A DNA stretch of 30,595 bases from a virus. A program made the position numbers and the translations under genes. The stretch covers positions 1 to 30,595 of the IMG/VR virus record IMGVR_UViG_3300034062_001573; one strand, given 5' to 3'. Under the pieces are notes generated by a model that searched no databases, was not told the origin of the DNA, and saw only the letters and a program-made list of their open reading frames with translations. The number at the start of each line of letters is the position of its first letter. Within the stretch, counting starts at the first letter, position 1. This document shows positions 1 to 30,595 of the stretch, one piece after another.

Positions 1-92
1 GATTCTAGAGTGTTATACTGCTATACAACACCGATATCTGCACGTGGTTCTCTTGCGTCGACCGGCAGCGACTGAAAACAGGGTGTCTAAAG

Positions 93-275
93 TGCCTATG
101 TTGCCTACCGCCTATCGGCTCCCGATCCGCACCATGTTGCGACCAGGCCACACGCCATGTGGCGCATTGCCTACATTGCCTACCGCATGGCGATTGCCTA
201 CATGACCTACCATGCTAGGCATGACCTACAATGCCTACCAATACCGCATGACCTACATTACCTACCGCATGGGGG
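93..275. repeat. degenerate 27-bp tandem repeat array (CCTAC boxes)
   Basis: Four adjacent units start near 168, 195, 222 and 249, with a fifth diverged unit at 93-119 separated by about 48 bases. Each unit carries two CCTAC boxes exactly 9 bp apart; in the main array the boxes start at 170/179, 197/206, 225/234 and 252/261, so pairs recur every 27-28 bp. Several units continue with CCGCATG. The boxes fall on a 9-bp grid, slightly short of one helical turn. Unit 2 also contains the dyad CATGC-TAG-GCATG at 211-223. No spacers of constant length separate the units, so this is not a CRISPR array. It could be an iteron-type protein-binding array or simply a decayed minisatellite. Confidence 0.75.
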
Positions 276-285
276 CGCGTAGCTA

Positions 286-333
286 GTAGGCTACGCCTAC
301 CTTGCCTGTCGCGTGATCGCCACACGCTGTGGC
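286..333. promoter_or_regulatory. two perfect 6-bp inverted repeats
   Basis: GTAGGC-TAC-GCCTAC lies at 286-300 and GCCACA-CGC-TGTGGC at 319-333. Both have 6-bp arms and a 3-base centre, and the first reuses the GCCTAC word of the neighbouring repeat array. A related dyad, CGCCA-TG-TGGCG, lies at 153-164. They could be operator half-sites or small RNA hairpins in a leader transcript. No binding protein is identifiable. Confidence 0.4.
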
Positions 334-381
334 TTGTCGGCTACTGGCGCGAGGCCGGGGGGGTAGGGCCGAGCAACGGGC

Positions 382-424
382 CGTAACAGTTTCGGTGCCC
401 CCACGCAAAATTTTTTTTGTTACG
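382..424. other. A4T8 tract between 6-bp inverted repeats
   Basis: A run of four A and eight T at 407-418 sits in otherwise GC-rich sequence, with CGTAAC at 382-387 and its exact reverse complement GTTACG at 419-424. A-tracts of this kind bend DNA. There is no GC-rich hairpin directly before the T run, so it does not read as a standard intrinsic terminator. A role in packaging or transcription start is only a guess. Confidence 0.35.
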
Positions 425-460
425 CGCACACGCTCACAACCGATAGTCTTACGCTTGCAC

Positions 461-474
461 CCACCGCAAGGTGG
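461..474 (+). promoter_or_regulatory. small GNRA-loop hairpin in the terS leader
   Basis: CCACC-GCAA-GGTGG forms a 5-bp stem closed by a GCAA (GNRA-class) tetraloop, ending 16 bases before the terS start codon. The following GGGGG just before ATG may serve as part of the ribosome site. It could tune terS translation. The stem is short, so confidence is modest. Confidence 0.35.
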
Positions 475-490
475 CGGTAGGCTTGGGGGC

Positions 491-976
491 ATGTTCAAGT
501 CGTTGCCGTTTGAGGCTCGCCAGCTCGTTGCCACTGAGGCGCGCTTGCAGCGCATCTATGATGCGGCGGCGTTAGGGTTGAAGGGTGATGCCCTGGCGTT
601 GGCTGCGGGGATGCTGCCGGTTGAGTACCGGCGGCTTTGTCAGTTGGATGCGATGGCGGCGATGGCGGAGGCCAAGGGGCGAGCGGACTCTGAGGTGGAG
701 ATTGCGACGTACTTGAGGGAGGCTGCGAGGAATGGGGATGCCAAGGCGGCGCTTGCAATCTTGCAGCACACTCACGGGTGGGTGGCCAAGCAGCAGGTGC
801 AGGTTGACGTTACGCAGCAGATCAGCATATCCGCGGCGTTGCGAGAGGCGGAGTCTCGCGTCATTGATGGCCGGTTGGATGGCCGGTTGGCGTCACCGCT
901 TGCGGCTGCATTGAGTCGTGCGGAGGATGCGGTAAGGCTGCCGATGGAGGGTGCAAGTGCAGACGCCCATCTATAG
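491..976 (+). CDS. terS: small terminase subunit
   Basis: This 161-residue protein probably recognises the phage packaging site and hands DNA to the large terminase on the procapsid portal. The call rests on position (it overlaps the large terminase gene by 20 bases), size and layout. An N-terminal helical part (about 10-55) contains a plausible helix-turn-helix (AALGLKGDALALAAGML). A central helical region (about 60-95) could form the oligomer core, and the C-terminal tail is variable. I chose the ATG at 491 because the conserved-looking sequence begins there and it follows a G-rich stretch; the frame is open back to 329, but that extension does not look like protein. The coding sequence holds an exact 12-bp tandem duplication at 866-889 that encodes DGRLDGRL. 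P22-like phages carry pac inside this gene, so the duplication is a candidate packaging element. The family call is likely but not certain. Confidence 0.8.
   Translation: MFKSLPFEARQLVATEARLQRIYDAAALGLKGDALALAAGMLPVEYRRLCQLDAMAAMAEAKGRADSEVEIATYLREAARNGDAKAALAILQHTHGWVAKQQVQVDVTQQISISAALREAESRVIDGRLDGRLASPLAAALSRAEDAVRLPMEGASADAHL
866..889 (+). repeat. 12-bp tandem duplication inside terS
   Basis: GATGGCCGGTTG occurs twice head to tail (866-877 and 878-889), keeping the reading frame and giving a DGRL-DGRL peptide. Because P22-type pac sites lie within the small terminase gene, a short direct repeat here is a candidate recognition element. It may equally be a recent slippage event. Confidence 0.6.
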
Positions 977-2483
977 CGCCGAGGAAGAAGAAACCCTGAT
1001 GGCGCGGTTGTGGTCGCCTGCGCTTAAGGACGACCCGGAAGCGTTTGTGCTGTTTGTGTTCCCGTGGGGGCAGAAGGGCACCCCGTTGGAACACTTCAAA
1101 GGGCCGCGGCGGTGGCAACGCAAGGTGCTGCGCGACATCACGGCGCACATCACCCGCAACAAGGAGCTGACCAACTTTGAAGTGTTGCGCATGGCGACGG
1201 CTTCGGGGCGTGGTATCGGCAAGTCGGCGTTGGTGTCCTGGCTCATTTTGTGGATGCTGACGACGCGGATAGGCTCCACAACGATTGTGTCGGCCAACAG
1301 CGAAAGCCAGTTGCGCTCCATCACCTGGGCGGAAGTCACAAAATGGCTTGCGCTGATGATGAACAGCCATTGGTTTGAGGTCAGCGCGACCCGTGTGATG
1401 CCGGCGAAGTGGCTGGCGGAGCTGGTTGAGCGCGATCTCAAGAAAGGTACGCGCTACTGGTCGGTTGAAGGCCGCCTGTGGAGCGAGGAAAACCCCGATG
1501 CCTACGCCGGCGTTCACAATTTCGACGGCGTTTTGGTCATTTTCGACGAGGCGAGCGGTATTCCCGACCCGATTTGGTCGGTGACGGCCGGATTTTTCAC
1601 GGAAAACACGCCAAATCGCTTCTGGATGGCGTTTTCCAACCCACGACGGCCGGAGGGCTACTTCTATGAGTGCTTCAACGCGAAAAGGGACTTCTGGACA
1701 ACGCAAAACATCGACGCGCGCACCGTCGAGGACACCGACAAAGCGGTCTACGAGCAAATCATCGCGGAATACGGCGTTGACAGCCCCCAAGCCCGAGTTG
1801 AAGTCTACGGAGAGTTCCCCTCTGACGGAGACGACCAATTTATCAGCCCCCGGTTGGTGGATGAAGCTATGGCGCGGCCTCGTTTCAAGGACGAAAACGC
1901 TCCGCGAGTGATTGGCGTAGATCCCGCGCGCGGCGGGGCGGATGCAACGGTCATCGCCGTGCGCCAGGGGCGCGATTTGATTGCTCTGCACCGCTATCGG
2001 GGCGAGGATACGATGGCGACCGTGGGGCGGGTGATTGACGCCATTGAGCAGTACCGCCCGGCGCTGACGGTGATTGACGAAGGTGGCTTGGGCTACGGCA
2101 TCCTTGACAGGCTCAAGGAGCAGCGTTACAAGGTACGAGGCGTGAACTTCGGTTGGAAATCGCGTAATCCGGCTGCTTGGCAGAACAAGCGTTCCGAAAT
2201 GTGGGCGGACATGCGAGAATGGCTGAAAGGTGCAAGTGTGCCCGATGATCGGGTGCTGAAAGCCGATTTTGTCGGCCCGCACCAGAAGTTCAACTCCGCT
2301 GGTGCAATCCTTTTGGAGAGCAAGAAAGACATGAAAGCCCGTGGTTTGGCCTCGCCTGATGCGGCTGACGCCATCGCTGTGACGTTTGCATACCCTGTTG
2401 CCAGCCGCACGGAGCGCCCGTCTGAACGGCGCGTCACGCTGCGTGAGGGCGGCGGTATGTCCGGCAGTTGGATGGGCGCCTGA
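957..2483 (+). CDS. terL: large terminase subunit (ATPase and nuclease)
   Basis: This is the motor that pumps DNA into the procapsid and cuts it from the concatemer. Counting from the GTG at 957 (508 residues), the Walker A sequence SGRGIGKS is at about 83-90 and Walker B VIFDEAS at about 194-200, with catalytic Glu after Asp. The C-terminal RNase H-like nuclease shows GVDPARGGAD (about 320-329), VIDEGG (about 372-377) and SPDAADA (about 467-473), supplying the acidic metal ligands. Length is typical for TerL. Two GTG codons, at 951 and 957, are in frame. GGAGG at 946-950 abuts the first but is ideally spaced (6 bases) from the second, so 957 is preferred. The gene overlaps terS and is followed after two bases by the likely portal start, so the three are translated together. 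Confidence 0.95.
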   Translation: MQTPIYSAEEEETLMARLWSPALKDDPEAFVLFVFPWGQKGTPLEHFKGPRRWQRKVLRDITAHITRNKELTNFEVLRMATASGRGIGKSALVSWLILWMLTTRIGSTTIVSANSESQLRSITWAEVTKWLALMMNSHWFEVSATRVMPAKWLAELVERDLKKGTRYWSVEGRLWSEENPDAYAGVHNFDGVLVIFDEASGIPDPIWSVTAGFFTENTPNRFWMAFSNPRRPEGYFYECFNAKRDFWTTQNIDARTVEDTDKAVYEQIIAEYGVDSPQARVEVYGEFPSDGDDQFISPRLVDEAMARPRFKDENAPRVIGVDPARGGADATVIAVRQGRDLIALHRYRGEDTMATVGRVIDAIEQYRPALTVIDEGGLGYGILDRLKEQRYKVRGVNFGWKSRNPAAWQNKRSEMWADMREWLKGASVPDDRVLKADFVGPHQKFNSAGAILLESKKDMKARGLASPDAADAIAVTFAYPVASRTERPSERRVTLREGGGMSGSWMGA

Positions 2484-2485
2484 CC

Positions 2486-4642
2486 GTGGCTACGGATCCT
2501 GTAGGCATGAGGGCGGCGGCGCGGTCGAGCGACCCCGCGCCCAAGGGCAAGAAGCGCAACGCGCAGGATGTCTTGGCGACGGCGCGCACGCGCATGGTGT
2601 CGGCCATCGCTGCCTATGCGGACAGTCGCGAGGACGAGCTGGATGACCTGCGGTTCATGGCGGGTAGCCCGGACAACCAGTGGCAATGGCCGCAGGATGT
2701 CTTGGCGACCCGCGGTTCGGTGCAGGGGCAGACGGTCAACGCGCGTCCGTGTTTGACCATCAACAAGCTCCCGCAGCACGTCCGGCAGGTAACGAACGAA
2801 CAGCGGCAGAACCGCCCGGCCGGCAAGGTCATCCCGGTGGATGACAAGGCCGACATGGAGGTGGCCGAGATTTTCGACGGCATGGTGCGGCATATCGAGT
2901 ACATCTCGGATGCCGACGTGGCCTACGACACCGCCTGCGACAATCAGGTGACGTTTGGCGAAGGGTACGTCCGCATCCTGACGAAATACTGCGACGAGGA
3001 CACTTTCGACCAAGACGTGTTCATCGGGCGGGTGCGCAACTCGTTTAGCGTCTACATGGATCCCACCATCCAAGACCCTACGGGCATGGATGCGGAGTGG
3101 TGTTTCATCACCGAGGACATGACGCGCGACGAGTTTGAGCGTGCGTTCCCGGACGCCGAACCGATTTCGTCCATCATGCAGCGCGGGGTCGGTGACTCCG
3201 CGATGACGCAATGGATCAGCCGAGAGACGGTGCGCATCGCGGAATACTTCTACAAGGAATACACCCGCGCCACGCTCAACCTGTATCCGGGCAACCTGAC
3301 GGCGTTCGCCGGCTCGCAAGAGGCCGCGCAGGCCGAAATGATGGGTCTGCCGGTCATCCGCACGCGCGAGGTCGACCGCTGCCAGGTCAAGTGGATCAAG
3401 ACCAACGGCTACGAGATTCTTGAGGAACAGGACTGGCCGGGCGATTGGATTCCGGTCGTTCGCGCCATCGGCAACGAGTTTGAGGTTGACGGGCGTATGT
3501 ACGTCTCCGGCCTTGTGCGCAACGCCAAGGACGCGCAGCGGATGTACAACTACTGGGTGAGCCAAGAGGCGGAAATGCTCGCCTTGGCGCCCAAGGCGCC
3601 GTTCATCGGTTACGGTGGCCAGTTTGAAGGCTACGAGCAGCACTGGAAAACGGCCAACACCAACAACTGGCCGTACCTTGAGGTCAACCCGGATGTGACG
3701 GACGGGCAGGGCGGCGTGTTGCCACTTCCCGCGCGCGCGCAGCCGCCGATGGCTTCTAGCGGTCTGTTGCAGGCCAAGTTGGGCGCGGCGGACGACATCA
3801 AGAGCGCCACCGGGCAGTACGATTCAAGCCTTGGAGCGCAGTCCAATGAGCGTTCGGGCAAAGCAATTCTGGCGCGTGAGAAGCAGGGCGACACCGGCAC
3901 GTTCCACTACATCGACAACATCGGTAGAACCGTCCGAGCTGTCACGCGCCAGATCATCGACCTGATACCGAAAATCTACGACACGCAGCGTATCGCGCGC
4001 ATCGTGGGGCTTGATGGCGAGGTCAAGACCGTCCGCATCGACCCGACGCAGCCGGAGCCGGTTCGCAAGATCACGGACGAACAGGGCGTGGTGTTGGAGA
4101 AAATCTACAACCCGTCTGTCGGCAAGTACGATGTCCGCGTGACCACCGGCCCGTCGTACATGACGAAGCGCCAGGAAGCGATGGACGCCATGAGCCAGAT
4201 TCTCACGGCCAACCCGGACTTGTGGCCGGTGGCGGGCGACCTGTTCGTGAAGAACATGGACTGGCCGGGCGCGCAGGAGATCGCCAAGCGCCTTGGCAAG
4301 ATGATCGACCCGAAGCTGCTGACCGACGAGGAAAACCCGGCGTTGCAGGCTGCCAACATGCAGATGCAGGCGATGGCGCAAGAGATGGACATGATGCACG
4401 CGATGCTCCAGAAGGTGCAGGAGTCTTTGGAAGCGCGCACGCTTGACATCAAGGCGTATGAAGCCGAAACCAAGCGGATTGCCGCGGTGCAGGAGCAGAT
4501 GACGCCTGAGCAGATCCAAGACATCGTGCTTGGCACGCTGAATGGCATGATGACTTCGGGCGACTTGGCGCCGGAAATGCCGCAGATGCCGGAAGCCCCG
4601 CCTGACATGGGCATGGGGATGCCGCCGGAGGGCATGGCATGA
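2486..4642 (+). CDS. portal protein, P22 gp1 type
   Basis: The portal forms the dodecameric ring at one capsid vertex through which DNA enters and leaves and to which the tail machine attaches. At about 718 residues it matches the length of P22 gp1 (725). The N-terminal region closely resembles that family: RPCLTINKLPQHVRQVTNEQRQNRP, split here as RPCLTINKLPQ and VTNEQRQNRPAGK, followed by a VDDKADMEVAEIFDGMVRHI-like segment. The C-terminal third is helical and Gln/Met-rich, fitting the P22 barrel, and ends in a Met/Pro/Gly tail. The start is uncertain: TTG at 2468 (within terL), GTG at 2486 (two bases after the terL stop, favoured for translational coupling) or ATG at 2507. The stop overlaps the next start as ATGA. 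Confidence 0.93.
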   Translation: MATDPVGMRAAARSSDPAPKGKKRNAQDVLATARTRMVSAIAAYADSREDELDDLRFMAGSPDNQWQWPQDVLATRGSVQGQTVNARPCLTINKLPQHVRQVTNEQRQNRPAGKVIPVDDKADMEVAEIFDGMVRHIEYISDADVAYDTACDNQVTFGEGYVRILTKYCDEDTFDQDVFIGRVRNSFSVYMDPTIQDPTGMDAEWCFITEDMTRDEFERAFPDAEPISSIMQRGVGDSAMTQWISRETVRIAEYFYKEYTRATLNLYPGNLTAFAGSQEAAQAEMMGLPVIRTREVDRCQVKWIKTNGYEILEEQDWPGDWIPVVRAIGNEFEVDGRMYVSGLVRNAKDAQRMYNYWVSQEAEMLALAPKAPFIGYGGQFEGYEQHWKTANTNNWPYLEVNPDVTDGQGGVLPLPARAQPPMASSGLLQAKLGAADDIKSATGQYDSSLGAQSNERSGKAILAREKQGDTGTFHYIDNIGRTVRAVTRQIIDLIPKIYDTQRIARIVGLDGEVKTVRIDPTQPEPVRKITDEQGVVLEKIYNPSVGKYDVRVTTGPSYMTKRQEAMDAMSQILTANPDLWPVAGDLFVKNMDWPGAQEIAKRLGKMIDPKLLTDEENPALQAANMQMQAMAQEMDMMHAMLQKVQESLEARTLDIKAYEAETKRIAAVQEQMTPEQIQDIVLGTLNGMMTSGDLAPEMPQMPEAPPDMGMGMPPEGMA

Positions 4643-5001
4643 AAGCCTCAGAGTTCGTAGGCCATTTGTTTGCCGCGCGCGATGTTGCGCATTCCGTCCA
4701 CTTGAGTACGCGCAGCTATGCGCGGCATCAGGCGTTGGCGGGATTCTATGACGGCATCGTTGACCTTGCCGACACCTTTGCGGAGGCGTATCAGGGCCGG
4801 CACGGGCTAATGGGCGCGGTGACAATGGCGCCGATCAAAAAGACCGGCAACATCGTTGAGTTCTTGCAGGCGTCACTTGCAGAGGTCGAGGCCAACCGCT
4901 ACAAGGTGTGCGACAAGGATGACTCGGCCATCCAGAACATCATCGACGAGATTGTTGGCCTGTACCTTTCCACCCTCTACAAACTGAGGTTTTTGGCGTG
5001 A
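4639..5001 (+). CDS. small helical protein, DUF5856-like
   Basis: A 120-residue, apparently all-helical protein. The pattern of an N-terminal segment LFAARDVAHSVHLSTRSYA followed by HQALAGFYDGIVDLADTFAEAYQG resembles, from memory, the DUF5856 family found in phages and some bacteria. The His/Glu/Asp spacing in the helices is reminiscent of ferritin-like four-helix bundles, but no metal site can be claimed from sequence alone. It starts inside the portal stop (ATGA overlap) with a strong GGAGGG ribosome site six bases upstream, and its own stop overlaps the next gene as GTGA. It belongs to the accessory block between portal and scaffold. Function unknown; a virion-associated or DNA-protecting role would be speculation. 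Confidence 0.75.
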   Translation: MKASEFVGHLFAARDVAHSVHLSTRSYARHQALAGFYDGIVDLADTFAEAYQGRHGLMGAVTMAPIKKTGNIVEFLQASLAEVEANRYKVCDKDDSAIQNIIDEIVGLYLSTLYKLRFLA

Positions 5002-5294
5002 AACAGCCTGCAATGGAGTGGCGACCGGCCCTTGGGCGGTGGCTGCTGCGCGTCGAGTCGCCGGTGTCCGAGCGGGTAGTGCAGAAGTGCGTCGAGTTCA
5101 TGCTCAGGGTTCAGGCGGCGCGGCGTCTCGGGCTGATGCCTGGCGACACGCGGGACGACCTCGATGCGAGCGTGAAGGCGTTGAACGAGAACAAGGTGCA
5201 GCAGTGGGCTGCGGGTCCGCAGATGGACGGCAGCGGCGACATCGAAGTTTTCCGTGCCACGACCGGCACGGGCAAGATCATCACAGGAGTCTGA
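4998..5294 (+). CDS. hypothetical protein in the portal-scaffold interval
   Basis: A 98-residue protein that I do not recognise. It begins with GTG at 4998, overlapping the previous stop (GTGA), so it is probably translationally coupled. The N-terminal half is charged and likely helical (VVQKCVEFMLRVQAARRLGL, then a DDLDASVKALNENK segment). The C-terminal quarter turns into a short beta-like stretch ending TGTGKIITGV; this resembles a P-loop only superficially and lacks the spacing of one. A clear AGGAG site for the next gene lies within its 3' end. It may be a small virion or assembly protein given the neighbours. Confidence 0.7.
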   Translation: MKQPAMEWRPALGRWLLRVESPVSERVVQKCVEFMLRVQAARRLGLMPGDTRDDLDASVKALNENKVQQWAAGPQMDGSGDIEVFRATTGTGKIITGV

Positions 5295-5297
5295 GAC

Positions 5298-5819
5298 ATG
5301 GCAGCGACTTGGAGAGCGACAGGCGGCGCTATCGCCTATGCGTCGAGCAAAGACATGCTCAACGTGTTCAACGGCGCATCGTCGGCGCGAGTGATTCGCG
5401 TCTACCGCGGGTACTGGTTCAACAACGGCGTGGCGGCGGTGACGGGTGTGCTGACGACCGCACAGGTGCGTCGCATCACCGCAGCCTCTGCGGGCACAGC
5501 GGTGACGCCGGTCAGGCACGACACCGCCTCGTCGGCGCTCGATGCGAACACGACCTGCGGCACCAACCAGACCACGACCGGTTCGGACATCTTCCGGCGC
5601 TTCCTGTTCGTCAACGAAGAGCCGGTCGTCGCCGGTACCACGCAGGCCAACTGGCTGACGCTGGTGCCCTTCGCTGAGGTGTGGAACGCTGGGTACGGCG
5701 ACACCAACGTCGAGCCGGTCACCTGCCGCGCGGGTCAGGGCTTCCAGCTCTTCCACAGCGGCTCGTCGGCGGTCGGCACGGCGGACCTCGAGATCGAGTT
5801 CACCGACTCAGCGAGCTGA
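5298..5819 (+). CDS. putative structural protein, short paralogue of the 6004-7275 product
   Basis: A 173-residue, Thr/Ala/Val-rich protein with the alternating pattern of a beta-sandwich virion component. It shares recognisable segments with the larger protein encoded at 6004-7275: TPVRHDTA against TPVKMDTA, FAEVWNAGYGDTNVEPVTCRAGQGF against FADVWRGGENVNVEPIILRAGEG (compared in pieces), and a RRF/RRI motif before each. The two therefore look like a duplicated domain. ATG at 5298 follows AGGAG by about eight bases. Likely exposed on the capsid or tail, as decoration or fibre; the exact role is unknown. Confidence 0.75.
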   Translation: MAATWRATGGAIAYASSKDMLNVFNGASSARVIRVYRGYWFNNGVAAVTGVLTTAQVRRITAASAGTAVTPVRHDTASSALDANTTCGTNQTTTGSDIFRRFLFVNEEPVVAGTTQANWLTLVPFAEVWNAGYGDTNVEPVTCRAGQGFQLFHSGSSAVGTADLEIEFTDSAS

Positions 5820-5822
5820 TTT

Positions 5823-6011
5823 ATGCCCGCTCTGCGACACAAGACCTGCGGCCACGAGTGGGAAGTGTCGCAGGAGCTCGCCGATCGCGTGCAGCATGAC
5901 CTCAACGGCGGCGTGGGCGGGCATTCCCCGCCCATCACCTGCCCGTCATGCAAGACGCCTGGGCGTTATGTGCGCTTCGAGGTCGTGACGGAGACGCCGC
6001 CCGATGCCTGA
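5823..6011 (+). CDS. small zinc-ribbon-like protein
   Basis: A 62-residue protein with one Cys/His knuckle near the N-terminus (His6, Cys9, His11, in HKTCGHEW) and a second CPSC knuckle near residue 41, followed by a short beta-like segment. This is the layout of a zinc ribbon, with His replacing a Cys in the first knuckle. Zinc binding is inferred from that pattern. It begins three bases after the previous stop and its 3' end overlaps the next start by eight bases, so it is embedded in the structural operon. It might act as a small regulator or as a minor structural piece. No specific family recognised. Confidence 0.7.
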   Translation: MPALRHKTCGHEWEVSQELADRVQHDLNGGVGGHSPPITCPSCKTPGRYVRFEVVTETPPDA

Positions 6012-7275
6012 GACGTACTACCTGCGACTTAACGCGGTGGACGTGCGGCCTCTTGAGGACGCCTTCCTCGCCATCGAGAACGACGCGACTGACGACCGCG
6101 CCTATTTCGAGCTCGTGTCTCTGCGGGTGTCACCGGCTGCTCCGACGTCTGCCGGCCCTGCCGTTTCAACCATGCCCAACCGCTCCGGCAGTTTCGGGCT
6201 GTATCGTGTGAGCGCGGTGACGGGTGGCGATACGGTGACGCCGGTCAAGATGGACACAGCAGACGCATCGTTTCCTTCTCAAGTCACGGTAGTCAACAAC
6301 CCGAACAGCGTGACCACGACGGCGCGGTTTCGACGCATCAACGACTGCCCAACCTATGGAGTCCAGACGTCAAACTCGCAGTTCTCGTCGCGCACCTATG
6401 GCGGGTCAATGGTCACGCACCAGAAGTCGCATTTTGCCGACGTGTGGCGGGGTGGCGAGAACGTAAACGTGGAGCCCATCATCCTTCGGGCTGGCGAGGG
6501 CATCGCGCTCGTGCAAGAGGAGTTCGGCCTGCCGCACTCGATGATCGTCTCGGCGGTGGTCACGAACACGACGACGGGCGCGACCTACGTCTGCCGATCG
6601 ACCGATGTCGGCACCGACCGCACGATCGGCGGGGCGCTGTACGCCATCATGAACGGCAGCGGTTCGGGCGTGACGCTGGCCGTGAAGCTGATGTTCCTGC
6701 CGATGGACGGCGAGGCGACCCTGACTCCCGGCCTGCGCTTGATGAGGATGGACGGGTACTCGCTGCGTGGCGATGCGGCCACGGTCATCAGCGCCGACAC
6801 GTCGAAGACCGCGCCGAGCAGTCTTAGGGTGTCGGTCGGGCCGATGCAGATTCGCCTGCCCGGTGAGTGGCAACCCGATATGTACACCACGCACGGCCTT
6901 GCGTATCAGGGCTCTGGCGCATTGCTGCAGGCGTGGTTGAACGCGCAACTCAACGCCGGGGTGTTCACCCGCAAGACGTACACAAACCTCTTTCCGAACG
7001 TCGGCATCAGCCAAGCCATCGGCATGCAGTCTTCCACGATGGACGACTGCTTGATGCTCGACTCCGCGCCGGGGAGTGGCATCGTCGTGACGCCGGGGCA
7101 GGGCTTGGCGCTGGTCGGTGGAAGGTTCCAGGAACTCTCGCAAGAACCGTTGCGCGGCGCGGCCTCGACGTTCCACAACTACGACATCGAGGCGACGATC
7201 CTTTACTACCCGCCCCCGGCTGCGCCGAGCGGCGGTAACACCTATTCCAAGTCCCGCGTCGTCAACAAGGGGTAA
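6004..7275 (+). CDS. putative virion surface or fibre protein
   Basis: A 423-residue protein rich in Thr, Val, Gly and Ser, predicted mostly beta. Residues about 35-175 resemble the whole 173-residue product encoded just upstream, including the TPVK-DTA and FADVW-VEPI-LRAGEG segments. The remaining 250 residues add at least one further beta domain (for example LRVSVGPMQIRLPGEW), then a Pro-rich segment YYPPPAAPSGG and a polar tail. It lies between portal and scaffold, where some podoviruses encode head fibres or decoration proteins. I infer a capsid-surface or tail role from composition and context. The start overlaps the zinc-ribbon gene by eight bases. Confidence 0.75.
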   Translation: MPETYYLRLNAVDVRPLEDAFLAIENDATDDRAYFELVSLRVSPAAPTSAGPAVSTMPNRSGSFGLYRVSAVTGGDTVTPVKMDTADASFPSQVTVVNNPNSVTTTARFRRINDCPTYGVQTSNSQFSSRTYGGSMVTHQKSHFADVWRGGENVNVEPIILRAGEGIALVQEEFGLPHSMIVSAVVTNTTTGATYVCRSTDVGTDRTIGGALYAIMNGSGSGVTLAVKLMFLPMDGEATLTPGLRLMRMDGYSLRGDAATVISADTSKTAPSSLRVSVGPMQIRLPGEWQPDMYTTHGLAYQGSGALLQAWLNAQLNAGVFTRKTYTNLFPNVGISQAIGMQSSTMDDCLMLDSAPGSGIVVTPGQGLALVGGRFQELSQEPLRGAASTFHNYDIEATILYYPPPAAPSGGNTYSKSRVVNKG

Positions 7276-7278
7276 GAG

Positions 7279-7800
7279 ATGCTCAAGCAATCGACAGCGC
7301 GGAACCTGATGGTCTTCCTCACCGACTCTGCCGACCATGTGACCGGCAAAACGGGCGCGACGCTCTCGGTGTCGCTCTCCAAGAACGGCGCGGCTTTCTC
7401 GAGCATCTCGCCGACGGTTACCGAGCGCGGGGACGGCTGGTACAACATCGCGCTCACGAGCTCGCACACCGACACGCTCGGCGATCTGGTGCTGCGGGCG
7501 ACGGCCTCTGGCGCTGACCCCATCGACCTGCGCGAGCAGGTGTTCGCGGGGCTGCCTGGCGAATCGGTCACGGTGTCGAGCATCGCCAACGACGCCATCA
7601 CCGCGGCGTCCATTGCCACCAGCGCCATAACCGACATCCAGAGCGGCCTTGCGACGGCGGCCGACCTGACGGCGGTGAAGGCCAAGACGGACTCGCTCAC
7701 CTTCACGGTTGCAGGTCAGGTAGACGCCAACATCCAGTACGTCAACGACGTGCAGGTTGTCGGCACCGGCTCTGCCGGCAACGAGTGGGGGCCGCTGTAA
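7279..7800 (+). CDS. putative fibre-like structural protein
   Basis: A 173-residue protein with an N-terminal immunoglobulin-like beta part (about 1-90: LMVFLTDSADHVTGKTGAT, ERGDGWYNIAL, DLVLRATASGADP). A helical or repetitive stem follows (about 95-140: SIANDAITAASIATSAITD, LTAVKAKTDSL), and the C-terminal segment reads FTVAGQVDANIQYVNDVQV. I have seen this end, with KTDSL then a Q-V-D-A-N motif, in phage and metagenomic structural proteins with trimeric stalks. It starts three bases after the previous stop. The role, probably attached to the head or tail surface, is inferred. Confidence 0.72.
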   Translation: MLKQSTARNLMVFLTDSADHVTGKTGATLSVSLSKNGAAFSSISPTVTERGDGWYNIALTSSHTDTLGDLVLRATASGADPIDLREQVFAGLPGESVTVSSIANDAITAASIATSAITDIQSGLATAADLTAVKAKTDSLTFTVAGQVDANIQYVNDVQVVGTGSAGNEWGPL

Positions 7801-7943
7801 TGGCTTTCCTTTTTAAGACGTGGGGTAATTCCTGGGCGACGTCTTGGGGTAACTCTTGGGGCGGCGGTGTGGTTCCCCCACCCGTTGCAGTTGATATAAA
7901 CTTGATCCGGTTGCGTTCCTTCACAGAACGCAGGAGAATCTGA
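7800..7943 (+). CDS. 47-residue Trp-repeat miniprotein
   Basis: A short gene hidden between two annotated-size genes. Its ATG overlaps the previous stop (TAATG) and its TGA ends two bases before the next ATG. The peptide starts MAFLFKTWGNSWATSWGNSW, then GGG, a Pro-rich VVPPP and a basic end (FTERRRI). The Trp-Gly-Asn-Ser-Trp unit comes from a duplicated 15-bp sequence at 7821-7835 and 7845-7859. The tight fit, and similar W-G-x-S-W peptides I recall from phage structural clusters, argue that it is real. Its role is unknown; the aromatic N-terminal part could lie at a protein or membrane surface. Confidence 0.65.
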   Translation: MAFLFKTWGNSWATSWGNSWGGGVVPPPVAVDINLIRLRSFTERRRI

Positions 7944-7945
7944 CT

Positions 7946-8251
7946 ATGGCCATCAATCTCAAGGCGATCACTTCCTGCATCGGGTACCAGCAGATCACTT
8001 CGCTGTCCGGTGCGGTTTCGCTCACCGTCCCCACGCGGGACGCTAACGGGCTGTCGGCCAAGCCGACGCTTGCCATCATCACGCCCGAAGGCGCCGGCGT
8101 CCGTTGGCGCGATGACGGCACCGACCCGACTACAACGGTCGGCATGCCGCTGGCTTCTGGTGTGACTTTGCAGTATGACGGGGATCTCTCGCGGATTCGC
8201 TTCATCCAGCAGACCGCCAGCGCCATCCTCAACATCAGCTACTACGCTTAA
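7946..8251 (+). CDS. small structural protein, decoration-like
   Basis: A 101-residue protein that starts after a good AGGAG site (7932-7936). It has alternating hydrophobic segments and the motif AIITPEGAGVRWRDDGTDP, then TTTVGMPLASGVTLQYDGDLSRIRF in pieces. Proteins with the same EGAGVRWRDDG core occur in many tailed phages as small beta-sandwich virion proteins of unknown role. Here it sits at the end of the block before the scaffold, so capsid decoration or tail association is plausible. No catalytic motif is visible. Confidence 0.72.
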   Translation: MAINLKAITSCIGYQQITSLSGAVSLTVPTRDANGLSAKPTLAIITPEGAGVRWRDDGTDPTTTVGMPLASGVTLQYDGDLSRIRFIQQTASAILNISYYA

Positions 8252-8260
8252 GGGTGCATC

Positions 8261-8752
8261 ATGCCTAGCATAGCCAACGAAACCGCCGCTTTTGACCCGG
8301 TGGATTACTACACCCGGCAGCTTCCGCTGGACTTGGCTCGTCTGACCGAACTGCGCGACGAGCTGCGCAAGCGCCAGGGCGCAATCACCGCCGTTGACGA
8401 TGCGCTGAAAGACCGTGAGGCGGCGGCGGCGGAGCTTGCCGAAGCCAAGGAGCAGGCGGCCAAACTGGTCGCTGACGCCAAGGCCGCGGATGCCAAGAGC
8501 AAGGCGAAGGCCGCTGAACTGGACGCGCGCGCGAAGGAGCTTGACCGTACCGAGGCTGACGCCCGTGCGGTGCTTGTTTCACGTGAAACCGCGGCCGCCG
8601 GCCGAGAGCGCGATGTCGCTGCCCGAGAGTCCGCCGCCGCCGCCAAGGAACAGGCGCTTGCCGATGCGGCATCCAAGCTTGACGCCGAGCGCACGGCCTT
8701 CAACGCCAAGGTCGCGTCCTTCCAGGACATGGCCGCCCGAATGAAGGCTTGA
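8261..8752 (+). CDS. coiled-coil protein ahead of the scaffold
   Basis: A 163-residue protein that is almost entirely a long Ala/Glu/Lys/Arg coiled coil from about residue 22 to the end (EAAAAELAEAKEQAAKLVAD and similar heptads). The N-terminal segment PSIANETAAFDPVDYYTRQ is not helical-repeat. It precedes the scaffold gene and could act with it in procapsid assembly, or form a fibre stem; neither is shown. Its coding sequence contains a 16-bp parS-like palindrome at 8575-8590, written with the only TCA serine codon I find in the gene. The stop codon lies within the -35 box of the next promoter. Confidence 0.75.
   Translation: MPSIANETAAFDPVDYYTRQLPLDLARLTELRDELRKRQGAITAVDDALKDREAAAAELAEAKEQAAKLVADAKAADAKSKAKAAELDARAKELDRTEADARAVLVSRETAAAGRERDVAARESAAAAKEQALADAASKLDAERTAFNAKVASFQDMAARMKA
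8575..8590. promoter_or_regulatory. parS-like ParB-binding palindrome
   Basis: TGTTTCACGTGAAACC contains the perfect 14-bp palindrome GTTTCACGTGAAAC. It matches the widely conserved bacterial centromere site parS (TGTTNCACGTGAAACA) everywhere except the last base. It lies inside the coiled-coil gene, encoding V-S-R-E-T. No ParA or ParB gene is present in the window, so any binding protein would come from the host or from elsewhere in the phage genome. Binding is inferred from the sequence match. Confidence 0.6.
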
Positions 8753-8776
8753 CACTTTTTCGCCACAGCGTATGCT
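8749..8776 (+). promoter_or_regulatory. sigma70-like promoter for scaffold and coat
   Basis: A consensus -35 TTGACA at 8749-8754 and a -10 TATGCT at 8771-8776 are separated by 16 bases. The predicted start near 8783 leaves a roughly 40-base leader before the scaffold ATG at 8823, which has its own AAGGAT site. The promoter overlaps the stop of the coiled-coil gene. It would give extra transcription of the most abundant virion genes within the long late operon. Confidence 0.6.
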
Positions 8777-8822
8777 GTAACCCGTACTGGCCCGGTTGAC
8801 CAGGGATTCGCAAGGATCACGC

Positions 8823-9599
8823 ATGTCCGAAAATGAAGCTGTAGCGGGGGAAGTTCCCGCGCTGGAACCGGAAGTCACGGCGACCCCGGAACCCGAAGGT
8901 GCTGCCCCTGCGGCGGCAAAGCCGGAAGAAACACCTGCCTCCAAGACCTTTACCCAAGAGGAACTGGACGCGGCGGTAGGTAAGAGGCTTGCGCGTGAAC
9001 GGCGCAAGTGGGAACGCGAACAGGCGGTGAAGGCACCCGAGGCTCCCCGAGCCGACGCGCCGTTGCCGCCCAAGGACGAGGATCCCGAGGCGTATGCGGA
9101 GGCTCTGGCCGAACGCAAAGCCGCGGAACTTCTCGCCCAACGCGAGGCTGAACGCGAACGCATTGACCGGCTTTCGGCGTATCAGGAGCGTGAGGAATCG
9201 GCGCGGGATAAGTACGACGACTTCGAGCAAGTCGCCTACAACCCTTCGCTGCGAATCACGACCGTGATGGCCGAGACGATTCAAGCGTCCGATGTCGGCC
9301 CCGATGTGGCCTACTACCTTGGGTCTAACCCCCAGGAAGCAGACCGTATCTCCCGCTTGGCACCGTTTCTGCAAGCCAAAGAGATTGGGCGAATTGAGGC
9401 GAAGTTGGCTGACAACCCCGCCCCGGTTCGCAAGACGACTAGTGCGCCACCCCCCATCACGCCGGTAACGGCGCGGACGACAGGTGCGCCGGCAAGAGAC
9501 ACGACCGACCCTCGCTCCATCAAGGACATGAGTACGTCGGAGTGGATTGCAGCCGAGCGCCTGCGGCAGCAGAAGATGTGGGAAGCGCGGAACCGCTAA
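8823..9599 (+). CDS. capsid scaffolding protein
   Basis: A 258-residue, highly charged and mostly helical protein directly before the coat gene, the standard place of the scaffold that guides procapsid assembly and is then removed. An acidic Pro/Ala-rich N-terminus (about 1-40) is followed by KTFTQEELDAAVGKRLARER, a motif common at this position in phage scaffolds. A long coiled coil comes next (about 65-135), then a region beginning YDDFEQVAYNP, a disordered Pro/Thr stretch and a basic C-terminal helix ending RQQKMWEARNR, which fits a coat-binding end. The frame is open further upstream, but ATG 8823 is preferred because AAGGAT sits just before it. P22 gp8 is about 300 residues, so the size is comparable. 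Confidence 0.85.
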   Translation: MSENEAVAGEVPALEPEVTATPEPEGAAPAAAKPEETPASKTFTQEELDAAVGKRLARERRKWEREQAVKAPEAPRADAPLPPKDEDPEAYAEALAERKAAELLAQREAERERIDRLSAYQEREESARDKYDDFEQVAYNPSLRITTVMAETIQASDVGPDVAYYLGSNPQEADRISRLAPFLQAKEIGRIEAKLADNPAPVRKTTSAPPPITPVTARTTGAPARDTTDPRSIKDMSTSEWIAAERLRQQKMWEARNR

Positions 9600-9620
9600 C
9601 CCTTACTTTCGGAGACATCC

Positions 9621-10826
9621 GTGGCCAATTCACTGCTTACCATCGACATGATCACCCGCAAGGCTCTTGAGATCCTTGAGAACAATCTGGTGATCACCCG
9701 CAACGTCAACCGCCAGTACGACGATTCGTTCGCCGTCGAAGGCGCCAAGATCGGCTCGACCCTGCGCATCCGTCTCCCGGATCGTGCGCTGGTGACGGAC
9801 GGTGCTGCCCTCCAGGTGCAGTCCGACAACGAGCAGTTCACCTCGCTCACCGTGTCCAGCCAGAAGCACGTCGGCGTGAACTTCACGTCCGCTGAGCTTG
9901 CGCTGTCGTTGGACGACTTCGCGGAGCGCGTCCTCAAGCCGCGTATCTCGCAGCTTGCGTCGAGCGTGGACGCCGATGTGGCGAACGCCTACAACGGCAT
10001 CTACCAGTCGGTCGGCACCCCCGGCACTACGCCGGCGACCTCGCTGGTTCTGCTCCAGGCCAACCAGAAGCTCAACGAGGCTGCCGCGCCGATGTCGCCG
10101 CGCTACCTCACGGTCAACCCGGCTGCCAACGCCGGCTTGGTCGAGGGCATGAAGGGCCTGTTCAACCCCGTCAGCACCGTGAGCAAGCAGTTCAAGGGCG
10201 GCATGATGGGCGAGGGCATCCTCGGCTTTGACGAAATCGGCATGTCGCAGTCCATCAAGCAGTTCGTGACGGGTTCCCGTTCGGGCAGCATCACGGTGAA
10301 CGGCACGGTGTCGGCTCAGGGCGCTAGCACCATTTCGTTCAACGGCACGACCGGCCACACCCTTGCGGTGGGCGATGTGTTCACCATCGCCAACGTGTTT
10401 GCGGTCAACCCGCAGACCCGCGAATCGACCGGCTCGCTCCAGCAGTTCGTCGTGACCGAAGCCAACACGGCTGCGGCCAGCGCGTTCACGAACGTGAAGA
10501 TCAGCCCGGCGATCTACACCTCGTCGCACCCGCTTGCCACCGTGGATTCGTTCCCGCAGAACAGCGCCGTCGTGACCTTCGTTGGTGCCGCCAGCACCAG
10601 CTACCCGCAGAACCTCGCGTACCACAAGGACGCGATTTCGTTCGCCACCGCCGACCTCCTGCTTCCGCAGGGCGTTGACATGGCCTCGCGGCAGGTTCAC
10701 AACGGCATCAGCCTGCGTATCGTGCGCCAGTACGACATCAACAACGACCGGATGCCTTGCCGCATCGACGTGCTGTACGGTTACGGAGTCATCCGTCCGC
10801 AGCTCGCCGCGCGCGTTTGGGGCTAA
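9621..10826 (+). CDS. major coat protein, P22 gp5 type
   Basis: The main capsid shell protein, 401 residues against 430 in P22. Sequence features of the gp5 family are visible: N-terminal MANSLLTIDMITRKALEILENN, then ITRNVNRQYDDSFAV, a SSQKHVGVNFTSAELAL segment and an FAERVLKPRISQLASSVDAD helix. An inserted beta domain at about 220-340 (from GSITVNGTVSAQG to FPQNSAVVTFVG) corresponds to the I-domain that P22-like coats carry on the HK97 fold. The C-terminus (ISLRIVRQYDINNDRMPCRI) also fits. Start is GTG at 9621 with GGAGA upstream. It lies 21 bases after the scaffold and under the putative promoter at 8749. Confidence 0.93.
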   Translation: MANSLLTIDMITRKALEILENNLVITRNVNRQYDDSFAVEGAKIGSTLRIRLPDRALVTDGAALQVQSDNEQFTSLTVSSQKHVGVNFTSAELALSLDDFAERVLKPRISQLASSVDADVANAYNGIYQSVGTPGTTPATSLVLLQANQKLNEAAAPMSPRYLTVNPAANAGLVEGMKGLFNPVSTVSKQFKGGMMGEGILGFDEIGMSQSIKQFVTGSRSGSITVNGTVSAQGASTISFNGTTGHTLAVGDVFTIANVFAVNPQTRESTGSLQQFVVTEANTAAASAFTNVKISPAIYTSSHPLATVDSFPQNSAVVTFVGAASTSYPQNLAYHKDAISFATADLLLPQGVDMASRQVHNGISLRIVRQYDINNDRMPCRIDVLYGYGVIRPQLAARVWG

Positions 10827-10856
10827 TTCACCAACCCTTTCAGGAGATTTTCAAAC

Positions 10857-11255
10857 ATGCCTATCGCAAACGGAGCTGGTGGTTACCAGGTCGGCAACGG
10901 CAACTTCGATGAAGTGCAGTTTTCGCCGCAGTTGGCGCCTGTCGCCTACACCGGCACGACTGTCACCCTCGCGGCGAGCGATCTCGTCAACGGCCTTATC
11001 ACGTCCACCAACGCTTCGGCGGTCGGCTTCACGCTGCCCACCGCTGCGCTGATGGATGCGGCGGAGCCGAACATGGGCGCCAACTCGGCGTTTGAGTTCG
11101 TCATCGTCAACCTGGGTTCGGCCTCGGGTGCGGTGACGCTTAACGGCGGCACGGGCTTCTCGGTGGTGGGTTCGGCCACGGTCGCCATCAGCACTTCGGG
11201 GCGCTACCGCGCTCGCAAGGTGACTGACGGTACTTGGGTCGCCTACCGCGTGTAA
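10857..11255 (+). CDS. putative head decoration protein
   Basis: A 132-residue beta-rich protein directly after the coat gene, with a strong AGGAG site (10842-10846). A Gly-rich start (PIANGAGGYQVGNGNF) is followed by alternating Thr/Val/Gly segments and a final strand (GRYRARKVTDGTWVAYRV). Small proteins in this position often decorate the capsid surface. The strand-rich second half resembles generic trimeric phage domains in which a Thr/Gly strand run ends in a W-V/I-A motif. The stop is followed by a strong hairpin, which may limit read-through or protect the 3' end of the coat-decoration message. Confidence 0.7.
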   Translation: MPIANGAGGYQVGNGNFDEVQFSPQLAPVAYTGTTVTLAASDLVNGLITSTNASAVGFTLPTAALMDAAEPNMGANSAFEFVIVNLGSASGAVTLNGGTGFSVVGSATVAISTSGRYRARKVTDGTWVAYRV

Positions 11256-11261
11256 CGGCTT

Positions 11262-11294
11262 GCGGCCCCTGCGTCTGACCGACGCGGGGGCCGC
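11262..11294 (+). terminator. strong hairpin after the decoration gene
   Basis: A 14-bp stem (GCGGCCCC-T-GCGTC pairing with GACGC-G-GGGGCCGC, one T-G mismatch tolerated as a wobble) encloses a five-base loop TGACC. It is followed by TCCTTA rather than a proper T run, so termination may be partial, or the hairpin may stabilise the upstream transcript. Position between two virion genes supports a role in setting expression ratios. Confidence 0.55.
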
Positions 11295-11314
11295 TCCTTA
11301 TCAGGAGAACTTCG

Positions 11315-11818
11315 ATGCCCAATTCCAAGCCTGTTGGCGTTGCATACGCCGACCCGGCACTTGAGTCCGGCACCACTATCGCCCCCGCTGCGCTGACCGA
11401 GAACGGTCTGTTTGCGGGTGCGGTGGTGCAGACGCACAGCGTTACCGTGGCCACGACCGGCAACACCGACAACGCCATCATCGCGCCCTTCAACGGCGTG
11501 ATTACGGCGGCGATGTTTTCGGGCGCGGATGCGTTGGCGGCCAACAACACCAACTTCATTACGTTCAGCATCACGAACCTGGGCCAAGCCGGCGCGGGTT
11601 CGACGGCGGTGCTTGCGGCTACGGCTGCGAACACCACGCAGGTCACGGGCGGTTCGGCGCTGGTCGCCAACGGTCGCCGCGACTTGGCGCTGAACGGCAC
11701 GGCGGCGAATCTCGTCGTCGCGCGTGGTGATCGGTTGCGTGTCCGCGCGGCTGCTACCGGCACGCTCGCCAACACGGTGACTATCCCGGTCTACGCGCTC
11801 GTCATCGCACCGGCCTGA
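11315..11818 (+). CDS. Ala/Thr-rich structural protein
   Basis: A 167-residue protein of low-complexity beta type (many Ala, Thr, Asn, Val) starting after AGGAG at 11303-11307. Charged residues are scarce and no signal peptide or enzyme motif is seen. Segments such as VTVATTGNTDNAIIAPFNGVI, FITFSITNLGQAGAG and TVTIPVYALVIAP resemble phage beta-sandwich decoration domains, but I do not recognise a named family. It directly follows the hairpin at 11262. Its stop overlaps the next start as TGATG. Most likely a capsid surface protein. Confidence 0.7.
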   Translation: MPNSKPVGVAYADPALESGTTIAPAALTENGLFAGAVVQTHSVTVATTGNTDNAIIAPFNGVITAAMFSGADALAANNTNFITFSITNLGQAGAGSTAVLAATAANTTQVTGGSALVANGRRDLALNGTAANLVVARGDRLRVRAAATGTLANTVTIPVYALVIAPA

Positions 11819-12003
11819 TGCACTTCTACCTGCGCCATCCGCGGCACGGCAACAAGGTGGCCATTTCCGAAATGGAAATGGCCGCCGACTTGCGTAACGG
11901 GTGGTTGCAGTACGACCCGCAGGAGCCGCCTGCGCCGGTGCAGGACGGCGAACCGATGAACACCCTTGAGGTCAAACGGCGCCGCCGAACGACCGAGGAA
12001 TAG
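11818..12003 (+). CDS. small hypothetical protein
   Basis: A 61-residue protein whose ATG overlaps the preceding stop (TGATG), so expression is probably coupled. The sequence opens with MHFYLRHPRHGNKVAISEME, suggestive of a short beta hairpin. A conserved-looking AADLRNGWLQYDP follows, then a Pro-rich linker and a basic end (KRRRRTTEE). Small proteins with a similar HP-HG-KVA start and GW motif occur in virion operons of other podoviruses. Function unknown; perhaps a head-completion or capsid-binding peptide. Confidence 0.65.
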   Translation: MHFYLRHPRHGNKVAISEMEMAADLRNGWLQYDPQEPPAPVQDGEPMNTLEVKRRRRTTEE

Positions 12004-12006
12004 CGC

Positions 12007-12717
12007 ATGGCAACGGCAGGCGATCAGATTACTCGGGCGCTGCGCCTGCTTGGCGTGTTGGCGGAAAGCGAGACGCCCTCCGCTGCGATGGCGCAAGACG
12101 CCCTCGCGGCGTTCGACCAGATGGTGGACAGTTGGAACACGGAGCGTCTGGCCGTGTTTTCCACCCTTGACCAGACCCACACGTGGCCCGTCAACGAGCG
12201 CGTGCAGACTTTCGGCCCGACCGGCAACATCGTAGCCGACCGTCCGGTGCTGATTGACGATGCCACCTACTTCCGCGACCCGACCACGAATGTCTCGTAT
12301 GGCATCAAACTGCTGAACGAGATGCAGTACAACAACATCGCGGTCAAGACGGTCACTAGCACCTTCCCGCAGGTCATGTGGGTCAATATGACCTACCCGG
12401 ACGTGACGATTCATGTCTATCCGGTGCCGTCGCGCGCGCTAGAGTTCCACTTCATTTCGGTCAAGCCGCTGACGCAGCCGGCTACGCTTACGACCGAATT
12501 GGCGTTCCCGCCAGGCTATCTGCGGGCGTTTACCTACAACTTGGCGATGGAGCTTGCGCCGGAGTTCGGCGTGGAGCCGACACCGCAGGTGCAACGGATC
12601 GCTATGGCGAGCAAGCGCGACATCAAGCGCATCAACGCGCCCAAGGACATAATGGCGATGCCGTATAGCCTCATGGCGCGGCGTAACCGCTTCAACATCT
12701 TCGCCGGAAACTACTGA
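12007..12717 (+). CDS. tail accessory factor, P22 gp4 type
   Basis: A 236-residue protein resembling the P22 gp4 family, which binds the portal ring after packaging and starts tail assembly. The N-terminus is typical: TAGDQITRALRLLGVLAESE, then a helix AMAQDALAAFDQMVDSWNTE, then LAVFSTLDQTHTWPV. The C-terminal half has the YPVPSRALEFHF and FPPGYLRAFTYNLAMELAPE segments common in this group, and the final helix contains RIAMASKRDIKRIN. P22 gp4 itself is shorter (about 166 residues); longer versions like this are usual in other P22-like phages. GAGGAA lies upstream of the ATG. The neighbours (coat before, tailspike and gp10 after) support the call. Confidence 0.85.
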   Translation: MATAGDQITRALRLLGVLAESETPSAAMAQDALAAFDQMVDSWNTERLAVFSTLDQTHTWPVNERVQTFGPTGNIVADRPVLIDDATYFRDPTTNVSYGIKLLNEMQYNNIAVKTVTSTFPQVMWVNMTYPDVTIHVYPVPSRALEFHFISVKPLTQPATLTTELAFPPGYLRAFTYNLAMELAPEFGVEPTPQVQRIAMASKRDIKRINAPKDIMAMPYSLMARRNRFNIFAGNY

Positions 12718-12718
12718 C

Positions 12719-14590
12719 ATGGCTAACATCAAGATTTCGCAGCTTCCGGCCGCAACGTCGCCGGTCGCCCCTACGAGCGAACTGCCTATCAATCAGGGCG
12801 GTGACACCAAACGCGCGGCGATAAACCAGTTGGGCTTTGTCCAGGCGGGCGCCGGCGCCGTGACGCGGACTATCCAAGATAGGCTGCGCGACATGGTGAG
12901 CGTCAAGGACTTTGGCGTGGTCGGTGACGGAGTGACTGACGACCGCGCGGCTCTGCTGCTTGCCAAGACTTACGCCATCAGCAGCGGCAAGGGGCTGTGG
13001 TGTCCGAGCGGCATGACCGTTCGGCTCGGCTCCTCGACCGATCTGCGCGGCGTCAAGCGCCTCAACTTTGAGTCGAACATCCTTGTTGCCGCCGGCACCC
13101 TGACGGTCGGCGGGTTTTTCAACTCTGGCGGCGGCGACATCCGGTTGGCGAACGTGACCAACGGGACGAGCCTGTTCGGCGCCCCGCCCGCATCCCCGGT
13201 GCTGCGCATCACCGGCTTGTCGGAGTCGTTCGTATCGCTTGGCGCGTGCAACTTCGCGCAGCTCTACGCCGAAGGCGCGGGCGAAGATAGGGGCGTTTCG
13301 TACAACCAATTCCGCATCACTGGCATGGTGACCCTGCTTGAACTGACTGACGGCGGTGTGGGCGGTACGCCTTACGTCAACGAGAACTTCATTTATGCCG
13401 ACCGGCTAGTGAAGCTGTCCATTGTGGGCGTCAATTACCCGCACAACCACAACAAAATCTTCCATCCTTGCATGGAGGGATCGGCGGTTGCGCTGACGTT
13501 CACCAACACCACGAACAACAGCGTGTATGGCGCGCGGTTTGAGGATGTCGCCGCTTCTTCGGGTGTGACGTTTGCTTCAAGCGCGTACAGCAACACCGTG
13601 CTTGCGTCTTGGTCTGGCGTAACCTACGGTCAGTTCGCTACGCCGATTTTGGTGACGGATTCCGGTCGCAACAACATGGTGGCGACGGAATCCTCTACGC
13701 AATTCCGTAAGTCGCCGCTTTTCTTGGTGGATGCCAACAGCATGATTGTCGGCACGTCCACCGCTTGCGCGGCGCCTAACAAGCGTATCGCGCCCACTAC
13801 AAACGGTTTGACTGCTCTGCCTTCGCCGGCGCTTATCACGCCGTCGCTCAACGGGTTTACCGTTGATTCGTTCACCACTATCGGCATGTCGGATTTGATT
13901 CCGGTTTCGCTTGGCGATGTGGTGGTATGGGATGCCAACTACAGCGGCGCGTTGATGCGCCCGCTAGTGTGGGTGTACGACGCGAACCAGAACCCGCTGC
14001 TGTCGGAAGGCGCTGGCGGCGCGTTTTACAGCCAAGTCAACCTGACCACGTTCGACACTACGTATGGCTATTATACGGTCGGCACGGGCTTGGGCGCTAA
14101 CGATTTGATTCCAGGTTTTGTGCGCCGCAGCGAAGTCAAATTTATCCGCGTTGGCATCATCAGTTCTTCGGCCGGGCTTATCAAATCCATCGGCGCGAGC
14201 ATCTTCACGCAAGCGCTCGGGCGCGGTCCCACCGAAAACGCAACGCAACAGCCGTACTCGCTGCCCGTCCTTGACGGCGCTCCGACGCGCGGCTACGCGC
14301 CGTTCAACTTTGCCGTGTGGGACAAGACCGCGAAGGTTATGCGATGGGTGTCGTATCAGTACGAAAACAAGCTCAATGGCGCGTTGTCTGCCGGCAACAC
14401 TTCCGCGACGGTTTCGGCGGCAGGGTCTATTGCCAACGGCGACATTTGCGGCATCTTGCTTGACGACGGAACTACGCATTGGTCGGCTATTTCGGCTTTG
14501 GCCGGCGCTACGTTCACCATTGCGGCTATCCCTGCGGGGCGATCTGCTGCAAACGGCGCGCGTGTGGTGTTCAACCGTTGGGCCTCCTGA
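12719..14590 (+). CDS. tailspike protein with pectate-lyase-like beta-helix
   Basis: A 623-residue adhesin that likely recognises, and may cleave, a host surface polysaccharide. The N-terminal 40 residues (ISQLPAATSPVAPTSELPI) are a common phage tail attachment motif. Residues about 60-80 hold SVKDFGVVGDGVTDDRAALL, the signature entry to right-handed parallel beta-helix tailspikes. A long repetitive beta region of Asn/Thr/Ser ladders runs to about residue 330. A further beta domain follows, and a C-terminal region (about 545-623, LNGALSAGNTSATVSAAG and onward) resembles trimerisation ends of phage fibres. Catalytic residues cannot be assigned by eye. It sits between the gp4-like and gp10-like genes, an unusual but not unique place for a tailspike. 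Confidence 0.85.
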   Translation: MANIKISQLPAATSPVAPTSELPINQGGDTKRAAINQLGFVQAGAGAVTRTIQDRLRDMVSVKDFGVVGDGVTDDRAALLLAKTYAISSGKGLWCPSGMTVRLGSSTDLRGVKRLNFESNILVAAGTLTVGGFFNSGGGDIRLANVTNGTSLFGAPPASPVLRITGLSESFVSLGACNFAQLYAEGAGEDRGVSYNQFRITGMVTLLELTDGGVGGTPYVNENFIYADRLVKLSIVGVNYPHNHNKIFHPCMEGSAVALTFTNTTNNSVYGARFEDVAASSGVTFASSAYSNTVLASWSGVTYGQFATPILVTDSGRNNMVATESSTQFRKSPLFLVDANSMIVGTSTACAAPNKRIAPTTNGLTALPSPALITPSLNGFTVDSFTTIGMSDLIPVSLGDVVVWDANYSGALMRPLVWVYDANQNPLLSEGAGGAFYSQVNLTTFDTTYGYYTVGTGLGANDLIPGFVRRSEVKFIRVGIISSSAGLIKSIGASIFTQALGRGPTENATQQPYSLPVLDGAPTRGYAPFNFAVWDKTAKVMRWVSYQYENKLNGALSAGNTSATVSAAGSIANGDICGILLDDGTTHWSAISALAGATFTIAAIPAGRSAANGARVVFNRWAS

Positions 14591-14611
14591 CGCTACGCTT
14601 GTAGTCGCCGC

Positions 14612-16138
14612 ATGAAAACCCCCATCCTCGGTAGCAGCTATGTCCTCCGCAGCCCGAACGCGGCTGACAACCGGATGGTCAACCTGTACCCCGAAGTTAT
14701 CCCCGAGGGGGGAAAGGAGCCGGCGTACCTTCAGCGGTGTCCTGGGCTGCGTCTGGTCGCTACAGTCGGCAACGGCCCCATCCGTGGTTTGTGGGCGCAC
14801 GGCACGGATGTGTACGTGGCGAGCGGCACGGAGTTCTACAAGGTCGCGGCCAACCTGACGCAGACGAAGTTGGGCGACATCACGGGTTCCGGCCCGGTGT
14901 CGATGGCCGACAACGGTACGCAGCTGTTCGTCGCGTGCAACCCTGACGGGTTCATCTACAATTTCCACACGGCAACGTTTGCCCAAATCACCGACCCGGA
15001 CTTCCCCGGCGCGGTCAACGTCGGCTACCTTGACGGCTACTTCGTGTTCAACGAACCGAACAGCCAGCGGGTGTGGGTGACGGATTTGCTTGACGGGTTC
15101 TCCGTCGATCCGTTGGACTTTGCTAGCGCCGAAGGTTCGCCGGATGGCTTGGTGTCGTTGGCGGTCGATCACCGAGAGGTGTGGCTGTTCGGCACCAACT
15201 CGGTTGAGGTCTGGTACAACTCGGGCGACCCCGACTTTCCGCTGACGCGCATCCAAGGCGCATACAACGAGATTGGCTGCATCGCCCCCTACTCGGTCGC
15301 CAAGCTTGACAACAGCGTGTTTTGGCTTGGCGCCGACGCGCGCGGGCAGGGCATCGTCTACCGGGCGCAGGGCTATCAGGGCGTGCGGGTGTCCACCCAC
15401 GCCGTTGAGTTCGCCATCCAAGGCTACGCCGACATGTCGGACGCGCTGGCGTACACCTATCAGCAGGACGGCCACGCCTTCTACGTGCTTATCTTCCCGA
15501 GCGCCGAAACGACGTGGGTGTACGACGCCGCCACCAATGCGTGGCATGAGCGCGCTGCGTTGGTCAACGGTCGCTATAAGCGCCACCGATCCAACTGCCA
15601 GGCGCGGTTCAACGGCGAACCCGTCGTAGGCGACTTTGAGAACGGCAACTTGTACGCCTACGATTTGGCGTACTTTTCCGACAACGGCGCCGAGCAGAAG
15701 TGGCTGCGGTCGTGGCGCGCGCTCGCGCCAGGGCAGAACAACCTCTTTCGCACGCTGCACCGCCGACTGCAGTTGGACTGCCAGACGGGCGTCGGGCTGT
15801 CCGGCTACACGGGGTTTGAAACGCTAGATTTGTTGTTGGCTGAATCTGGCGACACATTGACCACAGAATCGGGCGATTCGTTTCTGGTGTCTTTTGCCGT
15901 TACGCAAGGTTCAGACCCCAAAATGATGCTGCGGTGGTCGGACGATGGCGGTCACACGTGGAGCCATGAGCATTGGAAGGACGTCGGCCGCATCGGGGCT
16001 ACGCAGACCCGCGTCATTTGGACGCGCTTGGGTGCTACGCTCAAGTCCCGCGACCGGGTGTACGAAGTGTCTGGTTCGGACCCCGTTGTGACGGCCATCA
16101 TGGGTGCTGACCTGATTCTGGACGGCACCAATGCCTAA
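14612..16138 (+). CDS. packaged DNA stabilisation protein, P22 gp10 type
   Basis: A 508-residue protein matching the gp10 tail-hub family that plugs the portal channel after packaging. The opening KTPILGSSYVLRSPNAADNR with MVNLYPEVIPEGGK, the NSVEVWYNSGDPDFPL and AYNEIGCIAPYSVA motifs, and the end RWSDDGGHTWS are characteristic. About 36 extra residues at 399-434, containing an ESGD repeat, look inserted between two conserved strands; without them the length equals my recollection of P22 gp10 (about 472). No clear ribosome site precedes ATG 14612, and 21 bases separate it from the tailspike. The last eight bases overlap the next gene. Confidence 0.9.
   Translation: MKTPILGSSYVLRSPNAADNRMVNLYPEVIPEGGKEPAYLQRCPGLRLVATVGNGPIRGLWAHGTDVYVASGTEFYKVAANLTQTKLGDITGSGPVSMADNGTQLFVACNPDGFIYNFHTATFAQITDPDFPGAVNVGYLDGYFVFNEPNSQRVWVTDLLDGFSVDPLDFASAEGSPDGLVSLAVDHREVWLFGTNSVEVWYNSGDPDFPLTRIQGAYNEIGCIAPYSVAKLDNSVFWLGADARGQGIVYRAQGYQGVRVSTHAVEFAIQGYADMSDALAYTYQQDGHAFYVLIFPSAETTWVYDAATNAWHERAALVNGRYKRHRSNCQARFNGEPVVGDFENGNLYAYDLAYFSDNGAEQKWLRSWRALAPGQNNLFRTLHRRLQLDCQTGVGLSGYTGFETLDLLLAESGDTLTTESGDSFLVSFAVTQGSDPKMMLRWSDDGGHTWSHEHWKDVGRIGATQTRVIWTRLGATLKSRDRVYEVSGSDPVVTAIMGADLILDGTNA
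15842..15877 (+). repeat. ESGD peptide repeat within the gp10-like gene
   Basis: Residues 411-422 read ESGDTLTTESGD: two ESGD tetrads eight residues apart, preceded by LDLLLA and followed by SFLV. The codons are more AT-rich than those around them (ttgttggctgaatctggc, then acattgaccacagaatcg). It forms the centre of an apparent 36-residue insertion at 15806-15913. Similar L-L-x-E-S-G-D tandem peptides appear in many unrelated phage virion proteins. Confidence 0.6.
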
Positions 16139-16841
16139 CGCGCAGAACATCACCAACATCCCTGCGCCGCGCGTTCCGCTGATTGATGCGCGGACGGGGC
16201 TTATCTCGCGGGAGTGGTTCCGTTACCTCAACAATCAGTTCCGGCTGACGGGCGGCGGTACGACCGACGCCACGCTTGCCGATCTGGAACTGACGCCGCC
16301 GAACAATGTGACCGACGCTGAGTTGTCGCAAGTTGAAGCGGCGGTGCGCGGGTTGCAAGTCGGCCCCCCGCGATTTGAGCCAAACCCCATCAACTACGGG
16401 CAGTTCTACGACACGACTACGCAGACGGCGGCGGCCATCAACACGGCCTACGGCATGAAGTTCAACACGTCGTCCAACCGCTATGGCGTGTACGTCGATC
16501 CGGCGGATTCTACCCGCATCAAGGTCACACGCCCGGCGGTCTACAACATGCAGTTTTCACTGCAACTGGACAAGACTTCGGGCGGCACCGGCCTCTTTTG
16601 GGTGTGGGGGCGCATCAACGGCAACAACATTGCAGACTCTGCCTCCGAAGTGCGAATTCAAGGCAACAACGCCGAGGTATTCGTGGCCGCCAATCTGTTT
16701 GTCTCCATGTCGGACGGCGACTACTTTCAGTTGATGTGGGCGGTTGATGACACGACCGTGCAGGTACAATCCAAGGCGGCGGCGGGGGTTGTCCCTGGCA
16801 TCCCCTCCGTCATCCTCACCATGACGCAGGTGTACATATGA
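16131..16841 (+). CDS. tail fibre or tail-needle-like protein with jelly-roll C-terminus
   Basis: A 236-residue protein. The N-terminal segment (PRVPLIDARTGLISREWFRYLNNQF) is a widespread phage motif that marks attachment to the tail in small fibre proteins. A short helical or disordered part (about 45-80) follows. From about residue 88 a beta jelly roll begins with YGQFYDTTTQTA, then FNTSSNRYGVYV, RIKVTRPAVYNMQFSLQL and FWVWGRINGNNI; this order resembles C1q/TNF-like trimeric domains used by phages. In P22 the position after gp10 encodes the needle gp26, so a needle-like role is possible. The start overlaps the gp10-like stop and the end overlaps the next gene (ATGA). Confidence 0.75.
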   Translation: MPNAQNITNIPAPRVPLIDARTGLISREWFRYLNNQFRLTGGGTTDATLADLELTPPNNVTDAELSQVEAAVRGLQVGPPRFEPNPINYGQFYDTTTQTAAAINTAYGMKFNTSSNRYGVYVDPADSTRIKVTRPAVYNMQFSLQLDKTSGGTGLFWVWGRINGNNIADSASEVRIQGNNAEVFVAANLFVSMSDGDYFQLMWAVDDTTVQVQSKAAAGVVPGIPSVILTMTQVYI

Positions 16842-17638
16842 CCGTGTTCCTTTCCCCGCTGGCGGGTGCCGGCGCGCAGTTTTTTGACAACAACGGCAAT
16901 CCGTTGGCGGGCGGCAAGATTTTCACCTATCAGGCCGGTACGACCACGCCCGAAGCGGTCTACACCTCCGCTTCAGGGGCTACGCCGCACACTAACCCCA
17001 TTATCTTTGACTCGGCAGGTCGGGTCACGCAGGAAATCTGGCTGACCGAAGGCGTGGCCTACAAGTTCGTCCTCAAGACCTCGGCTGACGTAACGCTTGG
17101 CACCTACGATGACTTGACTGGCCTCAACGACTTGAGTCTGGCTGGCGTGGCGTGGGCGGACATTACCAGCACCCCGGCCACGGTTGCGGGTTACGGCATC
17201 ACCGACGCCCTCACCACGACCGCCGCCGCTGCTACCTACGCGCCGCTTGACAGCCCGACGTTTACCGGCACGCCGACCGTGCCGGATAACGCTGCGGTCA
17301 GCGCCGACTATGCCGTGGGCTACCGAGACGCGCCGACCAACTCCAAGACCGCCAACTACGAGCTGCTGTTGTCGGATCGCGGCAAAGCGGTCGTGATGAA
17401 CGGCACTAGCCTGACGCTGACTATTCCGGCCAACAGCGCTACGGCGTTTCCGTTGGGCACCGTCATCATCATCGTCAACCTCAACGCTACGGCGCTGTCC
17501 ATCGCCATCACGACCGATACGATGACCCTCGCCAACAGCACCACGACGGGCACTCGCACGCTTGCGCGTAACGGTGTCGCTACCCTTATTAAGATTTCGG
17601 GCGCGTCGTGGCTTATCAGCGGGGCGGGGCTGACCTGA
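16838..17638 (+). CDS. tail fibre protein
   Basis: A 266-residue fibre. Residues 1-95 (FLSPLAGAGAQFFDNNGNPL, GGKIFTYQAGTTTPEAVYT, NPIIFDSAGRV) match the common N-terminal virion-binding fold seen in many podovirus tail fibres and resembling the P22 tailspike head-binding domain. A linker with AGYGITDALTTTAAAATYAP and SPTFTGTPTVP is the classic phage fibre stalk repeat. The C-terminal 100 residues are a beta domain (NYELLLSDRGKAVVMNGTSL, TLTIPANSATAF) also frequent in fibres. It starts by ATGA overlap and is followed after one base by the glycine-rich protein gene. Confidence 0.83.
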   Translation: MTVFLSPLAGAGAQFFDNNGNPLAGGKIFTYQAGTTTPEAVYTSASGATPHTNPIIFDSAGRVTQEIWLTEGVAYKFVLKTSADVTLGTYDDLTGLNDLSLAGVAWADITSTPATVAGYGITDALTTTAAAATYAPLDSPTFTGTPTVPDNAAVSADYAVGYRDAPTNSKTANYELLLSDRGKAVVMNGTSLTLTIPANSATAFPLGTVIIIVNLNATALSIAITTDTMTLANSTTTGTRTLARNGVATLIKISGASWLISGAGLT

Positions 17639-17639
17639 C

Positions 17640-18254
17640 ATGAGCGGCGCCACGCTTGCGTCGTTCTTCAACGGCAGCCCTGGCGGCGCGGGCGCCGGGG
17701 TGTACGACTATTCCGAAGCCGGCACCGGGTCGGTGTCTATCCCCACAGGCGCAACCAACGTCACTATCGAAGTGTGGGGCGGCGGTGGCGGTGGCGCTAC
17801 GGGCTACGAGTCATTCCGCGTACCAGGCGAACCGGACATCGTTGAAGGCGGCGGCGGCGGCAGCGGCGGATACTCTAAGACCGCGCTGACTTTGACCGGG
17901 CAGGACGGCAAGACAATCCTGTATACCGTGGGCGCCGCAGGTGCGGGCGCCGGATCGGCTACGGCTGGTGGCTTCTCCAACGTCTACAGCGGCACGTACA
18001 CCATCACGACGATGACCGCCAATGGTGGTCAGCCGGGCAACGCCGGGCCGTTACAGACGCAGGGTGCAGGCGGCACGGCTACGGGCGGCAACACCACAAA
18101 CACTACCGGCAACGGCGGAGCGGCGTATACTTCGGCAGGCGGCCTTCCGATTGCGGGTGATGGGGGCTTGACGGCGGGCGGCGGCGGCGAAGGCAGCTAC
18201 CTTGGCGGTCAACCCGGCCAAAGCGGCCGCGTTCGTATGGTGTTCACTTTCTAG
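17640..18254 (+). CDS. glycine-rich adhesin
   Basis: A 204-residue protein with the signature VTIEVWGGGGGGATG and further Gly runs (EGGGGGSGGY, GGGGEGSYLGG). These are typical of polyglycine-helix adhesin tips of phage tail fibres, such as the gp38-like proteins that touch the host receptor. The first 45 residues (YDYSEAGTGSVSIPTGATN) are the usual beta lead-in. The Gly-rich sandwich then covers most of the chain, with variable loops expected to set specificity. The final strand RVRMVFTF closes the fold. It lies directly after a fibre gene, so it may be that fibre's tip or a separate receptor-binding protein. Confidence 0.8.
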   Translation: MSGATLASFFNGSPGGAGAGVYDYSEAGTGSVSIPTGATNVTIEVWGGGGGGATGYESFRVPGEPDIVEGGGGGSGGYSKTALTLTGQDGKTILYTVGAAGAGAGSATAGGFSNVYSGTYTITTMTANGGQPGNAGPLQTQGAGGTATGGNTTNTTGNGGAAYTSAGGLPIAGDGGLTAGGGGEGSYLGGQPGQSGRVRMVFTF

Positions 18255-18263
18255 GGGTAGGTC

Positions 18264-18599
18264 ATGGCAGTCAGCGTCAAACCCTTGATTCCGTCCAAGA
18301 CGGCGGAGAACGCGCAAACCACGCAGTACACCGCCGCGAACGTGTCGGCCATCATCGACAAGTTCACGGCGACCAACTACAGCGCGTCGGCGGCTACGCT
18401 GTCGGTCAACTTGGTCACGCAGTACGACTCGACGGGCAACCAGAACTTGATCGTCAAGACCAAGACCTTGTTGCCGAACGAAACCTACACCTTCCCCGAA
18501 CTGGTCGGCCACATCCTGGCACCGGGCGGGTATATCTCGACCATCGCCGGTACGGCGTCGGCCATCAACATCCGCTGTTCGGGCAGGGAAGTGTCGTGA
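18264..18599 (+). CDS. small virion-associated protein
   Basis: A 111-residue beta-rich protein. The sequence PLIPSKTAENAQTTQYTAAN followed by SAIIDKFTATNYSA and a late FPELVGHILAPGGYIS segment recurs in phage fibre neighbourhoods. It looks like a compact beta-sandwich of the kind used for tail or head attachment. No enzyme motif. The GGGGTAGG stretch upstream can act as ribosome site. The 3' end overlaps the acetyltransferase start (GTGA), so the two are probably co-translated, which links the acetyltransferase to the virion operon. Confidence 0.72.
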   Translation: MAVSVKPLIPSKTAENAQTTQYTAANVSAIIDKFTATNYSASAATLSVNLVTQYDSTGNQNLIVKTKTLLPNETYTFPELVGHILAPGGYISTIAGTASAINIRCSGREVS

Positions 18600-19054
18600 T
18601 CGTCCGCAACGCCACCGCTTACGATTTCGCGGAATATCTGCCCCTAGCGCACGCCTTTCACGCGGCATCCCCTATCCGCAACGTCATTCCGTTTGACGAC
18701 GAGGGCTACGCTGACTTTTTCCTTTCGGCGGTAGAGAACCCCGATATCGGGGTGTGGCTTGCGGAAGATGACGGCAAAATGGTTGGCATCGCCGGCGCGT
18801 TGGCCTACCCTATGTACTTTAGCCCCGCCACTACGGTAGTCCAAGAACTGTGGTGGTGGCTGACCCCAGAGGCCAGAGGCAAAGGCGCAGGGCAAGCCAT
18901 GTATCGCACGATTGAATCGTGGGCAACCACAAAAAGCGCAACCGCGCTGTTTATGATTGCTCTTGAAGATGAGCGCGTTGGCAAAATGGCGAATCTGTAC
19001 GCGCGCAAAGGGTTTCGCCCAATGGAGCGCACGTTTATGAGAGAGGTCGCGTAA
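18596..19054 (+). CDS. GNAT-family N-acetyltransferase
   Basis: A 152-residue single-domain GNAT enzyme expected to transfer acetyl from acetyl-CoA to an amine. The acetyl-CoA loop (R/Q-x-x-G-x-G/A) is visible as EARGKGAGQAMY around residues 92-103, after the beta-4 strand VVQELWWWLTP. The C-terminal part has the usual helix and strand (LYARKGFRPMERTFM). The start is GTG overlapping the previous stop. It lies between adhesin and ejection-protein genes and overlaps the next start by one base (TAATG), so it is made with late proteins and may modify a virion protein or be injected. The substrate cannot be told from sequence. Confidence 0.9.
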   Translation: MIVRNATAYDFAEYLPLAHAFHAASPIRNVIPFDDEGYADFFLSAVENPDIGVWLAEDDGKMVGIAGALAYPMYFSPATTVVQELWWWLTPEARGKGAGQAMYRTIESWATTKSATALFMIALEDERVGKMANLYARKGFRPMERTFMREVA

Positions 19055-19803
19055 TGGCTATCGGTACATCAGCTGCAATCCTTGGCAGCGCCGTCATTGG
19101 CGGCGGTATGGCTTCCCGCGCATCCAAAAAAGCATCGCGCGCGCAGCAGCAGGCGGCCGATCAGTCGGCGCGGTTGCAGAAGGAAATGTTCGACCGGCAG
19201 GTTGAACTCAACGAGCCGTTTCGGCAGGCGGGCATCACCAGTCAGAACGAACTGTTGCGGATGCTTGGGCTTGGCGGCGACCCCGCATCATCGGGCTACG
19301 GCAGCCTTGGCCGCAACTACACGATGGCCGACCTTGAAATGGATCCCGGCTACGGGTTCCGGCTGTCCGAAGGCATGAAGGCGCTTGACCGCACCGCCGC
19401 AGCTCGCGGGGGCATGATGTCGGGTGCTGCGCTCAAGGCCGCAGGACGCTTCGGGCAGGACATGGCCTCGCAAGAGTACATGAACGCCTTTAACCGCGCA
19501 CAGGCGCTTAAGAACGAGCGCATCGGCGCGCTTGGTGGCCTTTACGGCGCCGGGCAGACCGCCACCAATCAGGTGACGAACGCCGCCGGGCAGTACGGCG
19601 TCAACGCCGGCAACATGATGATGGAGTCGGGCCGCGCACGCGCGTCGGGCTACATCGGCTCTGCCAATGCTATCTCCAACGCCCTCGGCCAAGCGGCTTT
19701 GGGGTACGGAATGTTTGGTGGCGGTGCGCGCGCGCCTACGTCTACCGGCGCTAACACGATGGCGGTCAATTACCAAGGCCCGCGCTACATCGGCTACGGT
19801 TGA
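19054..19803 (+). CDS. DNA ejection protein, P22 gp7-like position
   Basis: A 249-residue virion protein probably released into the cell envelope with the DNA. The N-terminus is a Gly/Ala-rich hydrophobic stretch (AAILGSAVIGGGMASRASKK) that could insert into a membrane. A Gln/Ala-rich coiled coil follows. The segment MADLEMDPGYGFRLSEGMKA with DRTAAARGGMMSGAALKAAG is shared by many podovirus DNA transfer proteins. The C-terminal Gly/Asn/Ala-rich part (GYGMFGGGARAP) looks flexible. It is the first of three consecutive helical genes corresponding in order to the gp7, gp20 and gp16 ejection proteins of P22, though sequence similarity to those is only general. Confidence 0.8.
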   Translation: MAIGTSAAILGSAVIGGGMASRASKKASRAQQQAADQSARLQKEMFDRQVELNEPFRQAGITSQNELLRMLGLGGDPASSGYGSLGRNYTMADLEMDPGYGFRLSEGMKALDRTAAARGGMMSGAALKAAGRFGQDMASQEYMNAFNRAQALKNERIGALGGLYGAGQTATNQVTNAAGQYGVNAGNMMMESGRARASGYIGSANAISNALGQAALGYGMFGGGARAPTSTGANTMAVNYQGPRYIGYG

Positions 19804-19812
19804 GGACTCGGT

Positions 19813-21108
19813 ATGCCTATCATCGGAGACACGCAGATTCAGCCGGTCAACTTCCTTGAGCAGTACATGCGGGGGCAGGAGTTCGCGCGCGGGCGGCGTG
19901 TGAACGCGCAGGCCGAGCAACTGAACGCCCTGCAACTCCAAGCCGCCGAGCGGGAGCAGTCGAACGCGATGGCGTTGCAGCAGGCGCTTGCGCGCGGCGC
20001 GCCCGAGGACGAATTGATGCGCACGCCTGGAGGCGCCGACTATGTGGCGGCCATGCACAAGGCGCGCGGTGAGCGCGTTGGTGCGGATACCAAAGACCTT
20101 GAGGCGCGCGTTAAGCGAACGGAGTTTTTCGCCCAACTTGCAGGATCGCTTTTGCGGTCGCCCGGCGAATTGAACAAGGCGGCGCTTGCACCGTGGGTGT
20201 CAAGCATGAGCGGTATAGGACTGCTTAACCCGGAAGAAGTCGCGTTTTTTAATGGTCTGCCTGACGACCCTAAAGTTATTTCGGGCGTTTTGGGGCAAAT
20301 GCAAACGGCGGGGTTGACGCCGGAACAGCAGATGCGGCGGCACCGCGTCAACCAGTCTTTGGGCGGGTACGAGCGGGTCATTGAGATGGCCGACCTTGGT
20401 GGTGGCCCCGCAACCATTGTGCCGGGATCGGTTGCCGCCATCACGCCGTCGCCTAACGCGCCGCGCACGACGGTCAACACATTCCTTCCGGCAGCGGAAA
20501 CTGAATACGCCAAAGTAGTCGGTAAGGGGCAGGGTGAAGCTGATTTGACAGCGTATGCCGCTGCGGAAAAAGCCGCAGCGGATTTGGAGCGGGACAACGC
20601 GGCGTTGGATTTGCTGGAGAAAGGGCAGCCCGCCACCGGCATCACCGCGCCGATTGCGTTGGAGTTCAACCGCCTTATCGCAAGCGTCAAGGGCGACAAG
20701 ACCGCAGCGGCCAAAGTGCGCGATACGGAACTGCTCAACGCGGTGCTTGGCCAGGATGTGTTCGCCAATATCCAGGCTTTGGGCATCGGTGCGCGAGGCT
20801 TGGATACGCCTGCCGAACGCGAATACCTGCGCGAAGTCGTGTCGGGTACTATTGCGCTCAATCAGCAGACGCTTACCGAAATGGCGCGAATCCGCGCGCG
20901 CATGAAAGAGCGCGCGATTGATCGGTTCAACCAGCGCATCCGCAGCGGCGAGCTTGACCCGTTCTTCCAAGCCACGCGACGGCCGAAAACGGAAATCTCC
21001 AAGCCGGCGCGCACCGCGCCTTCGGGCGGCAAACCGGCCAACGTCCCCGCCGACGTGTGGAACGCGCTTACGGCAGAGGAAAAGAAGCTGTGGCAGAAGA
21101 AGCCCTGA
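19813..21108 (+). CDS. DNA ejection protein, P22 gp20-like position
   Basis: A 431-residue, mainly helical protein, comparable to the 471 residues of P22 gp20. The first 20 residues (IIGDTQIQPVNFLEQYMRGQ) are a motif I associate with podovirus internal virion proteins. Long Ala/Glu/Gln/Arg helices follow (AQAEQLNALQLQAAEREQSN). A Pro/Thr-containing link occurs near 210-225. The C-terminal part is again helical and basic (RARMKERAIDRFNQRIRSG), ending in a Pro/Ala/Lys tail that closes with VWNALTAEEKKLWQKK. GAGGA stands before ATG 19813. It overlaps the next gene by 19 bases. Role in genome delivery inferred from composition and order. Confidence 0.78.
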   Translation: MPIIGDTQIQPVNFLEQYMRGQEFARGRRVNAQAEQLNALQLQAAEREQSNAMALQQALARGAPEDELMRTPGGADYVAAMHKARGERVGADTKDLEARVKRTEFFAQLAGSLLRSPGELNKAALAPWVSSMSGIGLLNPEEVAFFNGLPDDPKVISGVLGQMQTAGLTPEQQMRRHRVNQSLGGYERVIEMADLGGGPATIVPGSVAAITPSPNAPRTTVNTFLPAAETEYAKVVGKGQGEADLTAYAAAEKAAADLERDNAALDLLEKGQPATGITAPIALEFNRLIASVKGDKTAAAKVRDTELLNAVLGQDVFANIQALGIGARGLDTPAEREYLREVVSGTIALNQQTLTEMARIRARMKERAIDRFNQRIRSGELDPFFQATRRPKTEISKPARTAPSGGKPANVPADVWNALTAEEKKLWQKKP

Positions 21109-22694
21109 CGCTAGAGCAACAGCAGGCGCTTGCGCTTGCTCGCGCGCGCCTTCGAGCGGCGGCGGCAAAGCCCAAAGCCGCCGCGCCCGCGCCCGAATCT
21201 TCTGGCGCGGCAGGGCAGTACGCCGGCGTGATTAACCGCGCAGTAGCGCCGTATGCCCTCGCCGCCGGCGGCGGTGCGGCGGTTGGCGGGCCTTTCGGGG
21301 CGGTGGCGGCGCCGCTTGCCCTTGGCGCAACGGATCTTACGGCTACGCTATACAACCTTGGTGCTGGCGCGCTTGGGTCGGAAAACCGACTGCCTGTGCC
21401 GTCAGATGTTGTCCGCCAAGGGCTGACAAGCGTGGCGCCGAATGTGTTTCGGGAGCCGACTACCTCCGGGCAGCGGTACTTGGCCGCTGGAGCCGAAGCG
21501 GCGACAAGCGCCGGTACGGCGGCTAACGCGCTGCTAAAGTTGGCGAGTAAAACGGCGCCTGGCACAACGCAGAATGTCTTGCGTGAGTTGGGGCGCGCGC
21601 CCGCCACGCAAACGGGCGCGGCGGTAGGCGCTGCGACGGCGCCCCAAGCGGTGTCGGACTTCACCGAAGAAGGTTCCGTGCTTGACAACCCGTATGTGTA
21701 CGGGGTGGCAAGCGTGCTTGGCGGTGTGCTTGGCGGTGCGGGTACGGCCAAGGCGCTTAACGTCGGCGGGGTGCGCGCGCCAACGCTGCCGAAGATGAAG
21801 GCGCAAGCCGCGCAAGCCTACGCGGACGTAGATGCTTCGGGCGTAGCGTTTGACCCCGCCGCCTATGACGGGTTCTTGTCGGGCGTGCGCGGACGACTTA
21901 CGGGGTTCGACCCCGATCAGCACCGTGCAGTCGATTTTGAAATCCGGCAGTTGGAGCAGTCCGCAGGGCAAGCGCGCACTATCAGCGAGTTGGATACGGC
22001 TCGCAGCAACATCAAAAAGCGTTTGGGCAAAAGCACCGACCCGAACATCCGCCGCCTCGGCAGCGAATTGGCCGACGAAATTGACGATTTCGTGCTGAAC
22101 GCCCCGCCTTCGTCGGTCATGTCGGGCAGCTATCCCGATGCGGTGGCTTCGTTGCAGCAGGCGCGGCAGTTGTATGCGGCCGTCAGCAAAAGCGAGCGCA
22201 TGGAAGAATTGCTCCGCCGCGCTAAGTTGTCGCGGCAGCCGCTTGACGACGCGGTTCGACGGGAGTTTCTGAACGTCGCGCGCAACCCGCGACAAATGCG
22301 ACTGTTTACGCCAGAGGAACGCCAGTTCATTGAGCAGGTAGCGCAAGGCGGCAAACTGGCCGCATCGCTGACTTCCTTCGGTGAATCGCTGCGGGTTCGC
22401 TCCGTGCTTGGCGGCGGCTTGTATGCCGGTGCGGGTGTCGGCATGTATCTGCCGCAAGTGGATGCAAAGACCGCCGCTGCGGTCGCGCTTGGCGTCGGGG
22501 CTACGGGTTCGGTTGCGCGGCGCACCGCCAACGCACTCGCCACGCAACGCGCGCAGCAAGCCGCCTTTGAAATGCGCGGCGGTCGGAAGTGGCAGATGCC
22601 GCCGTTGTCTATCGGCCTTGGCACGGCTACAGGCGCCGCAAACGCACCGTTTGTTTCCCCCGAAGCCGAAACGCTTAACCGGCTTGGACTTTAA
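21090..22694 (+). CDS. DNA ejection protein, P22 gp16-like position
   Basis: A 534-residue protein, third in the ejection series (P22 gp16 is about 609). An Ala/Lys/Pro-rich helical N-terminus is followed by Gly/Ala hydrophobic stretches that could cross a membrane (about 55-80, AVAPYALAAGGGAAVGGPFG; about 205-230, YVYGVASVLGGVLGGAG). A soluble helical middle contains FDPAAYDGFLSGVRGRL and IDDFVLNAPPSS. Near the end another Gly-rich hydrophobic segment appears (LGGGLYAGAGVGMYLPQ). I prefer GTG 21090 because AGAGGA sits nine bases upstream; the frame is open to 21057. The start lies inside the previous gene. Confidence 0.75.
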   Translation: MAEEALTLEQQQALALARARLRAAAAKPKAAAPAPESSGAAGQYAGVINRAVAPYALAAGGGAAVGGPFGAVAAPLALGATDLTATLYNLGAGALGSENRLPVPSDVVRQGLTSVAPNVFREPTTSGQRYLAAGAEAATSAGTAANALLKLASKTAPGTTQNVLRELGRAPATQTGAAVGAATAPQAVSDFTEEGSVLDNPYVYGVASVLGGVLGGAGTAKALNVGGVRAPTLPKMKAQAAQAYADVDASGVAFDPAAYDGFLSGVRGRLTGFDPDQHRAVDFEIRQLEQSAGQARTISELDTARSNIKKRLGKSTDPNIRRLGSELADEIDDFVLNAPPSSVMSGSYPDAVASLQQARQLYAAVSKSERMEELLRRAKLSRQPLDDAVRREFLNVARNPRQMRLFTPEERQFIEQVAQGGKLAASLTSFGESLRVRSVLGGGLYAGAGVGMYLPQVDAKTAAAVALGVGATGSVARRTANALATQRAQQAAFEMRGGRKWQMPPLSIGLGTATGAANAPFVSPEAETLNRLGL

Positions 22695-22706
22695 TACGAG
22701 GCCCCA

Positions 22707-22910
22707 ATGACCGACCTGTTGAAAGGCGCGTTCAAGTCGCGCACCGTCTGGTGGAACATCCTCCTTGCCGTTTTGGGCGGCCTAGAGCTGATCGGCGGGC
22801 ATCTGACCACGCTGTTCGGCGCCAAGGTGGCGGCGGCTATCCTCGCCGTGGGTGCGCTTGCCAACCTCGTACTGCGCGCCGTCACCACGACGCCGCTGCG
22901 GGACAAGTGA
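22707..22910 (+). CDS. holin
   Basis: A 67-residue protein with two hydrophobic segments (about 14-29, VWWNILLAVLGGLELI; about 39-60, KVAAAILAVGALANLVLRAV) separated by a short loop, and a positively charged end (TTTPLRDK). This is a class II holin layout. The SRTVWWNILLAVLG start recurs in small phage holins. It would permeabilise the inner membrane at the end of infection to release the hydrolase. It begins 12 bases after the ejection gene with a GAGG-like site and stands directly ahead of the other lysis genes. Confidence 0.82.
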   Translation: MTDLLKGAFKSRTVWWNILLAVLGGLELIGGHLTTLFGAKVAAAILAVGALANLVLRAVTTTPLRDK

Positions 22911-22911
22911 C

Positions 22912-23202
22912 GTGTCCGGCCTTTCGGATACGCAGGATGATCGCCTGCGGTCGGTTGAGCGTCTGGCGCTTGGCACCTCGGCGGCGCTGAACGATCACTT
23001 GGTCGAGTGCGCCGAGCGCAGTCGCGCGACCACCATCGCCGTGTCGGAACTGACCGTGCAGGTGCGCCACCTGACCGAAAGCCAAGCGTCCCTCAACAAG
23101 TTGCTGCTTGGCATCGGGCTGCGTATCGGCACCGGGCTGGTCGCGCTCGTCATCGGCCTTATCGGGCTGGTGTTTTACTTCGTCACCGGGGTGAAGCCGT
23201 GA
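22912..23202 (+). CDS. membrane protein with coiled coil and C-terminal anchor (holin accessory?)
   Basis: A 96-residue protein. The N-terminal 65 residues are helical and probably coiled (DDRLRSVERLALGTSAALND, AVSELTVQVRHLTESQASLN). A single strong transmembrane segment follows (about 70-91, GTGLVALVIGLIGLVFYFV), ending GVKP. The layout resembles XhlA-type hemolysin/holin-accessory proteins. GTG at 22912 comes one base after the holin stop, and the C-terminus overlaps the hydrolase start as GTGA. I infer that it works with the holin or anchors a lysis complex; an antiholin role is an alternative. Confidence 0.75.
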   Translation: MSGLSDTQDDRLRSVERLALGTSAALNDHLVECAERSRATTIAVSELTVQVRHLTESQASLNKLLLGIGLRIGTGLVALVIGLIGLVFYFVTGVKP

Positions 23203-23702
23203 GCGGCCCCCGTTGGCTGATGCACGCACGGCGCTTTGTCGGCGTGCAGGAAATCCCCGGCAAGACTACCGCGCCTGTCATCGCCCGGTGGCTGCGGCAG
23301 CTCAACGCTTGGTGGACGGATGACGAGACGCCGTGGTGCGGTGCGTTCGTCGGCGGGTGCCTCACCGACATCGGCCTTGCCAAGCCCAAGGACTGGTACC
23401 GCGCGCGGGCGTACCTCAACTACGGCTACGCGCTGCCCAAGCCGCAGCCGGGGTGCATCGTCGTGTTCAACGGCGGCTTGAAGCGTCCTGGCGGTGGGCA
23501 TGTCGGCTTCGTCGTCGGTCAGGATCAATGGAACCGGCTGATGGTCTTGGGCGGCAATCAGGGCAACGCCGTCACCATCGCCCCGTTCGTCAAGAGCCGC
23601 GTGTTGGGTTACCGATGGCCGCTAGATGCTCCGCCGCCCAACACCAACGGCTTGCCGCTGTTGGCTGACAACGGGCAGCCGGCAAGCGACAACGAGGCGT
23701 AA
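23199..23702 (+). CDS. endolysin, NlpC/P60-CHAP-like cysteine hydrolase (TIGR02594 type)
   Basis: A 167-residue protein likely to cut peptidoglycan peptide bonds at lysis. The catalytic cysteine is in TPWCGAFVGGCL (Cys47), the histidine in GGGHVGFVVG (His101), and a plausible third polar residue is Asn120 in LGGNQGN. The P-W-C-[GA]-A-F and G-H-V-G-F motifs match the TIGR02594 group of phage and bacterial hydrolases. A Pro/Asn-rich C-terminal tail (about 143-167) carries no recognised binding domain. There is no signal peptide, so holin help is expected. GTG start overlaps the upstream stop; ATG at residue 8 is a less likely alternative. Confidence 0.85.
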   Translation: MSGPRWLMHARRFVGVQEIPGKTTAPVIARWLRQLNAWWTDDETPWCGAFVGGCLTDIGLAKPKDWYRARAYLNYGYALPKPQPGCIVVFNGGLKRPGGGHVGFVVGQDQWNRLMVLGGNQGNAVTIAPFVKSRVLGYRWPLDAPPPNTNGLPLLADNGQPASDNEA

Positions 23703-23711
23703 CGCCCCGTC

Positions 23712-24059
23712 ATGCGCGCGGATGACCGACACACCCGCCTCGGCATCCCGCGCAGGTTCCGGCTGCACGGACATGAAATCGCCGTGCGCATTCTGCCCCT
23801 ATCCAAATGGCCGCACACCAAGGGCGCGGTCGGCATGTACGACCCGACTTTGCATCGCATAGACATCCGCGGCGATCAACCCGAAACTGCCGTCCAACAA
23901 ACTTTCTGCCACGAACTTGTCCACGCCCTGCTTGACGAGATGAACCATAAACTTTCACACGACGAAGTATTCGTGGATACTCTCGGCAGTCTGCTACAGC
24001 AGGCACTTGCTTCGTTCACACACCGGAGGCCGCGTGCCCGCTCAAAAAGCAACGGATGA
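23712..24059 (+). CDS. small HEXXH zinc metallopeptidase-like protein
   Basis: A 115-residue protein with HELVHALLDEMNH around residues 67-79: the zincin signature HEXXH, with the Glu as general base. Further acidic residues follow shortly after (SHDEVFVDTLGSLL). This compact arrangement, a short beta sheet followed by the zinc helix, resembles ImmA/IrrE-like and other minimal phage metallopeptidases. The basic tail RRPRARSKSNG is unusual. It lies among the lysis genes, but a substrate (host regulator, virion protein or wall) cannot be named. Its 3' end overlaps the next gene by 26 bases. Ribosome site weak. Confidence 0.78.
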   Translation: MRADDRHTRLGIPRRFRLHGHEIAVRILPLSKWPHTKGAVGMYDPTLHRIDIRGDQPETAVQQTFCHELVHALLDEMNHKLSHDEVFVDTLGSLLQQALASFTHRRPRARSKSNG

Positions 24060-25143
24060 ACAAATCCTTTCGGCGCTCAATGCCGCAAAGGGGGTACGCG
24101 CCGAGGCCGCACGCCAACTTGGCATCAACACCCGCGCGCTGTCGCAGCGCATTGACGGGTTGAAGTCGCGCGGCGTGCCGGTGCCCGACTCAACCTACGA
24201 CCCGGCGGCACGGTTCCGCACCGCGAACGGGGTGGTGGAGAGCGCACCGCGCAAGCGCGAACTGCTGGAAGCCCCGAAGTTACCCTCGGGCAAAATTGAC
24301 ATCCGCGAATTGATTGACCGCAGGAAAGCGACTTTTGCCCGCAAGGACGCCGCTGCCGAGGCGCGAAAACTAGTCAAGGTCAAGGTACGCGGGAACGCGC
24401 CCATCGGCGTGACGCTGCTTGGCGACCCGCATGTGGATGACGATTACACCGACCTCGGGCAGCTTGAGCGCGACATCAACATCATCAAGGCCACGCCTGG
24501 GCTATACGCCGCCTGCGTAGGCGATTTGCAAAACAACTGGATTGGCCGTCTCGCCCGCCTATACGGCGAGCAGGAGACGACTGCGGGGCAGGCGTGGCAG
24601 CTCGTTGAGTGGCTTGTCGAGGAACTGCGCGAGGACTGGCTGTTTATGGTGCAGGGCAACCACGACCATTGGAGCGGCGCGGGCGACCCTCTGCGGTGGA
24701 TTCAGCGGCAAGCCGGGGTGACGCTGACGGGCGATCATACCGTCCGCATCGCGCTCACGTTCCAGAACGGCGCCGAGGTGCGCATCGCCGCCCGCCACGA
24801 CTGGCCCGGCAACTCAATGTGGAACCCGAGCCACGGGCAGCTCCGCGCCGCCAAGCTCACGCACCACGACCACGTGATTGTCTCCGGCCACAAGCATACG
24901 GGCGGGTACCAGCTTTTGCGCATCCCGGCGACCGGGCATCTTGCGCACCTGCTGCAACTTGGGTCATACAAGATTCACGACTCCTACGCCGATGCGCTTG
25001 GCCTGCCGCCGTCCATGATCGCCCCGTCCTGCACCGTCATTCTAGACCCGCAGGCCAACGAGCTTGGCCTGGTGCGGGTGGAACACGACATTGAAGCCGC
25101 TGCGGACTACTTGACATGGCTACGGAAACGCCGGGCAAAGTGA
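24034..25143 (+). CDS. calcineurin-like metallophosphoesterase with N-terminal HTH
   Basis: A 369-residue protein. Residues about 8-45 (EQILSALNAAKGVRAEAARQ, LGINTRALSQRIDGLK) look like a Fis-type helix-turn-helix. From about 125 the metallophosphoesterase core appears in order: GDPHVDD (130-136), GDLQNNW (163-169), GNHDHW (208-213), RHDWPGNS (254-261) and GHKHTG (285-290). These supply two metal ions and the catalytic His. It could hydrolyse phosphomono- or diesters, including DNA. The coupling to a DNA-binding-like domain suggests action on nucleic acid, but that is inference. GTG 24034 is chosen because GGAGG lies five bases upstream. It sits inside the lysis region. Confidence 0.88.
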   Translation: MPAQKATDEQILSALNAAKGVRAEAARQLGINTRALSQRIDGLKSRGVPVPDSTYDPAARFRTANGVVESAPRKRELLEAPKLPSGKIDIRELIDRRKATFARKDAAAEARKLVKVKVRGNAPIGVTLLGDPHVDDDYTDLGQLERDINIIKATPGLYAACVGDLQNNWIGRLARLYGEQETTAGQAWQLVEWLVEELREDWLFMVQGNHDHWSGAGDPLRWIQRQAGVTLTGDHTVRIALTFQNGAEVRIAARHDWPGNSMWNPSHGQLRAAKLTHHDHVIVSGHKHTGGYQLLRIPATGHLAHLLQLGSYKIHDSYADALGLPPSMIAPSCTVILDPQANELGLVRVEHDIEAAADYLTWLRKRRAK

Positions 25144-25298
25144 AAGAAGCCACGCTGCCTTGCCGGGTGTGCTTCTGGTCGGCGTTCCTCACCCGCAAGG
25201 ATGACCGGGTGTGGTGCAGCCACGCCGTCCATCATGGGTGGATGACCGACAAAGCCGCTTGCGACGGGAAAGCCTTTCAGACAGACTTGCGGCCATGA
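25116..25298 (+). CDS. small Cys/His protein, probably zinc-binding
   Basis: A 60-residue protein overlapping the phosphoesterase end by 28 bases and the Rz start by four (ATGA). Cys16 and Cys19 (CRVC) and Cys34 with His36 (CSH), plus Cys49, give a possible zinc knuckle. Phage genes of this size with a C-x2-C-x-W start and a C-S-H motif occur next to lysis and replication modules. The ribosome site is weak, and the two overlaps suggest coupled translation. Function unknown. Confidence 0.65.
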   Translation: MATETPGKVKEATLPCRVCFWSAFLTRKDDRVWCSHAVHHGWMTDKAACDGKAFQTDLRP

Positions 25299-25780
25299 TG
25301 CCCGTTTGGCTGCTTCGCTACCTGCCCCATCTGATTGCCGCCGTTGCCGTCGTGGCGGCTGCGGCATGGGGCGTCCACAAGATCCGCGAGGGTGTGCGCG
25401 ATGAACTGGAACCGGAAATTCGCCGTCTGGAGACTGAACTACGGGTTGAACGCGCTGATCGCGCGCGTGCCGAGACTGCCCTCGACGCCTACCGCTCGGA
25501 GCTGGATGGTCTTGCTAGCCGGCCTCAGCCTGCTACTCCTGTCCGGCTGTGCCGCACCGCCCCCGTGCGCAGCCCCAAGCCGCCCTCCGAAGGAACTGAT
25601 GCTGCCGCCCCCGCCGCCGGGAGCGATGCAGGACAGGTTGGAGCGGATTCTGGAGAAGGGTCAGGGCCAGACATCGGCCCCGACCTCCGCGACCTCGCAG
25701 CCTCCTGTGACGCCGTAAGCGCACGCTTACGCGCCCTGCAAGGGTGGGTCAACCTCGCGCCTGACGCGCCTCGGCCATAA
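25295..25780 (+). CDS. Rz: i-spanin (Rz-like)
   Basis: A 161-residue inner-membrane spanin subunit. Residues about 2-22 form a transmembrane anchor (PVWLLRYLPHLIAAVAVVAA), followed by a periplasmic coiled coil (DELEPEIRRLETELRVERAD) and a Pro/Ala-rich, less ordered part. With the o-spanin it would bridge inner and outer membrane in the last lysis step. The Rz1 gene is read in another frame within it. The ATG overlaps the upstream stop (ATGA). The C-terminal 32 bases overlap the minus-strand gene at 25749-25940. No family similarity beyond architecture is claimed. Confidence 0.82.
   Translation: MMPVWLLRYLPHLIAAVAVVAAAAWGVHKIREGVRDELEPEIRRLETELRVERADRARAETALDAYRSELDGLASRPQPATPVRLCRTAPVRSPKPPSEGTDAAAPAAGSDAGQVGADSGEGSGPDIGPDLRDLAASCDAVSARLRALQGWVNLAPDAPRP
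25506..25718 (+). CDS. Rz1: o-spanin lipoprotein (Rz1-like), embedded in Rz
   Basis: A 70-residue protein encoded in a second frame within Rz. It starts MVLLAGLSLLLLSGC, a signal peptide with lipobox LLSGC whose Cys would be lipidated for outer-membrane attachment. A Pro-rich stretch (APPPCAAPSRPPKELMLPPPPP) follows, the hallmark of Rz1 proteins. GGAG lies four bases before ATG 25506. The signal peptide lacks N-terminal positive charge from this start; an upstream ATG at 25401 would add a basic segment and is the alternative. The stop lies in a perfect 7-bp hairpin at 25714-25731. Confidence 0.8.
   Translation: MVLLAGLSLLLLSGCAAPPPCAAPSRPPKELMLPPPPPGAMQDRLERILEKGQGQTSAPTSATSQPPVTP
25714..25731. 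terminator. dyad between convergent operons
   Basis: CGTAAGC-GCAC-GCTTACG is a perfect 7-bp stem with a four-base loop at the Rz1 stop codon, about 20 bases beyond the stop of the convergent minus-strand gene. It could act on both strands where the late and minus-strand transcripts meet. It lacks a T run, so intrinsic termination is doubtful. Confidence 0.35.
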
Positions 25781-25940
25781 TCTCGTCGCGCTCGCGCGCG
25801 GCGCGCATCGACGTGTACCGCTGGTGCAGGCGCTCAAGGAACACCTTGCGGCGCTGACCGTTGCGTTCGGCCACCAGCAGCTCAAGCACCTGTTCCTCGC
25901 CCATGCCCTTCATGGCAGCGTTCAGTTGCGTCCAGTTCAT
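25749..25940 (-). CDS. small helical protein downstream of the helicase
   Basis: A 63-residue, strongly helical, charged protein (MNWTQLNAAMKGMGEEQVLE, LLVAERNGQRRKVFLERLHQ). It starts by ATGA overlap with the helicase stop and ends by overlapping the Rz 3' end on the other strand. Short proteins of similar M-N-W-x-x-L-x-E start occur behind replication genes in other phages. It may be a helicase partner, but nothing in the sequence proves that. Confidence 0.7.
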   Translation of the reverse strand: MNWTQLNAAMKGMGEEQVLELLVAERNGQRRKVFLERLHQRYTSMRAARERDEIMAEARQARG

Positions 25941-27277
25941 TCGGTCAACTCCTTCATGGCTATGTCGGATACCGCACGCTTGTCGTGCAGCGCCGACCAG
26001 ATACGCTCGTCAATCGTCTGATTGGCAAGCAAGACATAGACCCACACATCCTGCCGCTGACCGCTGCGGTGCAGTCGACCAACGGTCTGCTCGTATTCCT
26101 CTAGCGACCACGGCAGCGACAGAAACACCATATGGCTCCCGCCGTGCTGCAAGTTGAGGCCGTGGCCGGCCGAGCGGGGGTGAATCAGCAGCAGCGGCAC
26201 TTCGCCGCGGTTCCACCGATCCACTACGCCTGGCTGGTCTATTGTGGCGGCATGGGGGTAGCGGCGCAACAACTCTGCTTGTTCCTCGACGTAGTTGTAC
26301 ACCACCACCGTGTTCACCCGCTGATTGCCGTCAAGAACTTCCTCTAGCAAGTCAAACTTGTGGCTAGAAAACCACACCGGGGTCTGCGTGACGATGAACT
26401 TGCCCGGCTTGGCGGGGTTGGGTGTCTTACGGGTGTCGTACACCCACCCGCACGCCATCTGTTGAAGTTTCTGCGTGACGGCGCCGGCGTTGACGGCGAC
26501 CGCCTGCGCGTCAGGGAAGCGCACCACGAAGTCCTGCTTCATCTTCTGGTAGGGTTCGCGGTCGGTCAGGACGGTTCGCAGCGGGGTGACGTGCAGCGGC
26601 GGCAAGGTGTCGGCGTACTCGCCAGGCTCAAGCACGAAGGTTGCGTGCTTGATGCGCGCCATGACCTGCTCCAACGATCCGCGCGCCGGCTCCCATTGGC
26701 CGTGGTCGCGGTTGATGCAATGGAAATACTGTTGCAGGAACGCGCCCTTGGAGCGACCAAGCAACGACTGGTCGATGATTTTGCATTGGCCGAACACGTC
26801 CTCAAGGCCGTTGGACGTGAAGCTGCCGGTCAGCCCCCACCGGATGGGGACATCTTCCAGGCGCTTGAGGATGGCCTTGAACCGCACGCCGGAGGGGTTC
26901 TTGAGGCGCGTCAGCTCGTCAAACACCACGCCATCAAAGTCAAACCGTTGCCCGGCGAGCCACGCCAGATTCTCGTAGTTGATGACGACCACGCGGGCAT
27001 CGGATGCAAGCGCCGCAGCCCGCGCCTTGGACGCGCCGAGCGCCACCGCCACCTTGACATCAGGCGTCCACTTGGCAGCCTCAGACGGCCACACGTAGCG
27101 GCAGACGCGCAGGGGCGCGACAACGAGCCACCGCTTGACCACCCCATCGCGCAGGGCATCCCGCATGGCCGTGAGCGCCGTAGCGGTCTTGCCGGCGCCA
27201 ACCCACGCCAACATCATCGCCCGGTCATGCTCGTAGAGGAAGTCAGCCGCCGTTTCTTGATAGGGTCTTAATTGCAT
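25937..27277 (-). CDS. SNF2-type DEAD-box helicase
   Basis: A 446-residue superfamily-2 ATPase. Motifs in order: Q-like LRPYQ (3-7), Walker A GAGKTA (27-32), VVFDELTRLKN (117-127; Asp-Glu as Walker B), LTGSF (149-153), then in the second RecA fold SAGHGLNLQ (369-377) and QTVGRLHRSGQ (397-407, arginine finger). The H-R-S-G-Q and GLNLQ signatures place it in the SNF2/Rad54-like branch. Phage versions are thought to remodel or unwind DNA in replication, recombination or repair. The start ATG 27277 is chosen for GGGAG five bases upstream and because the conserved part begins there. It overlaps the XF1762-family gene by ten bases and the small gene downstream by four. Confidence 0.93.
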   Translation of the reverse strand: MQLRPYQETAADFLYEHDRAMMLAWVGAGKTATALTAMRDALRDGVVKRWLVVAPLRVCRYVWPSEAAKWTPDVKVAVALGASKARAAALASDARVVVINYENLAWLAGQRFDFDGVVFDELTRLKNPSGVRFKAILKRLEDVPIRWGLTGSFTSNGLEDVFGQCKIIDQSLLGRSKGAFLQQYFHCINRDHGQWEPARGSLEQVMARIKHATFVLEPGEYADTLPPLHVTPLRTVLTDREPYQKMKQDFVVRFPDAQAVAVNAGAVTQKLQQMACGWVYDTRKTPNPAKPGKFIVTQTPVWFSSHKFDLLEEVLDGNQRVNTVVVYNYVEEQAELLRRYPHAATIDQPGVVDRWNRGEVPLLLIHPRSAGHGLNLQHGGSHMVFLSLPWSLEEYEQTVGRLHRSGQRQDVWVYVLLANQTIDERIWSALHDKRAVSDIAMKELTE

Positions 27278-27714
27278 ACGCGCTCCCAACGAACGCGCGC
27301 TACGCCACCGCTGCCAATGTCCGCGCGAGGACGTCCAGGCGAATCCCATCCTTTGCGCGGGGGTAAATGCGCAATCGGAGTCCATCCCGCACCACGCAAA
27401 CTAGCTCCGCTTTCATCGTGCTGCGTATACGTCACAACTTTCAGATACCCAAGTGCTTTTGCCGCACGAACAATAGCGCCGTACAGCATTGAATTAGCGT
27501 TTCGAGTGCCATCGGTGCAAGTTCGCGTCACTTCTAAAGTCAACCCATCATCAAGCATCCGTGCAATAGGGCGTCCTGCGGTAGCAACGCCCACGCACAC
27601 GTCGCCGTCAAATAGGCCAATACTAAACTTATGCCCCGAAGGTGGTTTGTTGTGACGGTGATTTTGCCGAACAAACTCTTGCGCAAATTTAAGCGAAACA
27701 GGGCGGATAATCAT
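27268..27714 (-). CDS. XF1762-family protein (GNAT-like)
   Basis: A 148-residue protein with segments I recall from the XF1762 family: FVRQNHRHNKPPSGHKFSIG, GRPIARMLDDGLTLEVTR, DGTRNANSMLYGAIVRAAKA and GYLKVVTYTQHDESGASLRG, then AGWTPIAHLPPRKGWD. The fold is probably acetyltransferase-like, with a conserved Asn-Arg-His-rich start, but substrate and reaction are not known. The start overlaps the nuclease stop (ATGA) and the end overlaps the helicase start, so all three are translated from one message. Proteins of this family are common in phages and prophages beside replication genes. Confidence 0.85.
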   Translation of the reverse strand: MIIRPVSLKFAQEFVRQNHRHNKPPSGHKFSIGLFDGDVCVGVATAGRPIARMLDDGLTLEVTRTCTDGTRNANSMLYGAIVRAAKALGYLKVVTYTQHDESGASLRGAGWTPIAHLPPRKGWDSPGRPRADIGSGGVARVRWERVCN

Positions 27715-27989
27715 TGTGTTGCCGCCGCAACGAAAGCATCGGCGTCCTCCTTCGTCCAAATCGTGGCGTATGACTGGTTCAGCCGCTTCATGTCCGCCGC
27801 AAACAAGGCTTGCAGCGGGTCGATGCGCCCGCCCTTAACCTTCAACTCCACGAACCAAGTGCTACCGTCCGGGAAGCAAGCAATGCGGTCGGACACGCCG
27901 TTCTGCGTCGGGGATCGGAACTTGTAGGTCTTGCCCCCGGCAACCTGCACCGCCCAATCGAAATGCGTCTCCAATTCGGATTCTTTCAT
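27711..27989 (-). CDS. VRR-NUC domain nuclease
   Basis: A 92-residue protein, essentially one VRR-NUC domain of the PD-(D/E)XK superfamily. Motifs: Glu5/Glu7 in the first helix, GVSDRIACFPDG (31-42, Asp34), WFVELKVKGGRIDPLQ (45-60, with Glu48-x-Lys50 as catalytic pair and Gln60). Stand-alone VRR-NUC proteins can cut branched DNA such as Holliday junctions. Pairing with a SNF2 helicase in one operon supports a recombination or branch-processing role. The ATG is predicted to lie at the transcription start itself, giving a possible leaderless message without a Shine-Dalgarno sequence. Confidence 0.9.
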   Translation of the reverse strand: MKESELETHFDWAVQVAGGKTYKFRSPTQNGVSDRIACFPDGSTWFVELKVKGGRIDPLQALFAADMKRLNQSYATIWTKEDADAFVAAATQ

Positions 27990-28046
27990 GCCGCAAGACT
28001 ATCTGAAAAGACAATGCTTGACAACCTAGATTCTTGCGGCTAACCT
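27990..28046. promoter_or_regulatory. divergent promoters with 9-bp inverted repeat
   Basis: Rightward: TTGACA at 28018-28023, 17 bases, then TAACCT at 28041-28046. Leftward (minus strand): TTGTCA at 28024-28019, 17 bases, then TAGTCT at 28001-27996. The two -35 boxes overlap on the word CTTGACAA. GCCGCAAGA at 27990-27998 and its exact reverse complement TCTTGCGGC at 28032-28040 lie over the leftward -10 and directly before the rightward -10. This is the layout expected for coordinated control of two operons by one dimeric or tetrameric regulator. The regulator is not in the window. Confidence 0.6.
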
Positions 28047-28079
28047 AGCGGCTCACTCAATCCACTATCGGAGTTTGAT

Positions 28080-29201
28080 ATGGCACACAGCACTATCGTC
28101 GGCGGGTCTACCGCCAAGCGCGTCATGGCCTGCCCTGGCAGCGTCAAGCTCGTTCAGCAAGTCCCGCCGAAGCCCGCATCCAAGGATGCCCTGCGCGGCA
28201 CCTTGCTTCACGATGTCATCGCCAAGATCCTTGAGCATGACGAGCCGCCCGCGAACTTCTTGGGCGCGACCTACGAGGGCGAGGAACTTACCCCTGAGTT
28301 GATGGAAGCCAAGATCCTGCCGGCGCTTGCGATGCTCGACGCCGTTGACCCCGACAAGCAGATGGAATTCGCCATCGAAGCCGTGGTCGGCTTTGGCGAC
28401 TTCCTCCCCGGCGTGTTCGGATCGGCTGACGTGCTTGGCCGCATCGGCAAGCGCGCCATCGTCTGGGATTGGAAGTTTGGTGACGGCGTGCCGGTGTCGC
28501 CCGTCGAGAACGAACAGCTCATGTTCTACGCCGCTGCCGCGATGCGCACGCCCGCAACCAAGTGGGTGTTTGACGGCGCGGAGGAAATCGAACTCGTCAT
28601 CGCGCAGCCGCCCTCTGACCCCAAGCGATGGGTCACAACGCCCGACCGCATCCGGCGCTTTGAGGCTGACCTGGCGCTTGCCGTCCACACGGCGTTGCGC
28701 CCCGATGCGGCGCTTGCGGTGGGCGATCATTGCAGGTGGTGCGCCGCCAAGCCCATCTGCCCGCAAATGACGGGCGCGGTTGACCGGGCGTTGCAAAAGA
28801 CCATCAAGGAACTGGACGCCACGCAGCTTGGCGTCATGCTGCAACGCGCGGACATCCTTGAAGGCTGGATCAGCGACTTGCGCGCGCTTGCGCTCCAAGT
28901 GCTAGAGTCCGGCAATCAGGTGCCAGGCTTCAAGCTCGTACAGAAGCGCGGCACCCGCAAATGGGTTGACGAGAAGGCGGCGGAAATCGCCCTCGTCGGC
29001 CTCGGAATCGACCCGCTTGTGACGGAGCTTGTCTCTCCGGCGCAGGCGGAGAAAAAGCTGAAAGCCGCCAAGAAGGTTTTGCCGGAAGGCTTGACCGTCA
29101 TGGCGTCGTCAGGCACCACCCTCGCGTCGGAAAGCGATTCCCGACCGGCGGTGTTGCAAATCGGGCAGCAGTTGACTGCGGCTCTTTCTAAACTTGTGTA
29201 A
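28080..29201 (+). CDS. DUF2800 protein, Cas4/RecB-like nuclease with Fe-S cysteines
   Basis: A 373-residue protein of the DUF2800 type. The RecB-like nuclease residues are visible: His44 (TLLHD), Asp117 (GSADV), and Asp130-Trp-Lys132 (WDWKFG). Four cysteines, Cys18 near the N-terminus and Cys218, Cys221 and Cys227 (CRWCAAKPIC), match the split iron-sulphur cluster of Cas4 and AddB nucleases. It is expected to trim DNA ends in recombination-dependent replication. The C-terminal 100 residues (RKWVDEKAAEIALVGLGID and onward) are an extra domain normal for this family. CGGAG (28069-28073) precedes ATG 28080, itself under the rightward promoter. Confidence 0.9.
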   Translation: MAHSTIVGGSTAKRVMACPGSVKLVQQVPPKPASKDALRGTLLHDVIAKILEHDEPPANFLGATYEGEELTPELMEAKILPALAMLDAVDPDKQMEFAIEAVVGFGDFLPGVFGSADVLGRIGKRAIVWDWKFGDGVPVSPVENEQLMFYAAAAMRTPATKWVFDGAEEIELVIAQPPSDPKRWVTTPDRIRRFEADLALAVHTALRPDAALAVGDHCRWCAAKPICPQMTGAVDRALQKTIKELDATQLGVMLQRADILEGWISDLRALALQVLESGNQVPGFKLVQKRGTRKWVDEKAAEIALVGLGIDPLVTELVSPAQAEKKLKAAKKVLPEGLTVMASSGTTLASESDSRPAVLQIGQQLTAALSKLV

Positions 29202-29216
29202 GGAGTATTAATAGTC

Positions 29217-29867
29217 ATGTCGAATGAAATCTCGTTGTTCCAGAAGGCCGGTTTACCGGCGCCCACCACCCTCGCCACCGCCCTCAAGTCGCTTGACACG
29301 GCGGTGGGCACGGTCGGTGTGACCATCCTCAAGATGGACAAGACCGGCCATTGGGTGTTCGGTGCCGATCAAACCGAAGTGGAGGATGACTCCACTTGGG
29401 CGGTCAACCCGTTCAGCTTTATCCACGGCTTCATCGCTTGGGGTGCGGGCGAGGTGTTGGGCGAGAAGATGGGGCCGGTTACGCAGCCGCTCCCGGAGAT
29501 TGGCCCGGCGCCCGAGGCCGCCAAGAAGGGGTGGGAGACGCAGGTGGGCTTCTCGCTCAAGTGCGTCAACGGTGAGGATGCGGGTTTGGAAGCCCGCTAC
29601 ACCGTGACATCCGTGGGCGGCAAGCGTGCCGTGCAGGGCTTGGCGGCAGCGATTGCCGCACAGGTCGAAACCAACCCTGACCTGCCGGTGCCGGTCGTGC
29701 GACTCAAGAAGGAGCATTACCAGCACAAGATGTACGGGCGCATCTTCACGCCGATCTTTGAAATCGTCGGGTGGGTGAACCTTGACGGCAACGCCGCAAG
29801 CGGCGAAGCGGTTGAGGCTCCTGCGGCTGACGAGGCGGCGCCGGGTCGCCGTCGTCGTCGGGCGTGA
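29217..29867 (+). CDS. conserved hypothetical, candidate ssDNA-binding protein
   Basis: A 216-residue protein 15 bases after the DUF2800 gene, with AGGAG at 29201-29205. The core includes TILKMDKTGHWVFGADQTEV, WAVNPFSFIHGFIAWG and EVLGEKMGPVTQPLPEIG, which I recall from many phage genomes without a named function. A beta-rich middle (VGFSLKCVNGEDAG, EARYTVTSVGGKRAV) precedes an acidic linker and a basic end (PGRRRRRA). In other phages the gene after a DUF2800 nuclease often encodes a single-strand DNA-binding protein, so that role is possible by context only. It ends seven bases before a strong terminator. Confidence 0.8.
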   Translation: MSNEISLFQKAGLPAPTTLATALKSLDTAVGTVGVTILKMDKTGHWVFGADQTEVEDDSTWAVNPFSFIHGFIAWGAGEVLGEKMGPVTQPLPEIGPAPEAAKKGWETQVGFSLKCVNGEDAGLEARYTVTSVGGKRAVQGLAAAIAAQVETNPDLPVPVVRLKKEHYQHKMYGRIFTPIFEIVGWVNLDGNAASGEAVEAPAADEAAPGRRRRRA

Positions 29868-29873
29868 GCAACC

Positions 29874-29911
29874 GGCCGGGGGCGGTTCGCGCCGCTCCCG
29901 GCCTTCTTTTT
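29874..29911 (+). terminator. intrinsic terminator
   Basis: GGCCGGG-G-GCGG pairs with CCGC-T-CCCGGCC (12 bp including one G-U) around the loop TTCGCG, followed by TTCTTTTT at 29904-29911. It is the clearest rho-independent terminator in the window and closes the two-gene nuclease operon. The next gene begins 13 bases later, so it may attenuate rather than fully end transcription. Confidence 0.85.
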
Positions 29912-29923
29912 GAGGGTGGAAGG

Positions 29924-30301
29924 ATGAGCAAGACGATTCCCGAACTAAAAGCGGAGCGCAAAGCGGCGCGCAGAGAGTGGCATCGTGCGGTATATAGCGA
30001 ATCACGCTTGTCGCTGCACGCTACATGGCGCGCGCGCAAAGCGTCTAAGCGAAGAACCGGCGAAGCCGCCAAGCAGGCGGCCGTTAAGATGGCTTTGGAT
30101 GCGCAAGATGCCCGGAACAGGCGAGAGGCGGCTTATGTTCGCCTTCGCGCCGCCGAGGATGCGCTGCGAAAGGCGCAACTTGCCGCGCTGTCAACCGAAC
30201 ATGTTACGGACGGTTCGCCTTGCTGGTGCAACCCCGAACTCAATTTCGTAGATCCTGACACCAAAGTAGAGGTGTGGGTACACAAGCAGGGGCGGACATG
30301 A
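29924..30301 (+). CDS. small coiled-coil protein with CWC motif
   Basis: A 125-residue protein. The first 90 residues are highly charged helices (IPELKAERKAARREWHRAVY, ARNRREAAYVRLRAAEDALR). A C-terminal segment TDGSPCWCNPELNFVDPDTK then V-E-V-W-V-H-K forms a compact Cys-containing hairpin that I recall as a common stand-alone tail in phage replication regions. The frame is open to 29864, but ATG 29924 follows GGAAGG and lies just after the terminator. The stop overlaps the methyltransferase start (ATGA). Function unknown. Confidence 0.75.
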   Translation: MSKTIPELKAERKAARREWHRAVYSESRLSLHATWRARKASKRRTGEAAKQAAVKMALDAQDARNRREAAYVRLRAAEDALRKAQLAALSTEHVTDGSPCWCNPELNFVDPDTKVEVWVHKQGRT

Positions 30302-30595
30302 GCCTCCGCTACCTCTCGGTGTGCAGCGGCATCGAAGCCGCATCCGTCGCCTGGCACCCGCTTGGCTGGCAGCCGGTGGCGTTCAGCGAAATCGAACCGT
30401 TTCCGCGCGCCGTGTTGGCGCATCACTATCCGTCTGTCCCGAACTTCGGCGACATGACCAAGTTCCAGGAGTGGCCCGATGAAACAGTTGACCTTCTCGT
30501 TGGAGGAACCCCCTGTCAAAGCTTCTCGGTCGCGGGCCTCCGCAAAGGGCTTGAGGATCCCAGAGGAAACCTCATGCTCACGTACCTTGCAATCG
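30298..30595 (+). CDS. C5-cytosine DNA methyltransferase (5' part)
   Basis: The first 99 residues of a protein that continues past the window. Motif I is LSVCSGIEAAS (6-16), the adenosyl-methionine loop. Motif IV is GGTPCQSFSVAG (69-80) with the catalytic Cys73. GLEDPRGNL (84-92) follows as in phage Dcm-like enzymes. It would methylate cytosine C5 at a sequence-specific site. Phages use such enzymes to evade host restriction; whether a partner endonuclease exists cannot be seen. It starts inside the preceding stop (ATGA). Confidence 0.92.
   Translation, partial: MSLRYLSVCSGIEAASVAWHPLGWQPVAFSEIEPFPRAVLAHHYPSVPNFGDMTKFQEWPDETVDLLVGGTPCQSFSVAGLRKGLEDPRGNLMLTYLAI

Follow-up and report, generated by a model that had tools for sequence, protein, structure and literature searches.

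The array of paired CCTAC boxes ahead of the terminase genes of this virus is probably the right arm of an iteron-type replication origin of the phage, recognised by an initiator that the phage itself encodes and that would most likely be a VapE-like protein; judging from sequence comparisons, we put the probability of this reading at just under 0.6. An iteron origin is favoured because the boxes are kept, the paired layout persists while the repeated word drifts, the boxes occupy one region per genome, inverted boxes lie past AT-rich DNA and the array co-occurs with a replication module. The window, by which we mean the whole stretch of DNA analysed, is the linear virus record IMGVR_UViG_3300034062_001573 of 30,595 bases. 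It derives from a P22-like freshwater podovirus in which a TerS-like gene, TerL and a portal gene (2468-4642) are followed by head and tail genes, while the far end carries an SNF2 helicase, a RecB-like exonuclease and a 216-aa replication-module protein. In relatives PolA and VapE come after the gene for the 216-aa protein, and in the window they would lie past its end. The array region sits between divergent operons, the early one leftward and the late one rightward. Among the relatives of the virus are MW202483 and the phage DSL-LC05 (OR003940), known from a lake metagenome and placed in a proposed family 'Luchaoviridae' (PMC10611076); in bacterial genome bins, the closest matches come chiefly from betaproteobacteria (Rhodoferax, Burkholderiales) and in one case from an actinobacterial bin, and such bins give a mere hint to the host. 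The TerS-like copy of the window has no PHROG match. Between TerS and TerL, contigs L006, L007 and L008 have extra ORFs (about 0.85-1.15 kb) that are absent from the window, marking a variable insertion spot.

The initial annotation had described eight CCTAC boxes in pairs 9 bp apart, with the pairs recurring every 27-28 bp, a fifth diverged unit upstream and the terminase genes downstream, and all of this is borne out by the exact positions. The boxes start at 170/179, 197/206, 225/234 and 252/261, 9 bp apart within every pair, with pair starts spaced 27, 28 and 27 bp, so that four CCTAC-N4-CCTAC pairs span 170-265. This pattern occurs four times in 30.6 kb, always within the array and on the + strand, as against a mean of 0.02 in dinucleotide shuffles, and TRF finds on the block a period of 27 with 4.1 copies and a 70% match. 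The location given for the array stands, but its proposed end at 275 falls slightly short, as a degenerate last pair reaches past it (Table). As RNA, the array strand gives a more stable fold than its shuffles do (z -2.81), an outcome to be expected of repeats and dyads; an RNA reading of the array was set aside, the inverted copies on the other side arguing for DNA, and Rfam has no match for the window region or for that of four relatives.

Table. Features of the window around the box array and in the accompanying replication module.
Feature	Positions	Strand	Basis
Right part of AT-rich segment between box sets, with dyad GTGTTATACTGCTATACAACAC at 10-31; candidate melting region	1-45	.	AT profile of L130/L008/L006, alignment
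Conserved motif GCGACTGAAAACAGG directly ahead of first direct pair	68-82	+	Kept, with small changes, in 10/10 close relatives
Diverged first box pair (CCTAT 95-99, CCTAC 104-108)	95-108	+	Sequence, close-relative alignment
Box pair CCTACATTGCCTAC	170-183	+	Exact pattern search
Box pair CCTACATGACCTAC	197-210	+	Exact pattern search
Box pair CCTACAATGCCTAC	225-238	+	Exact pattern search
Box pair CCTACATTACCTAC	252-265	+	Exact pattern search
Dyad GTAGGCTACGCCTAC (GTAGGC-TAC-GCCTAC, 286-300) overlapping degenerate last pair (CCTAC 296-300, CCTGT 305-309)	286-309	+	Sequence, close-relative alignment
G-tract...T-tract element (GGGGGGGTAGGGCC...CAAAATTTTTTTT)	353-419	+	Present in relatives with either array type
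TerS-like gene, 161 aa	491-976	+	Place before TerL; same-place DSL-LC05 gene is PHROG terminase small subunit
TerL	951-2483	+	PHROG terminase large subunit, 4e-45
SNF2-type helicase, module accompanying pair arrays	25937-27385	-	PHROG DNA helicase, 9e-125; distribution in relatives
RecB-like exonuclease, pair-type replication module	28080-29201	+	PHROG exonuclease, 9e-66; distribution in relatives
216-aa protein, pair-type replication module	29217-29867	+	PHROG 9528, annotated nucleotidyltransferase; distribution in relatives

Ten close relatives were aligned, eight of them counted as distinct, and in the main block (166-266), to which the count is limited, variation touches only 2 of 40 box columns but 35 of 61 columns of filler (Fisher p = 2e-8). 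The earlier suggestion that the box pair is the best kept part of each unit is thereby upheld, and the comparison of the same interval that had been proposed gives boxes that stay constant in close relatives and filler that drifts. Since the boxes are kept, the filler is varied and the paired layout persists while the word drifts, the sequence comparison supports well an array of protein-binding sites rather than a fresh duplication. The weakest of the alternatives, a tandem duplication peculiar to the clade and without function, finds some colour in the 27-bp period, which gives way to 36 and 40 bp elsewhere, yet we give it the least chance of all, given conserved boxes in diverged filler and the presence across most of the family of one-word pairs, in numbers above those of shuffles.

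Outside the close clade, TerL relatives have no CCTAC pairs, and distant relatives carry in the same interval head-to-tail pairs of other words with a period of 8-10, among them TTGCCCACA, TGACCCATT, TGACCCAAA and TTGTCCACA at period 9, ATGACTCACA and ATGACCCACA at period 10 and ATGACTAT at period 8, with further words such as TGCCGAGAC, GCCCAAA, ATACAT and others; the word is GACCCACT in DSL-LC05 (period 8) and CACTACCAA in MW202483 (about period 9). The initial annotation had held that relatives of the same gene order without the boxes would speak against binding. For the CCTAC word such relatives do exist, but binding is not refuted, as equivalent pairs of another word are present. The distance from pair to pair is 27, 36 or 40 bp or irregular among relatives, from which it follows that the pair is the conserved unit, and on the sequences compared the 27-bp period is local to the clade of the window and not the conserved feature. 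The clustered boxes, counted in long genomes, sit in this one intergenic region. Of 81 non-redundant upstream regions from outside a clade that carries dyads instead (see below), 47 pass a stricter test that asks for at least three separated pairs of the same word, and shuffles never gave more than two. An exact search for CCTAC pairs in all viral contigs returned 77 stretches, with this terminase only in the close clade, the others mostly resembling simple or coding repeats. Some unrelated contigs (L092, L094, L106, L110, L117, L131, L144, L150 and L156; e.g. IMGVR 3300014039_000045) hold many dispersed 9-bp arrays of the type CCTAC-AAAA-CCTAC-CCCA, unlike the coding repeats of other matches. 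Separately, near-perfect tandem repeats of about 3-14 copies stand upstream of TerS in the same intergenic region of a few contigs, with 7-bp TGACGGC/GGCTGAC units in L011, L057 and L073 and 8-bp GGCAGGCG/AGGCGGGC units in L075 and L065.

Longer contigs (L130, L006 and L008) reveal that the window, which starts within an AT-rich segment, holds the right half only of a two-sided structure. L130, whose TerS is identical to that of the window and whose sequence extends further left, presents in order an inverted cluster (GTAGGTAGTCGATAGGTGCGAGATAGGTAGC), an inverted 9-bp pair (TAGGTAAATTAGGTA), the most AT-rich segment and then the direct pairs. In all three contigs the most AT-rich 40 bp lie about 520-480 bp before TerS and are 62-78% AT (68% in L130, 78% in L008). 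Two of the features expected of an iteron origin are found, namely several short conserved direct repeats and an AT-rich segment adjoining them, of which the window holds the right part only; the arrangement of PICI type, with two iteron sets around an AT-rich region and the left set inverted, is seen in L130 and other relatives. LexA-like boxes (CTGT-N8-ACAG) occur in the AT-rich segment between the box sets of L012, L013, L017, L010, L064 (TACTGTATATATATACAGTA) and L068, and their sequence suggests an SOS link of an early promoter or of the origin.

The array also goes with a particular set of replication genes. The families present in array-bearing and missing from array-less genomes are a RecB-like exonuclease, a protein of ~213 aa, SNF2, a VRR-type nuclease and PolA, and the window has the RecB, 216-aa and SNF2 genes of this pair-type module. 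Four of the five array-less genomes encode a VapE-like helicase without the N-terminal ~330 residues, have by inspection different replication and recombination genes, and carry 18-20-bp dyads (TGTTGCATnnACGCAACA) at the same place; no VapE turned up in G005, the fifth. Relatives with the short VapE are without PolA and RecB, and a dedicated search for it gave 50 loci, the sole one of which with full VapE and PolA (L320) also has a pair array. With full and short VapE separated under a flank requirement that guards against loci cut through the gene, the combined set comprises 46 loci with pairs and full VapE, 18 with dyads and short VapE and none crossed among the clear calls; 18 full loci and one short locus fail both automatic tests, and one short locus passes both. 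All 46 classified pair arrays co-occur with PolA and/or the long VapE-like primase-helicase, while TerS and TerL are found in both groups. Along the TerL tree one change of module and three changes of array type are seen, with a single independent contrast, so the association, strong as a description, concerns what is essentially one swap and falls short of statistical proof; the Fisher values for array type against module ignore relatedness. A search for VapE with unrelated terminases, which would decouple the two, found one and the same terminase family at every VapE locus that extended as far as a recognisable terminase. L039-type relatives, with pairs inside the dyad clade, were considered as a second independent swap and rejected, their larger relatives being of dyad type or elsewhere in the tree; the L039 contig itself carries no replication genes. 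More broadly, and tentatively, since we would sooner bet against it than for it, these sequences may point to an aquatic podovirus family that trades entire replicons in cassette form: the genes acting in trans (PolA, RecB-like, SNF2 and long primase-helicase) would be exchanged in step with the array of 9-bp pairs or 18-20-bp dyads that acts in cis from kilobases away, the head and packaging genes being retained, and primase-helicase and box word would co-diverge to yield dozens of initiator/origin specificities.

A drifting word points to a reader encoded by the phage. In relatives the VapE-like protein, of 756-813 aa, contains a DUF5906 helicase core, and its predicted structure (mean pLDDT 75.5, pTM 0.38) best matches the C-terminal region of NrS-1 polymerase, poxvirus D5/E5, ASFV PrimPol and SaPI5 PriRep1. 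Among 36 genomes the distance between words correlates with that between proteins at rho 0.57 for PolA, 0.55 for VapE, 0.49 for TerL and 0.40 for TerS, with partial correlations given TerL of 0.42 for PolA, 0.40 for VapE and 0.21 for TerS. The word is thereby linked to the replication module as a whole rather than to VapE in particular. The N-terminal region of VapE was rejected as the part that reads the word, correlating less with word distance than do residues 301-345 and the helicase/C-terminal part. VapE is accordingly a candidate initiator by its co-occurrence and word correlation in relatives, its gene being outside the window and the VapE comparison covering clades other than the CCTAC one. 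DSL-LC05 combines an array with polymerase and primase genes of unrelated kinds; VapE thus cannot read the array of that phage, nor can it be the sole reader of such arrays. Two further proteins deserve mention: MW202483, which has a pair array, encodes a 98-aa protein with little beyond DnaA domain IV (L162:31423-31719; PF08299, E 1e-17), and an early-operon gene of G002 (L165:14122-14802, - strand) contains the central domain of the DNA polymerase III beta sliding clamp (PF02767, E 7e-8), with proteins that by inspection look similar among the early genes of G003, G001, G004, G016, L006 and L008.

The unit of the putative origin would be a head-to-tail pair of 9-bp boxes (ATTGCCTAC ATTGCCTAC). 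A phage initiator, most likely the VapE-like primase and SF3 helicase, may bind the direct pairs together with the inverted boxes across from them and open the AT-rich segment in between, and the opened segment could then allow loading of the helicase-primase and the phage replisome (PolA, RecB-like and SNF2 proteins). We infer all three of VapE as the reader, melting of the segment and the start of replication at the array. The GC-skew change that had been proposed as a check on an origin did not appear: in none of eight genomes did the skew reach an extremum at the array. The initial annotation had left a choice between iteron, late activator and packaging site; the first is now favoured, the last disfavoured, and a late activator is left with neither a candidate protein nor a promoter match.

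The main competitor, transcriptional control, we regard as doubtful. On this reading a regulator of the phage, toggling between the early operon on the left and the late operon on the right, would use the pairs as operators or activator sites, the direct pairs governing the late side and the inverted boxes the early side. The position between divergent operons, the LexA-like box in the AT-rich segment of several relatives and the head-to-tail sites, which fit many regulators, would all suit this. However, early operons of array-bearing genomes, surveyed partly by inspection, revealed no common DNA-binding regulator, positions 1-1000 contain no sigma-70-like promoter (phage promoters may differ), and array type tracks the replication module. 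One set of sites could serve both the origin and early/late operon control.

That the boxes form a packaging site, bound as pac or cosB by TerS with TerL cutting nearby, is improbable. The array does stand just before TerS, and the pac of SPP1 likewise has direct-repeat sets around the TerS start, just upstream of and into the gene (PMC4737164), although the DNA-binding domain of SF6 TerS shows no specific binding of SPP1-type pac boxes (PMC4737164). Unlike the SPP1/SF6 arrangement, the array here is two-sided around AT-rich DNA, with inverted boxes several hundred bp off, and it is absent from relatives with the same TerS family. Array-less genomes contain a TerS that shares 76-77% identity with the TerS of a genome bearing the array, so that the array does not go with TerS as a pac or cosB site should; it is because such relatives, which do not have the replication module, also lack the array that packaging is disfavoured. 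TerS is moreover the poorest correlate of the box word. A better candidate for a packaging or termination element, to judge from its sequence, is the G-tract/T-tract element between array and TerS, which is not part of the array because it is found with either array type (strict pattern in 30/55 and 16/23 of the two). In the window it contains no rule-based terminator and folds no better than shuffles. Between the T-tract and the first late ORF or TerS, some relatives have a strongly conserved leader of about 200 nt (L010:495-708, L012:4325-4537, L013, L017, L021, L040, L015, L035, L037, L049, L028 and L009) with compensatory base changes (of the 38 pairs in the RNAalifold prediction, 17 have changes on both sides in one or more sequences) and no Rfam match in L012, L035, L009 and L076. 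The leader has the look of a structured RNA, so far undescribed, that precedes the terminase genes; it occurs with both array types and is apparently absent from the clade of the window.

Degenerate DnaA boxes used by the host initiator are very improbable indeed: the boxes are 9 bp, the words of L070-L072 resemble DnaA boxes (TTGTCCACA in L070 is near the consensus) and MW202483 encodes a protein like DnaA domain IV, but the CCTAC boxes themselves do not match the consensus, only the L070-L072 words come near it and in most relatives the word drifts far past it. Host proteins would not favour such drift among related phages, and a DnaA-C domain is absent in 17 of the 18 genomes searched; on drift and missing domain together, DnaA is rejected as the reader.

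An origin read by a VapE-like initiator would be of wider interest, since most environmental phages cannot be cultured and their origins are for that reason unknown, and here a whole family displays its probable start site together with its probable starter protein. The natural series of box words would allow origin specificity to be studied by genome comparison and, if the reading is true, the two-sided iteron layout extends from PICIs to complete phages, which bears on the source of satellite replicons. Iteron origins with a primase-helicase initiator are already known; what is new is the paired 8-10-bp layout, its family-wide word drift, its presence in complete phages and its being swapped against dyads. 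No description of a paired layout with word drift was found in the literature searched, which left out most subscription journals. Lambda-type and plasmid iteron origins share repeated initiator boxes adjoining AT-rich DNA, but use other initiator families, while the layout here is two-sided with inverted sets and a word that drifts between close relatives. The alpha protein of satellite phage P4 uses a winged helix to bind the repeats of its origin before unwinding and priming (PMC4234260); it too combines primase and helicase parts in one protein acting on origin repeats, although its primase is of the Toprim type and the array layout differs. NrS-1 polymerase, compared by protein structure, is the top match of the C-terminal half of VapE (6k9c, E 1.6e-13), yet identity is low (14%). 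A close parallel is with the origins of PICIs and SaPIs (EcCICFT073, SaPIbov1; PriRep1 of SaPI5), where two sets of short iterons flank an AT-rich region, a layout reported as common to PICIs and to no other known bacterial replicon (PMC6092414), and where the initiator likewise joins primase and helicase; the VapE model matches primase-helicase structures 7pds and 7ola of SaPI5, whereas sequence homology between Pri-Rep and VapE is remote. In contrast to those elements, the array belongs to complete podovirus genomes with their own PolA, its boxes are head-to-tail pairs of period 8-10, and it lies about 3 kb past VapE, beyond early genes (in G002), rather than directly 3' of the rep gene, for which reason we class it not as a PICI origin but only as working like one.
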